Assembly: GCA_028286245.1 (NCBI GenBank)
Contig: JAQBRY010000001.1
Coordinates: 124,001 to 188,000, forward strand
Origin: Candidatus Saccharimonadota bacterium
GTDB taxonomy: Bacteria > Patescibacteriota > Saccharimonadia > Saccharimonadales > UBA4665
Direction: 5' to 3'
Length of the DNA stretch: 64,000 nt
Made by a program: the position numbers and the translations under genes. The notes beneath the pieces are model-generated. The model was not told where the DNA came from. It did not search any database and saw only the letters and a list, made by a program, of their open reading frames with translations. Shown here one piece after another: positions 1-64,000 of the stretch (position 1 is its first letter; every line of letters begins with the position of its first letter).

Positions 1-654
1 TCCCCCTCCGACCGGGAAGTATGGAATAAAGGCAATGTCATGCTGCTCACAGAGTTTTAGGACTTCCTCGTGTTCACGGTTAAAGAGGTTGTAATTGTTC
101 TGCACGCTCACAAACATACCCATCGACAGCGCAATCTCAAAATGTTCAGGTTTAATATTACTGAGGCCGATGTGCCGAATTTTGCCCTCTGATTGCAGAT
201 CCAACATGGCCTGGAATGAATCTTGGAATGGCACCTCCGGATCAACGGTATGCAGTTGATATAGGTCAATTCGCTCAAGCTTGAGCCGTTTAAGACTGGC
301 ATCGCAGGCTTGCCGCAGATGCTCAGGGCTACAATCCGGTACCCAGTTACCGGGACCAGGACGCGTTATGCCGCCTTTGGTAGCAATAATAATTCCCTCG
401 TATGGGTAGAGCGTTTCGGCAATCAAATTTTCTGACACTTCCGGTCCGTAGGCATCAGCAGTATCAATCAGGTTTACGTCGTAGCCTACCGCTCGTTTTA
501 GCACTGCTTTGGCAGTTTCCGGATCATCGGGTTCTCCCCAAATGCCCTGGCCGGTGAGGCGCATGGCACCGTAGGCCAAACGATTAATATGGAAATCTCC
601 TATTTTTACTGTGCCCGCATGGAGCGCAGAGACTTTTTGAGCGGCTTCATTCAT
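1..654 (-). CDS. Aldo/keto reductase, N-terminal part (runs off window)
   Basis: NAD(P)H-dependent aldo/keto reductase of the (beta/alpha)8 barrel fold, cut by the left window edge after about 218 residues. The family's catalytic tetrad is visible: Asp64 and Tyr69 in IDTADAYG, Lys93 in IATKGG, His135 in LYQLHTVD. The start at 654 is supported by an upstream GGGAGGAG ribosome binding site. Substrate cannot be predicted; these enzymes reduce aldehydes, ketones or sugars in the cytoplasm. It is transcribed away from the MBL hydrolase to its right, on the same strand. One of few metabolic genes in the window. Confidence 0.93.
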   Translation of the reverse strand, partial: MNEAAQKVSALHAGTVKIGDFHINRLAYGAMRLTGQGIWGEPDDPETAKAVLKRAVGYDVNLIDTADAYGPEVSENLIAETLYPYEGIIIATKGGITRPGPGNWVPDCSPEHLRQACDASLKRLKLERIDLYQLHTVDPEVPFQDSFQAMLDLQSEGKIRHIGLSNIKPEHFEIALSMGMFVSVQNNYNLFNREHEEVLKLCEQHDIAFIPYFPVGGG

Positions 655-690
655 AGGTTCTCCTCCCTTATGATGCTATAGATTATGCAA

Positions 691-1335
691 TCAGGCAGCG
701 ACATCAAGCACTACTGGTACACCATTTTCTAATTTTATAAATTTGATTCCCTCAACGTTCAGCGCCTGCTCAATACCACCATACATTTGGGCACGAGCTT
801 CTTCGCTCCAGTGCCAGTCGTGGATGGGTAATACATAGGTAGGTTTTAATTCCAGAGCGAGTCGGACGGCCTGCACCGCACTTCCCCAAGGTGCCGTTAC
901 GGGTAGGGCAAGCACTGCTTTGGTCTCGGAAAACGAATGACTATCGCCCGGATGCGTCAAAGTATCTAGGTAATGCACGCCTATTTCTTGGGGAGTTTCA
1001 AATAAGGGGGTGACCGGCTCGTGCGGGGCATCAAAAAGGACAATACCGTCGCTGGCTTGGTCGCTGGCAGTAATTCCCTCTTTTGCCAGCTCGGCAACAA
1101 TTTCAGCAGGAGCAGTAATGGCAACATTAGGAAATTTTTCGACAAGTTGTTTTATTAATTTAAGGCTAAAATGATCACCATGCTTATGCGTAATGATAAT
1201 GTCATCAAGGTAGTCAAGCTTGGAAATATCAAGCAGTGCTTCGCTCATCATGCCCGGATCAAACAGGGTCGTCCTATTAACCGGATCTGGCATTTCCACT
1301 AGTAAACAGGAGTGGCTGTACTTTGTAATTTTCAT
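691..1335 (-). CDS. MBL-fold metal-dependent hydrolase (UlaG/lactamase_B_3 type)
   Basis: Metallo-beta-lactamase-fold protein of 214 residues. The metal-binding motif is HxHxDH at residues 50-55 (THKHGDHFS), followed by candidate ligands His128/His133 (LTHPGDSHSF) and His172/His175 (LPIHDWHW). The family usually acts as a hydrolase with one or two metal ions; related proteins include UlaG-type lactonases and many uncharacterised enzymes, so no substrate is proposed. The start is supported by AAGGAG six bases upstream. It could be cotranscribed with the aldo/keto reductase 36 bases downstream. Confidence 0.88.
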   Translation of the reverse strand: MKITKYSHSCLLVEMPDPVNRTTLFDPGMMSEALLDISKLDYLDDIIITHKHGDHFSLKLIKQLVEKFPNVAITAPAEIVAELAKEGITASDQASDGIVLFDAPHEPVTPLFETPQEIGVHYLDTLTHPGDSHSFSETKAVLALPVTAPWGSAVQAVRLALELKPTYVLPIHDWHWSEEARAQMYGGIEQALNVEGIKFIKLENGVPVVLDVAA

Positions 1336-1440
1336 AGGAGACTCCTTTTTGATTGGTATACTTTTTATACCAAATATGAGCAGTGCAAAGCTGTAAGAAA
1401 AGTAACATTGCTACTTAAAATTCTAGATTACTATAAATCG

Positions 1441-2049
1441 CTATTTCTTTTTTCGGTCAAAGTAGGCGAGTTGGCGTCGCAGCTGATCAAGCCGAATAAT
1501 CTTTGGCTCAAATACTTTGAGTAGGCTGGAATACTGCCAGTTTGGCGTTAAGATGTTAGCAAGCTTACCCTGTTGCTCAAGATACTCAGCCAGGCTAAAA
1601 AAGTCGCCGTCACCAGATACAATAATGGCCTGCGCATAATGAGGCATTTCTTTCATGGCATAGAGCACGAGCTCGGCATCAACATTGCCTTTAATAAACG
1701 ACTTATCCTTATCTTTTTCTTCGGCTGGTTTGTCGGTGCTAGCGGGATTTACACCTGTCGCAGGGGTATCATTATGTGCCTGAGCCTGCACCGATACGTC
1801 AACCGTTGGCTTGAGTACTACGAGGTAGCCCAGTTCGTGCATGTGCTCATACAGCGATTCGTTTTCGCTCATATAGCCAATAAATAAATAGGCGTGCGTA
1901 ACGTTGTGGGTGGTACGCAAATATTCACGGAATTTCCGCCAGTCCATTTTCCAACCCATGCGTTGAATGCCCAGGTTAAGGTTCTGGCTATCTACAAAAG
2001 CGTAGGTAACTGCTTCTGGTTTCTTTTTTCTTCTAAAACGGGTGGCCAT
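1441..2049 (-). CDS. NYN-domain (LabA/DUF88-like) putative RNase
   Basis: PIN-like NYN domain protein. Conserved acidic positions are visible in YAFVDSQNLNLG near the N-terminus, in GNVDAELVLYAM, and in IIVSGDGDFFSLAEYL, matching the metal-binding acidic cluster of NYN nucleases, which are known or predicted RNases. The N-terminus is very basic (RFRRKKK), consistent with nucleic-acid binding. I chose the ATG at 2049, where an AGGAGA lies about 14 bases upstream. An alternative ATG at 2079 overlaps the signal peptidase stop as ATGA and would add ten residues by translational coupling. A 105-base gap follows on the left, with nothing recognisable in it. Confidence 0.82.
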   Translation of the reverse strand: MATRFRRKKKPEAVTYAFVDSQNLNLGIQRMGWKMDWRKFREYLRTTHNVTHAYLFIGYMSENESLYEHMHELGYLVVLKPTVDVSVQAQAHNDTPATGVNPASTDKPAEEKDKDKSFIKGNVDAELVLYAMKEMPHYAQAIIVSGDGDFFSLAEYLEQQGKLANILTPNWQYSSLLKVFEPKIIRLDQLRRQLAYFDRKKK

Positions 2050-2075
2050 ATAGTGGTGTCTATCTCCTGGCTCAA

Positions 2076-2609
2076 TCATACACTATTACGGGCCGAGGGG
2101 ATTAATTGATAGACCGGCCTTCGATAGTGCGCGGCCAATTTTTGAACCTCACTCGTGCACAGCAGTACGGCTGGAGTGTAAACAAGCACAGCTATACTAA
2201 TTGGATGGCGGAAAAGGTCTAACCCCTTCCCGGCCAGCGGCAGCACGGCACTGACGGGTCCTTTTAACTCGGCTATCGGTACCGCCGGGTCATTTGTTTG
2301 TAGATTATCACCTTTAGTTACTACCGTACGGGCCGACGCTGTTACCAACATAACCCTATGAGTGATTAACCGGCCATCAATAGGACTACGATAGCTTACA
2401 ATGTCGCCAACCGACGGGATGTAGTCCGGCACGTCACGGACAAAAACTGCGTCACCCCTTCGGATGAGCGGTGACATACTATCTGATTGTACCGTTAGTA
2501 CTGCACCATGACGTAATACATAGGCAGCAATCACTAGCGCCGTGACGACGACCGTGGCCGCCGTCACTAACACTAGAACCGCACTAACACGTCGCTGATC
2601 GTGGCCCAT
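2076..2609 (-). CDS. sipW: Signal peptidase I, SipW-like (S26B)
   Basis: Membrane signal peptidase of 177 residues with an N-terminal transmembrane segment (about 10-32). The nucleophile is Ser44 in VQSDSMSP and the general base position is His84 in LITHRVM, i.e. a Ser-His enzyme of the archaeal/SipW type rather than the Ser-Lys bacterial LepB type. Asp101/Asp107 in TKGDNLQTND fit the conserved C-terminal acidic region. A second hydrophobic segment lies near residue 135-150. It starts 6 bases after the TasA-like gene and is probably its dedicated processing enzyme. Confidence 0.88.
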   Translation of the reverse strand: MGHDQRRVSAVLVLVTAATVVVTALVIAAYVLRHGAVLTVQSDSMSPLIRRGDAVFVRDVPDYIPSVGDIVSYRSPIDGRLITHRVMLVTASARTVVTKGDNLQTNDPAVPIAELKGPVSAVLPLAGKGLDLFRHPISIAVLVYTPAVLLCTSEVQKLAAHYRRPVYQLIPSARNSV

Positions 2610-2615
2610 CGTAAT

Positions 2616-3194
2616 CTAACTCACCGCCGTGGCGTTAAATATAAAGTTAACATTACTAATGGTTGCGCTCGAGCCGTTTACGGAATCAATGTCGAGCTGT
2701 ACCTGCAGGCTGTAGTTTAAAACCTGGCCCGGTATCAGCCGCGCCACATTGGGCATGAGTACGCCACCGGCTTCACTGCCGTCCATTAGCTCCTTGAGGG
2801 TAAAGGTCATTGGTGTCCCTGACTCCGGTGTTAGGAGTACCTTTACCTTGGTAAGGTCAACGTTATCGGTGTTAGCCAGTGTGGGATTGGCACTAAGCTT
2901 AAGCATTACCGGGGTGGTACCATTATTTTTTAGGTAAATATTATAGCCAGTGGTAGGCGACGGCGCTCCACCAGGAATCAAGGCACCAAAACTAAAACCC
3001 TGCACCGTTCGCCCGTACACAGCGCCATTGGTGCTCAGCTGTAGATCCGCCGTGGCAGTTTGGATGGTATTCCCCTGCACAAGTGCCAACTGGCTTTGCA
3101 AGGCCGCATAGGTCACACCACTCACCAGCGCCGCGACAGCAACCACGACGGTCAGGGCCCGCATGAGCGGGTGGACAATAAACTTTTTCTTCAC
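2616..3194 (-). CDS. TasA/CalY-like secreted protein with SipW-type signal peptide
   Basis: Secreted protein of 192 residues. The N-terminus is basic, then hydrophobic (about 11-32), and ends in the GVTYAALQSQLAL region. The block after it, GNTIQTATADLQLSTNG, resembles the mature N-terminus of camelysin/TasA proteins, which are cleaved by SipW. The rest is predicted beta-rich. Translation starts at GTG, supported by AAGGAG seven bases upstream. The gene is directly followed by the SipW-like peptidase, and this pairing is the main argument for the assignment. In Firmicutes, TasA forms extracellular fibres; a fibre or surface-layer role here is inference. Confidence 0.75.
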   Translation of the reverse strand: MKKKFIVHPLMRALTVVVAVAALVSGVTYAALQSQLALVQGNTIQTATADLQLSTNGAVYGRTVQGFSFGALIPGGAPSPTTGYNIYLKNNGTTPVMLKLSANPTLANTDNVDLTKVKVLLTPESGTPMTFTLKELMDGSEAGGVLMPNVARLIPGQVLNYSLQVQLDIDSVNGSSATISNVNFIFNATAVS

Positions 3195-3293
3195 AATCGA
3201 CTCCTTATTTACATAGTAGAGTCAGCATGCCAGGCTGGCAGCCGCAGGTCAAAAGTACCTGGCTATAATTAATAATAAATAAAGATTTAAAGG

Positions 3294-4820
3294 CTACGAC
3301 TGGTGATCAACGACAATTTTTACAATGTCAGCGCCATAAGCTTCAGCCTTACGGCTGCCAAATCCCGGTACTTGGAGAAGCTGCTGGGTAGACACGGGGC
3401 GTTCGAGCACCACGGCCGTGAGGGTGGCGTTGTGCGCAATCATAAAGGCTGGTACGCCGTCGGCTTTTGCTCGCTGAAAACGCCAGTCTTTGAGCTTTTC
3501 AAACAGGGCTTCGTCAATTACAACGTCTGCGACCGTTTCTTCGACAACTGGCTGGTCCTCAATATCCTCCGTAACGGCTGCCAGCTCAGCTGAGGCCTGG
3601 CGCAACAAGCCGTCAAAGGAGTGGATTTGGGGATGCATGGCCAGCGCCATGTTATTAATACCCTTTAGATACAAGCCGTCCAAACTGCGGACACGACTGA
3701 GTGCCACGTACCCCATGCCCGGTGTAAAGGCCTTACTCAAATCAATTTCGGCGGCATCAAGGCTCATGCCCTGGCTTTTATGGATGGTGATTGCCCAGGC
3801 TAATCTAAGCGGCAGCTGACGGGCTTCGGCAATTGAGCGGCCATCTTCGGTTAAGTTCCAGGTAAACGGCTCAACTACCATTTTGCGGCCATTTAAAAGC
3901 TCAACAAGAGGGCCATCATCACGAAAATCCAGGACACGTCCCCGAGAACCATTTACATAGCCTTCGGCAAAGTTATTGGCCACAAACATAACTTCGGCAC
4001 CAATCTTTAGTTCTAGTTTTTCTGGCGCCAGCAGGCTTTTAGTGAGCTGCTCTACGCGTTGTTTGGCCCCTTTTGTGGTCATTGTATAGGTACGGCTTTT
4101 AGTCATCAGGGCGGCTAGATGCGTGTTATTAATAGCCTCTACGTCCACATTGTGAGCGAACAAACGCGTTACCGCCTCACCGTCACTCGCCTTAAGCCCG
4201 GTTCGTTCTTGTAGCATTTCAAAGTGTTCGGTATCAACTTGATCGCGGCGCATGGCCTGCAGCAAATTAAGCAGTTGATCACTGTCGGCTTGGCGGTGCT
4301 GCTCGGTAATATAACAAACTTCCGGATCAAGCTCATGCCAGGCGGCGGAGTCATGTACAAAATCAACGGCCATGCCGTAACGACTAACTGGCGGTAATTG
4401 GTAGAGATCACCAACCAAAATAACTTGTAGACCACCAAATGGCGCGTCACTCTTGCGCAGTAACTTAGCAGCTTGGTTGATCATGTTAAGCCGGGCGCCG
4501 TGCAACATCGAAACTTCGTCTATCACCAGCACATCGGTACCGTTATAGCGCTTAATAAGTTTTTCGTTACCCGCCAACCAACGCTCATCGTCGGGCGTTA
4601 AGAAGTCCCGGATACCTAAACCTGACCAAGCATGAATGGTATTACCGTTAAGATGAGTGGCCGCAATTCCGGTACTGGCCGTAACCGCTACAACCTTGCC
4701 AGTTTTTTTAGCCCGTTGCACGTACTCATTTAAGACATACGTTTTGCCAGCGCCTGGCGCACCCGTCAAAAAGACGTGTGCGCCACCCATCATTACCCTT
4801 AGTGCCTGTTTTTGTCGCAT
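3294..4820 (-). CDS. PIF1-like ATP-dependent DNA helicase with C-terminal HRDC domain
   Basis: Superfamily 1B helicase of 508 residues. Walker A is GAPGAGKT at residues 20-27, Walker B is VLVIDEVSML, motif III is GDLYQLPPV, and the C-terminal motifs are TIHKSQGMSLD and YVALSRV, all typical of PIF1/RecD2-type 5'-3' helicases. The last about 70 residues (LKDWRFQRAKADGVPAF...LLQVPGFGSRKAEAYG) form an HRDC domain, as in RecQ and many CPR PIF1 homologues. It likely acts on G-quadruplexes, recombination or replication intermediates in the cytoplasm. It is followed on the left by the TasA module, from which it is probably independent. Confidence 0.92.
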   Translation of the reverse strand: MRQKQALRVMMGGAHVFLTGAPGAGKTYVLNEYVQRAKKTGKVVAVTASTGIAATHLNGNTIHAWSGLGIRDFLTPDDERWLAGNEKLIKRYNGTDVLVIDEVSMLHGARLNMINQAAKLLRKSDAPFGGLQVILVGDLYQLPPVSRYGMAVDFVHDSAAWHELDPEVCYITEQHRQADSDQLLNLLQAMRRDQVDTEHFEMLQERTGLKASDGEAVTRLFAHNVDVEAINNTHLAALMTKSRTYTMTTKGAKQRVEQLTKSLLAPEKLELKIGAEVMFVANNFAEGYVNGSRGRVLDFRDDGPLVELLNGRKMVVEPFTWNLTEDGRSIAEARQLPLRLAWAITIHKSQGMSLDAAEIDLSKAFTPGMGYVALSRVRSLDGLYLKGINNMALAMHPQIHSFDGLLRQASAELAAVTEDIEDQPVVEETVADVVIDEALFEKLKDWRFQRAKADGVPAFMIAHNATLTAVVLERPVSTQQLLQVPGFGSRKAEAYGADIVKIVVDHQS

Positions 4821-4929
4821 GAGTCTCGATTATATCACTTTGCTCTACATTTACTATTTTGCCGGCTGATTATTTAATAATCCATGCTCTCATTATACAA
4901 TTAGCGGCTCCGAGGAAGTGTGGGATTGG

Positions 4930-6006
4930 CTACATTACTTCTTTGAGCAGCTTAGTTTCTTCGTCGTCTTCTTGCTTGAGCAGCTTCTTTTTAATGATTT
5001 CGTAGCGTTGCCCTGTCATCGGCGATTCGATATAGTCGTCGTTCAGCAAATTAACAAATTTTGCCATGTCTTTGTCATCCATAATGATTATGGCACCAGA
5101 CTCGTCTTGCATGAGGTTGATCTCCAGCTCTTCGGCGTGGTTCATCAGCTCTTCTTGCCTTACGATTCCCGGCTCAATTTTTTGCAGTTTTTTGATAATT
5201 GCCTTTTTATCCTTAACTAGCGCATTCATATCCTGACCTTCATCAAAACTCAGGCGGAAGTTTTCCTGGATCTCGGCAACTTTCTGGCGAGCAATACTGG
5301 CCTCTTTGGCATCATAGCCAAAGAGCTGTTTTAACTTGGTCTGATTAAATACGTACAGATCCTGGTCTAGCAACAGTAACTGCGGATCGGTTGGGATGCG
5401 GACGGCGGCATCGGCGTCAAAGGCCATAAACTTACCGTTTCGTACCATCCAGCCAGTTTTGCCTTTCATGATGGCTGACTGCGGCAGCACCTTAAAGATA
5501 TAGAACGGCTTTTTGAGCCCTTCGTGGCTCACCCGGGCCATGATGCCCTTAATACGCTTAAAATCGTGCTCTTCTTCTACGAACAGCTCTATCTGGTGTT
5601 CCTGTGAGTTTATCCAGTTGAGGACTTCTTTGAGCTTGTCGACGTTGTCGAGCACGGTTCGCTGCAGCACCTTATCCTCGGCCTCAGCTTCTTCAAAGCC
5701 GCGGACAATTAGACCTTCGGCAGCGCCATTCAGGACGTACTCCAGCATTTCATCAATAAAGATTGGCTCAAGCTGCTTGCCGAGCTCTTTGGCTAGGTTA
5801 GTCTTGTAGACCACATAGTTTTTGTTAATCAGAAACAGGTCTACTTTTAACTCATCCTTAAACTGTACGAGGTTATTTGCCCAGGCAAATACATCTGTCT
5901 CCACATAGGGCGGCAACTTTCCAGCTGCCAAAATATCTTGCGGATACGCCTCAGGTTTTGTGACTTCCTGAGTGGCGGGCTCAGGCTGAGCTAAGGTTTC
6001 GTCCAT
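4930..6006 (-). CDS. DUF4868 protein, related to KwaB of the Kiwa anti-phage system
   Basis: Protein of 358 residues with no membrane segment. The C-terminal half has features I associate with DUF4868: LYVFNQTKLKQLFGY near residue 218-232, an alpha-helical middle, then FVNLLNDDYIESPMTGQRYE followed by a lysine-rich tail. DUF4868 is the domain of KwaB, the cytoplasmic DNA-binding effector of Kiwa. The start is supported by CTGGAG about eight bases upstream. No KwaA homologue is adjacent: the nearest membrane gene (6575-6964) is DUF2177, which is a different family. It could therefore be a housekeeping DUF4868 protein or a solitary defence effector. The family assignment is from memory of the domain, not from a search. 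Confidence 0.68.
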   Translation of the reverse strand: MDETLAQPEPATQEVTKPEAYPQDILAAGKLPPYVETDVFAWANNLVQFKDELKVDLFLINKNYVVYKTNLAKELGKQLEPIFIDEMLEYVLNGAAEGLIVRGFEEAEAEDKVLQRTVLDNVDKLKEVLNWINSQEHQIELFVEEEHDFKRIKGIMARVSHEGLKKPFYIFKVLPQSAIMKGKTGWMVRNGKFMAFDADAAVRIPTDPQLLLLDQDLYVFNQTKLKQLFGYDAKEASIARQKVAEIQENFRLSFDEGQDMNALVKDKKAIIKKLQKIEPGIVRQEELMNHAEELEINLMQDESGAIIIMDDKDMAKFVNLLNDDYIESPMTGQRYEIIKKKLLKQEDDEETKLLKEVM

Positions 6007-6102
6007 GACAAACTCCAGTTTATTTTTATTAGTTAATTAAACCTATTGTACTAAACGGTTTGTCAAAAATCTGCTGTAAAATAAGCCCCCAGAGGCTAAC
6101 GG

Positions 6103-6531
6103 CTACTTGCCGCCGTGCTGCTTGCGAGCTTCGTTGGCCCATTGGTCAGCCATTTCGTTACCAGGATCGTTGTTGTGGCCTCGCACCCATGTCAGCTTGG
6201 CTTTGCTCTTTTTGTAGAGTGGCACGACTTCTTGCACTATATCGAGGTTTTTAATTTCACCGCCCTTTTTCTTCCAGCCGTTTTTTTCCCATGGAATCGA
6301 CCAGATCGTAATGACTTTAATCCAGAACTCACTGTCAGAAAATATTTCGCACCCCGCGCCGTTGGCATCCTTGAGGGCGGCAATAATGGCAAAGCCTTCC
6401 ATGCGAATATTTGTGGTGAGCGCCCCGCTCGGTTCGCCGCCGAGCACACAAACCTGCATGTCTTTTATAACGGCATAGCCGCCCTGCCCTGGGTTTGGTT
6501 CACAGCTGCCATCGGTGTAGTACGTAATCAT
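6103..6531 (-). CDS. rnhA: Ribonuclease HI
   Basis: RNase HI cleaves the RNA strand of RNA-DNA hybrids. The catalytic acidic residues are visible: Asp in YTDGSCEPNPG at the N-terminus, Glu in IRMEGFAII, Asp in FSDSEFWIK, and Asp in GNEMADQWAN; the active-site His is in VRGHNNDPGNE. Length is about 142 residues, normal for the family. I place the start at the ATG at 6531 rather than the GTG one codon upstream, because TAGAAT lies six bases before the ATG (possible leaderless start) and there is no ribosome binding site. Confidence 0.93.
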   Translation of the reverse strand: MITYYTDGSCEPNPGQGGYAVIKDMQVCVLGGEPSGALTTNIRMEGFAIIAALKDANGAGCEIFSDSEFWIKVITIWSIPWEKNGWKKKGGEIKNLDIVQEVVPLYKKSKAKLTWVRGHNNDPGNEMADQWANEARKQHGGK

Positions 6532-6537
6532 CACCCT

Positions 6538-6543
6538 ATTCTA
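6538..6543 (-). promoter_or_regulatory. -10 box of rnhA, leaderless type
   Basis: TAGAAT on the minus strand, six bases before the rnhA ATG, with no Shine-Dalgarno between. No convincing -35 was found, so support is moderate. Confidence 0.4.
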
Positions 6544-6574
6544 ACAGGCCGCGGCCAGCGAGCAGAACAATTGG

Positions 6575-6964
6575 CTAATTTAAGATTAAGAATGCGATCA
6601 CCGTCGTAAAAGCTGTGGCGCAGGTGCCCCAGACAAGGTCAACATAGGTTACCTTGGCAGGCCATTTTTTGAGCGTTGAGTGGTTAGTTAAGTCATAGGT
6701 GGCATACATAATAAGTCCCAGCAGCGCGCCGTGGCCGAGGGCGTAGCTAAAGGAGTGCTGCCCAAGGGCCGGATCGAGCGCAAAAATCACGATCCCTAAG
6801 ATGTAGAGTAAATAGAAAATAACTGCCGGCACAAAGTTTGGTTTAGGTCGTAGCATCGAGTCGAGCTGCGATTTATAAAACCTGTTAGCCACAAACACTA
6901 ACCATACGGCATCAAGTGCGGCAAAGATGACGCCGGCCAAAAGATAGTTAACAAATATTTCCAT
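6575..6964 (-). CDS. DUF2177 family four-helix membrane protein
   Basis: Integral membrane protein of 129 residues with four predicted transmembrane segments (about 5-25, 45-62, 72-90, 108-127). The sequence fits DUF2177: the N-terminal ALDAVWLVF, the central GHGALLGLIMYATYDLTNHSTLK, and the C-terminal VDLVWGTCATAFTT are characteristic of the family. The function is unknown. A possible -10 (TAAGAT) lies six bases before the ATG. It is 41 bases upstream of rnhA on the same strand and may be cotranscribed. Confidence 0.85.
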   Translation of the reverse strand: MEIFVNYLLAGVIFAALDAVWLVFVANRFYKSQLDSMLRPKPNFVPAVIFYLLYILGIVIFALDPALGQHSFSYALGHGALLGLIMYATYDLTNHSTLKKWPAKVTYVDLVWGTCATAFTTVIAFLILN

Positions 6965-6993
6965 ACCTAGATCTTACCACCCGCGCCTAAATT

Positions 6994-7815
6994 CTAGGCT
7001 TCTCCTTCGATATATGCCACTACATCCGGTGGAAAATAGTTGCTTCTATCAAATACAGCGTCGTTTTTGCACAGGATTGCATTAAATACGGCGTAGGCTT
7101 TGGCTAAATACTGATTTCTCTCCGCCGTAACAAATGATTCAGATATACCTGCCTCCACCATCATGTCCCAAAAGTCTTTTAAGGTCTGATCGGAACTTTC
7201 AGTAGTAGGCAGTGATTCCCTCTCGGGTGCGCCTTGAACACCAAGCTCATCCACTACTTCGGCTATACACTGGTACCCTAGCTGCTTTTGGAATTCAGTA
7301 TATAGAACAGCTTCTGCTTCAGGTCCGGGTGCGTCTTCATCATCGTCAACTTCAACGTCACCAGTTTCCGGGCTAGCCATAGCAACTGCGTATGTCCTGG
7401 TTTCGCGCCAGCCGACACTGCCATCGCTACTCAAATTAACCCTAATGTTATAGTCAATACATACCTCATCAACAGCTTGATCCGGTAATATTTCTCCATT
7501 TTCTTCGAGCATAATCTGCCTTAGCTCGTCATTCACAAAATCAATTGTCTGGCACACCGAAAGCCCGAGTTCGTACATAGTAATAAAGGTGCCGAGGTCC
7601 TCTTTGGCAAGGCGATCAGCCCGGATACCATAGCTATAGCTGGTGCCTCTCTTATCAACGCATTCAAATCCTGTCTCAATACTTAAAAGATCACCGGATC
7701 GAAATCGTTGGCTGCCTTCTTCAGTCAGCATACTACAAAGCTCACCGAGTTCTTCGGGAGCCAAATACTCTGATGCTTGGGCTTGATCTGGACTTTGCTC
7801 AGGAGTTATTGACAC
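6994..7815 (-). CDS. Acidic hypothetical protein
   Basis: Unrecognised 273-residue cytoplasmic-looking protein, strongly acidic. A very acidic linker (DVEVDDDEDAPGPEAEA, about residues 147-165) separates two halves. No signal peptide, transmembrane segment or catalytic motif was identified. The start codon is GTG with a weak AGGAT upstream. It lies between the DUF2177 gene and glyS, with gaps of 29 and 62 bases. It belongs to a set of single-copy orphan proteins in this window (also at 22043, 25698, 47769 and 56678) with no visible similarity to each other. Confidence 0.75.
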   Translation of the reverse strand: MSITPEQSPDQAQASEYLAPEELGELCSMLTEEGSQRFRSGDLLSIETGFECVDKRGTSYSYGIRADRLAKEDLGTFITMYELGLSVCQTIDFVNDELRQIMLEENGEILPDQAVDEVCIDYNIRVNLSSDGSVGWRETRTYAVAMASPETGDVEVDDDEDAPGPEAEAVLYTEFQKQLGYQCIAEVVDELGVQGAPERESLPTTESSDQTLKDFWDMMVEAGISESFVTAERNQYLAKAYAVFNAILCKNDAVFDRSNYFPPDVVAYIEGEA

Positions 7816-7877
7816 GTGTAATCCTATGCTCCACCCATTTACTGTTATTTACCTAAATATAGCACTTTGCACAAAAA

Positions 7878-9194
7878 TTAAAAGCTCAGCACGCCCGGGT
7901 TAGTAAGGTCAGCGATGGCGACGCGGGTTTGCTCGGTAGTGTCGCGGTTGCGGATGGTCACTGTGTCTTTGGTGTCACCTTCTAGGGTTTCAAAGTCGAT
8001 AACGACGCAGTACGGTGTGCCAATTTCATCCTGGCGGCGGTAGCGTTTACCGATGTTGCCATTGTCGTCCCACATAACTGCGCCAAATTCTTTTTTGAGC
8101 ATGCGGTAGACTTCGCGGGCCTTCTCTACTAGTTCTGGCTTGTTCTTTAGCAACGGGCTAACCGCAACTTTTACAGGTGCCAAGTGGCTGGGAAGCTTAA
8201 GATAGCTGCGAGCTTCGCTGTTCACTTCATCAGTAGTATAGGCAGCGCTTAAGACAGCCATCAGAGCACGCTCCAGACCAAAGCTTGGCTCGATAACATG
8301 CGGCACAAAGGGTGCGGAGCCGTCCTTCGGACGGTATTCCATGCTCTTTTTGCTCTCGCGCTGGATGTTACCAAGGTCAAAGTCGGTGCGGTAAGCCAGA
8401 CCGAGTAATTCTTCTCGGCCAATTGGGAAATCAAATTCAAAATCGATGGTGCGCTTGCTGTAGTGAGCGCGGTCGTCATCCGGTACTTCTAGTTCGTGAA
8501 TGCTTTCGGCCGGGAGGCCTAGAGCATCACACCACTCGTGCACCAACGTCACCCATTTTTCGAATTCGGGCTGCCAATTATCGGGGTGCACAAAATACTC
8601 AATTTCCATCTGTTCAAACTCACGCGAGCGAAAAATAAAGTCGCGTGGGCTAATCTCATTGCGAAAGGCCTTACCCTGCTGCGCCAGACCGAATGGTAAA
8701 TCCGGGTAAAACGAGTCAACGACATTTTTGAAGTTAGTGAAAATACCCTGGGCCGTCTCCGGGCGCAGGTAGCTAATCGAACTTTCATCGTCGACTGGGC
8801 CAACATTCGTTTTGAACATCATATTAAAGGCGCGGGCTTCGCCAAAAGTATCTTTTTGACCACAGTTTGGGCATCGGCTAAGATCAATTTTGTCGGCGCG
8901 GAAGCGAGATTTACAGTTAGAACATTCGACGAGGGGATCGGTAAAAGTGTCGACGTGGCCGGAGGCCTGCCAGACTTTTTGGTTCATGAGGATGGCGGCA
9001 TCGACGCCGAACATGTCTTCGCGGTCGTCAACGAACATCTTCCACCAGAGCTGCATGATATTCCGCTTGAGCGCGACACCGAGCGGGCCGTAATCCCAGG
9101 TACCGCTGAGGCCACCATACACGTCTGAGCCGGGATAAATAAAGCCACGGCGCTTGCACAGGCTAACAATATCTTCTAGTTTAACGTTACTCAT
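7878..9194 (-). CDS. glyS: Glycyl-tRNA synthetase, homodimeric (alpha2) type
   Basis: Class II synthetase that charges tRNA-Gly. The N-terminus (LCKRRGFIYPGSDVYGGLSG, then WDYGPLG) is diagnostic of the alpha2 bacterial/eukaryotic form. A zinc-ribbon-like CSNC...CPNC is present near residues 87-112. Motif 2 follows in GKAFRNEISPRDFIFRSREF, and motif 3 near the C-terminal SFGLERALMAVL. The C-terminal anticodon-binding domain begins around LAPVKVAVSPLL. At 438 residues it is typical of compact CPR versions. Its ATG overlaps the stop of the 66-residue upstream ORF as ATGA, so translation is probably coupled. Confidence 0.96.
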   Translation of the reverse strand: MSNVKLEDIVSLCKRRGFIYPGSDVYGGLSGTWDYGPLGVALKRNIMQLWWKMFVDDREDMFGVDAAILMNQKVWQASGHVDTFTDPLVECSNCKSRFRADKIDLSRCPNCGQKDTFGEARAFNMMFKTNVGPVDDESSISYLRPETAQGIFTNFKNVVDSFYPDLPFGLAQQGKAFRNEISPRDFIFRSREFEQMEIEYFVHPDNWQPEFEKWVTLVHEWCDALGLPAESIHELEVPDDDRAHYSKRTIDFEFDFPIGREELLGLAYRTDFDLGNIQRESKKSMEYRPKDGSAPFVPHVIEPSFGLERALMAVLSAAYTTDEVNSEARSYLKLPSHLAPVKVAVSPLLKNKPELVEKAREVYRMLKKEFGAVMWDDNGNIGKRYRRQDEIGTPYCVVIDFETLEGDTKDTVTIRNRDTTEQTRVAIADLTNPGVLSF

Positions 9195-9391
9195 GCTGTG
9201 CCTCGTAGCTGGGCGTCAATAGTATCTTGCTGGCGCTGTAGTTCTGGTGTGCGCTCAAAGATGGCAACTTCGCCGTCGAGCAGAACACGCGTCATAAGAC
9301 TGTCGCCACGCTCGGTTCGGTCCAGCAGAATTCGTATTGGCATCGTAAAATCCGAGTCATACACTTCAAAGTCAGGAACTGGTTCAGCCAT
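9191..9391 (-). CDS. Small hypothetical protein coupled to glyS
   Basis: A 66-residue acidic protein of unknown function. It overlaps the glyS start by four bases (ATGA), the arrangement of translational coupling, which supports its being real. The sequence TATAAT ends nine bases before its ATG and there is no ribosome binding site, so it may be the leaderless first gene of the glyS operon. No domain is recognised. Confidence 0.6.
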   Translation of the reverse strand: MAEPVPDFEVYDSDFTMPIRILLDRTERGDSLMTRVLLDGEVAIFERTPELQRQQDTIDAQLRGTA

Positions 9392-9400
9392 AATGGCTTG

Positions 9401-9406
9401 ATTATA
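9401..9406 (-). promoter_or_regulatory. -10 box upstream of the glyS operon
   Basis: Perfect TATAAT on the minus strand, nine bases before the ATG of the 66-residue ORF. No clear -35 at the expected distance. Confidence 0.4.
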
Positions 9407-9436
9407 CCTGACAGGCGACGTTTGGCCTACCCCTTG

Positions 9437-10129
9437 TCACACTCGAATGAAAGTATTTAAGGCTGTCTTGATGATAGTTGCAAGCTCGGGCAGTATGGCC
9501 GTGATTCCCTGCACTTGGTGCAAAATCTGCGGATCGTTAACGCCAAAGCAAAGGCGCAGGCACTTAATATGATTGGCACCCAGGCTGCCGGTTTCGCTGG
9601 CGTCAAAGGCCATGGCATCGTAATCAAAGCTATAGGTCTGATCCGGCGAAAGTTTTTCGCCGTTAATATCGGTAAACAAATTAGGCGTGTGGCCGCCGAG
9701 CTTTATGAGCTGACCCTCGAACCAAACGCGTATTAGATCAAGAGAGATATCGGGGTTATTAAGGGAAATAAACGCCCGCTCTAACAGATCAAAGTATTCC
9801 GGTTCCGGTTCGTCTTCGGTAGCCCGGTGCAACTGCTTTATGAGATCATAGCCGAGCATTGTCCGGTTAACATCTTTGACTATATCGCCGTAATGCCGGA
9901 GTAAGCGGGCGCTCACTAGAGTACCGAGCTCTCCCCTGCCCTTTATGTAGCTGATGTCGCTAACGCTAAATAATTCTATGCCGCCGGCTGATTTACTTTT
10001 GATGCGCCTGACGCCGCGGGCCATCATCCGCAGTTTGCCGTGATCGGGCGTGAGGAGCGTAATAATTTTGTCAGCCTCACCGTAATCCGTTCGGCTGAGG
10101 ATAATACCTTTGGTCTGAATATGATTCAT
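9437..10129 (-). CDS. recO: DNA repair protein RecO
   Basis: RecO loads RecA onto SSB-coated single-stranded DNA in the RecFOR pathway. The N-terminal OB fold is clear (TKGIILSRTDYGEADKIITL, then DHGKLRMMARGVRR), followed by the helical domain (MLGYDLIKQLHRATEDEPEP, then IRVWFEGQLIKLGGHTPNL). The zinc-binding cysteine cluster of some RecO proteins is not obvious. Length is 230 residues, normal. The ATG overlaps the stop of the upstream receiver gene as ATGA, so recO is the third gene of a coupled operon with a degenerate sensor and receiver. Confidence 0.9.
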   Translation of the reverse strand: MNHIQTKGIILSRTDYGEADKIITLLTPDHGKLRMMARGVRRIKSKSAGGIELFSVSDISYIKGRGELGTLVSARLLRHYGDIVKDVNRTMLGYDLIKQLHRATEDEPEPEYFDLLERAFISLNNPDISLDLIRVWFEGQLIKLGGHTPNLFTDINGEKLSPDQTYSFDYDAMAFDASETGSLGANHIKCLRLCFGVNDPQILHQVQGITAILPELATIIKTALNTFIRV

Positions 10130-10509
10130 AGCGTGGCCGTATTTAGGAGCGTAACACTCCTAAGCAAGCTTGCCAGTGATGTTCGGGGCTTGTACAGATA
10201 GTCTTTTACGCCCAGTTCTTGGCGGAGCAGCTTACTGCTGCCATTAAATTCAGCTGGCGGCACCTGACTATGAATAATTACCGGCACGGCACGCCAGTCG
10301 TTATAGGATCTAAATTCGTATAAAAATTCTATGCCTGAATGTCCAATCAGTTGTAGCTCTACAATAACCGCATCCGGGCACTGCTCATCAGCCGCAAATA
10401 TTGCCGACTGAGCGCTGGCGCACATGGTTACCGTGTGACCATCAGCCAGCAAGGTCTGCCGATAGATATCAGCCAGCATGCGGTCGGGTTCTAAAAGAAT
10501 AATATGCAT
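10126..10509 (-). CDS. Receiver-like protein with Glu at the phosphorylation site
   Basis: Stand-alone 127-residue receiver (CheY) fold. By alignment to known receivers, the acidic pocket is LLEPD (residues 5-9), the switch Thr/Ser position is Ser in VIIHSQ, and the conserved Lys is in YLYKP. The phospho-acceptor Asp is replaced by Glu in DAVIVELQL (about residue 51). This should prevent normal phosphorylation and might mimic the phosphorylated state. There is no output domain. It shares one base with the upstream degenerate kinase gene (TGATG) and four with recO. Either a pseudo-receiver scaffold or a constitutively active adaptor is possible. Confidence 0.82.
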   Translation of the reverse strand: MHIILLEPDRMLADIYRQTLLADGHTVTMCASAQSAIFAADEQCPDAVIVELQLIGHSGIEFLYEFRSYNDWRAVPVIIHSQVPPAEFNGSSKLLRQELGVKDYLYKPRTSLASLLRSVTLLNTATL

Positions 10510-11219
10510 CAGATAAGCTGTAATTGATGATTTGTTTGCAAAACCGTGCCTAGGCCATACAGCCGGTTATGACGTGATACCTTGAGCTCCAGATTCATGG
10601 CCTTTAGGATGGCGTCGGCTACAAACACGCCAGCCCCGGCAGTGTGCGAAACGGCACCCAGCGGCTGACGGCTGGCGCCCACTAGTTTTCGGCCGTTCCG
10701 AAGCGCTTCGGCGGTGAGCTGTTCGGTTTCTGAGTACAAGCCGGCTACGATGCCATAACGGCAGCGATGCGCCGCCAACTGCAATTTGAGCTGGGGCACC
10801 TCTAGCGCCGGTAAGGCCTCTATGAGCGAGGCACCGAGGCTCACCAGCGCCGACTGGAGGCCATGCCGGTTGGCCATAACCGTGCTGTAGCGACCACCGA
10901 TGTGCAGTTCCAGGTCAACACCATAATTGCGAGCTAACGCTGTTAATTCCTGGCCGCTGTCGTACAATACCGACGAAACCGACACCGGCTCGAGTTGTAA
11001 GAGGTCTTGCTCTAAGTTGAGGCGTACGCCAAGCGCGTAGTTATCAATTAAACGTAGAGCCGCGTCAGCAGTTGACTGAATTCGTTCTAAATCGGCAGTG
11101 TTCGTGATCCGACCATGCTCGGCCTGGCGGGCAATCTGGAGTAAGGGAATTTTTAACTGTTCTGCAACGCTTAACAATAATTGTTGCGACAAAACCGGCG
11201 CTAATGAATCGCCAACCAT
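10509..11219 (-). CDS. Degenerate histidine-kinase-like protein
   Basis: A 236-residue soluble protein resembling the cytoplasmic part of a sensor kinase. The DHp-like helix (LSVAEQLKIPLLQIARQ, about 15-32) lines up with HisKA sequences of the form SHELRTPL but lacks the phospho-accepting His. The C-terminal half resembles an HATPase_c domain: NRHGLQSALVSLGASLIEAL sits where the N box would be but lacks its Asn, and the glycine-rich G boxes are poor. Kinase activity is therefore unlikely. It starts an operon with the Glu-type receiver and recO. An extended -10 (TGCTATACT) and AGAGGG ribosome binding site precede it. Confidence 0.7.
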   Translation of the reverse strand: MVGDSLAPVLSQQLLLSVAEQLKIPLLQIARQAEHGRITNTADLERIQSTADAALRLIDNYALGVRLNLEQDLLQLEPVSVSSVLYDSGQELTALARNYGVDLELHIGGRYSTVMANRHGLQSALVSLGASLIEALPALEVPQLKLQLAAHRCRYGIVAGLYSETEQLTAEALRNGRKLVGASRQPLGAVSHTAGAGVFVADAILKAMNLELKVSRHNRLYGLGTVLQTNHQLQLI

Positions 11220-11334
11220 ACTCAGTTCCCTCTCACTTATCTACAGGCAGTATAGCATTCTTGGCACATAAATGTATGCGTTTTGCAAACCGCTGACGCT
11301 TATTGCTGGTCGAGTGAGGAGTGTAGCTACGGCC

Positions 11335-12558
11335 TTAGCGAAAACGGCTCATAAATGAGCTTACTAAGCCTCGAACGCCTTCGACGCCGGCTCCGCTATG
11401 ATGGCTAGTAGGAATAGCTGGTAACAGCAACATATCGAGCAGCATGAGTCCTACGACCACAGTAAAGCGTGGATCTTCTACCGTGTCGACCAGTCCACCG
11501 ATATTCTGCAATTTTCCGATCCGAGATGATAATTCGAGCTTATCGCGGGTAAATTCCTCGATGCCAGGAATCTTGGCCGTACCACCGGTAAGCACAATGC
11601 CGCCGGGCAGTTTGCGGGAGCGCTTGATCTTGTGCAGCTCTTTGTCGACATATTCCAGAAGCTCTTCGACGCGCGATTCAATAATTAAGGAGATAGTCTC
11701 AAATTGGAAGCTATAGGCCTTGTCACCTACTTTTATCATGGCATTCATCTTTTTAGGGATGGTGTGCAAGTCGGCGTGCTGCAATTTAACTGCTTCTGCC
11801 ACATCAAGGTCGGTTTTGAGGCCAATTGCCAGGTCATTGGTGATATGCTGGCCGCCAATCGGCAGAACGGCGATGTGTTGGACTTCTCCATCTTCAAAGA
11901 CAATCAGATTGGTCGTGCCGGCGCCGATATCTATGAGTGCTGTGCCGGCTTCTTTTTGCTGCCGCGTTAGGACCGCTTCGGCGGCGGCCAAACTCGATAC
12001 GGTGTGGTGAGCCGGTAGAACCTCAGCCTTTTCGAGCGCCATATCGAGGTTACGGAGATTAGGCGACGACGCCGTTACAATATGAGCGTCAACCTCAAGG
12101 CGAACACCGTGCATGCCAACCGGGTCTTTAATGTTTCGCTGGCCGTCCAGACTGTAGTTTTTGGCAAAAAATTGAACGATTTCGCGGTTAGCTGGCAGAT
12201 TTACAATGGTTGCTGCCTCTTCGACGCGCATACGGTCATCAACAGCGATTTCGCGGTTGGCAGCACTAATGGCGATCACGCCTTGGGAGTTAATACCCTC
12301 TACATGGGCACCATTAACGTTGACGGTGGCGCGCTTAATAGTAACGCCGGCAATTCGCTCAGCTTCGGTCACAGCATGCACAATGGCATCGGCCACATCA
12401 TCGACGTGCACCACGGCACCTCGGCGCATACCCTGATTGGGTGCCGAGCCATGACCAATTATTGATGGTCCATTGCTACCGTTTGGATCATACATACCGA
12501 CGACGCAGCGTACTACGCTAGTGCCGATATCCAGTCCGATAAAATGTTCGGGCTTCAT
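11335..12558 (-). CDS. ftsA: Cell division protein FtsA
   Basis: Actin-like ATPase that tethers FtsZ to the membrane. The phosphate-1 loop is FIGLDIGTSVVRCVVG at the N-terminus, followed by the SHS2/1C subdomain, the phosphate-2 motif ALIDIGAGTTNLIVF, the adenosine motif GGIVLTGGTAKIPG, and a C-terminal segment ending SSFMSRFR that fits an amphipathic membrane-targeting helix. I start at ATG 12558 (MKPEHFIGLDIG) and not at the longer in-frame start at 12621, since a promoter lies between them and no homology is expected there. ftsZ is not adjacent. 115 bases separate it from the degenerate kinase gene. Confidence 0.95.
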   Translation of the reverse strand: MKPEHFIGLDIGTSVVRCVVGMYDPNGSNGPSIIGHGSAPNQGMRRGAVVHVDDVADAIVHAVTEAERIAGVTIKRATVNVNGAHVEGINSQGVIAISAANREIAVDDRMRVEEAATIVNLPANREIVQFFAKNYSLDGQRNIKDPVGMHGVRLEVDAHIVTASSPNLRNLDMALEKAEVLPAHHTVSSLAAAEAVLTRQQKEAGTALIDIGAGTTNLIVFEDGEVQHIAVLPIGGQHITNDLAIGLKTDLDVAEAVKLQHADLHTIPKKMNAMIKVGDKAYSFQFETISLIIESRVEELLEYVDKELHKIKRSRKLPGGIVLTGGTAKIPGIEEFTRDKLELSSRIGKLQNIGGLVDTVEDPRFTVVVGLMLLDMLLLPAIPTSHHSGAGVEGVRGLVSSFMSRFR

Positions 12559-12567
12559 CTTCCAATC

Positions 12568-12597
12568 AGTATAGCGCTTTCGCTTCCCCAATAGCAA
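12568..12597 (-). promoter_or_regulatory. ftsA promoter, near-leaderless
   Basis: TTGCTA, 18-base spacer, TATACT on the minus strand; the -10 ends nine bases before the ftsA ATG. Transcription would start at or just before the start codon. Confidence 0.6.
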
Positions 12598-12605
12598 GTT
12601 GACCC

Positions 12606-12707
12606 GTAAGGTTTCATACAAATAAAATGCGAGGGCGCTTTACAGGGAGCTTACAGCTCGCCTGTGGCGCTAGCCTACCCTCTTATTTTATTTGCATGAA
12701 ACCTTAC
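12606..12707. repeat. Large palindrome between divergent ftsA and methyltransferase promoters
   Basis: Two 30-base arms (12606-12635 and 12678-12707) are inverted repeats with 27 of 30 positions complementary; the left arm begins GTAAGGTTTCATACAAATAA. Inside is a second hairpin: GCGC (12635-12638) with GCGC (12667-12670), then ACAGGGAGC (12642-12650) with GCTC/CCTGT (12656-12665) around a TTACA loop. The whole sits between the two promoters, overlapping neither hexamer. It does not share the core of the three repeats at 15712, 23915 and 26683. It could be a large operator, a cruciform insulator, or a remnant of a small mobile element. Confidence 0.85.
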
Positions 12708-12711
12708 CATG

Positions 12712-12739
12712 TTGCGTATTGGGGGTGTTGCTTTATAAT
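12712..12739 (+). promoter_or_regulatory. Leaderless promoter of the methyltransferase-SnoaL gene
   Basis: TTGCGT, 16-base spacer, TATAAT; the -10 ends seven bases before ATG 12747. It places the translational start at this ATG. Confidence 0.6.
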
Positions 12740-12746
12740 GTGGAAT

Positions 12747-13886
12747 ATGTCAAAAGAGTCTATCGTGGAAGCGTATAATCAGCAGGCTGATGCCTACGCT
12801 GGTTTTGCGGAAGATGGATTTGCTTGGAAGTATTTAGAGTCACCCGCCTATGATCACTATCTGAGCGATTTTTATCGACCAGACGTCAGAATTCTGGACA
12901 TAGGGTGCGGTAACGGCTTAGTAGCAAGGCACTTTATAGAGCACGGCGTTTTGCCGCAGAATATTACTGGCGTCGATCCAAGCAGCGGACAGATAAATAA
13001 GGCGCAGCAACTCACTCCGGGGGCGCGCTTTGTGCAAGCTTCGGCTGAATCCTTCGAGGTCGAACCAGCTAGTTACGACCTGATTATTACCAACACCATG
13101 CTTCACCACTTGGACAACGAACAAATGGAAGCCATGCTGGAACGCATTTATGCCGCTCTTAAGCCGGATGGTGCCTATTTTTTCCTGGAAGTTGACCAGG
13201 ATGGCTACCCAGAGTCGTTCGAACCAACTAAAATGCGGCGATGGCTGAATATAGCAACTCCATGGGGAACCGAAGTACCCTTCTTTAACCGCGATCCGCA
13301 CGACTTATTTGATGCGCTTGATCGGCATGGCTTTAATATGTCTACTGGTTGGCCAATTAAAAAAATTGCCCCTGAAGGTCTGCTGGCCGACCCCAGTGAG
13401 TATGTTCGTTATTCTGGGCGCCCGTCTCGCATGGCCGCTCGCTTTAGCAAAGTTCCCGAGCTTCTCAAGGTATGCCGATACTATGACGTACATACCCCCG
13501 ACCTTGCTGAATCACGCGAGGAAGCAAGAAAGACCGCGCTAGTGGATGCCTACTTTGCTGCCTGGAAACAACAATCCGTTACAAGTATTTCTGAGATCTT
13601 TACGGATGATGCTATATACGATGAAAAGCCCGGTATTTTGCCGCCGCTCGTAGGATTGGAGCAGATACAGAACTATTGGCGCCAAAATCCACTATCGCAG
13701 GAAAATATTCGCATTGACCATCACATCATTGGACATACCCCTTACGACAATGCAGTGTGGGCAAGTTTTAAGGCTAGATTTTTAGCTAAGAGCAATCCCG
13801 ATGCCATTAATGGCATCATCCGTTTTAACACAGACCCGCAGGACCGTAAGATTACCCGCCTCACTGAGTGGTTCGAACACGTTTAG
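12747..13886 (+). CDS. SAM-dependent methyltransferase fused to a SnoaL-like domain
   Basis: A 379-residue two-domain protein. The N-terminal class I methyltransferase has the SAM-binding motif VRILDIGCGNGLVARHF, an acidic loop (ITGVDPSSGQ), and the post-motif TNTMLHHLDNEQ. The last about 115 residues (LVDAYFAAWKQQSVTSISEI ... FTDDAIYDE ... ITRLTEWFEHV) look like a SnoaL/NTF2-like domain, often a small-molecule binding or cyclase fold. The start is set by the leaderless promoter; longer in-frame starts run back into the palindrome. The substrate is unknown. It is divergent from ftsA and convergent with map. Confidence 0.83.
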   Translation: MSKESIVEAYNQQADAYAGFAEDGFAWKYLESPAYDHYLSDFYRPDVRILDIGCGNGLVARHFIEHGVLPQNITGVDPSSGQINKAQQLTPGARFVQASAESFEVEPASYDLIITNTMLHHLDNEQMEAMLERIYAALKPDGAYFFLEVDQDGYPESFEPTKMRRWLNIATPWGTEVPFFNRDPHDLFDALDRHGFNMSTGWPIKKIAPEGLLADPSEYVRYSGRPSRMAARFSKVPELLKVCRYYDVHTPDLAESREEARKTALVDAYFAAWKQQSVTSISEIFTDDAIYDEKPGILPPLVGLEQIQNYWRQNPLSQENIRIDHHIIGHTPYDNAVWASFKARFLAKSNPDAINGIIRFNTDPQDRKITRLTEWFEHV

Positions 13887-13901
13887 TTTAGAATCGCGGG
13901 G

Positions 13902-14657
13902 TTAGAGGCGAGTAAGAACTTCGGCGCCGGTTTTGGTAATGAGAATGGTATCTTCAAAGTGAGCCGCCCATGATTTATCGGCGGTGAGAATGGTCCAGTT
14001 ATCCTCGGCTATGACAACACGCTCAGTACCGAGCGTAACCATGGGTTCGATGGCTATTGTCATGCCCTCTTGGAGCCATGGACCGGTGTTAGCACGGCCA
14101 TAGTTAGGGATATTAGGATCTTCGTGCAGCTCATGCCCCACGCCGTGCCCTACCAGGTCTCGGACTATGCCGTAAGGGAATTTTTTAAGATAATTTTCTA
14201 CGCTGGAACCGATGTCGCCGGTGCGGACTTGGTCGTGGACGGCGGCGATGCCGGCTTCTAGCGAGCGCTCAGTGCGCTCAACTAGTTCTATGTGGCCACG
14301 CTGTTTAGGGGTGCCTACAATGACGCTGCGGGCAGCATCGGTAATCATGCCCTTGTAAGTAACACCAAAATCCATGCTCACAATATCGCCGTCGTTAATA
14401 ACGCGTTCTTTATTTGGTATGCCGTGCACGACTTCATTGTTAAGCGACACGCATAGCACGTCCGGGAAACCTTGATAGCCTAGGAAGCTTGGCTGGCCGC
14501 CAAGTTTTTTAAGCTCTTCGGCAGCAATATTGGCCAGCTCTTTGGTGGTCATGCCGACGGCTACTTTTTGCTCAAGAATAACCAGCACCGTAGCGAGCAT
14601 CCGCCCGCTCTCACGCATATTTACAATTTCTTCGGCAGTTTTTACTTTGGTCAGCAT
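13902..14657 (-). CDS. map: Methionine aminopeptidase, type I
   Basis: Removes the initiator Met from nascent proteins. The metal ligands are recognisable: Asp in DFGVTYKGMITDAARS (two Asp), His in VGHGVGHELHE, Glu in AIEPMVTLG, and Glu in HFEDTILIT. The substrate-side His is in EVVHGIPN. Length about 251 residues is normal. The ATG at 14657 overlaps the adk stop as TGATG; a GTG one codon upstream is an alternative. The adk-map order is classical, although secY and infA are not in this window. Confidence 0.96.
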   Translation of the reverse strand: MLTKVKTAEEIVNMRESGRMLATVLVILEQKVAVGMTTKELANIAAEELKKLGGQPSFLGYQGFPDVLCVSLNNEVVHGIPNKERVINDGDIVSMDFGVTYKGMITDAARSVIVGTPKQRGHIELVERTERSLEAGIAAVHDQVRTGDIGSSVENYLKKFPYGIVRDLVGHGVGHELHEDPNIPNYGRANTGPWLQEGMTIAIEPMVTLGTERVVIAEDNWTILTADKSWAAHFEDTILITKTGAEVLTRL

Positions 14658-15193
14658 CACTTTTTGTCGATGTATTCCATAATTTGATCGTGAACCGTGA
14701 TTGGATCCTGGTCGGCGTCGATGTGATAGACCGGCGCGCCAGCTTCCTTTAGGTAATCAACAATTGGCAGCGTCATGGTTTCGTATTCGGTAAAGCGCTT
14801 TTCGATTGCCTTTTCGGTATCATCTTGCCGGCCACGGGCCAGTAATCGCTTTTTAACGACGTCGCGCGATGCCGTTAAGTTAAAGACTGCTGTCAGTTTT
14901 AATCGACCGGCACTTACTTCGTTCATAAGCCAGTCAGTCTGCACCTTGGTTCGGGGAAAGCCATCCAGCAAGAACTCCTCGTGGAGATCGATTAGCTTGA
15001 GTGTCTTGTCTACCAACTCAATTACTTCATCATCGCTTAATAATTTGCCCTCAAGCATTTCCGCTCGACGCTCGCCCGTTACAAGCACGCGGAATAGTTC
15101 TCCTGTAGAAATCCAGGCGTAGCCGTGCTCGTCGGCAAATAGCCGCCCCTGCATACTCTTACCTGCGCCGGCGACACCCATCAAAATAATCAT
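14657..15193 (-). CDS. adk: Adenylate kinase, short-LID form
   Basis: Interconverts ATP + AMP and 2 ADP. The P-loop is MGVAGAGKSMQG at the N-terminus; the AMP-binding region is ISTGELFR, and EFLLDGFPRTKVQTDWL follows. The segment after LLARGRQDD is short, so this is the small-LID variant without the zinc-binding lid. Length is 178 residues. AAGGA lies seven bases before the ATG. It is cotranscribed with map, and probably downstream of rpsU and yqeY. Confidence 0.93.
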   Translation of the reverse strand: MIILMGVAGAGKSMQGRLFADEHGYAWISTGELFRVLVTGERRAEMLEGKLLSDDEVIELVDKTLKLIDLHEEFLLDGFPRTKVQTDWLMNEVSAGRLKLTAVFNLTASRDVVKKRLLARGRQDDTEKAIEKRFTEYETMTLPIVDYLKEAGAPVYHIDADQDPITVHDQIMEYIDKK

Positions 15194-15233
15194 CTATAAT
15201 TCCTTATGTTTCTTACAAATAGTGGTTTCCGTA

Positions 15234-15677
15234 TTATTGTAACTTCTCTTTGACTATCCTGGCAATCATTGCACCATCGGCTGCCCCGGCTGTTCGTTGC
15301 TTTACGGCGCCTATCACTGGCCCCATAGCCGGCGCATCAGTTGCGGCCAGCACTTCATCAACGACAGCTCGCACCTCATCCTCAGTCAGTCGAGCGGGCA
15401 AATAGGTCTCAATAAGCGCTTTCTCGGCTGCTTCAGCTGCCGCGCTGTCCGGACGACCACCCTGCGTATACATATCAACGCTCTCTTGGCGCTTTTTAGC
15501 TTCCTTACTGAGAATGGCAATCGCCTCGTCATCGCTCATGGCACTGTCTCTAGTGCCAGCTGCGACTTTAGCGCTCAAAAATGCTGCCTTTAGCCCGCGA
15601 AGAGTTGTCACAGTCGTAGCTTCCCTGGCAAGCATTGCCGTCTTTATATCCGCTTCCAACTGTTCTTCAATACTCAT
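15234..15677 (-). CDS. yqeY: GatB/YqeY domain protein
   Basis: 147-residue helical protein of the GatB_Yqey family, which resembles the tail domain of the GatB amidotransferase subunit and may bind tRNA. Characteristic segments are TTLRGLKAAFLSAKV, SKEAKKRQESVDMYTQGGR, and the C-terminal VIGAVKQRTAGAADGAMIAR. AGGAGA lies near the ATG. In many bacteria yqeY follows rpsU, as it does here, but here a long palindromic repeat sits between them. Confidence 0.92.
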   Translation of the reverse strand: MSIEEQLEADIKTAMLAREATTVTTLRGLKAAFLSAKVAAGTRDSAMSDDEAIAILSKEAKKRQESVDMYTQGGRPDSAAAEAAEKALIETYLPARLTEDEVRAVVDEVLAATDAPAMGPVIGAVKQRTAGAADGAMIARIVKEKLQ

Positions 15678-15711
15678 AGCATCTCCTAATTAAAACACTG
15701 CAAGCCCCACG

Positions 15712-15830
15712 AAACTTTTGAGGTAGAGTGCAGTTTAGGATGAAGAGTGAGCACCGAAAGCGATCCGTACTTTGGTACGGTGAGCGCGGAGCGCAGCTAT
15801 TCGCCTAAAATGTGCCTACCTCGAAAGTTT
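15712..15830. repeat. Palindromic intergenic element, copy A (after rpsU)
   Basis: A 119-base near-palindrome. Outer arms AAACTTTTGAGGTAG (15712-15726) and CTACCTCGAAAGTTT (15816-15830) match in 14 of 15 pairs and are specific to this locus; the right arm overlaps the rpsU stop codon (15829-15831). The core is shared with copies B and C: TGCAGTTTAGG...GAGCACCG.AAGCG...CCGTACTTTGGTACGG...GCGGAGCGCA...CGCCTAAAATGTGC. Core stems covary with the other copies (TTTAGG/CCTAAA here). Confidence 0.9.
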
Positions 15831-16044
15831 AGCGTTGGCCAAGCTTGATTTTGCGAAGCTTAATGGCCTTACGTTCCTGGCGAATAATAGCCTTACTACG
15901 ACGCTCACGCTTGCTGATAGGCTTCTCAAAGTACTGACCGCTCTTAACTACAGCGATAGCACCCGATTGCTGCACCTTGCGGTTAAAGCGGCGGAGTAAG
16001 TTTTCTAATGACTCTTTAGAGTCTTTACGTGTTACTTGTATCAT
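15829..16044 (-). CDS. rpsU: 30S ribosomal protein bS21
   Basis: 71-residue basic ribosomal protein bS21. The sequence shows the family pattern: an N-terminal strand (IQVTRKDSKESLENLLRRFN), then RKVQQSGAI, and a very basic C-terminal helix (SKRERRSKAIIRQERKAIKL). It sits near the platform of the 30S subunit and aids initiation. Its mRNA is predicted to be leaderless (promoter at 16053-16081). The stop codon abuts palindromic copy A. Confidence 0.95.
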   Translation of the reverse strand: MIQVTRKDSKESLENLLRRFNRKVQQSGAIAVVKSGQYFEKPISKRERRSKAIIRQERKAIKLRKIKLGQR

Positions 16045-16052
16045 CGGGAGAT

Positions 16053-16081
16053 ATTGTATACAACAGAGGTTAGTTTTGCAA
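16053..16081 (-). promoter_or_regulatory. rpsU promoter, leaderless type
   Basis: TTGCAA, 17-base spacer, TACAAT on the minus strand; the -10 ends eight bases before the rpsU ATG and no ribosome binding site is present. Confidence 0.65.
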
Positions 16082-16118
16082 CCCCTAGAGGCCGCTTTCT
16101 TTTTATTACCGCTACACT

Positions 16119-16406
16119 TTAGCCGGTAACGCGCTTTTGGGTTGGGCGCTGTGACTTGAGCACGATGCTCTGCAGTTCTTTAAAGATTGGGAATTGCTTA
16201 TTAGTAGAATAGACCTTGGTGTTACCCTGCTTTTCGCTAATTAAGAAACCAACCTTTTCGAGCCGCTTTAGCTCGCGTTGGATGTTTCCAGCGTCCTCTT
16301 TAATGAGCTTTGCGAGCCCACGAACGTGGGTTTTAAAGTCTGGATATTTGGCGTAGATCACGATGATCTTGCGACGAACTCTTGATGTGATAAAGATGTC
16401 TAGCAT
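16119..16406 (-). CDS. Small winged-helix (ArsR-like) DNA-binding protein
   Basis: 95-residue basic protein with a winged helix-turn-helix. The pattern RRKIIVIYAKYPDFKTHVRGLAKLI, then EDAGNIQRELKRLEKVGFL, then wing residues SEKQGNTKVYSTNKQFPIF, is typical of ArsR-like regulators or nucleotidyltransferase-associated HTH proteins. No ligand-binding cysteines are present. Target genes are unknown. GAGG occurs very close to the ATG, which is a poor spacing. It lies between rpsU and a membrane-anchored protein on the same strand. Confidence 0.8.
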   Translation of the reverse strand: MLDIFITSRVRRKIIVIYAKYPDFKTHVRGLAKLIKEDAGNIQRELKRLEKVGFLISEKQGNTKVYSTNKQFPIFKELQSIVLKSQRPTQKRVTG

Positions 16407-16557
16407 ATGCCTCTATTAGTCTGCCTCTTAAGTGTCTTGATTAGCATTATTGTTATTCAAACAACGTGTTTTAAGTATACCCAGCTGCATGTTTTTTAGC
16501 AACCATGTTTTTACGCATTTTAGCAATTTTTAGCTTGCCACTAGCGTCGTTCAGGAC

Positions 16558-17223
16558 TTACGGGGAAAATGTGAGGTTAGGCAAAATATTATTGTTGAAA
16601 TCATTTATAAACTGATCTCCTTCCGTCCATACCTGCACGGTTTTATCGCGTAGCGGCAGAATAATCATGATGCCGGTGCGAGTGGGCGTAATTTGGCCCT
16701 CAACACGAACGCCGATAGCGCTCGATACCTTGGGTAGAGAATACGGGCTTACCTGAACTTTACCGGACTGCTGCTGATCGTTGACGGATTGGAGCACATC
16801 ACTATAACTACGGTCGATCACTTGGAAACGCAGCGCAAAGGTAGAACTCTGACTGGTTACCGATGGAACCGTGCCTGGATAGAAAAAGCCATCGAGCTGT
16901 GCCCCGTTGCTGCCCGCATCGGTTACAAAGCTGCTCCAAGTTTTAGGATACTTAATGGCCACACTACCGTAGGCCTGCGGTCCGGCATAATCCTTGAGGG
17001 GCTGCTTTTCGGTTTCGGCAAACTGTTTGTCTTTGAGCGTATCTTCTTGCTGGCGCGCCAGCGTAACGGCATCGGCAATTTTTTGATCGGTATTATTTTT
17101 ATAATCCTGGCGGCTCGAATAGGCCCAACCCCCAAAGCCAAGGGCACCAAACAGGAGCACCACCGCCACAATTAAAGGCAGTAGGAGGGCATTTATGGAA
17201 CCATCTTGGTTATGCTTGTTCAT
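16558..17223 (-). CDS. Membrane-anchored extracytoplasmic protein, PsbP-like
   Basis: 221-residue protein with one N-terminal transmembrane segment (about 12-34) preceded by a short polar N-terminus. It is followed by a charged helix (QDYKNNTDQKIADAVTLARQ) and an extracytoplasmic domain. The YGSVAIKYPKTWSSFVTD segment resembles the YTINYPSAWEDY segment of the protein at 32978-34063 and is reminiscent of PsbP-like folds. The function is unknown. A 151-base gap follows on the left, AT-rich with no recognised signal. Confidence 0.72.
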   Translation of the reverse strand: MNKHNQDGSINALLLPLIVAVVLLFGALGFGGWAYSSRQDYKNNTDQKIADAVTLARQQEDTLKDKQFAETEKQPLKDYAGPQAYGSVAIKYPKTWSSFVTDAGSNGAQLDGFFYPGTVPSVTSQSSTFALRFQVIDRSYSDVLQSVNDQQQSGKVQVSPYSLPKVSSAIGVRVEGQITPTRTGIMIILPLRDKTVQVWTEGDQFINDFNNNILPNLTFSP

Positions 17224-17243
17224 ACCTGTATGGTAGCGAAGTT

Positions 17244-17747
17244 TTAGCGACTACGCAAGCGCCGGCCCTCATACGCAAACACGCCGTCGAGTTCTTTACT
17301 GGGCCGAGTATTGGGCACAACAAATGCAAAGCTCACTAATTTGACAGATTCATCACATTCTTGAATAACTTTATTACTCAGCTTATTCATATATTTTGGC
17401 AGTAAAAAGGTAAATATAACTTGGCATTCCGGCCATTCCGCCGTCCAGAAGTTACCGTATACAACGCGAACCCTGTCCCTGTACTTCCGCGTCCTTAGCC
17501 ATGTTATAGCCGCCAAAATCGGGTTCAGCTCGTACCCAACGACCCGCCAGCCAGCTTCGGCGGCAGCTATTACTACCTTGCCATCACCGCAGCCGAGTTC
17601 TAGCAGCGTGCCGCCCTTAGCTGGCCCTGCCAACTGTATGGCAGCCCGAGTTTGTTTGGAGAGGCTAGGTAAATAGGGCGCACCAAATAACAGCACGCCG
17701 CCAAAGCAAACAACCAGTACAATAATAATGCCGAATATTAGTGACAT
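17244..17747 (-). CDS. Membrane-anchored SAM-dependent methyltransferase
   Basis: 167-residue protein with an N-terminal hydrophobic segment (about 2-25), then a class I methyltransferase fold. SAM motif I is TLLELGCGDGKVVIAAAE and motif II is VVGYELNPILA. The small size and membrane anchor resemble FAM173/ATPSCKMT-type lysine methyltransferases, but the assignment to that group is tentative. It starts three bases downstream of xseB, so it belongs to the xseA-xseB operon. Confidence 0.78.
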   Translation of the reverse strand: MSLIFGIIIVLVVCFGGVLLFGAPYLPSLSKQTRAAIQLAGPAKGGTLLELGCGDGKVVIAAAEAGWRVVGYELNPILAAITWLRTRKYRDRVRVVYGNFWTAEWPECQVIFTFLLPKYMNKLSNKVIQECDESVKLVSFAFVVPNTRPSKELDGVFAYEGRRLRSR

Positions 17748-17750
17748 AGC

Positions 17751-17966
17751 CTATTCAAATTTAGCTTTAACAGCAATTACTTTGTTTTCGGCAGCTTGCA
17801 AGTAGCCAGTAAGCTCATTTACCAGCGCCAAACCCTGTTCATACATCTTAAGAGCGCTATCAACGTCTAACTGCTCATCCTGTAACTCATCCAGGACGGC
17901 ATCCAGCTCTGCCCGAATGGTTTGATAATTACGCTCGCTGTCTTTCTTGCTATCTTTACTGACCAT
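17751..17966 (-). CDS. xseB: Exodeoxyribonuclease VII small subunit
   Basis: 71-residue helical protein of the XseB family. The pattern AELDAVLDELQDEQLDVDSAL followed by KMYEQGLALVNELTGYLQAAE is characteristic. Several copies bind the C-terminal helices of XseA to form the nuclease that degrades single-stranded DNA. It lies seven bases after xseA. Confidence 0.92.
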   Translation of the reverse strand: MVSKDSKKDSERNYQTIRAELDAVLDELQDEQLDVDSALKMYEQGLALVNELTGYLQAAENKVIAVKAKFE

Positions 17967-17972
17967 GGTTAA

Positions 17973-19136
17973 TTATCCTTTCTTTACACTTGCATGTTGT
18001 GTAACGGTAACGACAACGGCAGTAATGGCATCGCCATCCAATTGTATCTGCAAGCCATCGTTCTTTCCCAAACCGGTCGCATTCCTGAGTGCCGCGCCGT
18101 TGTGGCGAACAATTGCGTAGCCTCGCCGCAGGACCGCCGCAGGATTGAGGAGTTCCAGTAGTTGTCGATCCGATACCAGGCTGCTTTGACTAGTATGCAC
18201 TATTCGATTTGTGGCCTCCGATAGTCCCTGCACTTCGTACTGTAGTTGCTTTCTGGCAGCCCTAATGGCGGCCAGGCCTTGCATTTCTAGCTGCCGACGG
18301 GCATCAACCAATTGGGCCACCACGCTCGCCCTGTCGGGCACCAATAGCTCGGCGGCATTGCTTGGAGTACTGGCGCGCATATCGGCTGCCAGCTCGGCCA
18401 GGCTTAGATCTACCTCGTGGCCAATAGCTACAATGGTTGGTATGCGGCTGGCTGCCACCGCCCGTGTTACCTGTTCACTACTAAAGGCAGCCAGATCATC
18501 AGCGCTGCCACCGCCACGAATGACTGCGATCACATCAGGAGGTGAAGCCTCGGCGTTATGTTGGGCAATGGCCGAAACAATCTGCGACGGCGCAACATCA
18601 CCCTGCACCTGCACATCAATCAGCCTTATTTCCAGACCACCCCAGCGTGCCTTTAAAATTTTTATAAAATCGGCGTAGGCCGCCGACTGGCCGGATGTAA
18701 CAAGACCAATCACTTTTGGAGGATACGGTAGTGCCCGCTTGCGGGCCGAGTCAAACAAGCCTTCGGCCTGGAGTTTAGCCTGCAGCAATTCGGCTGCCCG
18801 TCTAATGGTCCCCTCACCGGCCAGGCTAATGCTCTGCACCGATATGCTAAAGCCATACAGCTGGTGCATATGCGGCGTACCGCGCACATTAAGCAGCATA
18901 CCGTCTTCTAACGGGCCGGGGAGTTGATAGACCGTACCAAAAAACTTTACACTGGCGCTGTCATCCTTTAGATCAAAATAGACCCATTTATTTTTACTAA
19001 CGCGCAGATTCGCCAGCTCGCCGCTGATGATAATACCCATAAAGGCATAGTCAAACGCCTGATTGGCCATATCAACAAATTCGCTCACGCTCACCGCTAC
19101 CTCAGCGCGGCCCTGATCATACAGTCCGTCAAGCAT
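17973..19136 (-). CDS. xseA: Exodeoxyribonuclease VII large subunit
   Basis: 387-residue catalytic subunit. The N-terminal OB-fold domain has ISGELANLRVSKNKWVYFDL and the fold continues to PGPLEDGMLLNVRGTP. The catalytic domain contains PKVIGLVTSGQSAAYADF, DVIAVIRGGGSADDLAAF and PTIVAIGHEVDLSLAE, all family signatures. A C-terminal coiled coil binds XseB. Its ATG lies within the end of the upstream membrane-protein gene (8-base overlap), suggesting coupled translation. Confidence 0.95.
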   Translation of the reverse strand: MLDGLYDQGRAEVAVSVSEFVDMANQAFDYAFMGIIISGELANLRVSKNKWVYFDLKDDSASVKFFGTVYQLPGPLEDGMLLNVRGTPHMHQLYGFSISVQSISLAGEGTIRRAAELLQAKLQAEGLFDSARKRALPYPPKVIGLVTSGQSAAYADFIKILKARWGGLEIRLIDVQVQGDVAPSQIVSAIAQHNAEASPPDVIAVIRGGGSADDLAAFSSEQVTRAVAASRIPTIVAIGHEVDLSLAELAADMRASTPSNAAELLVPDRASVVAQLVDARRQLEMQGLAAIRAARKQLQYEVQGLSEATNRIVHTSQSSLVSDRQLLELLNPAAVLRRGYAIVRHNGAALRNATGLGKNDGLQIQLDGDAITAVVVTVTQHASVKKG

Positions 19137-20196
19137 GGCTGGCCTCTTCCACTGCCGGCTTGCCGGTTTGCCGCAAGGTCTTTTGATAAAAGTAATAGCC
19201 AGGTGGCACCTGAATAATCGTCGTTACAACTCGGTACATAACCGTTGCCGGTAAGCTCACACCGGGCGGAATACCGGCACTGCCGAGCACGGAAATCATC
19301 AGGGCCTCATACACACCCACGCCGCCCGGTAGCACCGACACTAGTCCCGCAAAATTAGCCACCGCATAGGCAATAATAACGGCGCCGATGTTGACTGATT
19401 CACGGAATGCCAGGTACACCACGTATGCCGCCAGTACCTCTGTTAAGTTCATTAAAAAAGCGTACACAAATGGCATGCCCAGCTGTCGCCAATTGGACCT
19501 CAGATGCTGATAGTTATCATGAAAGTCGTTAAACACGCCCTTGGCGTTATCAATGTTGATAACTTCCGGGCTGTGCGGCCGCACCACTCGAATTAAGCGG
19601 TTAAGCACGCGCGTTACAAATACAAATGAGCCGTTAATACGCGACTTACTACCTACCACGTAAATAAATACCGCATTCCCTACCAGCAATAAGGTCGATA
19701 GCGAAGCCGCAACTAACACCAGTATCCCGTTCACTTTCCCCACCACGCTCAGCGCTATCACTCCAAAAATAATAAGCACCTCAAACGACAGAAAGGTCAG
19801 TGCCAGCTTCATTACTTGCACAAGCGTTGCCTTAGCGCCCGTTATTTGGTCACCGCGGCGCAGGCGCAGTCCAAAGTATGATATTCCAGCCGCTCCGCCA
19901 CTCGGAAAAACATGATTAACAAAGTTAAGTTCCAACGAAGTACGAAATAAGTATTTATATGACAGATTGTTGCCGATGCTTCTGAATAAACGCTGATAGA
20001 GCATAGTTTGTGAGTGGTAATTAAGCAGCTCAATCGGGATAATAAGCGCTAAAATCCAGAGGTTAATGTGCTTGAGATTACCTAGCGTATCCTCTAATTG
20101 ATCTCGGCTAAAAAATACCAGCAGTACAACCGCAAGCAGCGTCGCCAGGTTAAGTAAGAGCTTCCAGTGGCGCATAAAAAAAGATTGTTTTGCCAT
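19129..20196 (-). CDS. YbhN/LPG-synthase-type membrane protein (flippase-like)
   Basis: 355-residue polytopic membrane protein, about eight transmembrane segments, of the UPF0104/YbhN superfamily (related to the membrane domain of lysylphosphatidylglycerol synthase). Family motifs include FPSGGAAGISYFGLRLRR in the first third and LVSVLPGGVGVYEALMISVL near the C-terminus. It may move lipids or lipid-linked sugars; the substrate is unknown. I start at ATG 20196, seven bases after a TATAAT box, and not at the in-frame start at 20262. It overlaps xseA by 8 bases. Confidence 0.85.
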   Translation of the reverse strand: MAKQSFFMRHWKLLLNLATLLAVVLLVFFSRDQLEDTLGNLKHINLWILALIIPIELLNYHSQTMLYQRLFRSIGNNLSYKYLFRTSLELNFVNHVFPSGGAAGISYFGLRLRRGDQITGAKATLVQVMKLALTFLSFEVLIIFGVIALSVVGKVNGILVLVAASLSTLLLVGNAVFIYVVGSKSRINGSFVFVTRVLNRLIRVVRPHSPEVINIDNAKGVFNDFHDNYQHLRSNWRQLGMPFVYAFLMNLTEVLAAYVVYLAFRESVNIGAVIIAYAVANFAGLVSVLPGGVGVYEALMISVLGSAGIPPGVSLPATVMYRVVTTIIQVPPGYYFYQKTLRQTGKPAVEEASHA

Positions 20197-20203
20197 AGCA
20201 ATC

Positions 20204-20209
20204 ATTATA
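20204..20209 (-). promoter_or_regulatory. -10 box of the YbhN-like gene, leaderless type
   Basis: Perfect TATAAT on the minus strand seven bases before ATG 20196; no ribosome binding site and no clear -35. Confidence 0.45.
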
Positions 20210-20270
20210 GGGAAAGTCTTCGCCGTTGGACACCCCTGCCACTCTGAGCGGTCAGAAACCATAACAGTGG

Positions 20271-20276
20271 TACACT
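20271..20276 (+). promoter_or_regulatory. Extended -10 box of the TRM11-like gene, leaderless type
   Basis: TGG-TACACT, an extended -10, six bases before ATG 20283. It is divergent from the YbhN-like promoter about 65 bases away. Confidence 0.45.
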
Positions 20277-20282
20277 AGGGTA

Positions 20283-21659
20283 ATGCAAAGTATATTACTC
20301 CTCGGCCGTCAGCCGTCCCTCGGCCTGGCCGAACTCGAAAGCCTCTACGGTTCAAAAGCAGTCCGCAAAGTCGGCGCTACTGCCGCCGTTGTTGATGTTG
20401 ACCCCTGTTTGCTCGCCTTTGACCGCCTGGGCGGCTCTATCAAATTCTGTAAGATTCTGACTAGCCTAGAAACGACCAATTGGAAAGAAATCGAAAAATT
20501 TGTCATCAAAGTGGCGCCCGGCCATTCCCAGCAGATGCCCGAAGGCAAAATGCATCTTGGCCTCAGCGTCCAGGGTATCGAAACCAATATTCGCCAGCTG
20601 GAAGCCACCGGTCTCAACATTAAAAAAGCTATCCGAAAAACCGGCCGCTCGGTGCGTCTAGTCCCCAACAAAGAGCTCGAGCTCAGCAGCGCCCAGGTGC
20701 ACCACAATAAGCTCACCACCGAAACCGGTTGGGAACTCGTATTTATCCGCGACGGCGACAATACCATCGTCGCGCAAACGGTCAAAGTCCAGGACATCGC
20801 GTCCTACACCGTCCGTGACCGCGAACGCCCTAAGCGCGACGCCCGCGTCGGTATGCTGCCGCCCAAACTTGCCCAAATCATTTTAAACCTAAGCACCGGC
20901 AAAATCCCCGAAGACCAGCTGTCGTCCATCTGTGATATTCCGGCCGACGCCACCATTCCCCGCCCCAAGCTGGACAAAACCGTCCTCGATCCGTTCTGCG
21001 GCACCGGCGTCCTCCTGCAAGAAGCCATCCTGATGGGCTACGACGCCTACGGCAGCGACATCGATAAGCGCATGGTCGATTACACCACTCAGAACCTCGA
21101 CTGGCTCAAAGATATGTATACGGTCAGCGCTGGCCCCGTCAGCCTAGAAATTGGCGACGCCACCAATCACCAGTGGGCCCACACAATAGACTTTGTAGCC
21201 TGCGAAACCTACCTTGGCAAACCCTTCACCGGCACCCCAGACCCCCAGGTCCTGGCCCAAACCATCGGCGACTGCAACTTAATTATCAAAAAATTCCTGC
21301 ACAACCTCTGGCCCCAGCTCAGGCCCGGCGCTCGCCTCTGCCTGGCCGTTCCCGCCTGGAATATGAGCCCCACTCACGCATCCACCACCTCCAAGCCCTA
21401 CCTAAGCGGCCCCCGGCCCGATGCGGCTCACAAAAGTCGTGGCACCCAGTACGCCCAGGCCATCCCCCGCCGCATGCCCGAACGCGTGCTGTCACCCGCC
21501 AGCGTCCAAAAAAACTTCCGTTTTCTACCCCTTATTGACCAGATAGAAGATTTGGGCTATAATCGAGTAAGTTTTGAGCATGTCCCAAACGCTGATCTCC
21601 TCTACTACCGAGCAGACCAAACCGTAGCCAGACAGCTCATAGTGTTAATAAAGCGATAA
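20283..21659 (+). CDS. TRM11/UPF0020-like RNA methyltransferase-family protein
   Basis: 458-residue protein with an N-terminal THUMP-like region (GRQPSLGLAELESLYG is typical of Trm11-type proteins) and a C-terminal Rossmann methyltransferase domain. SAM motif I is KTVLDPFCGTGVLLQEAILM and the acidic loop is AYGSDIDKRMVDYT. Motif IV, normally (D/N)PPY, reads FVACETYLGKPF, so the usual catalytic motif is missing. Trm11 methylates guanosine-10 of tRNA; the altered motif makes that activity uncertain. Third positions are unusually C-rich. rpmA follows 39 bases downstream on the same strand. Confidence 0.8.
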   Translation: MQSILLLGRQPSLGLAELESLYGSKAVRKVGATAAVVDVDPCLLAFDRLGGSIKFCKILTSLETTNWKEIEKFVIKVAPGHSQQMPEGKMHLGLSVQGIETNIRQLEATGLNIKKAIRKTGRSVRLVPNKELELSSAQVHHNKLTTETGWELVFIRDGDNTIVAQTVKVQDIASYTVRDRERPKRDARVGMLPPKLAQIILNLSTGKIPEDQLSSICDIPADATIPRPKLDKTVLDPFCGTGVLLQEAILMGYDAYGSDIDKRMVDYTTQNLDWLKDMYTVSAGPVSLEIGDATNHQWAHTIDFVACETYLGKPFTGTPDPQVLAQTIGDCNLIIKKFLHNLWPQLRPGARLCLAVPAWNMSPTHASTTSKPYLSGPRPDAAHKSRGTQYAQAIPRRMPERVLSPASVQKNFRFLPLIDQIEDLGYNRVSFEHVPNADLLYYRADQTVARQLIVLIKR

Positions 21660-21698
21660 CCGTACTTCTGTACTTACTACCGCACCTAAGGAGACCCT

Positions 21699-21980
21699 AT
21701 GTCACATGTGAAAGCTGGCGGTACCGCCAAAAACGTCCACGATAGCCCCGGCCAACGCCTTGGTGTAAAACTATTTGGTGGTCAAAAAGCCAAAGTCGGT
21801 ATGGTCATTGTTCGCCAAGTTGGCATGACTAAGCGCGGCGGCAAAGGCACCAAAGTCAGCAGCAACTACACCATCCACGCCGACCGTGACGGCATTGTTA
21901 AGTACACCACCCGCAAAGTCCGCACCTTTAGCGGCCGCACCGTGCCTCGCACCGAAGTCACCGTCGTCGACGCCCTCTAA
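21699..21980 (+). CDS. rpmA: 50S ribosomal protein bL27
   Basis: 93-residue bL27. The segment KAGGTAKNVHDSPGQRLGVK is the conserved N-terminal region that reaches the peptidyl transferase centre, followed by LFGGQKAKVGMVIVRQVG and NYTIHADRDGIVKY. The N-terminus starts MSHVKAGG directly, with no cleavable extension as in Firmicutes. AAGGAG sits before the ATG. bL21 is not adjacent; the gene follows the TRM11-like gene and ends at a strong terminator. Confidence 0.95.
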   Translation: MSHVKAGGTAKNVHDSPGQRLGVKLFGGQKAKVGMVIVRQVGMTKRGGKGTKVSSNYTIHADRDGIVKYTTRKVRTFSGRTVPRTEVTVVDAL

Positions 21981-21996
21981 AGCGCCCCGACCCAAA

Positions 21997-22030
21997 AAAA
22001 TAACCGGCATCTCTGCCGGTTATTTTATTT
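21997..22030 (+). terminator. Bidirectional intrinsic terminator after rpmA
   Basis: 13-base perfect stem (AAAATAACCGGCA / TGCCGGTTATTTT) with a TCTC loop and T-rich flank on both strands. It serves rpmA on the plus strand and probably the convergent gene ending at 22043. Confidence 0.9.
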
Positions 22031-22042
22031 AATTACTGCCAA

Positions 22043-22846
22043 CTAGGGTTGAAACAAGTGGTCATAGTTAGGTTGGACTACGCCAGCGCCTTCAAGCATT
22101 GCGTGGCCAATTGGCTGTGAGCGCTCAGCCTGCTCACGCATGTATTCAGCCGAGCGGCGAACGAGGTCCATATCAACTCCTGAAGCACGAGCGTTGCTTG
22201 CGTTGTTTTCCCAGTGTTGCTGGTTTTCGCGAACTAGCTTTACGTCTGACCCAAGATTATCACGAGTCTGCCAACGGCCGTAAGGGTTAGCGATGGTGGT
22301 GGTGGCGTGGTCTTCAATTTCGGCAAGGATACCTTCGACCCACCCGGACTCAGAACGACTTGATTTTGCGTACTTAGTTTCGAGGTAACCCTGTAATTGC
22401 GGGAGCGAGGTAAGCGTGAGCTTTCCGTCCTCTTCCTGCTTAACGCGCCTACTTAAACTATCAAGTACACTACCGGTGCGACTATCTTGTGAAAGTAATT
22501 GTGCAGCCTGACGCATACCATTAGTTCGAGTTACCGCTTTTACACCCGTGGTCCAGATCTCATTGCCTTGCGCTGGATTTGCAAAAGCTGCTTTAGCAGC
22601 AGAATCAATAAGCCCTAAGATCTGCATTGGAGGTACTGCTTCGCCAGCGCCGTTCACCATTTCGTCTGAAGCAACAACCGCACCAATAAAACGATCGGCA
22701 ATCATTGCGCCCTGTTCTTCTGGGTGCATGCCTTCAATCGCTGGCGCTTCCAAAAGTGCTTGCAACTTTGCTACGATCGGGTCGGTCTCTACGCCTTGGG
22801 CGAGGTTGGCGGCTGCTGGATCAAATTTGGGGATTTCTTGTGACAT
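22043..22846 (-). CDS. Hypothetical protein
   Basis: Unrecognised 267-residue protein, soluble, mostly helical in appearance. It has no signal peptide or transmembrane segment and no catalytic motif that I can identify. It is transcribed from a good promoter (22887-22915) that closely resembles that of the next orphan gene at 22926. A leader of about 35 bases without an obvious ribosome binding site precedes the ATG. Convergent with rpmA across a shared terminator. Confidence 0.72.
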   Translation of the reverse strand: MSQEIPKFDPAAANLAQGVETDPIVAKLQALLEAPAIEGMHPEEQGAMIADRFIGAVVASDEMVNGAGEAVPPMQILGLIDSAAKAAFANPAQGNEIWTTGVKAVTRTNGMRQAAQLLSQDSRTGSVLDSLSRRVKQEEDGKLTLTSLPQLQGYLETKYAKSSRSESGWVEGILAEIEDHATTTIANPYGRWQTRDNLGSDVKLVRENQQHWENNASNARASGVDMDLVRRSAEYMREQAERSQPIGHAMLEGAGVVQPNYDHLFQP

Positions 22847-22886
22847 ATTCTTATTTTTCCGTTTTTGTTTTGATTAACTTATCTTG

Positions 22887-22915
22887 ATTGTAGCATAAGC
22901 TTTGTTTATTGTCAA
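22887..22915 (-). promoter_or_regulatory. Promoter of the 22043-22846 gene
   Basis: TTGACA, 17-base spacer, TACAAT on the minus strand. The spacer end TTATGC makes an extended -10. The sequence from ATTGACA to the -10 is very similar to the promoter at 23355-23383. Confidence 0.7.
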
Positions 22916-22925
22916 TTATACTTTG

Positions 22926-23348
22926 TTAGTGGGGGCGTATGCCGAAGAGTTTTTGGCTGATACTACTAATGGGCGAGCGTGTGTAGAGCCTGGCTCGGGC
23001 CTCGGTTTCATCGATAATCTTGGCCGGCGTGACCTCGGCTGTAGGCGTGACGGGTGCCAACGGTGGTTCGGCGCTAGCTGGGAGCGGCTGCCCCGCTTTG
23101 AGCGCTCGCTTCATTGCTAAGTACCTGGCAACCTCGGCTTGGGCGGCTGCCGTCTGGCCGGGAGCGGCAAGCTCAGGCCGAGCACCAGTGACCGGGTTTT
23201 GAGAGGCAAAGAATGCCTCACTCTGCTCAGTATGAGGGTTGGCGGTCATATCCTGCAAAAAGTCCTGTTCAGCGCGTTGCTGCTTGGCTTGCTCTGATTC
23301 GCGAGCTAAAAGATCGATAACTTGGCCGCTCTGTTCGTTGAATTGCAT
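22926..23348 (-). CDS. Hypothetical Ala/Pro-rich protein
   Basis: 140-residue protein of unknown function. The N-terminal third is a charged helix rich in Gln and Glu, the middle is Ala/Pro-rich (LPASAEPPLAPVTPTAE), and the C-terminus is basic. It looks largely disordered. No signal peptide. The ATG is six bases from a consensus promoter, so the mRNA is probably leaderless. Confidence 0.68.
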   Translation of the reverse strand: MQFNEQSGQVIDLLARESEQAKQQRAEQDFLQDMTANPHTEQSEAFFASQNPVTGARPELAAPGQTAAAQAEVARYLAMKRALKAGQPLPASAEPPLAPVTPTAEVTPAKIIDETEARARLYTRSPISSISQKLFGIRPH

Positions 23349-23354
23349 ACATAA

Positions 23355-23383
23355 ATGTTAGCATATGCTTTGTTATTTGTCAA
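23355..23383 (-). promoter_or_regulatory. Promoter of the 22926-23348 gene, leaderless
   Basis: TTGACA, 17-base spacer, TAACAT on the minus strand, with TATGC before the -10. Six bases separate the -10 from the ATG at 23348. Confidence 0.7.
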
Positions 23384-23422
23384 TAATGGGGCCTGCACTC
23401 CCTGCTCTGTTTGTTGGAGTAG

Positions 23423-23854
23423 TTAGCGTTCGAGGTGGTGCTTGATGCGCTCTACTACGTCGGCAATGACAACTTGGGATTTTACGAGATAATCGTCTAC
23501 GCCGAGGCTTTCGGCGCGGCTCTTGTCGCTTTCTTGGCTGAGGGCGGTGAGCATGATAATTTTGAGGTTAGTAGTCTCGGGGGTGTTGCGGAGGATGTCT
23601 AGGACGTCAAAGCCGCTGACTTTGGGCATCATAACATCGAGGAGTACGAGATCCGGGTGATAACTGAGGGCAGCGGCCAGGGCCTCTTCGCCGTTGGCGA
23701 CGCGACGGACTTCCAGGCCTTCGGCCTGCAGGCGCATTACATATACACTGGCAAGGGCGTCGTCGTCCTCTACGAGTAAGATTCTTTTAGGATGCTGGGG
23801 CGCATCACCTACGTGTGGTGCGGGGGGCGTTACTGGGGGTGTAGTGGGATCCAT
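23423..23854 (-). CDS. Response regulator receiver protein
   Basis: 143-residue protein with a Pro/Thr-rich N-terminal tail (PTTPPVTPPAPHV) and a single receiver domain. The phosphorylation apparatus is intact: acidic pocket LLVEDDDAL, phospho-acceptor Asp in DLVLLDVMMPK, Thr in IMLTALS, and Lys in DYLVKSQ. No output domain is present. I start at ATG 23854, seven bases after TACCAT of a promoter (23862-23890); the earlier in-frame starts overlap that promoter. Unlike the Glu-type receiver at 10126-10509, this one should be phosphorylatable. Confidence 0.85.
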   Translation of the reverse strand: MDPTTPPVTPPAPHVGDAPQHPKRILLVEDDDALASVYVMRLQAEGLEVRRVANGEEALAAALSYHPDLVLLDVMMPKVSGFDVLDILRNTPETTNLKIIMLTALSQESDKSRAESLGVDDYLVKSQVVIADVVERIKHHLER

Positions 23855-23861
23855 ACTGCTC

Positions 23862-23890
23862 ATGGTAGCGCATACGGCCAAATTGATCAA
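23862..23890 (-). promoter_or_regulatory. Receiver gene promoter, leaderless
   Basis: TTGATC, 17-base spacer, TACCAT on the minus strand; the ATG at 23854 is seven bases downstream. It decides the start of the receiver gene. Confidence 0.5.
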
Positions 23891-23914
23891 TGCCTAGCTG
23901 TAACTGTGCGTTCG

Positions 23915-24034
23915 ACGCTTGCGTAGAGTGATGCAGTTCGGGATGAACTACGAGCACCGTAAGCGAGCCGTACTAAAGGTACGGCTCGTGCGGAGCGCAG
24001 TAGTTCGCCCGAAATGCGCTCTCTAGGCGAGCGT
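23915..24034. repeat. Palindromic intergenic element, copy B (after pyrG)
   Basis: A 120-base near-palindrome. Outer arms ACGCTTGCGTAGAG (23915-23928) and CTCTAGGCGAGCGT (24021-24034) match in 12 of 14 pairs and are locus-specific; the right arm covers the last pyrG codons and its stop (24023-24025). The shared core follows: GATGCAGTTCGGG...GAGCACCGTAAGCG...CCGTACTAAAGGTACGG...GCGGAGCGCA...GCCCGAAATGCGC. The inner stem GAACTAC/GTAGTTC and TTCGGG/CCCGAA show compensatory changes against copies A and C. No U-tract follows. Confidence 0.9.
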
Positions 24035-25624
24035 AGCTTTTATGAAGCCGTCGAACATTGGGTGGGCGCTGGTGGGGCGGCCCTTGAACTCCGGGTGGAA
24101 CTGGCTGGCCAAAAAGAATGGGTGGTCAATAGCTTCGATGACCTCAACAAGGTTGGTGGCAGGGTTTGTGCCGACGGCTTTGATGCCCCAGGACTGGTAC
24201 TGGTCAACATATTTAGGGTTACACTCGTAGCGGTGGCGGTGGCGTTCGACAATGCTGGTTGATCCGTAAATTTTGGCCGCTAAGCTGTCTGGCGCCAGTT
24301 CACAGTCGTAATTGCCGAGGCGCATGGTGCCGCCGGTGTTTTCTTTGCCGGCCTGGCCTTCCATGGTGCTGATGAGCGGGTCGGGCGTGGCTGGGTCGAC
24401 CTCAGTGGTGTTTGCCTTGTCTAGACCGTGCAAACGAGCGGCAGCAATAACAGCCATGTGTAAGCCATAGCACAGTCCTAGATACGGTAACTTGTTAGTA
24501 AGCGCATGCTGGGCGGCTTTGATTTTGCCATCAACGCCCCGGGTGCCAAAACCGCCGGGAACCACCACGCCGTCGTAAGCGGCCAGATCGGCTGCTACGT
24601 CCTTTGATTCACCGAGAGCGGCCGCATCAACCCATTCGATGTTGATATTGACGTTATTCCACCAGGCGGCAGCCTTGAGGGCTTCGAAGACACAGAGGTA
24701 GGTGTCAGCGTTGTCGAGGTATTTGGCAACGATGCCAACGGTGATGGTCTTGTCGAACTTTGTGGTAGCCTGCTTAACCATGGCACGCCAAGTGGTAAGG
24801 TCGGGCTCGGCGGCATCGAGCTTGAGGCGATCAATAATAACGTTAGTAATGCCGGAATCTTCGAGCGTGAGCGGCACATTATAAATGCTGCTGGCGTTTG
24901 GCAGTAGGGCGATGGCTTCTTCTGGCACACCGCAAAAGAGACTTAACTTTTTCTTAACACTCTCGTTTGGCGCGTCTTCGCTGCGAGCCATTAGGATATC
25001 GGGGGCAATGCCCAGACCGCGAAGCTCCCGCACCGAGTTTTGGGCTGGCTTGGTCTTGGTTTCTTTGCTGGCCCCCAGATATGGCAGGTACACCAGGTGC
25101 ACGTAAAGGCAGTTTTCGCGGCCAACGCGCATGCTAAATTCCCGGATGGCCTCTATAAAGCTGAGGCTTTCGTAATCCCCGACCGTACCGCCGATTTCTA
25201 CAATGTGCACGTCGGCACCCTTGCCGGCCTCAGCAATATAGTCCTGAATAACACCGGTAACCTGCGGAATGATTTGTACCGACTTGCCCTCGTATTTACC
25301 GTCACGCTCATCTTGAATTACTTTAAGCAGCACCCGGCCACTCATGAGTGAGCTGGCCTGGGTGAGTTCTTGGTCAATAAAACGTTCGTAGTGGCCGAGG
25401 TCCAGATCAGTTTCGGCACCGTCTTTGGTAACAAAACACTCGCCATGCTCCCGTGGGTTGAGAAGCCCGGCATCAACGTTTAGGTAAGGATCGCACTTTT
25501 GGAGGTTAACGGTTAGGCCGCGGGCCTTTAGGAGGTTGGCGATGGAGGCGGCGGTGATGCCCTTTCCGAGTCCAGAAAGCACACCTCCCGTTACAAACAC
25601 ATACTTCGTCGCCGTTTGCGCCAC
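24023..25624 (-). CDS. pyrG: CTP synthase
   Basis: 533-residue enzyme that converts UTP to CTP with glutamine. The N-terminal synthetase domain begins KYVFVTGGVLSGLGKGITAA (P-loop) and contains KCDPYLNVDAG and EIGGTVGDYESL. The C-terminal glutamine amidotransferase has the nucleophile in YLGLCYGLHM, the oxyanion loop in VPGGFGTRG, and the His/Glu pair in FHPEFKGRP. Start is GTG with GAGAGGGAAG upstream. Nucleotide synthesis by this gene is one of the few biosynthetic steps in the window. Confidence 0.97.
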   Translation of the reverse strand: MAQTATKYVFVTGGVLSGLGKGITAASIANLLKARGLTVNLQKCDPYLNVDAGLLNPREHGECFVTKDGAETDLDLGHYERFIDQELTQASSLMSGRVLLKVIQDERDGKYEGKSVQIIPQVTGVIQDYIAEAGKGADVHIVEIGGTVGDYESLSFIEAIREFSMRVGRENCLYVHLVYLPYLGASKETKTKPAQNSVRELRGLGIAPDILMARSEDAPNESVKKKLSLFCGVPEEAIALLPNASSIYNVPLTLEDSGITNVIIDRLKLDAAEPDLTTWRAMVKQATTKFDKTITVGIVAKYLDNADTYLCVFEALKAAAWWNNVNINIEWVDAAALGESKDVAADLAAYDGVVVPGGFGTRGVDGKIKAAQHALTNKLPYLGLCYGLHMAVIAAARLHGLDKANTTEVDPATPDPLISTMEGQAGKENTGGTMRLGNYDCELAPDSLAAKIYGSTSIVERHRHRYECNPKYVDQYQSWGIKAVGTNPATNLVEVIEAIDHPFFLASQFHPEFKGRPTSAHPMFDGFIKATLA

Positions 25625-25697
25625 TATTCACTTCCCTCTCGTTATTTGTACTAATGCTACCCTATTTTGCCTGCTTTGCGCAAGCCGAATCTAGGTT

Positions 25698-26591
25698 TTA
25701 CCCCACCGCCAGCCGAGCATCATCCACAGTGTCAACGATAGAGTCGCATAAGGCCATCTGACCCGCATAGTCCACGTAGAAGCGCGGGACACGCAACCAG
25801 CCGTCCAGCCTTTGCTCACGCAAATCGAAGTGACGGATGTAAGCACGGTTGAAATCGTAGCCCCCATCGAACTCACCGGCAGCTTTCATGGTTTGCGAGA
25901 ACGTTATTGCTTCAAGAACACTGGGGACTTTCAGATCCGAGTTTGCTTTTTGAAGCTCGGCCAGCTGGTTACGTTGCTGCTCAACGGTGCCGTAGAGCGC
26001 CTCAGAGTTCTTAGTGTTGGGGATGAGGCTGAACTGAATGGCATTGCCGTTGCCCGGTTGAGTACCGGCCAGCTGGGCGTCAGTGTAGCGATCATAAAGG
26101 GTCCGATACACATATGTCCTATGCGGCTGCGTCTCACCAAAAGCTTCAGCCGCCTTGATAATAGCTTCCCGGCTTGCTCCAATGTTTGGAGTAGCCACAA
26201 GTGTAAACTTCGCGTCCGGATTCATTTCGAGGAGCGCCTTGGCGGCGACGAGCTTGTCTGACGTCAACCAAGCATAAAACTCGTTCGTAAGAGCCTCTTC
26301 GCTAGCAACAGCGTGCTTATTTTTGTGCTCGCCGGCATTGATGCCATCGATGGTCGCTGCATAGCCTTGATAGGCCGCGCTCAGTTGTTTTGCCAGAGAT
26401 TCTTTGCTGAGCGGAGTTACCTCAGCGGACGTTTCATTTGCCTTTTGTGGCTCTGCCACTTCCCGCATGGTTAGGACGCCAGCTGCGTATGGTAGCTCAA
26501 GTCCTCGCTCCTTGGCTACTTCAAAAGCGGCGGCAGCCGCTTCGATCAGCACTTCGTCAGTCATACCAGTAAATAATTCCTTGACGTCCAT
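25698..26591 (-). CDS. Hypothetical protein
   Basis: Unrecognised 297-residue cytoplasmic-looking protein. It begins MDVKELFTGMTDEVL with a helical N-terminus. The middle has a predicted alpha/beta pattern (KFTLVATPNIGASREAIIKA) and the C-terminus has many aromatic residues (NRAYIRHFDLREQRLDGWLR). No catalytic motif is recognised. It sits between palindromic element C and pyrG, on the same strand. Confidence 0.72.
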   Translation of the reverse strand: MDVKELFTGMTDEVLIEAAAAAFEVAKERGLELPYAAGVLTMREVAEPQKANETSAEVTPLSKESLAKQLSAAYQGYAATIDGINAGEHKNKHAVASEEALTNEFYAWLTSDKLVAAKALLEMNPDAKFTLVATPNIGASREAIIKAAEAFGETQPHRTYVYRTLYDRYTDAQLAGTQPGNGNAIQFSLIPNTKNSEALYGTVEQQRNQLAELQKANSDLKVPSVLEAITFSQTMKAAGEFDGGYDFNRAYIRHFDLREQRLDGWLRVPRFYVDYAGQMALCDSIVDTVDDARLAVG

Positions 26592-26682
26592 AATTGGCGT
26601 AACTCCTTAATTATGCGCTACTGTAGTACTTTTAATACGTTTGTGCAAATATTTGATGCGCTCGACTTTGCGCTGGGCCCAA

Positions 26683-26802
26683 GGGCCACTCTGCTTGAGT
26701 GCAGTTTGGGGTGGAAGCCGAGCACCGTAAGCGCGCCGTACTAAAAGTACGGTAAGCGCGGAGCGCAAGCTTACGCCCAAAATGTGCCAAGCAGAGTGGC
26801 CC
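26683..26802. repeat. Palindromic intergenic element, copy C (after ctpA)
   Basis: A 120-base near-palindrome. Outer arms GGGCCACTCTGCTTG (26683-26697) and CAAGCAGAGTGGCCC (26788-26802) are perfectly complementary over 15 bases and locus-specific; the right arm ends at the first base of the ctpA stop triplet. The core matches copies A and B: GTGCAGTTTGGGG...GAGCACCGTAAGCG...CCGTACTAAAAGTACGG...GCGCGGAGCGCA...GCCCAAAATGTGCC. TTTGGG/CCCAAA replaces TTTAGG/CCTAAA of copy A. Confidence 0.92.
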
Positions 26803-28046
26803 TACTTGTTCAAGTAGGCTTGGGCGGCTTGTAGTTGGGTGTCGGTTTTGGCCTTGGCATCAGCATCGGAGATTTTGACGACATCGTCGGGGGTAATGCC
26901 CTTTTTATTGATGTTTTCGCCGTTAGGTCGGTACCAGCTGGCTACGGTAACTTTGAGTTCGGCGCCACCGCTCAGGTTAATGAGCTGTTGGACGACTCCC
27001 TTGCCGTAGGTTTTGGTGCCGATAAGGTGGGCTGCTTTGTTGTCGTGGAGGGCACCAGCGGTAATTTCGGCTGCACTGGCGCTGCCTTCGTTGACGAGTA
27101 CTACCGTAGGCACTCCCTTAAGGATGTCGCCACCGCGTGCTTCGTAGGTCTGAGTAACAGTGGTGCCACGCTTTTCTTGCAGAACGCGGGTGCCTTCCGG
27201 TAACCATAGGCTAGACACGTTAATGGCTTGGTCCAGCAGACCGCCCGGATCGTTACGCATGTCGAGCACAACACCCTTTACCTTGGCGTCAACGAACTTT
27301 TGGGCAGCGGCTTTGGTAAGCGACATAGTATCGGGCGAGAAACTACCGAGGGCAATGTAGCCGATGTTACCGTCTAGGGTTTTGCTAGTAACGCTCGGGA
27401 GCGTGATAACTTGGCGGGTCACGGTAAAGTTGAGGGTTTGCGAGCGGTCACGGACAATCTGTAGCGTAACTTTGGTGCCAGCCGGGCCACGGATTTTGGC
27501 AATGGCGTCGTCGAGCGTGAGGGTGCCGGTAGCAGTCCCGTTTATCTGGGTAATGATGTCGTTAGCCTTAATACCGGCTTTGTCGGCTGGGAAGCCCATA
27601 ATCGCTTCGCCGACAATCAGGTTTTTGTCATCGTCTTGGCTTAAGCGGGCACCAATGCCGGCAAAGGAGTTGTTGAGCTGGTCATTAAAGTCTTTAGCTT
27701 CTTTAGCACTAAAGTATACGGTGTAGGGATCCTTGGCAGAAGCTGCAAGTCCGTGTTTAAGGCCATCAATCACCTGCGCCTGGGTAAGGTTGCCGTTGTA
27801 GTTGTCTTTGAGTGACTGATAGACCTCATTAAGCGACGAGTAGTCCAGTTTATCCGGCAAGGACGAGGAAACGACTTGGTGGCCATTGGTATTTCCATTA
27901 AGGCTCAGCCGCCCGTTGCCAAAGCCGACGCCGGCAAAAAATATTACCACCACAGCAACGAGGATACCGGCAGTTCGCAGGGCTTTTTGGGTACCGGGTT
28001 TTTTAGGCGTGTCGCCAGTAGCCCCTCTTTTTAGTTTTAAACTCAT
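26802..28046 (-). CDS. ctpA: C-terminal processing peptidase (S41)
   Basis: 414-residue periplasmic-type serine protease with an N-terminal membrane anchor (about 26-45). A PDZ domain contains IGARLSQDDDKNLIVGEAIM and ends near FTVTRQVI. The catalytic Ser is in VVLVNEGSASAAEITAGAL and the general base Lys is in GTKTYGKGVVQ, the Ser-Lys dyad of S41. Members process or degrade exported proteins and cell-wall enzymes; the neighbouring cell-wall hydrolase and FtsEX suggest a link to division, which is inference. Its mRNA is predicted to be leaderless. Its stop abuts element C. Confidence 0.95.
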   Translation of the reverse strand: MSLKLKRGATGDTPKKPGTQKALRTAGILVAVVVIFFAGVGFGNGRLSLNGNTNGHQVVSSSLPDKLDYSSLNEVYQSLKDNYNGNLTQAQVIDGLKHGLAASAKDPYTVYFSAKEAKDFNDQLNNSFAGIGARLSQDDDKNLIVGEAIMGFPADKAGIKANDIITQINGTATGTLTLDDAIAKIRGPAGTKVTLQIVRDRSQTLNFTVTRQVITLPSVTSKTLDGNIGYIALGSFSPDTMSLTKAAAQKFVDAKVKGVVLDMRNDPGGLLDQAINVSSLWLPEGTRVLQEKRGTTVTQTYEARGGDILKGVPTVVLVNEGSASAAEITAGALHDNKAAHLIGTKTYGKGVVQQLINLSGGAELKVTVASWYRPNGENINKKGITPDDVVKISDADAKAKTDTQLQAAQAYLNK

Positions 28047-28053
28047 TGGAAGT

Positions 28054-28059
28054 ATTATA
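28054..28059 (-). promoter_or_regulatory. Extended -10 box of ctpA, leaderless type
   Basis: TGC-TATAAT on the minus strand, seven bases before the ctpA ATG; no ribosome binding site. Confidence 0.55.
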
Positions 28060-28126
28060 GCAAAAGCATTGCACCATAAGCGAGATTTTTATAAATCACT
28101 CAGCAAATGCTTAGATTTGCATAGCT

Positions 28127-29239
28127 CTAGAAGTGTATAAAGTAGAGACCGCTGGGGCTGATGGTATTGGTAGAGAAGCGACCATTAAGGGCAGCATTGT
28201 ACTGACTTATAAAGATGGTACCGTTGGAATTAACCGCTTCCACATACATGGCGTGGCCGTAACTGCCGGAGTTACTAATAGCGACGTCCCCTACCCTAGG
28301 TGAAGTATCGACGGGAATACCAGCCGCTCGGGCATCATCATCCCACTGGTTAGCATTGCCGACGCCACCCCAATAGGGCATGTGCCGCCCAGAAGCCGCC
28401 ACACGGAAGGCCGTGTAGCTAACGCACTCACGATTATACATTCCCCAGTCATCTATGACAGTGTCTTGACCGATTTCGCACCATTTAGCAGGATAACCGC
28501 CGCCACAGGCCGGACCGGTGCCGGCGTTGCCTATAAAGCGAGCATTGGCAATAATTTGCTGGCGGCGAAGTTCCTGAATATGCGAGGAATTGGCAGCAAT
28601 TTGACTGTTGTAAGCATCCTGCTGGCCTTGATTGTACGCCAGTAATCGGCTTTGCTCGCTTTGCGCAGCACCGAGTTGGTCATTTTGCTGCTTTTGGCTG
28701 GCTACTAGCTGATCTATCTCGGTTTTTTGCTGCTTTAACTTTTCCTGTAAAGCGCTAATCTCGGTTATAGATGCATCGAGTTGCTTTTGGACAGCTGTAC
28801 GGTATTCTTCTTTGTCGACATATTCGCTCAAGTCTTTACTGGTAGCTAACTGCTCAATGGTAGAGGTTTGGCCGTCAAGATACATGGCTTTTATGGTGGC
28901 TGCAATGGAAACTTTCTTTTGATCAATTTGGGCTTGATTGGCAACAATCTCGCCTTGGATCCGTACCTGCTCTGCACTGTTAGCGGCAATTTGGGCTTGG
29001 ACGGCGGCAATTTGGGCATTGAGCTGATCGATGGCAGCCTGGAAGCTACTAGCTTGAGAAAGAAGGCTATTTAAGGAGTTGCTGGCGTCATTATTTTGGG
29101 CATTGAGCTGGTTTATCTGATCATCATAAATATCGGCGTGTGCGACTGTGGCAACACCGAAGGAGGCGATGACTAAAAGGGCCATTAAAGCGGCCTTGAA
29201 GCGGTAAGGAGTAAATTTGTTTGTTGTTTTTGTTTGCAT
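28127..29239 (-). CDS. Secreted CHAP-domain peptidoglycan hydrolase with coiled coil (PcsB-like)
   Basis: 370-residue secreted protein: signal peptide (about 12-35, ending VATVAHA), a long coiled coil (about 40-240) rich in Gln and Ala, then a C-terminal CHAP domain. The catalytic Cys is in MYNRECVSYTAFRVA and the His in SNSGSYGHAMYVEAV. This architecture is that of PcsB/RipC-type hydrolases that are activated by FtsEX. ftsX and ftsE lie directly upstream on the same strand, which strongly supports that partnership. The start was chosen at 29239; an in-frame start at 29284 is less likely. Confidence 0.92.
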   Translation of the reverse strand: MQTKTTNKFTPYRFKAALMALLVIASFGVATVAHADIYDDQINQLNAQNNDASNSLNSLLSQASSFQAAIDQLNAQIAAVQAQIAANSAEQVRIQGEIVANQAQIDQKKVSIAATIKAMYLDGQTSTIEQLATSKDLSEYVDKEEYRTAVQKQLDASITEISALQEKLKQQKTEIDQLVASQKQQNDQLGAAQSEQSRLLAYNQGQQDAYNSQIAANSSHIQELRRQQIIANARFIGNAGTGPACGGGYPAKWCEIGQDTVIDDWGMYNRECVSYTAFRVAASGRHMPYWGGVGNANQWDDDARAAGIPVDTSPRVGDVAISNSGSYGHAMYVEAVNSNGTIFISQYNAALNGRFSTNTISPSGLYFIHF

Positions 29240-29410
29240 AGTTTTTGTTTGGTTTATGCGTGACTTAAATATAGCATGTTGCATAGTTTTTGTAAATTAC
29301 CCTCCCCGGCGCGCTAGATTGTTTGAAAGAAAATATTTGTTTACAAAAAATGAAAGGAGTACGGGAGTTATGACTGAGTTATCGGGCTGTTATCTGGGAT
29401 TTATTTGGAT

Positions 29411-30364
29411 TTATCTGACCTTGAATTTGAGGTACCGTCTGGTAGCAATAACGGAAGAGACAGTGCCTATTAGTATACCGACTGCCAACTGCATGGTCAA
29501 AAGTTTCCAAAAATTAGCGGCAAAGTATTCACTGGCATAGCCGATATCAAGCAGGCCAAGGCTGCTGGCTTGGAGCGCATTACTACTGGTAAGAAACGCT
29601 GAATTAATAATGAGCAATGACACTACCGCCGACAAAATACCGTAAATAATGCTCTCAACTACAAACGGTCCTCTAATGTAAGAAGTCTTAGCTCCCAGTA
29701 GGCGCATGATGGTTATTTCATCGCGCCGATTAAAGATGGCCATTTGGATAGTATTAAAGATAATCAGCGCACAAATAACGGTGAACACAGCTACGGCCAC
29801 CACGCCGATGCGTCGGAGGACGTTGGTGGCATGCGTAATGTTATCGATAGCTTCTTTACGGTCCCCTGAGTAGCTCGGCTGGTCGGACTGCAACGCGGCA
29901 TTAGCCGGCTTGTTTAAAAAAGTGATGATATTACCGATCTTATTTAGATCGGTCGGCTTTACTAAGATGGTAGCTGGAATTGGATTAGTAGTTTTGCTAA
30001 CGGCTGACAGCAAGCTTTCCTTATTGTCGCTTTGCTGAATATAACGATCGAGCGCGGCTTGCTTGGAAAAGTAACGAACATCCCGCGCATTTGGGAGAGC
30101 TTTTATTTGGGCTACCAGGGTACTAGCCTGGGCGGGAGTAACCTCGTCTTTAAGGTAGATCGAGATATCTACCCGGTTAGTAATCTGGGTGATGGTGTTG
30201 GCAAAGGTGGCGTTGGCTATAACTGAAAATAATATAATCGTCAGCGTTACCACCATAACGGCAATGGCGGCAACACCGAGCGAAACATTGCGGATAAAGT
30301 TAACAATACCGGTGTGGATAATTCGGCCAAGGGTAATAAATCTGCGCTTCATTTTTAACTTCAT
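29411..30364 (-). CDS. ftsX: Cell division permease FtsX
   Basis: 317-residue membrane subunit of FtsEX. One N-terminal transmembrane segment (about 28-52) is followed by an extracytoplasmic domain (about 60-180), then three further transmembrane segments. Family motifs include VTLTIILFSVIAN and FNTIQMAIFNRRDEITIMRLLGA. FtsX transmits ATP hydrolysis by FtsE to the cell-wall hydrolase outside. It starts three bases after ftsE. A 171-base gap to the CHAP gene contains no other signal I can name. Confidence 0.95.
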   Translation of the reverse strand: MKLKMKRRFITLGRIIHTGIVNFIRNVSLGVAAIAVMVVTLTIILFSVIANATFANTITQITNRVDISIYLKDEVTPAQASTLVAQIKALPNARDVRYFSKQAALDRYIQQSDNKESLLSAVSKTTNPIPATILVKPTDLNKIGNIITFLNKPANAALQSDQPSYSGDRKEAIDNITHATNVLRRIGVVAVAVFTVICALIIFNTIQMAIFNRRDEITIMRLLGAKTSYIRGPFVVESIIYGILSAVVSLLIINSAFLTSSNALQASSLGLLDIGYASEYFAANFWKLLTMQLAVGILIGTVSSVIATRRYLKFKVR

Positions 30365-30366
30365 AA

Positions 30367-31050
30367 TTAAATCTTGTAGTCTGCGTTTGCCCTATCGCTC
30401 GCTACCTTGCCGTGTTGCAGCGTAACGACGCGACGCTTGAGCTTATTAACGATTTCTACGTTATGCGTAGTAAGCAGCACGGTGGTGCCGTAGCGATTAA
30501 TTTTTTCGAGGACTTTTATAACGTCCCAAGCGTGCTTGGGGTCTAGGTTCCCGGTTGGCTCATCGGCAATCAGGATACGTGGCTGCCGGACAATTGCGCG
30601 GGCAATGGCTACGCGCTGGCGCTCCCCACCGGAGAGCTCCTGTGGCATCCGCTTTTCTTTGCCGGTGAGATTAACAATATCGAGCACTTTTGGAACAGTG
30701 TGTTTAATTTCTTTTTTGGAAACCCCAACGATTTCTAGGGCAAAGGCTACGTTTTCGAAGACGTTTTTATTTGGTAGTAATTTAAAGTCCTGGAACACAA
30801 CGCCAATCTTGCGGCGCAGTAGTGGGATATCCTTGTCCTTAAGCTTGTCGTAATCGATACCACCAATGATAATTTTGCCACTAGTGGGCCGTTCCTCTCT
30901 GGTGAGAAGCCTGAGGAGTGTTGTTTTGCCGGCGCCGCTCTGCCCCACCACAATTACAAACTCTTTTGGTTCTACGTGCAGGCTTATGCGGTCAAGCGAA
31001 GGGCCAAGTGCCTTATTATATGTTTTGCTTACCCGGTCAAGAAGAATCAT
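30367..31050 (-). CDS. ftsE: Cell division ATP-binding protein FtsE
   Basis: ABC ATPase of 227 residues. Walker A is [15 protein letters not shown], the signature is [18 protein letters not shown], Walker B is [12 protein letters not shown], and the switch His is in [10 protein letters not shown] start at ATG 31050 ([13 protein letters not shown]), seven bases after TATAAT; the upstream in-frame GTG at 31056 is less likely. It powers FtsX. Confidence 0.96.
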
Positions 31051-31057
31051 TACCACT

Positions 31058-31063
31058 ATTATA
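31058..31063 (-). promoter_or_regulatory. -10 box of ftsEX, leaderless type
   Basis: Perfect TATAAT on the minus strand, seven bases before the ftsE ATG at 31050. Confidence 0.5.
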
Positions 31064-31117
31064 ACAAACTATGGCCGAGCTTATGCTTAAGACAGTTTTA
31101 CGAGGTGCAGCCAGGTA

Positions 31118-31146
31118 TTGCAATTAACTATATAAAAGTTTATAAT
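31118..31146 (+). promoter_or_regulatory. Promoter of the 31156 gene, near-leaderless
   Basis: TTGCAA, 17-base spacer, TATAAT; nine bases to ATG 31156. It supports the short form of that gene. Confidence 0.65.
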
Positions 31147-31155
31147 TACACTTCT

Positions 31156-31845
31156 ATGGCACGTGTACCTCGACCCTGGAATCGAACTAGAACGAGTATT
31201 GAGTCTGAAATTGACCTCTATGGCAACGGTCGGCCCCTGACTTCGCGTCAGCTTGAATGGCTCGATCAAGCAGAGCAAGACTTAGTAACCGACTCTGCAT
31301 TAGGAGCCGCAGCTCTTACATTTGAAGCGGAAACTAATAAACACATAATCAGGGCTGGGGCCAAACAAGCTCGTCACGAGAGACGTCAGCGGCAAATCAA
31401 AAAAGTGGCACCCTGTTTAGCAATTGCGGGCATACTTGCACTGACGGGAGGCGTCAAGGTTGGAGATGATGTGTACCATCGGCACAAGGAGGGCCAAGCT
31501 GCAGATGCTAAGGACCGTCTCACTAGAAGCTTCCAAAAATTAGCGACTGACGATGGTTTTACTCCGGTTGCTGGATCTTTTAGGTATGACCTGGATTTCG
31601 CACATCCAGTTGTGTTTGTGCAGCAACTTCCAGGCTGCACAGTTGCGCTTACTGCCGACCCCGTTGAAAAGCATTTTGCTAGTGGCAGAAAGCCAGAATC
31701 AGACATAGAAACATACTATACGATACCGAATGGTGATGCCAAGGCACTCGAATTTACTAACCGCCAGGAGCTTACTCCTAAAGACGGTACGATGATCTGC
31801 GCCGACCTGGCGGAAAGAGGCGCTATTATAACTGTCGCTAACTAG
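31156..31845 (+). CDS. Hypothetical membrane-anchored protein
   Basis: 229-residue protein of unknown function. A basic, Arg-rich N-terminal region (about 1-88) is followed by one transmembrane segment (about 88-104, CLAIAGILALTGG) and an extracytoplasmic C-terminal domain with two cysteines (PGCTVAL and GTMICADL), possibly a disulfide. Longer in-frame starts exist but would overlap ftsE control sequences; the promoter at 31118-31146 favours 31156. It converges on prfB with an 8-base overlap of the 3' ends. Confidence 0.75.
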   Translation: MARVPRPWNRTRTSIESEIDLYGNGRPLTSRQLEWLDQAEQDLVTDSALGAAALTFEAETNKHIIRAGAKQARHERRQRQIKKVAPCLAIAGILALTGGVKVGDDVYHRHKEGQAADAKDRLTRSFQKLATDDGFTPVAGSFRYDLDFAHPVVFVQQLPGCTVALTADPVEKHFASGRKPESDIETYYTIPNGDAKALEFTNRQELTPKDGTMICADLAERGAIITVAN

Positions 31846-32923
31846 TCATCGTATGTTCTAGGTAGGCCTCAATGAGGCCGTCGAGGCCGCCATCTAGTAC
31901 AGCCTCCGGATCCGATGTTTCGTAGCGGGTACGCAAATCTTTTACTTGTTTATACGGATGCAGCACGTAGCTACGGATTTGATTACCCCACTCGGCCGAT
32001 TGATTCGGACCCTTAAGCTCACCGAGCTGCTCTTTATGTTGCTCAAGTTGTAGCTGGGCCAACCGGGACCTAAGTATTGTCATGGCCGTTTCGCGGTTTT
32101 GTAGCTGGCTGCGTTCGTTCTGAATGGCTACCACGATATTTGTGGGTACATGGGTTATCCGAACAGCCGAGTCAGTGGTATTTACAGACTGGCCACCATG
32201 ACCGCCAGAGCGGTAGACATCTATTTTTAATTCCTTTTCGTCAATTTCGAGATCATCAGGCTTATCTATTTTGGGCATGACTTCTACCTTAGCAAAACTA
32301 GTTTGCCGTAAATTATCTGAGTTAAACGGGCTGAGGCGGACTAAACGATGCACGCCGTGTTCGGATTTGAGCTTACCGTAGGCATAATTGCCGCTGATCG
32401 CGAGGGTGACGCTCTTAATGCCGGCCTCTTCGCCGGCGGACTCATCAACAACGCTACATTTCCATTTATTTTTTTCGCAGTAGCGAATATACATCCGGAG
32501 TAACATGCTGGCCCAGTCTTGGGCATCGGTGCCGCCTGCCCCGGCATGGATACTAAGAATTGCATCGCTGGTATCGTAGGGACCGGCAAAGCGTAGTAAT
32601 TTACGGATAGCCTGGTACTCCTGCTGCCAGGCATCGTATTGCTCAGCAAGTTCAGCCTGCATCTCGGTGTCATCAAGCGCAGCTAATTCTTGTAGCTCAC
32701 GTAGCTTATCATCGAGTTGCTGCCAAGGGCTTATGCGAGCGTCGAGCTTAGCAAGCTCTTGCATGTGCGATTGTGCGCTGTCGGGTGTTTGCCAAAAATC
32801 CGGTTGCTCACTGGCACTCCGTAGTACGGAGAGTTCTTGCAGTAAACGTGCGTAATCTATCTGCACAAGAAGATCATCAAATTTGGAGCGCGTCTGCGCG
32901 AGCTGGTTACGTAGTTCTTCCAT
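31838..32923 (-). CDS. prfB: Peptide chain release factor 2
   Basis: RF2 of 361 residues, terminating translation at UGA and UAA. The tripeptide anticodon SPF is visible in RLVRLSPFNSDNLRQTS and the catalytic GGQ is in [16 protein letters not shown]. No in-frame stop or frameshift site is needed near the N-terminus, so the autoregulatory programmed frameshift of E. coli RF2 is absent. Its presence, with TGA used as stop in this window, argues for the standard genetic code. Confidence 0.97.
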   Translation of the reverse strand: MEELRNQLAQTRSKFDDLLVQIDYARLLQELSVLRSASEQPDFWQTPDSAQSHMQELAKLDARISPWQQLDDKLRELQELAALDDTEMQAELAEQYDAWQQEYQAIRKLLRFAGPYDTSDAILSIHAGAGGTDAQDWASMLLRMYIRYCEKNKWKCSVVDESAGEEAGIKSVTLAISGNYAYGKLKSEHGVHRLVRLSPFNSDNLRQTSFAKVEVMPKIDKPDDLEIDEKELKIDVYRSGGHGGQSVNTTDSAVRITHVPTNIVVAIQNERSQLQNRETAMTILRSRLAQLQLEQHKEQLGELKGPNQSAEWGNQIRSYVLHPYKQVKDLRTRYETSDPEAVLDGGLDGLIEAYLEHTMTS

Positions 32924-32977
32924 CTGTTATATTGTACCCTGCTGATGGCGTTTACGCTGCAAAAGCTGCCGTAGAAT

Positions 32978-34063
32978 CTATCCCTTAGATACAAAACTGT
33001 TCAAAATATTGGATTCGTAATAGGTTCGGTTCTTGACCCAGTCCTTTTCGGCAACCTGCAGCAATACGATATAGGTGTGCTTGCCACCGTAGGCATAAAA
33101 GCCCTGCTGATGCGTTACACCGGTAATGCCGCTGGCTTTGGTTGGCTGACAATCAATCGCAAAACTTACTTTGGCTGCGTAGGCCGGATCGCTGTAGTCG
33201 TAAAAAGTTTTTAGTGCAGCACTATTAGTGCAGCCGTGTTTAATCTCATCGGTGGCCGAACTTAACTGGCTTTCAAAAGCCTGTTTATTAGTGGGGTCAG
33301 TCAGGTAGAGCTTAAAGTCGCTCAGCGCCACGGAGTTTTTAGTGGAGTCAATAATGGCAAAATAGCCTTTTGCTGTATGGTGTGCACTGTTGTAGCCAGT
33401 CCCGTAAACGGTGACCTTATAATCACTGGTGCTCGTACTTGTTTCGGCGTCTAAGCCTATACTTTTATTTGTATAATCTTCCCATGCGCTCGGATAATTA
33501 ATGGTATAGCCATCAGTTGATCGGGTCTTAACATCACTGGCTTTATATGTAGGCGTTTTGGCGCCGCCGAGTGCAACGCTAAGAATGATGCTGAGAACGA
33601 TTAATAATACAAGGACTATACCTGCTATTAGTAGTATCTTTTTGAGTTTACTGCCGGACTTTGTGGGCTGAGCAGTAGCTTGGGCGTAACTAGGCTGTAC
33701 GCCGTATGGGGCCGGGTTGGGTGCCGGGCTGCCTACAATTGGCTGCGGGATTTGTGATTGAGGAGGTGTATAAAATTGGGGCTGGGGTGGTACCGGGGGC
33801 TGCACCTGGGGTTGGGGTTGCTCAAAAATCTGGGCTGGAGCAAACATAGGCTGCGAGGGTGCTTGGGACTCTGGTGGTGAAACTTCTTGAGGCTGCGGAT
33901 AATACGCCGGCTGGCTGGGCTGTTGCAGCGGTGGTAGCGGAGCTTGTTGGAGCGGCTGTACAGGAGGATTAGCGTTTATGGGCGCATACGGTTGCTGTGC
34001 AGCCGAAGGCTCGGGTTGAGCAGGTTGCGGCTGCGGTTGGTAGGGATTTTCTTGTGGGGGCAT
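32978..34063 (-). CDS. Single-pass membrane protein with Pro/Gln-rich cytoplasmic tail and PsbP-like domain
   Basis: 361-residue protein. Residues 1-135 are low-complexity, rich in Pro, Gln and Tyr, with little predicted fold. A basic stretch (KSGSKLKK) precedes one transmembrane segment (about 143-166), which places the tail in the cytoplasm and the C-terminal domain outside. The outer domain contains DGYTINYPSAWEDY, reminiscent of PsbP-like proteins and of the protein at 16558-17223. The function is unknown. A Pro/Gln-rich tail of similar composition occurs on the S1 protease at 43689-46133. Confidence 0.78.
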   Translation of the reverse strand: MPPQENPYQPQPQPAQPEPSAAQQPYAPINANPPVQPLQQAPLPPLQQPSQPAYYPQPQEVSPPESQAPSQPMFAPAQIFEQPQPQVQPPVPPQPQFYTPPQSQIPQPIVGSPAPNPAPYGVQPSYAQATAQPTKSGSKLKKILLIAGIVLVLLIVLSIILSVALGGAKTPTYKASDVKTRSTDGYTINYPSAWEDYTNKSIGLDAETSTSTSDYKVTVYGTGYNSAHHTAKGYFAIIDSTKNSVALSDFKLYLTDPTNKQAFESQLSSATDEIKHGCTNSAALKTFYDYSDPAYAAKVSFAIDCQPTKASGITGVTHQQGFYAYGGKHTYIVLLQVAEKDWVKNRTYYESNILNSFVSKG

Positions 34064-34131
34064 TTTTGTTTTCTTTTCCTTGTTACGTCAATAATACCAC
34101 AGGCGTGATATGGGCTCTGCTTAAATAGGCG

Positions 34132-35418
34132 TTATTTCCACAGATCTTTAATTTGGGTATGCAGATCCGCGGCAAAATCGTCACCACAATTACCTAGTAC
34201 TCCGAAGCCCCAAATTTTTTGGTCAAACATGGCTTTAGCCACCGTAATAATCTCTTCCTTGGTCACCGCCTTAATGCGAGCCGGTACATCGTAATAGCTG
34301 TCGATAACTTCGTCAAAGAAGTAACGGCTGGCATAACCGGCAGCCGTGCCGCCCACTGTTTGGGCACTTCGCTGGAAGCGTCCTAAGGCATACTGCTTGG
34401 TAGCGGCAATCTCTGACTGTTTAATTTTTCCGGCTAGCACCTTTTCGAGTTCTTTGGTAACAATATAGAGCAGCGCCGGCGCGTTTTTTTCGGAAACCTG
34501 GGCCCCAAACCACCAGTTACTGGCATCGCGCGTTTGACTTAGGCCGGAACTCATACCGTAGACGAGTCCACGCTCTCGGGCAGTACCAAGAATTTTTGAG
34601 TAAAGGGTTTCGGTAAGCATGGTGTTAAGCAGGTTAAGGGCATCCGTTTCGGGGTCGGTGAGCCGCTGATTCATAAAAGTATCAATATAGAAATACAGGT
34701 TTTCTACGGTATCGTTAGATACATAGACAGGCTTTTCGAGGAACTGGGGAGTTTCTGCCGGCAAAGCAAACCGCTCGCCCTGCTCTGGCAGCGCCATACT
34801 GGTAAACAATTTCTCAATTGCTTCGCGGCGAGAGCTGGTTATATTGCCGGCAATAACAAACCGCATATTCCCGGCATGGTGGGTGCGCTGATAGTGCTCC
34901 CGGACATCGGCAATTTTTACGTTGGACATTAGTTCTAAGCGTTCGGCATCAGTTTTTGCTATTAAGCCAAGGGCTTGGCGCATTTCTAAGCTCAAGCGAC
35001 GGAAGTGATTATTGCTTCTGGCGGCCATCTCTTCTTTGACGTTGCCATATTCGGCTGCAAACTCTTCTTCTAAAAATAGTGGCTTGGAAATAGCGACCAG
35101 GAGCAGCTCGAGCACGCGCTTCCACTCAAAATCGGCACACTCAGCTTCGTAGGTGATGTCGTATACACCAGTGGTGGCGTTGCTATAGGCACCATTCTTT
35201 TCCAGTTCGGCTTGGAAGTCACGGGCCCGGGGGTGGAGATCATTGGCACCAAGCAGCACATGCTCCATGAGGTGAGGCACCTCCCAAATAAGTGGATCTA
35301 CTAGGTATTCGCCAGCTCTAAAATTAATATCAAAGGTCATGACCGAGGCCTGTGGCACGTGTATTAAGAGCCCTTTAGCGCCGGTGGCTAGGGTGATTTC
35401 GGTTACGGTATGCTTCAT
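34132..35418 (-). CDS. M16 family zinc metallopeptidase
   Basis: 428-residue peptidase of the insulinase/processing peptidase family. The inverted zinc motif HLMEH is at residues 49-53, with the third ligand expected in the YGNVKEEM helix. The C-terminal domain carries the R/Y-type substrate-binding region near the GLVYGMSSGL strand. I start at ATG 35418 rather than the longer frame reaching 35559, since the latter lies inside secA; the gap to secA is ten bases. Probably acts on peptides in the cytoplasm. Confidence 0.9.
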   Translation of the reverse strand: MKHTVTEITLATGAKGLLIHVPQASVMTFDINFRAGEYLVDPLIWEVPHLMEHVLLGANDLHPRARDFQAELEKNGAYSNATTGVYDITYEAECADFEWKRVLELLLVAISKPLFLEEEFAAEYGNVKEEMAARSNNHFRRLSLEMRQALGLIAKTDAERLELMSNVKIADVREHYQRTHHAGNMRFVIAGNITSSRREAIEKLFTSMALPEQGERFALPAETPQFLEKPVYVSNDTVENLYFYIDTFMNQRLTDPETDALNLLNTMLTETLYSKILGTARERGLVYGMSSGLSQTRDASNWWFGAQVSEKNAPALLYIVTKELEKVLAGKIKQSEIAATKQYALGRFQRSAQTVGGTAAGYASRYFFDEVIDSYYDVPARIKAVTKEEIITVAKAMFDQKIWGFGVLGNCGDDFAADLHTQIKDLWK

Positions 35419-35428
35419 AACCGAATAA

Positions 35429-38035
35429 TTACTTTTTTCTCCGTTTGGCCGCAGTTTTGCGCTTGCGTTCAACTTTGCGCGTCTTTTTGATGACGGTGGC
35501 CTGCTTTTTCTTGGCAACTGGGGCTTTTTGCTCGGCAAAGTCAGAAGCATCAAACTCAACTTCGCTGTTTACTATCTGATTAGCGTTACTGACTGAGCTG
35601 CGGGCGGCGCGCGTCAGCTCGGTTTCGGTAGCACGGTTAAGATCTTCGGGATCGATTGGCTGCGCGTTAAAGAGCGCCCGGACAGCTTGGTTGCGCAGCG
35701 TGAGCTGCATGTCTTCGAACAGCATTTGGCCGCGACGACGGTATTCAACTAAGGGGTCCTGTTGGCCAACGCTCATCCAGTGGATACCTTCTCGGAGGTG
35801 ATCCATATTTTCAAGGTGTTGCATCCAAAGGTCATCCAAAATTTGCAGGTAAATATCCCGCTCAACTTTGCGCATGATTTCCGGCGTAAAGGCCGCTTCG
35901 CGGCTGCTGTAGAGTTCCTGCGCTTCGGTAAGGAGCACTTTTTCGAACTTGGTAGCATCGGTATCAAACAAACGATCTAGGGTTGCTTCGTCGAATGGCA
36001 GCACGTCACGAATTAAATCTTCGAATTTATCAGTGGTTGCGAGCGGTGAACGCACCAGGGCGTGTACTTCGTCGTCAATCAGGATTTTGATACGCTTGCT
36101 AATGTCGGTAGAACGCAAAACCTCGCGGCGCATGGCGTAAATTGCCTTACGATGGCGATTCATAACATCGTCGTACTGAACAACTGTTTTACGTTGGTCA
36201 AAGTGGTAGCCCTCAACCTTTTTCTGGGCACCTTCGAGTGACTTACTAATAAGTCGGTTTTCGATTGGCACTTCGTCGTCCACACTTAGGCGAGTCATAA
36301 TTTTGCTAATCCGGTCACCGCCAAAGATACGCATTAGGTCGTCCTCGGTACTAACAAAGAACTGGGTAACACCGGGGTCACCCTGGCGACCGGAGCGGCC
36401 ACGGAGTTGGTTATCAATGCGGCGAGACTCGTGGCGCTCACTACCGAGCACAAATAGTCCGCCCAGCTCCTTGGTTTCCTCGTCGAGGACAATATCAGTA
36501 CCACGACCGGCGATGTTGGTTGCCAGCGTAACGGCGCCCTTTTGACCGGCTTTGGCCACGATGGCGGCCTCGCGTTCGTTGTTTTTGGCATTAAGTACAG
36601 CGTGCGGCACACCGGCTTTGGTGAGCAGCTTACCGAGCGTTTCATTCTTTTCGATAGAGACGGTACCAATTAGGACTGGCTGCCCCTTGGCATTGAGCGA
36701 TTTAACTTCCTTAATGATGGCTTTAAACTTACCCTTTTCGGTGCGGTAAATGCGGTCAGTGAGGTCCTTACGGGCAATGGTACGGTTAGAAGGAATTTCC
36801 ACGACGTCTAGCTTGTAAATTTGATGAAATTCCTCGGCTTCCGTAAGTGCCGTACCGGTCATTCCGCCAAGTTTTTCGTAGAGGCGGAAGTAGTTCTGGA
36901 AGGAAATGGTAGCCAGCGTCATGCTTTCTTGCTGGACTTCAACCCCTTCCTTAGCTTCGATGGCTTGGTGTAAACCTTCGTTGTAGCGGCGTCCAGCCAG
37001 TAAACGGCCGGTGAATTCATCAACAATTACGACTTCACCCTCGCCGGTTACCACGTAATCTTTGTCACGGGTAAATAGGGCGTGGGCCCGCAGTGCCTGC
37101 TGTAGGTGGTAGATAGTCCGAATATTGTTTGAACCGTAAAGATTATCGATACCGAGTATTTTTTCTACCTTTTCGACACCGTCATCAGTCAAGATAACGG
37201 TTTTTCGCTTTTCGTCAGTTTCAAAGTGCTTGTCTTTTTTAAGCTGGCGAACAACTTTAGAAAATTGGTCATAGGCAGTGCCGCTGGTAACGCTTGGGGC
37301 GCTAATAATTAGCGGCGTCCGGGCTTCGTCCACCAGTATGGAGTCAACTTCGTCCACAATGGCAAAGTGGAGGTCACGCTGACGCAATTGATCCTCTTCG
37401 CGGACCATGTTGTCGCGCAGGTAGTCAAAGCCGTATTCGTTATTGGTGCCATAGGTGATATCGGCGGCGTAGGATTCTTGGCGAGTGCACGGCTTTAGGT
37501 GTTTGAGCCGCTCATCGTCGTGATCTTTGTTGATAAAGTTTGGGTCGTAAATAAAGCTACGCTCACCAAGGATGACACCAGTGGTCATGCCCATGTAGTC
37601 GTAGACCTCGCCCATCCAGCCGGCATCACGCTGCGCCAGGTAATCATTTACTGTTACCACGTGGACACCCTTTTCGGTGAGTGCATTTAAGTAGACTGGA
37701 GCAGTCGCCACCAAGGTTTTACCTTCTCCAGTCTTCATTTCGGCAACATTGCCCTCGTGAAGCACCATGCCGCCAATAAGCTGTACGTCGAAGTGCCTCA
37801 GACCAATTGAGCGGTGGGCCGCCTCGCGGATAACCGCAAAGGCATCAGGCAAAATGGCGTCAAGGGATTCTTTTTTAAGACGCTTTTTAAGCTCGGCCGT
37901 TTGTGACTTAAGGTCTGTGTCTGATAATTTCTTATACTTATCAGCTAGTGCATTAACAGCGACTACTCGCTTGCGCAAACGCTTAACGGTTTTGGCCTGT
38001 GGATCACCCAGTACTTTTTTCAAGACAATATTCAT
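35429..38035 (-). CDS. secA: Protein translocase ATPase SecA
   Basis: 868-residue motor of the Sec pathway. Walker A is in AEMKTGEGKTLVATAPVYL, Walker B in FAIVDEVDSILVDEARTPL, and motif VI is in ESRRIDNQLRGRSGRQGDPG. The C-terminus is a basic tail (KKQATVIKKTRKVERKRK) and lacks the zinc-binding CxCx8CH module of many bacteria. GAGGGAAGAG lies upstream of the ATG. It is the longest gene in the window and is followed closely by the M16 peptidase. Confidence 0.98.
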   Translation of the reverse strand: MNIVLKKVLGDPQAKTVKRLRKRVVAVNALADKYKKLSDTDLKSQTAELKKRLKKESLDAILPDAFAVIREAAHRSIGLRHFDVQLIGGMVLHEGNVAEMKTGEGKTLVATAPVYLNALTEKGVHVVTVNDYLAQRDAGWMGEVYDYMGMTTGVILGERSFIYDPNFINKDHDDERLKHLKPCTRQESYAADITYGTNNEYGFDYLRDNMVREEDQLRQRDLHFAIVDEVDSILVDEARTPLIISAPSVTSGTAYDQFSKVVRQLKKDKHFETDEKRKTVILTDDGVEKVEKILGIDNLYGSNNIRTIYHLQQALRAHALFTRDKDYVVTGEGEVVIVDEFTGRLLAGRRYNEGLHQAIEAKEGVEVQQESMTLATISFQNYFRLYEKLGGMTGTALTEAEEFHQIYKLDVVEIPSNRTIARKDLTDRIYRTEKGKFKAIIKEVKSLNAKGQPVLIGTVSIEKNETLGKLLTKAGVPHAVLNAKNNEREAAIVAKAGQKGAVTLATNIAGRGTDIVLDEETKELGGLFVLGSERHESRRIDNQLRGRSGRQGDPGVTQFFVSTEDDLMRIFGGDRISKIMTRLSVDDEVPIENRLISKSLEGAQKKVEGYHFDQRKTVVQYDDVMNRHRKAIYAMRREVLRSTDISKRIKILIDDEVHALVRSPLATTDKFEDLIRDVLPFDEATLDRLFDTDATKFEKVLLTEAQELYSSREAAFTPEIMRKVERDIYLQILDDLWMQHLENMDHLREGIHWMSVGQQDPLVEYRRRGQMLFEDMQLTLRNQAVRALFNAQPIDPEDLNRATETELTRAARSSVSNANQIVNSEVEFDASDFAEQKAPVAKKKQATVIKKTRKVERKRKTAAKRRKK

Positions 38036-38132
38036 CAGTGGTGCTCTTCCCTCTTTACCAGTTTTTAGAAACTCAACAAATTATACGCCTATTATAGCCG
38101 TTATTTATCTATAAAGCGACCACTGATGTATC

Positions 38133-38516
38133 TTATACTTCAGGAACAGGTTGCTGACGCGGATTACGCGCAAAACGAGCGAACAACCGACGGTGCATTT
38201 TACCGCTTTGGTGCTGGTCTTTGTACTTCTGAAGGCGTTGCTTTAACTTTGCCTCAACAATGTCAACGGCGGCAAACATATTCATGGTACTCTCGGTAAT
38301 GTTAATAGTGTCACCGGGAAGGTAGAGCGTTACTTCGCAAATGGCGTGTTTCTTATTTTTGGCCTTATCTTCTTTGAGCTGTACTTCGATGTGGGCGCTT
38401 GCCCGACTTGCCGGGGACAGATATTTATCAAGGTTACCAATTTTTTTTGTGACGTACTTACGCAAGTTTTCGTCGATGTCCATGTGAACGCCACGTATTT
38501 CAAATTTTTTAAGCAT
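38133..38516 (-). CDS. hpf: Ribosome hibernation-promoting factor (HPF/RaiA family)
   Basis: 127-residue protein of the S30AE family. The N-terminal fold is FEIRGVHMDIDENLRKYVTK, followed by KIGNLDKYL, HIEVQLKEDK and INITESTMNMFAAVDIVEAKL. It has the short form plus a basic tail (KMHRRLFARFARNPRQQ) rather than the long dimerising domain. It binds the 30S decoding region and inactivates ribosomes under stress. GGAGG lies before the ATG. Confidence 0.93.
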   Translation of the reverse strand: MLKKFEIRGVHMDIDENLRKYVTKKIGNLDKYLSPASRASAHIEVQLKEDKAKNKKHAICEVTLYLPGDTINITESTMNMFAAVDIVEAKLKQRLQKYKDQHQSGKMHRRLFARFARNPRQQPVPEV

Positions 38517-38614
38517 CGGGAATGCCTCCTTTTAGTTTATGCTCGCTTGGCTTACAAGAAACTACTTCTAGTATACGCCTCTGCGCTGCTAGCAAGTGGA
38601 AGAATTATTGCTGA

Positions 38615-39913
38615 CTAAAGAGAAGTTCGTCCGCCCATGTAGGGACGAAGAACGGCTGGGATAGTTATGCTACCGTCGGCTGTTTGGTAATTTTCCATGA
38701 TGGCAGCCATTATTCGGCCGAGCGCAAAGGCAGTTGCATCGTTGGTGTGCACGAGCTCTGTTTCGCCACTGTTCCGCTTGATTCTAATCTTAAGATCACG
38801 GGCTTGATAGTCCGTCATATAGTCTGCGGTGTGTGTCTCTCGATAGGCATCTTGGGCTGGGAACCACGTTTCTATATCCACTCCAACAGCATTTGGCTTG
38901 CCAATGTCGGCCGTGCATTTTTGTAGCAGCTGGTATGGGAGCTCTATCTGCTGCACTAGATACTCTTGGATCGCAACCATCAGGAGATGCTCATCATGTC
39001 CGGTCTCGGGAGTACTGAATACTTCCATTTCGAGTTTATCGAACTGATGCATACGGAAGATACCTTCAGTATCTTTGCCGTACGTGCCGGCTTCACGACG
39101 AAAACTCGTACTGTAGCCAATGTAACGAATCGGGAATACATCTTCTGGCAGCACTTCGTTCCAGTACATAGTACAAAGGGTGTGTTCAGCACTGGCATTG
39201 AGCCATAGATCATCCTGGTCCAGCTTGTACGTCACTTCTTCGGCATTCAAACGCGCACTGGCGATATATGGTTCCGTGCGAAGCATGGCAGGCGGTAATA
39301 TGGGGCGAAATGGTTTGCTGCTGACCGATAAATTATTTTTAGTGATCAACATCTGGATGATGGATTCATCGCCAAGCGTTTGCATAACAAACTGTATAAT
39401 TGCAAATTGTAGTAATACTAAATCACCTTTGAGATAGGCAAAACGGCTGCCGGCAATTTTGGCGGCTCGCTCTTTGTCTATCAAATCTTTTGGTTCAGCC
39501 AGCTCGTGATGGTGTTTTGGGGTAAAATTAAAAGCCGGCTTGTCACCCATCTGCTTAGAAACGACATTCTCATCCTCGGTCTTGCCGAGTGGCACGTTAT
39601 CTAAGGGCATATTTGGTATGGCCTTAAGCAAGGGATAAAATTTTTCTTCTATGCTCGTAACGTCGGCCTCGAGGATTGCCAGCTCTTCTTTGAGCTGTTT
39701 GCCGTTGGCAATCTGCTCTTCGCTCGGCCTGCTGGCCTTGAGACTGTTAGCCTGTTCATTGCGGCGGCGACGCAATTCTTCTATTTGGGTTAGGCGGGTT
39801 TTGCGTTCGCCATCCAGTTCTAATAATTGGCGCACATCAACCTGGTAGCCCTTTTGGGCGGATTTTTCGGTCACGAAGTCGGGATTGTCCCGAATAAATT
39901 GAATATCTAACAT
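38615..39913 (-). CDS. serS: Seryl-tRNA synthetase
   Basis: Class II synthetase of 432 residues. The N-terminal coiled-coil arm (about 30-105) binds the long variable arm of tRNA-Ser; the catalytic core contains SFRREAGTYGKDTEGIFRMH (motif 2) and PAVLRPYMGG (motif 3). I start at ATG 39913 (MLDIQFIRDNPDFV), six bases after TATACT; the in-frame start at 39928 overlaps this box. No ribosome binding site is seen. Confidence 0.96.
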   Translation of the reverse strand: MLDIQFIRDNPDFVTEKSAQKGYQVDVRQLLELDGERKTRLTQIEELRRRRNEQANSLKASRPSEEQIANGKQLKEELAILEADVTSIEEKFYPLLKAIPNMPLDNVPLGKTEDENVVSKQMGDKPAFNFTPKHHHELAEPKDLIDKERAAKIAGSRFAYLKGDLVLLQFAIIQFVMQTLGDESIIQMLITKNNLSVSSKPFRPILPPAMLRTEPYIASARLNAEEVTYKLDQDDLWLNASAEHTLCTMYWNEVLPEDVFPIRYIGYSTSFRREAGTYGKDTEGIFRMHQFDKLEMEVFSTPETGHDEHLLMVAIQEYLVQQIELPYQLLQKCTADIGKPNAVGVDIETWFPAQDAYRETHTADYMTDYQARDLKIRIKRNSGETELVHTNDATAFALGRIMAAIMENYQTADGSITIPAVLRPYMGGRTSL

Positions 39914-39919
39914 GCGACT

Positions 39920-39925
39920 AGTATA
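39920..39925 (-). promoter_or_regulatory. -10 box of serS, leaderless type
   Basis: TATACT on the minus strand, six bases before the serS ATG; the -35 is weak. Confidence 0.45.
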
Positions 39926-39965
39926 CAACAGATGGCGGGGTGATGTTCCGGATTCTAATTATCAA

Positions 39966-40856
39966 CTAATGGCCTCTTACTTGGAGCCACGCCCGGTACA
40001 TGCCATACAACAGCGGCAGGATAACAGCCAAAATTATCGCGGCATAGCTTACTTGACTGCCTTGTTTAAGCATAGGTTGCGAATTGGCTGGTTGGTCATC
40101 TAGGATCAATTGCATACCCCAGCTAAATGAACGGTGGTTAAACTCACTGAGCAAGGCTGCTCCAAACGCGTATAGCGCCGTTAAATCTTTTTCTGTGAAT
40201 AAGTCTCCATAACCAATAATAAATAGGTCAGTCCCCTTTATTTCGACACTGTAGCCATGATCACCTTGCAATAAGGTCTGCATCATATCAGGTGTAACTA
40301 TTGATAGCGCATCAGTTGGCGTCCCGTCCACTACATACAGCTTAAAATGTTCATCAAAATTACCTTCAAGACTAACCACCTGATCCATACTGTATGGGCC
40401 GCCGACTACGCTATTAGCTAGATAGAGGTGCGGATAAGACGCAGAATTAGTAAGGTGCAGAATAGTATAGTCATAATTACCCTTTCCGTCTTTAAAACGA
40501 AGGAAAGATAACTCGCTCGGAATTCCGGCCATTGGTATATTGTAGGCCCGATAATCGAATGGCGTACCTCCTATTGCAGGGGGCGCCAGGCCTTTGGCAG
40601 TAGTTGCCGAAGGAGCAAGGTTATTAATTCGACCAAAATCAGTAATAGTCTTTATTCTAAAACGCCCGCGCACGAGTGTTGCAACGATTATTGAACCTAT
40701 GAATGCCGTAAGAACTAAGGTGTATTCGAGACCTACGGGGATGTGCCGCCACAGCAAGATTGGCCAGAACGGGAGTAACACGAGCGCATAGATTACGGAG
40801 TAGGCCCCCGCAGAAGGTTTTTTCTTTTGTAGTGGCGAAAAGTCGAGCGGTTTCAT
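39966..40856 (-). CDS. DUF3137-like membrane protein
   Basis: 296-residue membrane protein with two N-terminal transmembrane segments (about 18-62) and one near the C-terminus (about 270-290). The middle domain has VSLEGNFDEHFKLYVVDG and ALSIVTPDMMQTLL, the pattern I associate with DUF3137 proteins (in which an F-x-V-y and LTP-fme motif is typical). The assignment is moderate and the function unknown. It starts two bases after the HD-domain gene, so the two are one transcription unit. Confidence 0.65.
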   Translation of the reverse strand: MKPLDFSPLQKKKPSAGAYSVIYALVLLPFWPILLWRHIPVGLEYTLVLTAFIGSIIVATLVRGRFRIKTITDFGRINNLAPSATTAKGLAPPAIGGTPFDYRAYNIPMAGIPSELSFLRFKDGKGNYDYTILHLTNSASYPHLYLANSVVGGPYSMDQVVSLEGNFDEHFKLYVVDGTPTDALSIVTPDMMQTLLQGDHGYSVEIKGTDLFIIGYGDLFTEKDLTALYAFGAALLSEFNHRSFSWGMQLILDDQPANSQPMLKQGSQVSYAAIILAVILPLLYGMYRAWLQVRGH

Positions 40857-40858
40857 TG

Positions 40859-41587
40859 TTATAACTTTGTAATACCGGTTACTCTCAGCACCTGGTCAAT
40901 GACGGCGTCGGGGATTTGCAGTGACCTAACTTCCTGAACGGTATCTTCGGGACTGCAACAGCTACCACACCGGTAATTACGCTGCGGATCAAATAGCATG
41001 GCATCAACTAAGTCACAGGCGGCCAGGGTGTGAGCTAAGCGAGGAGTATCTGGGGCTAAACCATCTGCTTCCGGCAAGGATATAATACCGGCCTGCATAC
41101 CATAGGCCGGACGACCGTTTCCCTGAAAAGCATGGTGGTATCCAATTGCCTGGACAACATTAGGGCCAAAGCCCTGATGCTGGGCAATTGCGGCGCCGAT
41201 ACGGGGATGCAGTCGTAATAAGTCATAAAGCTCTGGATTGTCGGCAATACTGTTATAGCTCTTAACTGCCAGTTGAACCACACGCGACCCTTTGCCAATA
41301 TCGTGTAAGATGCCGGCGACACCCCCGATGAAGGCTTCGGCAGGGTCCGCTCCGGAGGCTAGCATAGTTCCAATAACCAGCCCACTCACCCGCTCACAGT
41401 GCTCATACGTTGGCTCGTCAATATTGCGGAGACGACCAGCCAGGTTACGCACTTGGGGATCCGCTACCACGCTCATAAGCACTGTTCGCTGCAGCTGAGC
41501 CACGTCAAAATCCAGATCCAAGATGGGCTCAACCCTCGCCTCTAAGGATTCTACGGGTGGGCATTCAACTGCATGGTAGTATGCCAT
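40859..41587 (-). CDS. HD-domain phosphohydrolase, degenerate HD-GYP type
   Basis: 242-residue protein. The HD metal motif is in GILHDIGKGS, with an upstream His in TYEHCERVSGLVIG and further His residues in LRLHPRIGAAIAQHQGFG and AIGYHHAFQ. The GYP signature (HHE...GxGYP) is replaced by YHHAFQGNGRP, so a classical cyclic-di-GMP phosphodiesterase is uncertain. Late in the sequence is a CGSCC cluster. It lies between the nuclease gene and the DUF3137-like gene with two-base gaps. Confidence 0.82.
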   Translation of the reverse strand: MAYYHAVECPPVESLEARVEPILDLDFDVAQLQRTVLMSVVADPQVRNLAGRLRNIDEPTYEHCERVSGLVIGTMLASGADPAEAFIGGVAGILHDIGKGSRVVQLAVKSYNSIADNPELYDLLRLHPRIGAAIAQHQGFGPNVVQAIGYHHAFQGNGRPAYGMQAGIISLPEADGLAPDTPRLAHTLAACDLVDAMLFDPQRNYRCGSCCSPEDTVQEVRSLQIPDAVIDQVLRVTGITKL

Positions 41588-41589
41588 AG

Positions 41590-42369
41590 CTATTTTTGAA
41601 GTGCCTTTAGGGTTAGTTCGGTACGCGAGCGCGCATAACTACAGTAGTCGCAGGGGCCACCCATAGCTGCATTGCCAATTGGTGGCATGTCATCGCTGTC
41701 CATGCAGGCCTTCATGCGGCCGAGCGTCGGCTCTACCCAGGCATCGCTACCCTTGTAAGGGATGACTTTTGTGCGGAAATCAAGGCGATCGTTAAAGCCG
41801 TCTAGGTCCATGCGGCCATTGGTGTAGACAAAATAGCCCGTATCGCTCACCGGGAGGCCGTTCTGGCGTAGTAACCACTGGTAGACCTCTATCTGCCGCT
41901 TGTAGCTGATTTGCCAGTCACTATCAATACTGACTTCCCTGTCCTTGGCGGTGGCTTTGTAGTCAACAACACTGACATTACCAGCCGGATCAACCCAGAG
42001 GTCATCCACGGCGCCAAAAACGTGTAGATTAGTAGGCTCGTGCACGGCAATTACACCAACAAAATTTTCTCTCCAGGTATTTAGTTGGTCATGTTCAAAT
42101 GGAATAGCATCAATGCTGTATTCCACCATAATAGGGTGCGGCTTTTTTTGTGCTCGATAGCTATCAAACTCTTTTTTGAACAGTTCGTCTATGGCTTTAT
42201 TGATATTGAAGGGCGGGCTGCTGGGACGAGTAATTTTTTTGCGCACATCCAGCCAAAAACAGCGTGGACACTGCATAAACAGCTCAATTTTGGACCGAGA
42301 TACCTTAAACGGTGCTGCTTGGCCTGGCACATACGGTGCAGAACGTTCCCTGAAGTAAGAATTTGCCAT
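41590..42369 (-). CDS. PD-(D/E)XK nuclease family protein (RecB/Cas4-like)
   Basis: 259-residue protein with the RecB-like nuclease core: VFGAVDDLW supplies the acidic residue and SVVDYKATAK the D-x-K motif. A CPRC motif near residue 35 (FMQCPRCFWLD) and CDYC near the C-terminus (GGPCDYCSYA) could coordinate an iron-sulfur cluster, as in Cas4 and AddB, although the spacing (two plus two) is not that of Cas4 (one plus three). No cas gene is nearby. Promoter and -10 lie just upstream; the mRNA may be leaderless. Confidence 0.85.
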   Translation of the reverse strand: MANSYFRERSAPYVPGQAAPFKVSRSKIELFMQCPRCFWLDVRKKITRPSSPPFNINKAIDELFKKEFDSYRAQKKPHPIMVEYSIDAIPFEHDQLNTWRENFVGVIAVHEPTNLHVFGAVDDLWVDPAGNVSVVDYKATAKDREVSIDSDWQISYKRQIEVYQWLLRQNGLPVSDTGYFVYTNGRMDLDGFNDRLDFRTKVIPYKGSDAWVEPTLGRMKACMDSDDMPPIGNAAMGGPCDYCSYARSRTELTLKALQK

Positions 42370-42376
42370 TACCTAC

Positions 42377-42382
42377 ATTGTA
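42377..42382 (-). promoter_or_regulatory. -10 box of the nuclease operon, leaderless type
   Basis: Extended TGC-TACAAT on the minus strand, seven bases before ATG 42369. Confidence 0.45.
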
Positions 42383-42387
42383 GCAAG

Positions 42388-43662
42388 CTATTTGAGTTTC
42401 AGTACCGCTAATGTTTCGATATGAGGAGTTTTTGGGAAAAAGTTATACACCTCAAACAGCTCTATGCTGTATGACGCTTGTAACAGGGCCAAATCCCTGG
42501 CCTGCGTAGCTGGGTTACAGCTAAGATAAATAAGCTGGGACGGCCGAGTGGCCAGGATTTGAGACACCACCTTGTGGTGTAATCCGGCACGGGGAGGATC
42601 AACTATTAGCGTGCAGCCCGGCGTAATATAGTCTAGGGCCGTCTCGGCAGTGGCCTCTACTACTTTAATGTCTTGGTCTCCGACGTTTTGGCGAGCCATG
42701 GCGACTGCCGCGGCGTCGGTTTCTACCAGTGCGGTAGTGCCCTTTACTGACAGCCCGATTGAACCTACGCCGCTATAAAAGTCTATAACATCATTTTTGG
42801 TATCGATAACACTATTAATGCGCTCAACTACTCTGCGGAAGACGGGCAGATTGGCTTGAAAGAAGCCAATTGGGTCGTAACTGAGCGTGGCATCGAGGAT
42901 TTTGTCACTGAGCGTTGTATCGCCAAGCTCATAGAGCAACTGCGTTGGTACCGAGGCTGGACTTTTTGGGTTTGAATGATACACCCGTAAGCCTTTTAGC
43001 TCCGGTGGCAGCGTTAGCTGAGAAAACTTGGGTAGCTTAGTAAAAAGTGCGCCGACCGCTTTACCGTTTTCGCTGGTACGAACCATGATAGTTTTTAGGT
43101 CGCCAGCACGGGTATTGAGGTCGCTGAGCTGCTTAGCAATAGCATTGGCGGCAGCGTCGATAGCGGGCAAGGCAAGCTTACTGCCACTAACGATTTGCTT
43201 GCCGTGGCTGCCCCGTTGGTGCAAAGCCAAGTGCAAGCCCTCATCATCACCCCAAAATGAGTATTCCATTTTATTACGATACTGCCACTCCTGATCGCCG
43301 TGGATAGTCTCGGGCATAGCTGGTAAGACTACCTTTTCGTGACCGAATAACTCTTCTACGATGGCTTTTTTGTGTTGGTTCTCTGCTGCAAAACTCATAA
43401 TTTGCCACGGACTGGTAGACAGGTAGTTCTCTTCTTGGGGTGCAATACGTTCCGCTGACGGTTTAGTAATTTGCTCGGCAATTGCTTCGGCGTAGGACCG
43501 CTTAGCTTTTATGATGCGGACCTGTACGGTTTCACCCGGCAGCGCGTTCCACACAAACACTCTACGGCCATCCGGCAGCGTACCAAGCCCCTGGCCGCCG
43601 TGCACTAGTTTTTCTATTGTAACCTCATGCGTTACATCTTGAATATCGGTATTTTTTTGCAT
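42388..43662 (-). CDS. RNA (uracil-C5-)-methyltransferase, RlmD/TrmA family
   Basis: 424-residue enzyme with an N-terminal TRAM domain (VTIEKLVHGGQGLGTLPDGR) and a C-terminal methyltransferase domain. The substrate loop is YDPIGFFQANLPVFRRV; SAM motif I is DFYSGVGSIGLSV; DPPRAGLH and the nucleophilic Cys in LIYLSCNPATQARDL follow. The iron-sulfur cysteines of RlmD are absent: the region reads ENYLSTSPWQIM. It methylates U in 23S rRNA or tRNA; which cannot be told. -10 TACAAT lies six bases before the ATG. Confidence 0.93.
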   Translation of the reverse strand: MQKNTDIQDVTHEVTIEKLVHGGQGLGTLPDGRRVFVWNALPGETVQVRIIKAKRSYAEAIAEQITKPSAERIAPQEENYLSTSPWQIMSFAAENQHKKAIVEELFGHEKVVLPAMPETIHGDQEWQYRNKMEYSFWGDDEGLHLALHQRGSHGKQIVSGSKLALPAIDAAANAIAKQLSDLNTRAGDLKTIMVRTSENGKAVGALFTKLPKFSQLTLPPELKGLRVYHSNPKSPASVPTQLLYELGDTTLSDKILDATLSYDPIGFFQANLPVFRRVVERINSVIDTKNDVIDFYSGVGSIGLSVKGTTALVETDAAAVAMARQNVGDQDIKVVEATAETALDYITPGCTLIVDPPRAGLHHKVVSQILATRPSQLIYLSCNPATQARDLALLQASYSIELFEVYNFFPKTPHIETLAVLKLK

Positions 43663-43668
43663 CTAAGT

Positions 43669-43674
43669 ATTGTA
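43669..43674 (-). promoter_or_regulatory. -10 box of the uracil methyltransferase gene, leaderless type
   Basis: TACAAT on the minus strand, six bases before ATG 43662; no ribosome binding site. Confidence 0.45.
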
Positions 43675-43688
43675 ACAGCTAATCGCTA

Positions 43689-46133
43689 TTACGCCTGAGG
43701 AGTTGGTCCGGGCTGCGAGGGTGTAATCACCACAGGCACCTGTTGCGCCGGATAAACTGGCTGAGCTGGGGCTGGCGGCTGGGGTGGCTGTGCATAGACC
43801 GGTGGTTGGACGGAGGACTGCGGCTGGGATTGTGGCTGAGCTGGGGGTGCATACTGAGGTTGAACTGCCTGCTGGGGCTGTGGAGGCTGAGGGGCGCCAT
43901 AATTGTGAACTACGTAACCGTTTGGCCCTGGCGCGCCACCGGGCATTGCCGGTTGGTAGGCTTGGTAAACCTTGTGGTGTCCGTGTTGACGAACGATTAC
44001 AAAGACGGCCACACCGATGGCAATAATAGCTACTACCACGCCTACCATCAGGACGGCAATTGGGAAGTCTTTAACATCTTTACCGGCTGCAATCGCTTTT
44101 TGTGACGAGGCGATGTAGCTACTAACCAGACGTTGTGATGGATAGGCGGCTTTTACTTGGTCGAAATCTTTGAGGGCCTTCGAATAGTGGTTAGTAGCGT
44201 AGGCATTAAGGCCCTTTTCCCAGCTAGTCCGAGTGGTACTCTCGGCATTAATTTTGATACCCTTGCTGCTCGCCAGGGCCTGAACGTCGGCAATATCACG
44301 AATATAACTCTTGGCCGCATTGCCATCCGAACCATCACCAAGGCGATAGGTCAGCAGACCGATAACATTGCCGTCTTCGTCAATGGCCGGGCCACCGCTG
44401 TTGCCATGGGAAGCGTCGACGTCAGACTGGTAGAGGTTGCCCTTGCCGCCGGCGGCCTTACGGATAGAACTAATTGATCCATTGGTAACTGAGATACTCA
44501 GTTTAGTATTGTCGGTTAGGTTGTTGTCGGCATCGCCTGGGAAGCCGGCGACAATAATTTTTTGATCTTGACGGGCGGCCGTAGTCGCTAGGCTGATAGT
44601 AGGCGCATTGTGCAGGTTTACCTTAATAATGGCGACATCGCTCGAGCTAAAACCCTTGGTAGGATCGGCTACTGATTCATACAGATCTTTAGCCTGATAG
44701 TTGACGCCAACTACCTTAGCCAATTTGAGCGAAGACGATTCGGTGCTGAATTTTGTTAAGTCAAGATCTTTGGTAATGGTTGTTAAGTCCGGGGCGTCAT
44801 CACCGATAGCTACCATAATCACTTGTTGCTCATCTGCAATGTTCAAATTAGCGTCGGGAATGTCATACACCTTAGCAATCACCGAGGCCAGCACGGCGGG
44901 GTCGCTGAGAACTTGGTTAACCTGGGCATCATTCATGCCGGCCACTTGCGCCAAAAAGCTAGCCAAGACGGTGTCGTCTGATAGGAGCAGTTTTACCAGG
45001 GCGTCCTGGGCTGTGTAGGAGACTACGTGCCCGTTGGTAGCAATGTAACCGTCGCTGGTCATAATAAAGCCGCTCCCCGAAGAGCCGTCACAGCCGCCAC
45101 CACCCAGGTTCTGATCAAAGAATACCAGCGTGCCACAGGTAATGTTATAGATTTTTACGACTGCCGGGCTGTAAGCATCCGAGAGGTATCGTGAGTCCAC
45201 GCTCGCAACGTCAGCGGCACTCGCCTTTGGAAATAGTAGCTTAGACAGGTCGATGTTAGCTCCCTGGACACTCTGGTCGCCACTAATAGTTAGGCTGTCA
45301 AAAATACTATTAAATGCTGCCGGAATATTGGACGATCCGACCAGGCCCTGCATCTTAACTGCAAAAGCCCTGCCCTGGCTGACCCCCGTCCAGACAACTG
45401 CATAACTGGTGCCGCCATTAAATTTTGGCGTGTACTGATAAACAGTTTTTTGTACCGGCACTGTCGAGAGGGTTGATGGGGTACTACTGAGCACACTTAC
45501 ATCGAGCTCACTCGTGGAAGTAACCGGGAATAATTGGGCGGCAACCTGGGCGGCGCTCAAGCTGCTATTAACAGGGTTCTGACGGGCAAGCGTATAGGCT
45601 GCGGGGCTAGGATTAACCTGCACACTAAACTGCGAGGCTGCCTGGATACGCGGGATGGTGCCATCTTTAGGCTTGGCAGTTGCAAGCGATAATGCCTGCC
45701 CGGTGCGTAACTGTTCCTGCGGAGCAGCTTTTGCAGCCCCCGATGCATCGAGCATGGTTGCCGAAACATCAAAAGCGTTGGCATCGACGGTAAATGAGTA
45801 GCCGTAGCTAGAACGTACTACCGACACGCTACTACCAGTAACACGTGGCGTATCGCTGACTGGCGGTGCACCTGGCTGCGTGCGGCCAATCATAATACCC
45901 GTTTGTAAGGCCAGCGCAATTAATATAAACACCGCTATCATGAGCGAAGTTATTTGGCGCTTACGATAGGCGCGGCTATGACGGGCTCTTAGAACTATTG
46001 GCTTATTGCGATGACGTCGATGCTTAGTTACTGTTACTGGCGCAGCTGCTTTTGGCACGTGTTTTACCAGTGCTGCCCCAGCTTCAACTTTTTTAGCGCT
46101 TTTTTTTGGTCTTTTGATCCCACCGGATGCCAT
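43689..46133 (-). CDS. Membrane-anchored S1 serine protease with large insertion and Pro/Gln-rich tail
   Basis: 814-residue protein. A basic N-terminus precedes a transmembrane segment (about 60-85); a large extracytoplasmic region follows, with a trypsin-like domain containing TNGHVVS (His), SSDVAIIKV (Asp) and DASHGNSGGPAID (Ser). About 130 residues separate His and Asp, against about 30 in DegP, so a helical insertion of roughly 100 residues is present. No PDZ domain is seen. A second transmembrane segment (about 690-715) leads to a cytoplasmic Pro/Gln-rich tail. The start at 46133 is supported by GGAG five bases upstream; a GTG at 46139 is an alternative. Confidence 0.88.
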   Translation of the reverse strand: MASGGIKRPKKSAKKVEAGAALVKHVPKAAAPVTVTKHRRHRNKPIVLRARHSRAYRKRQITSLMIAVFILIALALQTGIMIGRTQPGAPPVSDTPRVTGSSVSVVRSSYGYSFTVDANAFDVSATMLDASGAAKAAPQEQLRTGQALSLATAKPKDGTIPRIQAASQFSVQVNPSPAAYTLARQNPVNSSLSAAQVAAQLFPVTSTSELDVSVLSSTPSTLSTVPVQKTVYQYTPKFNGGTSYAVVWTGVSQGRAFAVKMQGLVGSSNIPAAFNSIFDSLTISGDQSVQGANIDLSKLLFPKASAADVASVDSRYLSDAYSPAVVKIYNITCGTLVFFDQNLGGGGCDGSSGSGFIMTSDGYIATNGHVVSYTAQDALVKLLLSDDTVLASFLAQVAGMNDAQVNQVLSDPAVLASVIAKVYDIPDANLNIADEQQVIMVAIGDDAPDLTTITKDLDLTKFSTESSSLKLAKVVGVNYQAKDLYESVADPTKGFSSSDVAIIKVNLHNAPTISLATTAARQDQKIIVAGFPGDADNNLTDNTKLSISVTNGSISSIRKAAGGKGNLYQSDVDASHGNSGGPAIDEDGNVIGLLTYRLGDGSDGNAAKSYIRDIADVQALASSKGIKINAESTTRTSWEKGLNAYATNHYSKALKDFDQVKAAYPSQRLVSSYIASSQKAIAAGKDVKDFPIAVLMVGVVVAIIAIGVAVFVIVRQHGHHKVYQAYQPAMPGGAPGPNGYVVHNYGAPQPPQPQQAVQPQYAPPAQPQSQPQSSVQPPVYAQPPQPPAPAQPVYPAQQVPVVITPSQPGPTPQA

Positions 46134-46199
46134 GCTCACTCCATGAATTGTCGTATGTTAGCATAAGCATAACGTCTTTATTGCGTATGAGCAACTAAA

Positions 46200-46832
46200 T
46201 TATGGCTGGGCGTTAGTTTTGGCGATTTCGCTCCTAAGCTCACGACTAGTGCTCACCACAGCATAGGGTTTAGCAGCGCGCAGGCGCATAGGATTAGCAA
46301 AACCCCAAGTTACGGCTATACAATCAATATTCACCGATTGAGATGCCTTGACGTCGCGCGTCTCATCGCCTATGTATACGCATTCCTCCGCATTCAGATG
46401 GTGCTTAGCAATGAGCTTTCGCAGCGCCGGCCCCTTGCCGAACAATCCAACCTCGCCATAAATGTCTTCAAAATATTCTTCTAGGTCGTGCTTAAGTAAA
46501 AATGAGCGAATAGTTGGTTCAATATTTGAGCTAAGAATCATCATGCGGTAGCCCTGTCCGTTGAGCTCTCGGATGAGTGGCGGAATATCACTGAATGGCC
46601 GTACGCTATCGAGCTGCTTACGCATCTGACGACGACCCTTATAGAGCAAGAACGGCAAGCGCCAGGCAGCCACGCCAACTTCGCGGGCAATTGATGGCAT
46701 AGACATGTAACGAAAAGCTTGGCGCTCTTCCAGGCTATACGTCCGGCCATTGCCGGCATTTACTAAAAAGCCGAAGACAAATTCAAAGCTATCGGCGATA
46801 GTACCGTCGAAATCAAATAAGAGGGTCTTCAT
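46200..46832 (-). CDS. HAD-superfamily phosphatase (Gph-like)
   Basis: 210-residue haloacid dehalogenase hydrolase. Motif I is LLFDFDGTIADS at the N-terminus, motif II is MMILSSNIEPT, motif III is the Lys in LFGKGPALRKLI, and motif IV is CVYIGDETRDVKAS. A helical cap lies between motifs I and II. Resembles phosphoglycolate phosphatase, but the substrate is unknown. The mRNA looks leaderless, with TACACT seven bases before the ATG. Divergent from msrA. Confidence 0.9.
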   Translation of the reverse strand: MKTLLFDFDGTIADSFEFVFGFLVNAGNGRTYSLEERQAFRYMSMPSIAREVGVAAWRLPFLLYKGRRQMRKQLDSVRPFSDIPPLIRELNGQGYRMMILSSNIEPTIRSFLLKHDLEEYFEDIYGEVGLFGKGPALRKLIAKHHLNAEECVYIGDETRDVKASQSVNIDCIAVTWGFANPMRLRAAKPYAVVSTSRELRSEIAKTNAQP

Positions 46833-46839
46833 TACATCT

Positions 46840-46845
46840 AGTGTA
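46840..46845 (-). promoter_or_regulatory. -10 box of the HAD gene, leaderless type
   Basis: TACACT on the minus strand, seven bases before ATG 46832. Confidence 0.4.
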
Positions 46846-46883
46846 CAACATAATCATAATGAGACGTGCTAGCTATAAACCGA

Positions 46884-46889
46884 TATACT
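46884..46889 (+). promoter_or_regulatory. -10 box of msrA, leaderless type
   Basis: TATACT six bases before ATG 46896. It sits back to back with the HAD promoter, about 50 bases between the two starts. Confidence 0.4.
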
Positions 46890-46895
46890 GTATGT

Positions 46896-47423
46896 ATGAA
46901 TGAAGTCGCTACACTTGCCGGAGGATGCTACTGGTGCCTTGAGGCGTTTTATCAGCGCGTACGAGGCATATCTGAGGTTGTTTCAGGTTATACCGGTGGT
47001 CAGCTTAAGAATCCTACCACCGAACAAGTATACGCGGGAGGAACTGGGCACGCAGAAGCAGTGGAAGTTACTTATGATCCGTCAATTATCAGCTATAAGG
47101 AAATATTAGAAATTTTCTTTGTGATGCACGACCCTACCCAGTTAAATAGGCAAGGTCCAGATATTGGCGAACACTACCGATCGGCAATTTTTTATCATGA
47201 TGCTGGCCAAAAAGTCATTGCCGAGGACATGATCAGCAACTTTGCTCCCGAGTTGTACGACAAACCAATTGTCACGCAGTTAAATCCCTATATTGTGCTC
47301 TGGCCTGCTGACGAGTACATGCAGAATTTCTACAATAACAACCCGAGTTCAGGCTACTGCCTAGCCGTAATTGATCCCAAAATACAGAAATTACGGCAGA
47401 AGTTTGCCGAAAAACTTATCTAG
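46896..47423 (+). CDS. msrA: Peptide-methionine (S)-S-oxide reductase MsrA
   Basis: 175-residue enzyme that repairs methionine-S-sulfoxide in proteins. The catalytic Cys is in LAGGCYWCLEAF (GCFW-type motif, here GCYW); family blocks EVVSGYTGG, HAEAVEVTYDP and FFVMHDPTQLNRQGPDIGEHYRS (too long to quote whole) are all present. I start at ATG 46896, six bases from TATACT; the earlier in-frame start at 46866 has no support. Its presence suggests exposure to oxidative stress. Confidence 0.96.
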   Translation: MNEVATLAGGCYWCLEAFYQRVRGISEVVSGYTGGQLKNPTTEQVYAGGTGHAEAVEVTYDPSIISYKEILEIFFVMHDPTQLNRQGPDIGEHYRSAIFYHDAGQKVIAEDMISNFAPELYDKPIVTQLNPYIVLWPADEYMQNFYNNNPSSGYCLAVIDPKIQKLRQKFAEKLI

Positions 47424-47443
47424 ATCAGTTACCCTTCACATGT

Positions 47444-47746
47444 TTATTCGGTTACCTCAACGCCGTGCCAAAAGGCGACGTAGTTTGTGTAGTCTTTTTT
47501 GACCCGTTCAATACTGCCATCTTTAGCGACCGGATAAAACCAGATGGCATCCGGATTGATCTGATCGCCTATCGCCACGTTTAGATAACTGGCTTCGCCC
47601 TTCCAGTGGCAGGTAGTGTGGGTATCGCTCGGGCTGGTAAATTCGCGCTTGAGCGCATCGGGCGGAAAGTACCAGTTGCCCTCAATGTAAATTAGGTCGG
47701 CCTTATCGGCTTCGGCTATAACGGTATCATTCCAAATTGCTTTCAT
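47444..47746 (-). CDS. DUF427 family protein
   Basis: 100-residue DUF427 protein. The pattern AIWNDTVIAEADKADLIYIE, NWYFPPDAL, TTCHWKGEASYLNV and IWFYPVAKD is typical of the family, which has a small beta fold. The biochemical function is unknown. A strong AGGAGG precedes the ATG. Convergent with msrA, 20 bases apart. Confidence 0.9.
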   Translation of the reverse strand: MKAIWNDTVIAEADKADLIYIEGNWYFPPDALKREFTSPSDTHTTCHWKGEASYLNVAIGDQINPDAIWFYPVAKDGSIERVKKDYTNYVAFWHGVEVTE

Positions 47747-47768
47747 AGATAGTCCTCCTGTATATAGT

Positions 47769-48734
47769 TTAGCGCAAAGACTCGTCGGCGTCTGCCATAG
47801 AGCTAAATAAGGCTCCTACGTCTTGTCCCGAGATGGGAACATACGCATTGCTAGAAGCCTCAATCCCCACGTGATAGCGTGTGACCTCACTAGGCACAAT
47901 GACCAGGAATAGGCCGGCATCAGGGTCTACCAGATGCTCCGGCCGCCTGATGCGGCGTTTAGACATTACTCGTCGCAGTCCAAGAACGTCCAGACCTTCG
48001 CAGGTGCCGGCAAGTATATGGTCGTCGGTAGATATTCTCTGGAACGAAGTATCGGAGCTAGCAGAGGTTACATACACGTACTCGGCCTCAAGGCTGATTG
48101 GGCTACCCCATATACCACCGCACATTTCGGCAGCAGTTTCGGCGTCTTCTAGCGCCCCCTTAATCTTGTTTACTTGGCCTTCTAGCCGCAGGTTAAAGAA
48201 TTTTTTAGTATTTAACAGCGCCGCTAGATTATCAGACTTTTGACTTAGTATTTCTTGGCGCAAAGGCAGTGCTTCGATAACCGCGTCTACGCTGCGATAC
48301 GGGACAACTACACTGGTGTCGGTAGCAGCTAGGTATACCATTTGCTCTCGGGGCTCAGTGGGCGACGAAAGCGGGTCAATTGTGGAAAAGGCGTAGGACA
48401 CTACCCAGCCCTCATGACCGGGTTCGCCAAATTTGGCAATACGCATGTCTGCGCTCTTCCCTACCTGGTAATCTATATCTGTTGGGATACGACGACCGCC
48501 TGCACGCACAACCATGGCAAAGCCCCGGTAGGCACAGAGTTGATCGCTGTCCCAGTGCTGCTGCAAATCCTCTTCGGCATCTTGGCGCAGTTCGACTACG
48601 TCGTGCGTTGCAGGGTTTATAAGCGAAAATTCGCGCCGCCAGAAATTAATACGCTCAGCGAGTAAGCTATCTTGTAGTGGCTGCTCGGCCCTGTCCGGGC
48701 TCCCATCATATCGTTGGTAAGGAAGCTCGGCCAT
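47769..48734 (-). CDS. Hypothetical protein
   Basis: Unrecognised protein of about 321 residues, apparently soluble and mixed alpha/beta. Segments such as GWVVSYAFSTIDPL and HLVDPDAGLFLVIVPSEVT suggest a folded enzyme-like or binding protein, but no active-site motif was found. The only in-frame start upstream of ATG 48734 is a TTG at 48755 that would overlap the FMN reductase gene, so I prefer 48734, seven bases after that gene's stop. It follows the reductase and may be cotranscribed with it. Confidence 0.7.
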   Translation of the reverse strand: MAELPYQRYDGSPDRAEQPLQDSLLAERINFWRREFSLINPATHDVVELRQDAEEDLQQHWDSDQLCAYRGFAMVVRAGGRRIPTDIDYQVGKSADMRIAKFGEPGHEGWVVSYAFSTIDPLSSPTEPREQMVYLAATDTSVVVPYRSVDAVIEALPLRQEILSQKSDNLAALLNTKKFFNLRLEGQVNKIKGALEDAETAAEMCGGIWGSPISLEAEYVYVTSASSDTSFQRISTDDHILAGTCEGLDVLGLRRVMSKRRIRRPEHLVDPDAGLFLVIVPSEVTRYHVGIEASSNAYVPISGQDVGALFSSMADADESLR

Positions 48735-48741
48735 AACAGTA

Positions 48742-49314
48742 TTAGCTATCTGCAAGGTCCTGACGACCTTGCTTTAAAAGCCGAGCTAGCCAGGTGAGCT
48801 CAGTAAACAATTTTTCCAGTGCACTTTCATAACGACCCAGGTATTCTTCTTTTATCACACCTTGTTCGTTAAAGATATCTTGAACTCGCGGAAAGTACAC
48901 ATCCCAGCTGACAACGATCAGCCCGGTTTCGCGGACCGCCGGCACCAGCGCCTCCACGGCACGGACGCCGCCCCAGTTACCACTGCTGGCACCGGCAAAG
49001 GCAACGGGTTTATGATTATAGGTTTGCAGCTCACTATCCAGCATGCGCTTAAGCGAGCCCGGGAAACTGTGGTTGTATTCGGGAACAACTATAAAGAATG
49101 CATCTGCTTTGGCAGTAATTGCGCTATACTTCGGGTCCTTACCTTCAGGGTCGTTTCCGTCACCAGGAAAGTTAAAGTCCTTAGGATCAACAAAAATAAC
49201 TTCCACGTCAGGTAGTTGCTGGGCGTAGTCAGCTATAAACCGGGCAGCCTTAATAGATTCACGCTGTTCCCGTGTAGTGCCGGCAAGGACGGCAATGGTA
49301 ATGGGTACTGGCAT
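48742..49314 (-). CDS. NADPH-dependent FMN reductase family protein
   Basis: 190-residue flavodoxin-like reductase. The FMN phosphate loop is AVLAGTTREQRESIKAAR, the substrate/flavin motif is VVPEYNHSFPGSLKRMLD, and FAGASSGNWGGVRAVEAL is the third signature. It reduces FMN or quinone-like substrates with NAD(P)H. AGGAG precedes the ATG. Together with msrA and DUF427 it may belong to a redox-related cluster, though operon order does not prove that. Confidence 0.9.
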   Translation of the reverse strand: MPVPITIAVLAGTTREQRESIKAARFIADYAQQLPDVEVIFVDPKDFNFPGDGNDPEGKDPKYSAITAKADAFFIVVPEYNHSFPGSLKRMLDSELQTYNHKPVAFAGASSGNWGGVRAVEALVPAVRETGLIVVSWDVYFPRVQDIFNEQGVIKEEYLGRYESALEKLFTELTWLARLLKQGRQDLADS

Positions 49315-49381
49315 AGTCGCTCCTGACAGGCGTTACTTATTAGCTACACTATACGCAATTTTACGATCCGAAAGAAACAAT

Positions 49382-49756
49382 TTATTGCTCAAGCTCGCCA
49401 ATGCGTTTATGATCCAGGCCATAGTAGTGGCCTATTTCGTGCCATAGGGTGTGGCGGATTTCCTCCTGAAGGCTCTGCAGTGAAGCTGAGCGGGACTCAA
49501 GCGGGTTTTTAAAGAGCGTAATACGGTCTGGAAAGGTTGGCTCCATGCCCTGACGCTGGCTTAGTGGCGTACCCTCGTATAAACCAAGCAATGTTTGATC
49601 GTTACGTAATGCTAATTTAACTCGCTGCTCCGGTGTGGGATCGTCTTCTAGAAGGATGGCGACGTTTTTTATTTTTTTAACGTGTTCACCGGGCAAACTT
49701 ACTAACGCATTATTTATAAGTTCGTGAAATGTTTGGTTGCTTACAGATAAGCTCAT
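49382..49756 (-). CDS. Zincin-like metallopeptidase (DUF1025-type)
   Basis: 124-residue protein. The zinc motif HExxH is LWHEIGHYYGLDH at about residues 105-116, with a third ligand in that run. The whole matches minimal zincin-like proteins in which the helix is preceded by RITLFKNPLE. Substrate unknown. I start at ATG 49756 with AAGGAA upstream; the longer frame to 49918 overlaps the gene on the other strand. No secretion signal. Confidence 0.88.
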   Translation of the reverse strand: MSLSVSNQTFHELINNALVSLPGEHVKKIKNVAILLEDDPTPEQRVKLALRNDQTLLGLYEGTPLSQRQGMEPTFPDRITLFKNPLESRSASLQSLQEEIRHTLWHEIGHYYGLDHKRIGELEQ

Positions 49757-49823
49757 GGTTTTCCTTAATATATAAAGTATAGCATTAGAATTATACCCTA
49801 TCCACAAAAACAAACATTTGGTA

Positions 49824-49829
49824 TACACT
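49824..49829 (+). promoter_or_regulatory. -10 box of the 49838 gene, leaderless type
   Basis: TACACT (within TATACACT), eight bases before ATG 49838. No ribosome binding site. Confidence 0.4.
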
Positions 49830-49837
49830 AAATTATT

Positions 49838-50338
49838 ATGGCGCAACTGTGGGTCCCCGAACAAACTCCTCCTCAGCTTGCAGATACCGTGCGCCAAGAA
49901 CTCGCGTTGCAGATACAAGAAGATGGCATTGTACGTACCGCCGCGGTTGGTCTTAGCAGGTTACAAGAAACGCAAGCACCGCTGGCGCACTATGTAGATG
50001 AGTATATTTATACTCATGCCGGTAAGGACGGCCAGACATCGTCCAAAATGCTCATGAGTATTGGAGCATCATTGGCCTTTTTGGCATATGCCGAATCCGG
50101 GTTTGATACAGTCATCGATGTACAAACACTAGAGATGGCTAAGAGCATTGCTGAGTTAGACGGTATACCCGAAAGTTACGTCTGCAGCGTGCAAGAAGAC
50201 GCCACACTGCGGGCATTACTAGATGAAACCCTGGCACTGACGCGTATCGGCGGCTTCAATAATGACCTCTACAGCCACGGGGTAGCTGAGATTGGCGCTG
50301 GCTGTGTGCGGTTTTTCTTGCAGCAGGTTGCTGCCTAG
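49838..50338 (+). CDS. Hypothetical protein
   Basis: Unrecognised 166-residue helical protein, slightly acidic, with no signal peptide, no clear membrane span and no catalytic motif. It is divergent from the zincin gene. Its stop codon overlaps the end of a possible small ORF on the other strand. Confidence 0.7.
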   Translation: MAQLWVPEQTPPQLADTVRQELALQIQEDGIVRTAAVGLSRLQETQAPLAHYVDEYIYTHAGKDGQTSSKMLMSIGASLAFLAYAESGFDTVIDVQTLEMAKSIAELDGIPESYVCSVQEDATLRALLDETLALTRIGGFNNDLYSHGVAEIGAGCVRFFLQQVAA

Positions 50339-50418
50339 CGCGACGACTGTTTTTTGGATTTGTTAAAACGTATAATCCAAGGGATTACTACCATCGCTAG
50401 TTTAATCATTTTCCACAT
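50335..50418 (-). CDS. Possible 27-residue hydrophobic cationic peptide
   Basis: Short ORF on the minus strand encoding MWKMIKLAMVVIPWIIRFNK followed by SKKQSSR. It has a hydrophobic core of about 15 residues and a basic C-terminal end, the profile of a small membrane peptide or bacteriocin-like leaderless peptide. GGGAGC lies seven bases before the ATG. It lies downstream of lysS and is tail-to-tail with the 166-residue gene. Too short for homology from memory; it could be spurious. Confidence 0.4.
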   Translation of the reverse strand: MWKMIKLAMVVIPWIIRFNKSKKQSSR

Positions 50419-50454
50419 GTCTGTTGCTCCCTGCTATTACTGCTAACTTAATCC

Positions 50455-50471
50455 CGTTTATCGTAAACGGA
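50455..50471. other. Short hairpin downstream of lysS
   Basis: CCGTTTA TCG TAAACGG, a perfect 7-base-pair stem with a three-base loop, between lysS and the 27-residue ORF. There is no U-tract, so it is not a typical terminator. Confidence 0.4.
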
Positions 50472-50516
50472 AGCAGCAAACACGTCTGTAAAATAACTTA
50501 TTAAGTGCTTGGTAGC

Positions 50517-52049
50517 TCAGGCCTCAAGTTTGAGTCGAGTGATCAGCCAGTCGCGTGGCAGGATGCTCAAAAACCAGCCGGCGCGCGGCCCGGACTGTTT
50601 GCCAATGAGGGCTTGATAGAGCGTGGCGAATAGCTCTTTAGGGGCCATGCCAGTGCTATCCTTGAACTCATAAATGGCGTTGTGGAACCAGGAACCGTCG
50701 GCGTCGGTAGGCGCGTCGGTAATTTTGGCAGCCAGGTCGGCCATAAACTGCTTCTGCACATCATTAAACTGCGTCGGATCAACCGTGTCGCTGGGGGCAA
50801 ATCTGGCATCTTCTGGGGCCCGCTGCTCGAGCCAGGCCTCGATGTAGCTGAGTTCGTTGGCAATAATCTCGGCGTCGGCGTCAACAACGCTCGCGTATTC
50901 GGTGCGGCGAATAATCTCTAACGTTCGCGCCGTGTCTTTTAAGGCAGCCTGGTAACTGGCTACCAGCAGCGAAAACGGCACGCGGCTGACAGTTTTCTGC
51001 TCAATACCGCGGGTAGCAATGGCTAACAGTTGGTCTTCGCTTGGCGTGCGGTCTGTTTTGGCAGCCAGGGCGGCAAATTCATCAATGGTTTGAATAACGC
51101 TGTTAACCGGGTCAAAATACAGGCGCTTACTGGGAGGAGATCGCAGGATAAAGTAACGCAGCACCTCGGGAGGCATAATTTTTGCGCCCTCTATAGCGTC
51201 TAGGCCGGTGCCCTTACTGGCGCTCATCTTTTTATTGTCGCCCACCATGTTTATAAATTCATAGGGCACCGATATAGGCGCCTCGGCCTCAAAAATGTCC
51301 TTCATGAGGTGGACGCCGGTATCGTAGGAGCTGCCCTTAGTAACGTGGTCTTGGCCGGACGGCTCACACAAAACTTCTTGCAGCCACCAGCGAGCCGGCC
51401 AATCGAGACGCCAGTCAAGCTTAACCTCGCCTCTGTCGTAACCGGCAATCTGGAGACTTCCCTCTACGTCTCGGTACTGAACTGTTTTTGCATCGGTATC
51501 CATGCTCACAAAGGTACGGTTCTTGAGCCGGCCACGGTCCATAACCTGAATGGGCGTCCAGTGATCATCCAACTTGCGCCCGGAGACCTCCTCGAGGGTT
51601 TTACGGGCTTGCGGCACGCGCGTAAGCACGCGCTCTATTGCCGGGACAAACCAGCCGGAACGATACTTGGTATGGGAGCGAATAAACTCAACCTCAATGC
51701 TAAGCGCCGCGCAGGCTTTAATCATGCCATCCAGAAAAAAGTCAGCGTACGACTTGTTTGAGCCATCTGGTGCGGGAACATCACATAGTGGTAGGCCCAG
51801 GTATTGTTCAAAATCCGGAGACACATTGACCGGCACTTTTCTAAAAGCATCAAGATCATCTACAAAGTAAATGTGCCGGGCCTTACGGCCACGGCGACGC
51901 ACTTCGAGCATAATGGCGTCGGCCGTTACCAGCTCACGCATGTGCCCAAAATGGTAGGTCCCCGAAGGCGATCCGCCAGATTCAATCAAAATCTCACCGT
52001 CCGGGTGACGGGCTATTAAAGAATCTACAACTGCGTTAAGCCACTGCAT
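50517..52049 (-). CDS. lysS: Lysyl-tRNA synthetase, class I (archaeal type)
   Basis: 510-residue class I LysRS. The HIGH-like motif is SPSGTYHFGHMRE, with Ile-to-Phe change; the KMSKS-like motif is KKMSASKGTG. The Rossmann core and C-terminal alpha-helical domain fit the archaeal/spirochaete/alphaproteobacterial class I family and not the class II LysRS found in most bacteria. It charges tRNA-Lys. It follows greA by eight bases and is in one unit with it. No ribosome binding site is obvious. Confidence 0.94.
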   Translation of the reverse strand: MQWLNAVVDSLIARHPDGEILIESGGSPSGTYHFGHMRELVTADAIMLEVRRRGRKARHIYFVDDLDAFRKVPVNVSPDFEQYLGLPLCDVPAPDGSNKSYADFFLDGMIKACAALSIEVEFIRSHTKYRSGWFVPAIERVLTRVPQARKTLEEVSGRKLDDHWTPIQVMDRGRLKNRTFVSMDTDAKTVQYRDVEGSLQIAGYDRGEVKLDWRLDWPARWWLQEVLCEPSGQDHVTKGSSYDTGVHLMKDIFEAEAPISVPYEFINMVGDNKKMSASKGTGLDAIEGAKIMPPEVLRYFILRSPPSKRLYFDPVNSVIQTIDEFAALAAKTDRTPSEDQLLAIATRGIEQKTVSRVPFSLLVASYQAALKDTARTLEIIRRTEYASVVDADAEIIANELSYIEAWLEQRAPEDARFAPSDTVDPTQFNDVQKQFMADLAAKITDAPTDADGSWFHNAIYEFKDSTGMAPKELFATLYQALIGKQSGPRAGWFLSILPRDWLITRLKLEA

Positions 52050-52057
52050 GTGCGTAG

Positions 52058-52519
52058 CTAAGAAATATCGACGACTTTGTAAGTGGTAGTATCGGCGGGG
52101 GTCTTAATTTCTACACTTTCACCCTCTTTTTTGCCGAGCAATGCCTGGCCAATAGGTGATTCATCAGAAATCTTGCCGCTGAGCGGATCGGCTTCGACAG
52201 TGCCAACCACTTGGAACTCGCGTTCTTTGCCGTCTTGAGACTTCAGCTTAACGCTGGAGCCGAGTTGGACCTTGCTGTCACCAGTAGGCTTCTTAATGAT
52301 CTCAACGCTGGCCAAAATGGCTGCTAGTTCGCTAATGCGTGATTCGGTGCGCTCCTGCTCGGCCCGGGCTGTCTGGTACTCTGAGTTCTCGGCGAGGTCC
52401 CCCAGTTCACGGGCACTACGAATGGCCTCGGCGAGGTCGCCGCGCTTAGCCACCAGGCTGGCGTGTTCAGTCTGTAATTCATCTACGCCTGCTTGGGTTA
52501 AACGAAATTGTTTTTTCAT
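52058..52519 (-). CDS. greA: Transcription elongation factor GreA
   Basis: 153-residue protein that rescues backtracked RNA polymerase. The N-terminal coiled coil (VAKRGDLAEAIRSARELGDL, then AENSEYQTAREQE-like) and the C-terminal FKBP-like domain ending VEIKTPADTTTYKVVDIS are typical. Acidic tip residues of the coiled coil are present in the LGDLAENSEY loop. AAGGAGGAAATA precedes the ATG. Confidence 0.95.
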   Translation of the reverse strand: MKKQFRLTQAGVDELQTEHASLVAKRGDLAEAIRSARELGDLAENSEYQTARAEQERTESRISELAAILASVEIIKKPTGDSKVQLGSSVKLKSQDGKEREFQVVGTVEADPLSGKISDESPIGQALLGKKEGESVEIKTPADTTTYKVVDIS

Positions 52520-52606
52520 GTCGGTATTTCCTCCTTATCAAAAATATCGTCAAAAATATCGAGTTGTGTGTTACTGCCATTCCAGTTTCGCTGGTATTAT
52601 AGCAAA

Positions 52607-53869
52607 CTATTCTTCGGTATTACTTAAATTTTCTAACAATTGATCTTCTGAAACGTGTATTGATTCACTTTCGGTACGGCGCTTAAGCTCGTATGTCCCG
52701 GATGCTACCGTCTTATCACTGACTACGATACGGTACGGCATGCCCATCAATTCTGCATCGGCAAACTTCTGCCCGGGGCGAGCATCTCGGTCATCATATA
52801 GTACAGTAACCCCTTGTGCCGTCAAGTAGTTATACAAATTGTCTGCTTGCTGAATGGCCTGCTCACTGTCGCCAAGCCGAGCCAAATACACCTTAAACGG
52901 TGCGACGGCATCAGGCCACACCAAGCCGTTCTCATCAGAAAAGTGTTCGGCAATCATACCAACCAATCGGCTGACCCCAATTCCATAACACCCCATAATC
53001 AGCGGCTGCTGTTTACCATCAGCGTCGGTGTAATACATGCCTAGGGCGTCGGTATACTTACTCTCCAGATGAAAGGTATTGCCTACCTCCACACCCTTTT
53101 TCTCTACCAAATCAGCTTTGTTCAGGTTGAGCTTAGCCAAATTTTCATCACTATAAATTTCGTGGTTAATGGCGATGCGCTTGGCTTCGTCAACGTAAAT
53201 AGTATCCTCGCCAATGGGACTCAGCGTCTGGAACTCATCGCTAAAGCGGGGCGTAAAGATGCCGCCGTCGGCATAGGTCCGGTAAGTGCTGGCACCCAAC
53301 CCTAATCGCTTGTAGACCCGATGGTAGGCCTCGACGACCCTTTCGTACACTGCTTCATGCTCCTGCTGCGTCCTCGAAAAGGTATACATATCCTTCATGA
53401 CAAATTCACGGCCCCGGAGCAGCCCACTCTTGGCACGAAGCTCGTTACGGAACTTACTTTGTATCTGATAGACATAGATCGGGAAATCTTTATGAGAGGT
53501 AGCAAAGCCGCTTACGGCATCCACAATCGGCTCTTCGTGCGTTAAGCCCACGCCCAGTTCGGTGCCATTAGCCAGTTTGGTCTTAAACCAGTTATCAACT
53601 TTTTTATCATCCCAGCGATCCGTCTTTTCCCAAATATCGCGGGGCTGGAGCGTGGTCATCATAAGTTCCTGGCCACCAATGGCATTCATTTCGTCGCGGA
53701 CGATCTGTTTAATATTTTCCAGTACCCGTAACCCGAGTGGCATATAGGCATAGACGCCGGCCATTTCTTTGTGAATGTAGCCGGCCTGAATAAGCAGCTG
53801 AGCGTTCTTGGCAGTTTCGTCGGCTGGAACGTTTTTAGTTGTCTTAGTAAAAAGTAGTGATCGTCTCAT
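52607..53869 (-). CDS. proS: Prolyl-tRNA synthetase, short form without editing domain
   Basis: 420-residue class II ProRS. Motif 1 is in GYIHKEMAGVYAYMPLGLRV, motif 2 in QSKFRNELRAKSGLLRGREF, and motif 3 in GCYGIGVSRLVGMIAEHF. The editing insertion of about 180 residues between motifs 2 and 3 in the usual bacterial enzyme (about 570 residues) is missing, and the anticodon-binding domain (APFKVYLARLGD) follows directly. Misacylated Ala-tRNA-Pro would have to be cleared by another protein, if at all. 87 bases separate it from greA. Confidence 0.95.
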   Translation of the reverse strand: MRRSLLFTKTTKNVPADETAKNAQLLIQAGYIHKEMAGVYAYMPLGLRVLENIKQIVRDEMNAIGGQELMMTTLQPRDIWEKTDRWDDKKVDNWFKTKLANGTELGVGLTHEEPIVDAVSGFATSHKDFPIYVYQIQSKFRNELRAKSGLLRGREFVMKDMYTFSRTQQEHEAVYERVVEAYHRVYKRLGLGASTYRTYADGGIFTPRFSDEFQTLSPIGEDTIYVDEAKRIAINHEIYSDENLAKLNLNKADLVEKKGVEVGNTFHLESKYTDALGMYYTDADGKQQPLIMGCYGIGVSRLVGMIAEHFSDENGLVWPDAVAPFKVYLARLGDSEQAIQQADNLYNYLTAQGVTVLYDDRDARPGQKFADAELMGMPYRIVVSDKTVASGTYELKRRTESESIHVSEDQLLENLSNTEE

Positions 53870-53994
53870 GATGGGGTACCCTGTTTAGTCTGTTGGTATA
53901 TAAAATTATGCGCAAAAATAAATACGGCAGGTCGCCGGCATAGTAGTAGGAGTCAGTAACAGGTACGTCATGCCGTTATTGTACGCTATATTCG

Positions 53995-54801
53995 CTAATG
54001 GATAAACAGTAGATAGAAGGCGACGCTATTTTTGGCGGCATGGAGGGTCATGCAGGCCCAGAGACCACCGGTGCGCTCGCGCAGATATACCAGCGTCAGC
54101 GCCAGCGTAAAGGTATCAATAGCGGCAATCCAAAGCAGGCCGCCAGAAGCCGCGCCGGCCAAGTGAGCAGCCGCAAAGAGGGCGCTAGAGATAAGCCCAG
54201 CCACTACAATCGATAATTTTTTACGTAAACTGGTGTACAAGTAGCCCCTAACCATGATTTCTTCGGCAAAGGGCGGTAGTACCACCAAGCTGACAAAGGT
54301 GAGTATCAGTGGTAAGGCACCGCTGACATCATTAAAACCAACCGCCTGCTCTTGGTTTACATCCAGACCCGGTGACAGCAACTTGATGACAATAACCGCT
54401 ACATAAAAAATAATGTAGTAGGCCGGTAGTGCCAGCAGTCCGTAGCCGAGGTCACTCCATTTAGGCCGCCGCAGTCCGATTGCCTTGAGACTGGTTTTGA
54501 ACCATTTTAAAAAAGCAAAAATGCCGCCGACGGCCACCGCCTCTACTACCAGAATATAGCCAAACTGCAACGATGTGGAATTATTGATGAGATCAGAAAT
54601 ATTAGCACTGCTGCCGTACATTGCCGTTGCGTACAACGAGGCTAAGATGCCGCCGACAATCTGTGATACAAAGAAAATAAGCACCAGATACAGTACAGCC
54701 AGTGCCGGATGCCACGGTACGATAGCAATCTTGCGACGACTGGTTACTACCGTATCGCCGGGAACGGTTGGCGCAGCTTGGTGGTCCACGTCCCTATCCA
54801 T
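53995..54801 (-). CDS. CPBP family intramembrane metalloprotease
   Basis: 268-residue protein with about seven transmembrane segments. The CPBP (CAAX protease/bacteriocin-processing) motif EExxxR is at residues 180-185 (FAEEIMVRGYLYTSL), and His213 (FAAAHLAG) with a C-terminal LHAAKN give the other conserved positions. Members process membrane proteins or peptides; in some bacteria they mature bacteriocins or confer immunity. The ATG overlaps the rseP stop by eight bases, so the two intramembrane proteases are coupled. Confidence 0.9.
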   Translation of the reverse strand: MDRDVDHQAAPTVPGDTVVTSRRKIAIVPWHPALAVLYLVLIFFVSQIVGGILASLYATAMYGSSANISDLINNSTSLQFGYILVVEAVAVGGIFAFLKWFKTSLKAIGLRRPKWSDLGYGLLALPAYYIIFYVAVIVIKLLSPGLDVNQEQAVGFNDVSGALPLILTFVSLVVLPPFAEEIMVRGYLYTSLRKKLSIVVAGLISSALFAAAHLAGAASGGLLWIAAIDTFTLALTLVYLRERTGGLWACMTLHAAKNSVAFYLLFIH

Positions 54802-55981
54802 TACGGCGCACGTCGACCACTGTTATGACAATCATCAGCGTTATGAGGACTATAAAGCCAATGGCGTTAACGAGCTCTTCTGTTTTTGGCTTGAGCGGCT
54901 TTTTAAAGATGCCGCGGGCCACCAGGGTAATCCAGAGCTTACCGCCATCAAGCGCCGGTATTGGCAGAATATTCATAATAGCCAGCGTCAGGGAAATAAT
55001 TGCAATAATAAACAGTATGTACTGCAAACCGAAGCTACTGCCTATCTGCAAAACCAAAAAGATGCCATACGGACCGGATACCTGTTCGCTGGCCGAAGTT
55101 TGGCCGTGTACCCTGGCCTGCGAATTACCGGTTGCCGTGCCGGCAATAATACTGCCCAGACCACCCACGGCCTTGCCCAGGCCTTCAAACGTCAGCTTGG
55201 TCATCTGGGTGCTAAGGCCAACAGCCACCACTGGCGCCGACCAAGTTGAGCGTTGTAGCGTGATTTCGTTGGGGGCCATACCAAGGTAGCCCTTAGGGTC
55301 GTTGGTCTTCTGGCTGGCCACAACTGCTTTCTGGCTGCGAAGCTGTACGGTGGCCACGTGCACCTTGCCACCGCGCTCATACTTGATAGTAAAGGCAGAC
55401 CCGGCGTGGGTCTTGGTGGCGTTTTTGAGCGCCTGCGTAGTGGTAAAAGCAGTATTTACACAGCTGGCACTACCACAAGGTGCGCCCCTATAGGCAAGTA
55501 GCTTATCCTGGGCCTTTAAGCCGGCTTTGGCGGCGGGTGAATCCTTTTCTACAAAACCTACGTAGAGCTGTTGCTTACTGATCTTAGTATCACTGGCAAC
55601 CGTAAACTGATTATCAAGCAGCTTGGGCATACCAACGAGGGCTAAGAACGTGAGTAGCAGTAAGGCTATCAATAAGTTCATGGCAACACCGGCAGCCATA
55701 ATCTGGGTCTTTGCCCAAAGGCTGGCTGCGCCAAAACTACCCTTCTCGGTATCACTATCGTGCTCACCGTGCAGCCGCACAAAACCGCCAAGTGGCAGCA
55801 AATTAATAGTAAAGTCCCAGCCGCCCTTCATCTTTTTCTTAAATAAGCGCGGCGGAAAGAAAATACCGAACTCTTCAACTTTGACACCATTACGCCGGGC
55901 AGCAATAAAGTGCCCAAACTCGTGGACAACAATCAAGCCGATAAATAATACTATCCCAATTACTAACAATACTACTGACAT
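54794..55981 (-). CDS. rseP: Site-2 intramembrane metalloprotease RseP (M50)
   Basis: 395-residue site-2 protease. The zinc motif HEFGH is at residues 20-24 in the first membrane segment, a PDZ domain contains VEKDSPAAKAGLKAQDKLLA, and the second metal motif is MNILPIPALDGGKL near the C-terminus. Four transmembrane segments are predicted. Start at ATG 55981 is set by TATACT eight bases upstream; the in-frame start at 56017 overlaps the promoter. It may cleave anti-sigma factors or signal-peptide remnants. Confidence 0.94.
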   Translation of the reverse strand: MSVVLLVIGIVLFIGLIVVHEFGHFIAARRNGVKVEEFGIFFPPRLFKKKMKGGWDFTINLLPLGGFVRLHGEHDSDTEKGSFGAASLWAKTQIMAAGVAMNLLIALLLLTFLALVGMPKLLDNQFTVASDTKISKQQLYVGFVEKDSPAAKAGLKAQDKLLAYRGAPCGSASCVNTAFTTTQALKNATKTHAGSAFTIKYERGGKVHVATVQLRSQKAVVASQKTNDPKGYLGMAPNEITLQRSTWSAPVVAVGLSTQMTKLTFEGLGKAVGGLGSIIAGTATGNSQARVHGQTSASEQVSGPYGIFLVLQIGSSFGLQYILFIIAIISLTLAIMNILPIPALDGGKLWITLVARGIFKKPLKPKTEELVNAIGFIVLITLMIVITVVDVRRNG

Positions 55982-55989
55982 TCCCAGTA

Positions 55990-55995
55990 AGTATA
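55990..55995 (-). promoter_or_regulatory. -10 box of rseP, leaderless type
   Basis: TATACT on the minus strand, eight bases before ATG 55981. It rules out the longer frame to 56017. Confidence 0.45.
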
Positions 55996-56081
55996 TAGGG
56001 CATCCGCCCCACTTCAAAGGGATATGACTAAAAACGTAAGAATTATTTAAGATTTACTAAAAATATGCAGCCGGCTCTCAG

Positions 56082-56645
56082 CTAGAGGCTCATTACTTCG
56101 ACTTCTTTTGCCTTGGCAGCAGCTTCGACTTCGGCTCGTGTCTTGTTCATGGTCTCGTCGACTTGTTTTTCTATGCGTTTAGCGTCGTCTTCGCCGATTT
56201 CTTTGTCTTTTTTGGCCTTTCCAGTGGCATCGAGGGCATCATGGCGGGCATTACGAAGACGTACCATAGCCTCTTCTTGTTTTTGGCCAATTTGCTTGGC
56301 GATATCGCGGCGACGGTCTTCGGTAAGTGCCGGGATTGGCAGTCGAATCACGCGGCCGTCGTCGGTTGGATTAAGCCCGAGCTGTTGATTATTACGAATC
56401 GACGTTACGATTGCCTGCAGATTGCTTGGATCAAACGGTGAAATTTGGATCAGCTGGGCTTCTGGCGTGGTAATGGTTGCCAGCTGATTAAGCGGCGTCT
56501 GAACGCCGTAGGCTTCGGCAGTGACGCCATCAAGCATTGCCGCACTGGCTCGGCCAGTTCGGAGGCTTTTTAAATCACTCTGAAAATGTTCCAGGGCTTG
56601 CTGAAATTTAGTTTGGGCACTTGAGACAATTTGATCTGTATTCAT
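56082..56645 (-). CDS. frr: Ribosome recycling factor
   Basis: 187-residue RRF, which with EF-G splits post-termination ribosomes. Typical segments are FQSDLKSLRTGRASAAMLDG at the N-terminus, VTSIRNNQQLGLNPTDDGRV in the middle, and VQVRLRN-like VRLRNARHDA near the end. The order rpsB-tsf-...-frr on the same strand is a conserved neighbourhood, here without pyrH. Confidence 0.96.
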   Translation of the reverse strand: MNTDQIVSSAQTKFQQALEHFQSDLKSLRTGRASAAMLDGVTAEAYGVQTPLNQLATITTPEAQLIQISPFDPSNLQAIVTSIRNNQQLGLNPTDDGRVIRLPIPALTEDRRRDIAKQIGQKQEEAMVRLRNARHDALDATGKAKKDKEIGEDDAKRIEKQVDETMNKTRAEVEAAAKAKEVEVMSL

Positions 56646-56677
56646 AGCTCTATCTTAAAGCATTTTACTGGCAGCAC

Positions 56678-57370
56678 CTAGTAGTGCTTGCCTTTATTAC
56701 TATAGGTAGTCCTAAGAATACCTGACCGGCTGCCAGCTACGCCAAAGGCTGCCGATCCCGCAGATGCCTTTACTGAGCTCTTGTGACGGGTATGAGCTGT
56801 CGGGCAGACTTCCGGCTGCATCACCATCCGCGCCACACAAACCCCGCCATAACTTTCGAGATGCTGCCCGTATCGCACTTCTTTGCCACGATGCTTAACA
56901 CTAAACGGCACCGGGCAGTAGTAAACTTCACTGGAAATAGCAAAACCGCTCATGCCACGTACCGTCAGGTCACTGTGCATACGAAACCCCCTGGTAAGAG
57001 TTCCCAGCACCATTTCGTTTATTTCCAAGGACGCAGGTCTAGCACCTAGTCTTGAACCGTTGGCGCGAGTTTGTCCGCGCTCGGTGGCGCTCAGGAGCAG
57101 CTTGTACGGGTCTGCCAACTCTTCAATCCGAAGATCCTGCATGGAGCCGTGCAGATCTTTTGGCCGTAATAAATCCTCTAAATTCGTGCGCCTCTCCCAA
57201 GTTTGGTACATGGCGGTATCAAAATCAGTCTTTACAACTACTCCGTGGCCGCTGAGGTCCATTTCTTCTAATTTTTCGACAATATCAAGTACGACATCAG
57301 TTTCAAAAAATGGCATGTCTGCAAATTCATGCCGCGTTCCTACTGGTTCTGTTTCTGGGATGTTTGTCAT
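56678..57370 (-). CDS. Hypothetical protein
   Basis: Unrecognised protein of about 230 residues. The N-terminal half is charged and helical; the C-terminal half is Gly/Ser/Arg-rich with four Cys, ending in a basic, disordered tail. It has no signal peptide. I start at ATG 57370, about 50 bases after a promoter (57426-57455); the longer frame to 57448 reads through that promoter. Confidence 0.7.
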   Translation of the reverse strand: MTNIPETEPVGTRHEFADMPFFETDVVLDIVEKLEEMDLSGHGVVVKTDFDTAMYQTWERRTNLEDLLRPKDLHGSMQDLRIEELADPYKLLLSATERGQTRANGSRLGARPASLEINEMVLGTLTRGFRMHSDLTVRGMSGFAISSEVYYCPVPFSVKHRGKEVRYGQHLESYGGVCVARMVMQPEVCPTAHTRHKSSVKASAGSAAFGVAGSRSGILRTTYSNKGKHY

Positions 57371-57425
57371 AATACCTAACGATGATTTTAAGATTATTGG
57401 TAATGCCACCGTCTCTAATAAGTAT

Positions 57426-57455
57426 ATTATAACATTTAAACTATACATTATTCAA
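57426..57455 (-). promoter_or_regulatory. Promoter of the 56678-57370 gene
   Basis: TTGAAT, 18-base spacer, TATAAT on the minus strand, with a 5' leader of about 50 bases. Confidence 0.5.
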
Positions 57456-57534
57456 GCATAATCTATTAGAATTCTTACATCACAATCTAATCATACGCCT
57501 TATGCTTATGAAGCAACTAAAAAAGGAGTGCACC

Positions 57535-57675
57535 ATGGGAATGACAGACAAAATTATGGATAAACTAAACGGTCGCCACACGGGCAGTGGTTACACTATG
57601 GACGACGGCGTCCAGCACGAAAGTATGATGGCTAAAATGAAGCATTCATTCGGCCGTCTTCGGGGTCGCAACTAG
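57535..57675 (+). CDS. 46-residue small basic protein
   Basis: Short gene encoding MGMTDKIMDKLNGRHTGSG followed by a Met-rich middle and a basic C-terminal end (FGRLRGRN). AAAGGAG lies six bases before the ATG, and a strong terminator follows 31 bases after the stop, so this is very probably a real expressed unit. It contains eight Met among 46 residues and a central acidic patch. The function is unknown. It was too short for the ORF threshold used to call other genes. Confidence 0.75.
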   Translation: MGMTDKIMDKLNGRHTGSGYTMDDGVQHESMMAKMKHSFGRLRGRN

Positions 57676-57706
57676 CAATCGGACCGCGGTCGACCGCACC
57701 AACCGC

Positions 57707-57736
57707 AAAAAGAGCCGCTATCAAGCGGCTCTTTTT
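57707..57736 (+). terminator. Intrinsic terminator after the 46-residue gene
   Basis: Stem of 12 base pairs, AAAAAGAGCCGC / GCGGCTCTTTTT, loop TATCAA, ending in a T run on the plus strand (and A run giving U on the other strand). Confidence 0.92.
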
Positions 57737-57796
57737 CATCCAGGCTTGTAATAATCTACTTGCAGGTATTTACTATCTGCTATAGGAGGAATACGT

Positions 57797-58162
57797 ATGC
57801 CAGGAATAGAAACCGACCCACGAGCCCCAGAGCTTAGCATTGCCGATAAGTTACGTTGGTGCTTAAGCAATTTAGGCCAAAGAATCACCACTGTTGCCGT
57901 AAATCCGGCACAGCTTGACGCAAGCGTAGTAAGAGCCTGGGCTGACGGCAGCGTCCCCGCAGACAGCCAACCACGGGTCTCAATGCTCTACGACGCTGCA
58001 GCAAGAGTCAGCGAAGTGTATGACGAACAAACGGCACGCGCGTTCCTGCGCAGCTCCAATCCGGACGCAGACGACATGTCGTTATTAACTGTTATTGCTC
58101 AGAGCGGCCCAGAAGAAGCTAGGGTTATTGTTGATCATTCCCTTCGTGCCTTCTTAGACTAG
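57797..58162 (+). CDS. MbcA/ParS-like (Xre-family) protein, possible orphan antitoxin
   Basis: 121-residue protein resembling the HTH plus MbcA/ParS/Xre_N-type antitoxin-like domains: a helix-turn-helix candidate (SVVRAWADGSVPADSQPRVS) followed by EVYDEQTARAFLRSSNP and a C-terminal helix. In such proteins a paired RES or other toxin gene normally follows, but here the next gene is tsf on the opposite strand. AGGAGG sits before the ATG. The family call is moderate; it could equally be an orphan transcription regulator. Confidence 0.55.
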   Translation: MPGIETDPRAPELSIADKLRWCLSNLGQRITTVAVNPAQLDASVVRAWADGSVPADSQPRVSMLYDAAARVSEVYDEQTARAFLRSSNPDADDMSLLTVIAQSGPEEARVIVDHSLRAFLD

Positions 58163-58758
58163 TCGTCGCGTTCGCCGAGGGCGATGCGGGAGAACCGGCG
58201 CACAACGATGTTCTCGTTGAGGCGGGCATTGTGGTCCTTAACCAAGTCGCCAACAGTAATGTCGGGATTCTTGATGTAGGGCTGCTCAAGCAGGCAGCGC
58301 TCTGCAAAGTGCTTCTTAACCTGGCCTTCGACAATTTTGTCGACCATCTCGGCTGGCTTGCCGTCGGCAAGGGCTTTTTCGCTAAACTCTGCCTTAACCT
58401 TGGCAACTTCTTCGGCTGGAATGTCCTCAATGCTCACGTACAAAGGCGCGCTGGCAGCAATGTGCATAGCTACGTCCTTTAAAAGTGCGCCAAAGATTTC
58501 GCCGCGTGCCACAAAGTCGGTCTCGGAGTTGATTTCAACCACTACACCGATGCGGCCGTCGTGATTGTAGGTGCCAATCAGGCCTTCGCGGGCTTCGCGT
58601 TCGCCACGCTTGTCGGCCTTGGTGAGGCCCTTTTTGCGCATGGCTTCGAGGGCCGTGTCAAAGTCGCCGTTGTTTTCGTCGAGGGCTTTTTTAGCGTCGG
58701 TGAGCCCCACGCCGGTTAAGTCTTTTAGTCGCTTAATTGTTTCAATATCAACTGCCAT
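58159..58758 (-). CDS. tsf: Elongation factor Ts
   Basis: 199-residue nucleotide exchange factor for EF-Tu. The N-terminal UBA-like segment is IKRLKDLTGVGLTDAKKALD, followed by GRIGVVVEINSETDFVAR of the core domain and a second subdomain. It is short (usual about 290) because the second half of the core domain is reduced, as in many CPR and actinobacterial-like forms. AAGGAGA precedes the ATG. Co-transcribed after rpsB, 29 bases apart. Confidence 0.95.
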   Translation of the reverse strand: MAVDIETIKRLKDLTGVGLTDAKKALDENNGDFDTALEAMRKKGLTKADKRGEREAREGLIGTYNHDGRIGVVVEINSETDFVARGEIFGALLKDVAMHIAASAPLYVSIEDIPAEEVAKVKAEFSEKALADGKPAEMVDKIVEGQVKKHFAERCLLEQPYIKNPDITVGDLVKDHNARLNENIVVRRFSRIALGERDD

Positions 58759-58787
58759 GGAAGTCTCCTTATCTTTTGGTAGAGGGT

Positions 58788-59558
58788 TTATTCGCCGCTA
58801 TTAACAATAGGGGTTGGTGCAGCTTCAGCAGCTACTTCGGTCTTATCGGGTGTATCTTGGTTTTTCTTAGACTTGTTCTTGCCTTCGTTAACGGCGCTGG
58901 CAAAGTAATCAGCCATTAGCTGAATAGTTTTGATGGCGTCATCGTTGGCAGGAATCGGGTATTTAACCAGGCTGGGATCAGCGTTGGTGTCGGTAAGGGC
59001 TACAATCGGGATCTTCAGCTTAGTTGCTTCGCGGACAGCATTAACATCGTGGGTGATATCAATAATAACCACAGCGCCGGGACGGCTGTTCATTTCCTTG
59101 ATGCCACCGTACAGGCGGTTGAGTTCGTCGATTTCTTCCTGAAAACGCTGAACCTCAAGCTTGTTGTACTTGTTGGCCAGTTCGCCGTTGGCCATCTTGG
59201 TTTCGAGGTCAACCAGGTGCTTTACGCGGCCGCCGATGGTGTTCCAGTTAGTAATCATGCCGCCGAGCCAACGCTCAGTCACAAATGGCATGCCAGTGTC
59301 TTCGGCCAGCTTCTTGACGATGTCCTGAGCTTGGCGCTTAGTGCCTACAAACAAGATTTGCTTGCCGGCAGCTGCGGTGTCACTCAAGAAATGCAGTGCA
59401 GTCTCGAGGTTGGTAACCGTCTTAGTAAGATCAATGATGTGCGTACCATTCCGCTTGGAGTGGATGTACTGCGCCATCTTAGGGTGCCAGCGACTGGTCT
59501 TGTGACCAAAGTGCGCGCCGGCTTCTAATAGTTGTTTGATGTCGACTTCTGTCGCCAT
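58788..59558 (-). CDS. rpsB: 30S ribosomal protein uS2
   Basis: 256-residue uS2. Typical segments are LLEAGAHFGHKTSRWHPKMA, IHIIDLTKT-like HIIDLTKTVTNLE, RWLGGMITNWNTI, and GAVVIIDITHDVNAVREAT. The C-terminus has a lysine-rich and acidic extension. AAAGG precedes the ATG. A leader hairpin (59588-59618) upstream is a candidate autoregulatory element, as known for S2 in other bacteria. Confidence 0.97.
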   Translation of the reverse strand: MATEVDIKQLLEAGAHFGHKTSRWHPKMAQYIHSKRNGTHIIDLTKTVTNLETALHFLSDTAAAGKQILFVGTKRQAQDIVKKLAEDTGMPFVTERWLGGMITNWNTIGGRVKHLVDLETKMANGELANKYNKLEVQRFQEEIDELNRLYGGIKEMNSRPGAVVIIDITHDVNAVREATKLKIPIVALTDTNADPSLVKYPIPANDDAIKTIQLMADYFASAVNEGKNKSKKNQDTPDKTEVAAEAAPTPIVNSGE

Positions 59559-59587
59559 AATTTATGCCTTTCTCTTGATCTAGGGTG

Positions 59588-59618
59588 CTCCAGCTGCCCT
59601 GCACGGGTTGAGCTGGAG
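59588..59618 (-). promoter_or_regulatory. Hairpin in the rpsB leader
   Basis: CTCCAGCT (59588-59595) and AGCTGGAG (59611-59618) form a perfect 8-base stem with a 15-base loop. It lies in the 5' leader on the rpsB strand, 30 bases before the ATG. Possible uS2 autoregulatory site; no direct evidence. Confidence 0.4.
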
Positions 59619-59668
59619 AGGTATAATTCCCTAAACTGCTTAATTAGTTGTAGGCCCATAATAACAGA

Positions 59669-59698
59669 TGAGCCAAGGAGTTACAACCCCTTGGCTCA
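59669..59698 (-). terminator. Hairpin terminator after the 59718-60002 gene
   Basis: TGAGCCAAGG / CCTTGGCTCA, a 10-base stem with a 10-base loop, 20 bases after the stop of the 94-residue gene. The downstream U-tract is weak (CTGTTATT), so it may also separate rpsB transcription. Confidence 0.55.
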
Positions 59699-59717
59699 GT
59701 CAGCGCGGTAGAAAAAT

Positions 59718-60002
59718 TTAGCGAAGATCAGTTGGCGAAACGACGCGCACCTGAAGCTGCTGGGCAACTTCTTCGATCTGAGTTACTTCGATAGCACCAC
59801 CATGTGCTTGTTCACTGGCGTCACGTTGTGCTTCTACGAAGTTGCTGATTGCGTTCGGGTTTTGGCTAATGTGGTTAGGACCTTCCTCGAGCTGCCGGTT
59901 TACACGGCTAATCGCTAATACTGTTCCAGCAAGTTGCAAAGGGTTAAGCTTAGGAGCTGTTTCTGTGGTTTGTAATGAGAGATCTTCGTGTTTTGTTGTC
60001 AT
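59718..60002 (-). CDS. Small hypothetical protein
   Basis: 94-residue soluble protein of unknown function, rich in Gln and Glu, with a helical appearance (EAQRDASEQAHGGAIEVTQI). Promoter is perfect for -35 and lies directly at the ATG, so the mRNA is leaderless. Divergent from bL31. Confidence 0.65.
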   Translation of the reverse strand: MTTKHEDLSLQTTETAPKLNPLQLAGTVLAISRVNRQLEEGPNHISQNPNAISNFVEAQRDASEQAHGGAIEVTQIEEVAQQLQVRVVSPTDLR

Positions 60003-60008
60003 GTCTAA

Positions 60009-60037
60009 ATACTATCATAGTTATGCTTAAATGTCAA
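60009..60037 (-). promoter_or_regulatory. Promoter of the 59718-60002 gene, leaderless
   Basis: TTGACA, 17-base spacer, TAGTAT on the minus strand; six bases separate the -10 from the ATG at 60002. Shares the ATTGACA start with the promoters at 22887 and 23355. Confidence 0.7.
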
Positions 60038-60059
60038 TTATAGTTCCCTGCTTGAGCGG

Positions 60060-60088
60060 TTGACCGAGAGCTAACAGAGGTGTATACT
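60060..60088 (+). promoter_or_regulatory. Promoter of the bL31 gene
   Basis: TTGACC, 17-base spacer, TATACT. The transcript would have a leader of about 70 bases before ATG 60163, containing a CTCAAT/TTGAG hairpin near the ribosome binding site. Confidence 0.6.
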
Positions 60089-60162
60089 TGTTTAGATTAC
60101 ATTATGTTGACTGCGGCGTCGCTCACCGCTAACCAACTCAATTATTGAGCATGAGGACTAGT

Positions 60163-60528
60163 ATGAAAAAAGATTTACACCCAACTACCTACCGGCTTGT
60201 GGTTTTCGAAGACCTTAACAACGGCGCCCGCATTATCACCCGCTCAACGGTTGCGACCGAAGATAAAACCAAGTGGGACGATGGTAACGAATATCCACTC
60301 GTTAAGGTGCACATCACTAGCGCCTCTCACCCATTCTTTACGGGCGAAGAACGTATCCTCGACATCGAAGGCCGCGTGGACAAATTCAAGGCCCGTGCTG
60401 CTGCCGGTGAAGCCGCCAAAGACAAGCGCGCTGCTGCCGCTCAAAAGGCTGCCAAGCGAACTGCTGCCAAGATCGAAAAAGCCGAAACTGTCGCCGCTGC
60501 TACGCCAGCTGCTAAAAAAGCAGCCTAG
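60163..60528 (+). CDS. rpmE2: 50S ribosomal protein bL31, type B
   Basis: 121-residue bL31, type B: it starts KKDLHPTTYRLVVFEDLNNG and contains HPFFTGEERILDIEGRVDKF but lacks the zinc-binding cysteines of type A. Instead of ending near residue 85, it has a C-terminal extension of about 40 residues rich in Ala and Lys. The start at 60163 is supported by GAGGA; a longer in-frame start at 60145 is unlikely. Terminator follows. Confidence 0.92.
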   Translation: MKKDLHPTTYRLVVFEDLNNGARIITRSTVATEDKTKWDDGNEYPLVKVHITSASHPFFTGEERILDIEGRVDKFKARAAAGEAAKDKRAAAAQKAAKRTAAKIEKAETVAAATPAAKKAA

Positions 60529-60537
60529 CTACTTTAT

Positions 60538-60584
60538 AAGACGTCATCCTGCTGATTATTCGGCGCACGGGGTGACGTCTTTTT
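60538..60584 (+). terminator. Intrinsic terminator after bL31
   Basis: AAGACGTCATCC / GGGTGACGTCTT stem (11 of 12 pairs) with a TTTTT tail on the plus strand. Confidence 0.85.
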
Positions 60585-60624
60585 ATACCTTTACGCTAAC
60601 CGTTAAACCCTATAGGCTATATGC

Positions 60625-61683
60625 ATGGATGCAAAAGAACAAAAGTTTCGAGATGAGCTACAGGAGCTGGACAACCAGCTCCAGGACCCAGCCATCTATA
60701 GCGACAAAAGTTACCCTAAGCTCGCCAAGCGCAAGAGCTACCTAGAAGACATCCTGGCGCTGTTTGATGAAAAGGCCAAGTTGCTGAGCGACCGCACCGA
60801 GGCAATTGAACTACGGTCCAGCTCGGATAGCGAGCTGCACGATATGGCTGAACTAGAGCTTGAAGAGCTCGAGCCAAAAATTACTGCAAACGAAGAAAAG
60901 CTGATTACTGCCCTAACTCCTCAGGACCCGAACAACGAACGCGACGTGATAATAGAAATTCGAGCAGCCGCTGGCGGCGATGAAGCCAGTCTGTTTGCCG
61001 GCGAACTCTACCGCATGTACGCCCGCTGGGCCGAGACCAAAAACTTTAAAATTGAGATTTTGACCGAGAGCGCCAACGAAATTGGCGGTTACAAAGACCT
61101 AACTTTTGGCATGCACGGCGTGGAGGTTTATAAATATATGAAGTTTGAGGCCGGCGTGCACCGCGTGCAGCGCGTCCCGACTACCGAAAGCCAAGGCCGC
61201 ATTCATACCTCGACTGTTACCGTTGCCGTCCTCCCCGAGGCCGAAGAATCCGAAATAGAGATTAACCCTAACGACCTGCGCATTGATGTCTACCGCTCCG
61301 GCGGCCACGGCGGCCAGTCCGTGAACACCACCGACTCCGCCGTTCGTATTACGCACCTGCCCTCGGGCCTGGTGGTATCAAACCAGGATGAAAAGTCGCA
61401 GATCAAAAACAAGGCCAAGGCCATGGGAGTACTGCGGGCCCGCTTGCTGCAGCAAAAAATTGACGCCGAGCAACAGCAGCTGTCGGATTCGCGTAAAAAA
61501 CTAATCGGCACCGGTGACCGCTCTGAAAAAATCCGGACCTACAACTTTCCGCAGGACCGCATCACCGATCACCGCATCGGCTACAGTCGCTCCAACATCC
61601 CTGCCGCCCTCGCCGGCGACATCGACGACCTCATAGAAGCCCTCCTGGCTGCCGAACACGAACTTCTTAGCGAAGAAGCTTGA
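60625..61683 (+). CDS. prfA: Peptide chain release factor 1
   Basis: 352-residue RF1, terminating at UAG and UAA. The PxT anticodon motif is in [18 protein letters not shown] and the catalytic GGQ is in [19 protein letters not shown] is its own stop codon. Together with prfB it shows that both stop-recognition factors are present. It heads an operon with a P-loop kinase and prmC, the enzyme that methylates the GGQ glutamine. Confidence 0.97.
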
Positions 61684-62198
61684 TGAAAGTTCTAATTTCA
61701 GGTGATGCCGGTTCTGGCAAAACGGCTGTAATACAAGAGTTAGTGAACCGCGGGTATACTGCTTACAGTACGGAGGAGCTACCTGGTGTAAATATACACA
61801 TAGTGAAGGCAACAGGAGAGATCGTTGACCGTCCCCCTGCTCCAGTCAACTATTCTGTGTACTCGGCAAGCTGGGACAGAGCAAAGTTAATTGATTTGCT
61901 CGAATCCGATGAGCTCGTTTTTATTGCCGACCTTAACAGCCACCTTAAAGATTTTTATGAACTCTTTGACAAATTTATTGTCCTTACTATTGATAAAGAG
62001 ACACAGCGCCACAGGTTACTGAACCGGACCTCAAATCCTTATGGCTATGGGAAACATCCGGAAGAGCTCAAAGCTATCCTGGAATATCACGACCGAATGC
62101 AAGTGTCCTTATTACAAGCGCCTGGGGTAATAGGAATCAATGCCACGCAGCCGCTAACCGCCGTTGCCGATGAATGCATTAGACGTTTAGCCTTATGA
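61683..62198 (+). CDS. Small P-loop kinase-like protein between prfA and prmC
   Basis: 171-residue protein with a P-loop ([20 protein letters not shown]) and a distant resemblance to AAA_17/shikimate-kinase-like or nucleotide kinases; a later basic segment (KETQRHRLLNRTSNPYGYG) resembles a lid. The substrate is unknown. The ATG shares one base with the prfA stop (TGATG), and the next start overlaps its stop by four bases, so it is fully coupled to prfA and prmC. Confidence 0.85.
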   Translation: MKVLISGDAGSGKTAVIQELVNRGYTAYSTEELPGVNIHIVKATGEIVDRPPAPVNYSVYSASWDRAKLIDLLESDELVFIADLNSHLKDFYELFDKFIVLTIDKETQRHRLLNRTSNPYGYGKHPEELKAILEYHDRMQVSLLQAPGVIGINATQPLTAVADECIRRLAL

Positions 62199-63124
62199 AT
62201 ATTAACGACTGGACTCATGCCGCCGTACAAACACTGCGACTAGTGGATATACCGATGGCTCGGCTGGACGCTTTGGTGCTGCTGGAAGACCGGCTCGGTA
62301 AGGATCGGGGCTGGGTTTTGGCACACCCGGAGTATGAGATTTCTGATGATGATAAAAATGTGCTCGACGGACTGGTTGCCCGGCGGGCTCGTCACGTTCC
62401 GCTCGCTCAGCTGCGCGGACATGCCGAATTTTATGGCCGTGAATTCGTAATTTCGGCGGCAGTCTTACAACCACGACCCGAAAGCGAGGCGATGATTGAA
62501 GCTCTTCTAAAAATTGTGTCCGAAAGGCCCAATTGGCCGGTTGTGTCCAAACAGGCCATAAATGGTACTCAGCCTATAAACCTCAAAAATGCACCGTCTG
62601 TTGCCCCTAAAAGTGATCCTAACGCCGTATTTGGCCCGCGGATTGCAGACGTGGGTGCAGGCAGTGGTGCACTGGGTATTACCGCTCAATTAGAGGTTCC
62701 GGAGGCCTCGGTAGACCTATTAGAGATAGATGATGATGCCATACAGATTGCCAAAGTGAACGTTATTAATCACACAACAGGTACACGTATTATAAAAAGT
62801 GACCTATTAGCACAGTCCCCTAAAGATTACGATATATTGCTGTGTAACCTGCCCTACGTGCCAGATGATTATAAAATTAACGAGGCTGCAAAGTACGAGC
62901 CCGCTATTGCTCTGTTTGGCGGGCCGGATGGACTCGATTTATTTCGGAAACTTTTTGCCCAAATTAAAATCGTTGAAAAAAAGCCGTTGTATATTTTATT
63001 TGAGTCATTTCCGGTGCAACAACCGGACTTACAACGGCTAGCTGCAGCGCATGGCTATTCTCAACAGACGACTGATGATTTTATTAGCGTTTTTTATTTA
63101 GCGTCGGCGCTCAATACATTGTAA
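62195..63124 (+). CDS. prmC: Peptide-release-factor glutamine methyltransferase PrmC-like
   Basis: 309-residue methyltransferase. The N-terminal helical domain is followed by SAM motif I ADVGAGSGALGITAQLE and LLEIDDDAIQIAK. The usual NPPY is replaced by NLPY in DILLCNLPYVPDDYK. NLPY occurs in rRNA adenine methyltransferases, so activity on RF Gln is likely but not certain. The position in the prfA operon supports PrmC. The central linker near residue 110-150 is longer than in E. coli. Confidence 0.88.
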   Translation: MNINDWTHAAVQTLRLVDIPMARLDALVLLEDRLGKDRGWVLAHPEYEISDDDKNVLDGLVARRARHVPLAQLRGHAEFYGREFVISAAVLQPRPESEAMIEALLKIVSERPNWPVVSKQAINGTQPINLKNAPSVAPKSDPNAVFGPRIADVGAGSGALGITAQLEVPEASVDLLEIDDDAIQIAKVNVINHTTGTRIIKSDLLAQSPKDYDILLCNLPYVPDDYKINEAAKYEPAIALFGGPDGLDLFRKLFAQIKIVEKKPLYILFESFPVQQPDLQRLAAAHGYSQQTTDDFISVFYLASALNTL

Positions 63125-63152
63125 GCCGGTTATCGTTTAAAACAACTTAAAG

Positions 63153-63175
63153 TGGTGCGTACGCACCAGATTTTT
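63153..63175 (+). terminator. Terminator-like hairpin after prmC
   Basis: TGGTGC GTAC GCACCA followed by GATTTTT. Short, 6-base stem with a GTAC loop. Confidence 0.6.
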
Positions 63176-63366
63176 AAGCGCCCTGCCTATGTTTGGTTTT
63201 GGAGTTTTAGGCGCTCGCGCTTAGCTAGTGGTGCAAAATATGCCTATTGCACGGCAATAATCTGCGCACATTAATAATTGTGGCCGCTCGGTTTTGGCCT
63301 AGGCCTGCAGGCACGTTTACGACGCATTATGTGAACAATAATATGAGCTAAGCCTAAACTGTTACA
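63176..63366. other. 190-base gap without a recognised gene
   Basis: Between the prmC terminator and the shared terminator. It holds a weak inverted repeat: AAGCGCC near 63177 and GGCGCTCGCGCTTA near 63215, and some G+C-rich palindromic words (GGCCTAGGCC). I see no ORF with a good start, no tRNA, and none of the consensus sequences of RNase P, tmRNA or SRP RNA. A small RNA cannot be excluded. Confidence 0.4.
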
Positions 63367-63398
63367 AAAAACAAGGAGGTGTGGGCCTCCTTGTTTTT
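63367..63398 (-). terminator. Bidirectional terminator after the ribonucleotide reductase gene
   Basis: 13-base perfect stem (AAAAACAAGGAGG / CCTCCTTGTTTTT) with loop TGTGGG; A and T runs on both sides give termination in either direction. Confidence 0.9.
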
Positions 63399-63420
63399 GT
63401 GTAATGACTAGGGCTGCTGC

Positions 63421-64000
63421 TTAGCTACAGCCGGTTGTCGAGCCACAGCTGGTGCAAACGTAGCAGCTGCCGGAGCGTTGGGTTTGGTTACCGCAGTTGT
63501 AGCAGAGTGGTGCCGTACTATCGCCGACCGTAAGCTTGGCATCGGCACTGGCGAGTGCTGGTGCTTCATTTACCGCTGGGGATGGTGCGACTGGTTCTGG
63601 CTGTGTTGCCGGGGTGGTTGCAACTGGTGCAAGCTCCTCAATAAGCGATACCTGTGTACCCTCGAGAGGCATGTCATCGAATGATGCCAGGCCGAGCTCT
63701 AAGCGATCGTCAAAACTGAGATAGTCGAGAGCCAGGCGGCGCAAGATGTAGTCAGTGATTGAGCTGGCAGTGCGAATGTCCGGGTCGTCGGTGATGCCGC
63801 TTGGGGCAAAGCTGGTACCGCGAAGCTTGTTGACGTAACTCTTTAGCGGCACGCCGTACTGTAAACCATGACTGACACTAATAGCGAACGAGTCCATCAG
63901 GCCGGACAGGGTTGAACCCTGCTTGCTAACACTAATGAAGAGCTCACCGGGTGTACCGTCTTCGTACTGGCCGACAATAAAGTATCCCTTAAGATCTGCA
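63421..64000 (-). CDS. nrdJ: Adenosylcobalamin-dependent (class II) ribonucleotide reductase, C-terminal part
   Basis: Runs off the right edge; 192 residues are visible. The segment KGYFIVGQYEDGTPGELFI, then VSKQGSTLSGLMDSFAIS and GVPLKSYVNKLRGTSFAPSG, is characteristic of vitamin B12-dependent reductases, and the C-terminal zinc-ribbon CYNCGNQTQRSGSCYVCTSC is typical. An Ala/Pro/Thr-rich linker (about 30 residues) precedes the ribbon. It makes deoxyribonucleotides without oxygen but needs B12, which must come from outside since no cobalamin genes are visible here. Confidence 0.93.
   Translation of the reverse strand, partial: ADLKGYFIVGQYEDGTPGELFISVSKQGSTLSGLMDSFAISVSHGLQYGVPLKSYVNKLRGTSFAPSGITDDPDIRTASSITDYILRRLALDYLSFDDRLELGLASFDDMPLEGTQVSLIEELAPVATTPATQPEPVAPSPAVNEAPALASADAKLTVGDSTAPLCYNCGNQTQRSGSCYVCTSCGSTTGCS

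Follow-up and report, generated by a model that had tools for sequence, protein, structure and literature searches.

A kinase-receiver pair encoded directly upstream of recO has lost its phosphorylation sites in most families of Saccharimonadales

In the order Saccharimonadales, the gene for the DNA repair protein RecO is preceded by genes for a histidine kinase-like protein and a single-domain receiver, and in most families of the order both proteins have lost the residues on which phosphotransfer depends. The residues are gone yet the pair is conserved, and the kinase-like protein ends in a peptide resembling those that bind the sliding clamp, which argues that the two proteins probably form a protein-binding module rather than a signal relay. 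Our overall explanation, a phosphate-free scaffold that is ancestrally linked to recO, may be tethered to the clamp and may act on RecO, is one in which we place evenly balanced confidence. The analysis started from a window of 64,000 nucleotides on contig JAQBRY010000001.1 of a Candidatus Saccharimonadota bacterium, for which a first-pass annotation had proposed a phosphotransfer-dead sensor and receiver coupled to recO.

Folds and lost residues of the two proteins

All three genes lie on the minus strand. The kinase-like protein (10509..11219, 236 aa) comes first, followed by the receiver (10126..10509, 127 aa) and, as the third gene of the block, by recO (9437..10129, 230 aa), the product of which matches RecO_N (1.6e-21), RecO_C (4.3e-6) and TIGR00613 (7.5e-27) above the Pfam and NCBIfam cut-offs. 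As annotated before, the gene coordinates give overlaps of one base between the kinase-like gene and the receiver gene and of four bases (ATGA) between the receiver gene and recO.

Taken alone, the kinase-like protein has no match in Pfam or NCBIfam, while it is homologous to members of its own family that do carry HisKA and HATPase_c domains. An AF2 model built from 56 homologues (pLDDT 86.6) consists of a two-helix DHp hairpin and a CA domain, i.e., of a DHp-CA core only, and the best matches of this core among solved structures are HK853-RR468 complexes and DivL (4q20), with E values of about 1e-10 to 1e-8. The phospho-His is absent. In alignments of the scored loci its place in the H-box (SVAEQLKIP) is taken by Glu20 (codon 11160..11162, minus strand), and the Asn of the N-box that serves Mg-ATP binding is likewise lost (LVSLGASLI). 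The protein thus lacks both hallmarks of a functional histidine kinase and, with Glu at the His site of a retained fold that matches HK853 and DivL, it is a pseudo-histidine kinase. The first reading of this gene, which had pointed to a missing HisKA His and a poor HATPase domain, was correct.

The receiver scores 34.1 bits against the PF00072 cut-off of 30.2 (3.4e-8), and its AF2 model (pLDDT 96.8) has the canonical receiver fold and matches ordinary receivers, including FrzS structures. A functional receiver has a phosphorylatable Asp and an acidic metal site; here the former is replaced by Glu51 (codon 10357..10359, minus strand) and the metal-binding DD2 position by Pro8 (codon 10486..10488, minus strand), so that the protein is a pseudo-receiver. 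The conserved receiver residues Ser/Thr and Lys are still present. The Glu had been recognized before, and the loss of DD2, which had been overlooked, adds to it.

It had also been stated that an intact receiver is encoded elsewhere in the window, which is indeed the case (23423-23890), and the degeneration is accordingly specific to the recO locus. The genome as a whole gave 14 receiver and 13 HATPase matches, most of them at full strength, and the loss at the recO locus is therefore not a general one. The intact single-domain receiver adjoins pyrG. Receiver matches about 7-8 kb from recO were seen in several other genomes too, and this second receiver may thus be a long-standing neighbor.

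Distribution of the block and of its states

With recO as the anchor, loci were gathered across the order and 100 further loci were read. The kinase-like protein was detected in 58 of 60 genomes of the order, and kinase, receiver and recO were found in the same order and on one strand in all 156 complete loci; the exceptions to a complete block were two contig ends and one locus with an unrecognized kinase. The most common spacing was a 4-base overlap (55 of 156 and, between receiver and recO, 77 of 156). The block is also present in sister orders of the same class, and the linkage to recO, the conservation of which had been named as a check on the original idea, is thereby well established. 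In one sister-order genome, a Nudix-like gene intervenes between receiver and recO (locus L160, 1374-1820). Elsewhere in the phylum, the block was absent from all 19 loci sampled outside the class. A contig titled Chloroflexi (L347) encodes a kinase that is 58% identical to the saccharibacterial family and probably stems from a mislabelled bin.

Of the 153 loci that were scored, His and Asp are both present in 35 and both absent from 102, while 14 have the Asp only and two have the His only, and the His is thus present at the H-box site in 37 of 153. The window locus belongs to the 102 in which neither phosphosite is retained, Glu being the usual replacement. Where the Asp is missing, Glu occupies its site in 103 of 108 loci, and Glu at both sites is the most common state in the order (80 loci). 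Neither this state nor the gene order is a matter of chance, given the frequency of the former and the unbroken arrangement of the latter in the 156 complete loci. An acidic DD2 is found in 33 of the 35 loci with His and Asp and in none of the remaining scored loci, and the position is Pro in 91 of the 102 loci with neither phosphosite. The N-box Asn is retained in nearly all His-bearing loci. In short, His, Asn, Asp and DD2 co-segregate. The Fisher value (8e-21) takes no account of relatedness. On a RecO tree, at least eight changes are needed for the His and nine for the Asp; an independent-pairs test of His loss against Asp loss agrees in direction and is underpowered.

His and Asp are kept together in several deep branches and in one large family, to which, judging by named genomes, TM7i, Candidatus Saccharimonas and an oral TM7 taxon belong. 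In this family the N-box Asn and the acidic residue at the metal site are retained as well. The notion that the missing His and the Glu are conserved across Saccharibacteria therefore holds for most families and fails for these lineages, and since they keep His and Asp at the very same recO-linked locus, a genuine two-component system has been converted here, and the pair was no scaffold to begin with. Kinases of the sister orders comprise about 800-1,130 aa, mostly lack clear membrane segments and possess both His and Asn; GAF, PAS, HisKA and HATPase_c domains are present in the one that was examined by Pfam, and the accompanying receivers carry Asp and DD2. The sister orders thus retain what is apparently the ancestor, a soluble GAF/PAS histidine kinase of about 1,100 aa with an intact receiver, and within the order of the window organism the kinase has shrunk to about 240 aa. 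Genus g117 (L148, L158), nested in the otherwise intact family, is an independent repeat of the conversion: both sites were lost together, with His changed to Gln or Gly and Asp to Ser. In family f37 (L060, L063, L065, L069, L071 and relatives), Asp stands at the His site, the receiver Asp is kept and an acidic DD2 is absent, a state that is either intermediate or differently wired.

Relation to RecO and the C-terminal tail

A scaffold or sensing module that possibly modulates RecO-dependent repair had originally been envisaged. The phosphotransfer-dead character, as judged by sequence, and the conserved linkage to recO stand, and the part concerning RecO has been weakened by family f20 (L241, L251), which has lost recO and keeps the pseudo-kinase upstream of glyS. 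This family also speaks against a dedicated RecO partner that falls together with recO. One of its genomes retains a receiver without the Asp and none was seen in the other, L251, where an unrelated frame of 365 aa (2028-3125) occupies the position expected for receiver and recO. recF was not detected above the cut-off in family f20. In a second family lacking recO, f131, we found no identifiable orthologue of the pseudo-kinase, only ordinary kinases. Covariation analysis yielded no convincing kinase-receiver or receiver-RecO contacts, its signal being dominated by lineage state. RecF is present alongside the module in most genomes, which rules out that the module replaces it.

A conserved phosphate-independent module that has nothing to do with RecO, with recO as an operon neighbor sharing its promoter, is accordingly an alternative that deserves serious weight, although we consider it the less probable course. 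It would readily account for family f20, where the loss of recO has left the pseudo-kinase in place at the same site before glyS, together with the receiver in one of the genomes, and for a C-terminal tail that is conserved in the absence of RecO or the receiver. It is harder to reconcile with an adjacency to recO that is unbroken in 156 complete loci and extends over several orders of the class, and with the predominance of stop/start overlaps, -4 between receiver and recO in 77 of 156.

The tail is the most conserved feature of the kinase-like protein and had escaped the first-pass annotation. Gln232 is the sole fully invariant column of the kinase alignment and starts a Q-phi-x-L-phi stretch, which reads QLQLI in the window protein (Q232-I236; 10512..10526, minus strand), QLSLL or QASLF in the intact family and QLPLL or QLSLF in sister orders. 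Practically every homologue, very degenerate ones included, has it at the C-terminus or close to it, and the 22 paralogous kinases examined in related genomes all lack it. The pseudo-kinases of family f20 end in QMALVESLS or QMTLVESLSRI. Since the tail outlasts the loss of recO and likewise that of the receiver, its partner is probably neither of these two proteins.

The published clamp-binding motif is Q-phi-x-[L/M]-[F/L], with Ile tolerated, and often forms a free C-terminus as in Pol II and Pol IV (PMC11139829). QLQLI fits this motif when Ile is admitted at the fifth position, as does the location at the extreme C-terminus. The tail most likely binds a third partner, for which, judging from this resemblance, the DnaN beta-clamp would be the leading candidate. 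The likeness to Pol II and Pol IV is one of motif only, since the kinase-like protein is neither a polymerase nor a repair enzyme and often has Val at position five. In the dead lineages, Val, which is not a canonical residue of the motif, is found there in 77 of 118 tails, and the strict motif is matched by 34 of 120 pseudo tails versus 37 of 47 intact tails. DnaE of the same genomes has a canonical GQxDLFG at the expected place; the DinB tails, tried as a second lineage-specific yardstick, contain no such motif.

AF2 renders residues 231-235 as a short helix, and the tail could therefore be structural. A purely structural role as the terminal element of the CA domain, with no partner bound, would also agree with its hydrophobic spacing, which is compatible with packing. 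We nevertheless find this unlikely, as Gln232 has stayed invariant while the CA fold itself diverged, and the tail is missing from paralogous kinases whose CA domains are intact.

A phosphate-independent module and its relatives

Pseudo-histidine kinases are known to be kept as protein-interaction modules (PMC4211667, PMC12632262), and DivL, which acts in the CckA/DivK pathway, is both a known representative (PMC4211667) and a structural neighbor of the protein described here. The pseudo-kinase might therefore be thought to regulate other, intact two-component systems as a phosphatase or binding competitor, for which the 14 receiver and 13 HATPase matches in the window genome, mostly full strength, would offer ample targets. 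This is quite improbable in our view: the cognate receiver is dead in nearly every His-less locus, the 14 that keep the Asp lack an acidic DD2, and the invariant C-terminal tail would be left unexplained. DivL shares with the window protein the HisKA/HATPase fold with a replaced phospho-His, but is a large multi-domain protein with live partners, whereas the latter is a bare core with a dead receiver, a conserved tail and a linkage to recO.

That a two-component system is merely decaying locally before it disappears, the outcome named beforehand as refuting the original idea, can be dismissed as extremely improbable, for although signature residues are missing from both genes and f129-like lineages have kinases past Pfam recognition, the open reading frames are intact in nearly all loci across the order, the same replacements recur over many families, the dead pair and its linkage to recO are both conserved, and the dN/dS values against one congener (kinase 0.06, receiver 0.10, recO 0.09), rough as they are with dS near saturation, indicate purifying selection on both genes.

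Taken together, synteny shows that an ancestral histidine kinase of the soluble GAF/PAS type became fixed, along with a single-domain receiver, immediately ahead of recO in the class. Within the order that contains the window organism, the kinase was cut down to its DHp-CA core. In most families the His then gave way to Glu, the N-box Asn was lost, and the phospho-Asp was replaced by Glu and the metal-binding Asp by Pro. Purifying selection has kept the pair, probably as a phosphate-independent protein-binding module, in which the old DHp interface most likely still serves the pseudo-kinase for docking the pseudo-receiver and its C-terminal Q-phi-x-L-phi tail most likely contacts a third partner, with the DnaN beta-clamp as the foremost candidate. 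Where recO is present, translational coupling would match the supply of both proteins to that of RecO, and the module may conceivably place or restrain RecO-dependent loading of RecA at post-replication gaps. In its most specific form, this proposal has a former sensor kinase, bound to DnaN by its C-terminus, and its dead receiver partner jointly positioning RecO-dependent gap repair at the replisome, under a control by phosphorylation that was once exerted, perhaps still is in TM7i and relatives, and was later discarded in most families; we offer this form tentatively, as a conjecture that is clearly more likely to fail than to hold in all its parts.

Several known systems resemble parts of this arrangement. 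HK853-RR468 provides the best fold match for the kinase-like protein, next to which a matching receiver fold is likewise encoded; it transfers phosphate, whereas none of the four key residues that were checked is present in the window pair. Aspartate-less pseudo-receivers such as FrzS, ChxR, NblR and CmrT also combine the canonical fold with the absence of the phospho-Asp and DD2, but the window receiver differs from these in being a single domain without an output domain, in having a co-inactivated kinase as its operon partner, and in retaining Ser/Thr and Lys with Glu at the Asp site. How pseudo-receivers are switched has been called a mystery (PMC12632262). RecF of E. coli has been proposed as the DnaN-linked factor that targets RecFOR to gaps (PMC10287930). 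The module, which might conceivably act on RecO at such gaps, is unrelated to RecF in sequence and coexists with it in most genomes.

In the literature, as far as it was covered, we found no report of this block, of a co-inactivated cognate pair conserved over most of an order, or of such a kinase tail. The Southlakia Tn-seq paper mentions neither histidine kinases nor response regulators nor two-component systems in its main text, and the 13 matches to "reco" listed for it belong to words like recombination.

Individually, pseudo-kinases and pseudo-receivers have been described before and are rare, the His being missing from about 0.9% of HisKA domains and the Asp from about 2% of receivers (PMC12632262). 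Here, both partners of a fixed operon have lost their phosphosites together. The family with a cultured member has the live version, the sister orders have the full sensor and most of the order has the dead pair. Nature thus provides a series of stages in which the role of a two-component pair that no longer uses phosphate can be studied. Should the tail indeed bind the clamp, it would constitute a direct link between signaling proteins and the replisome in Patescibacteria.
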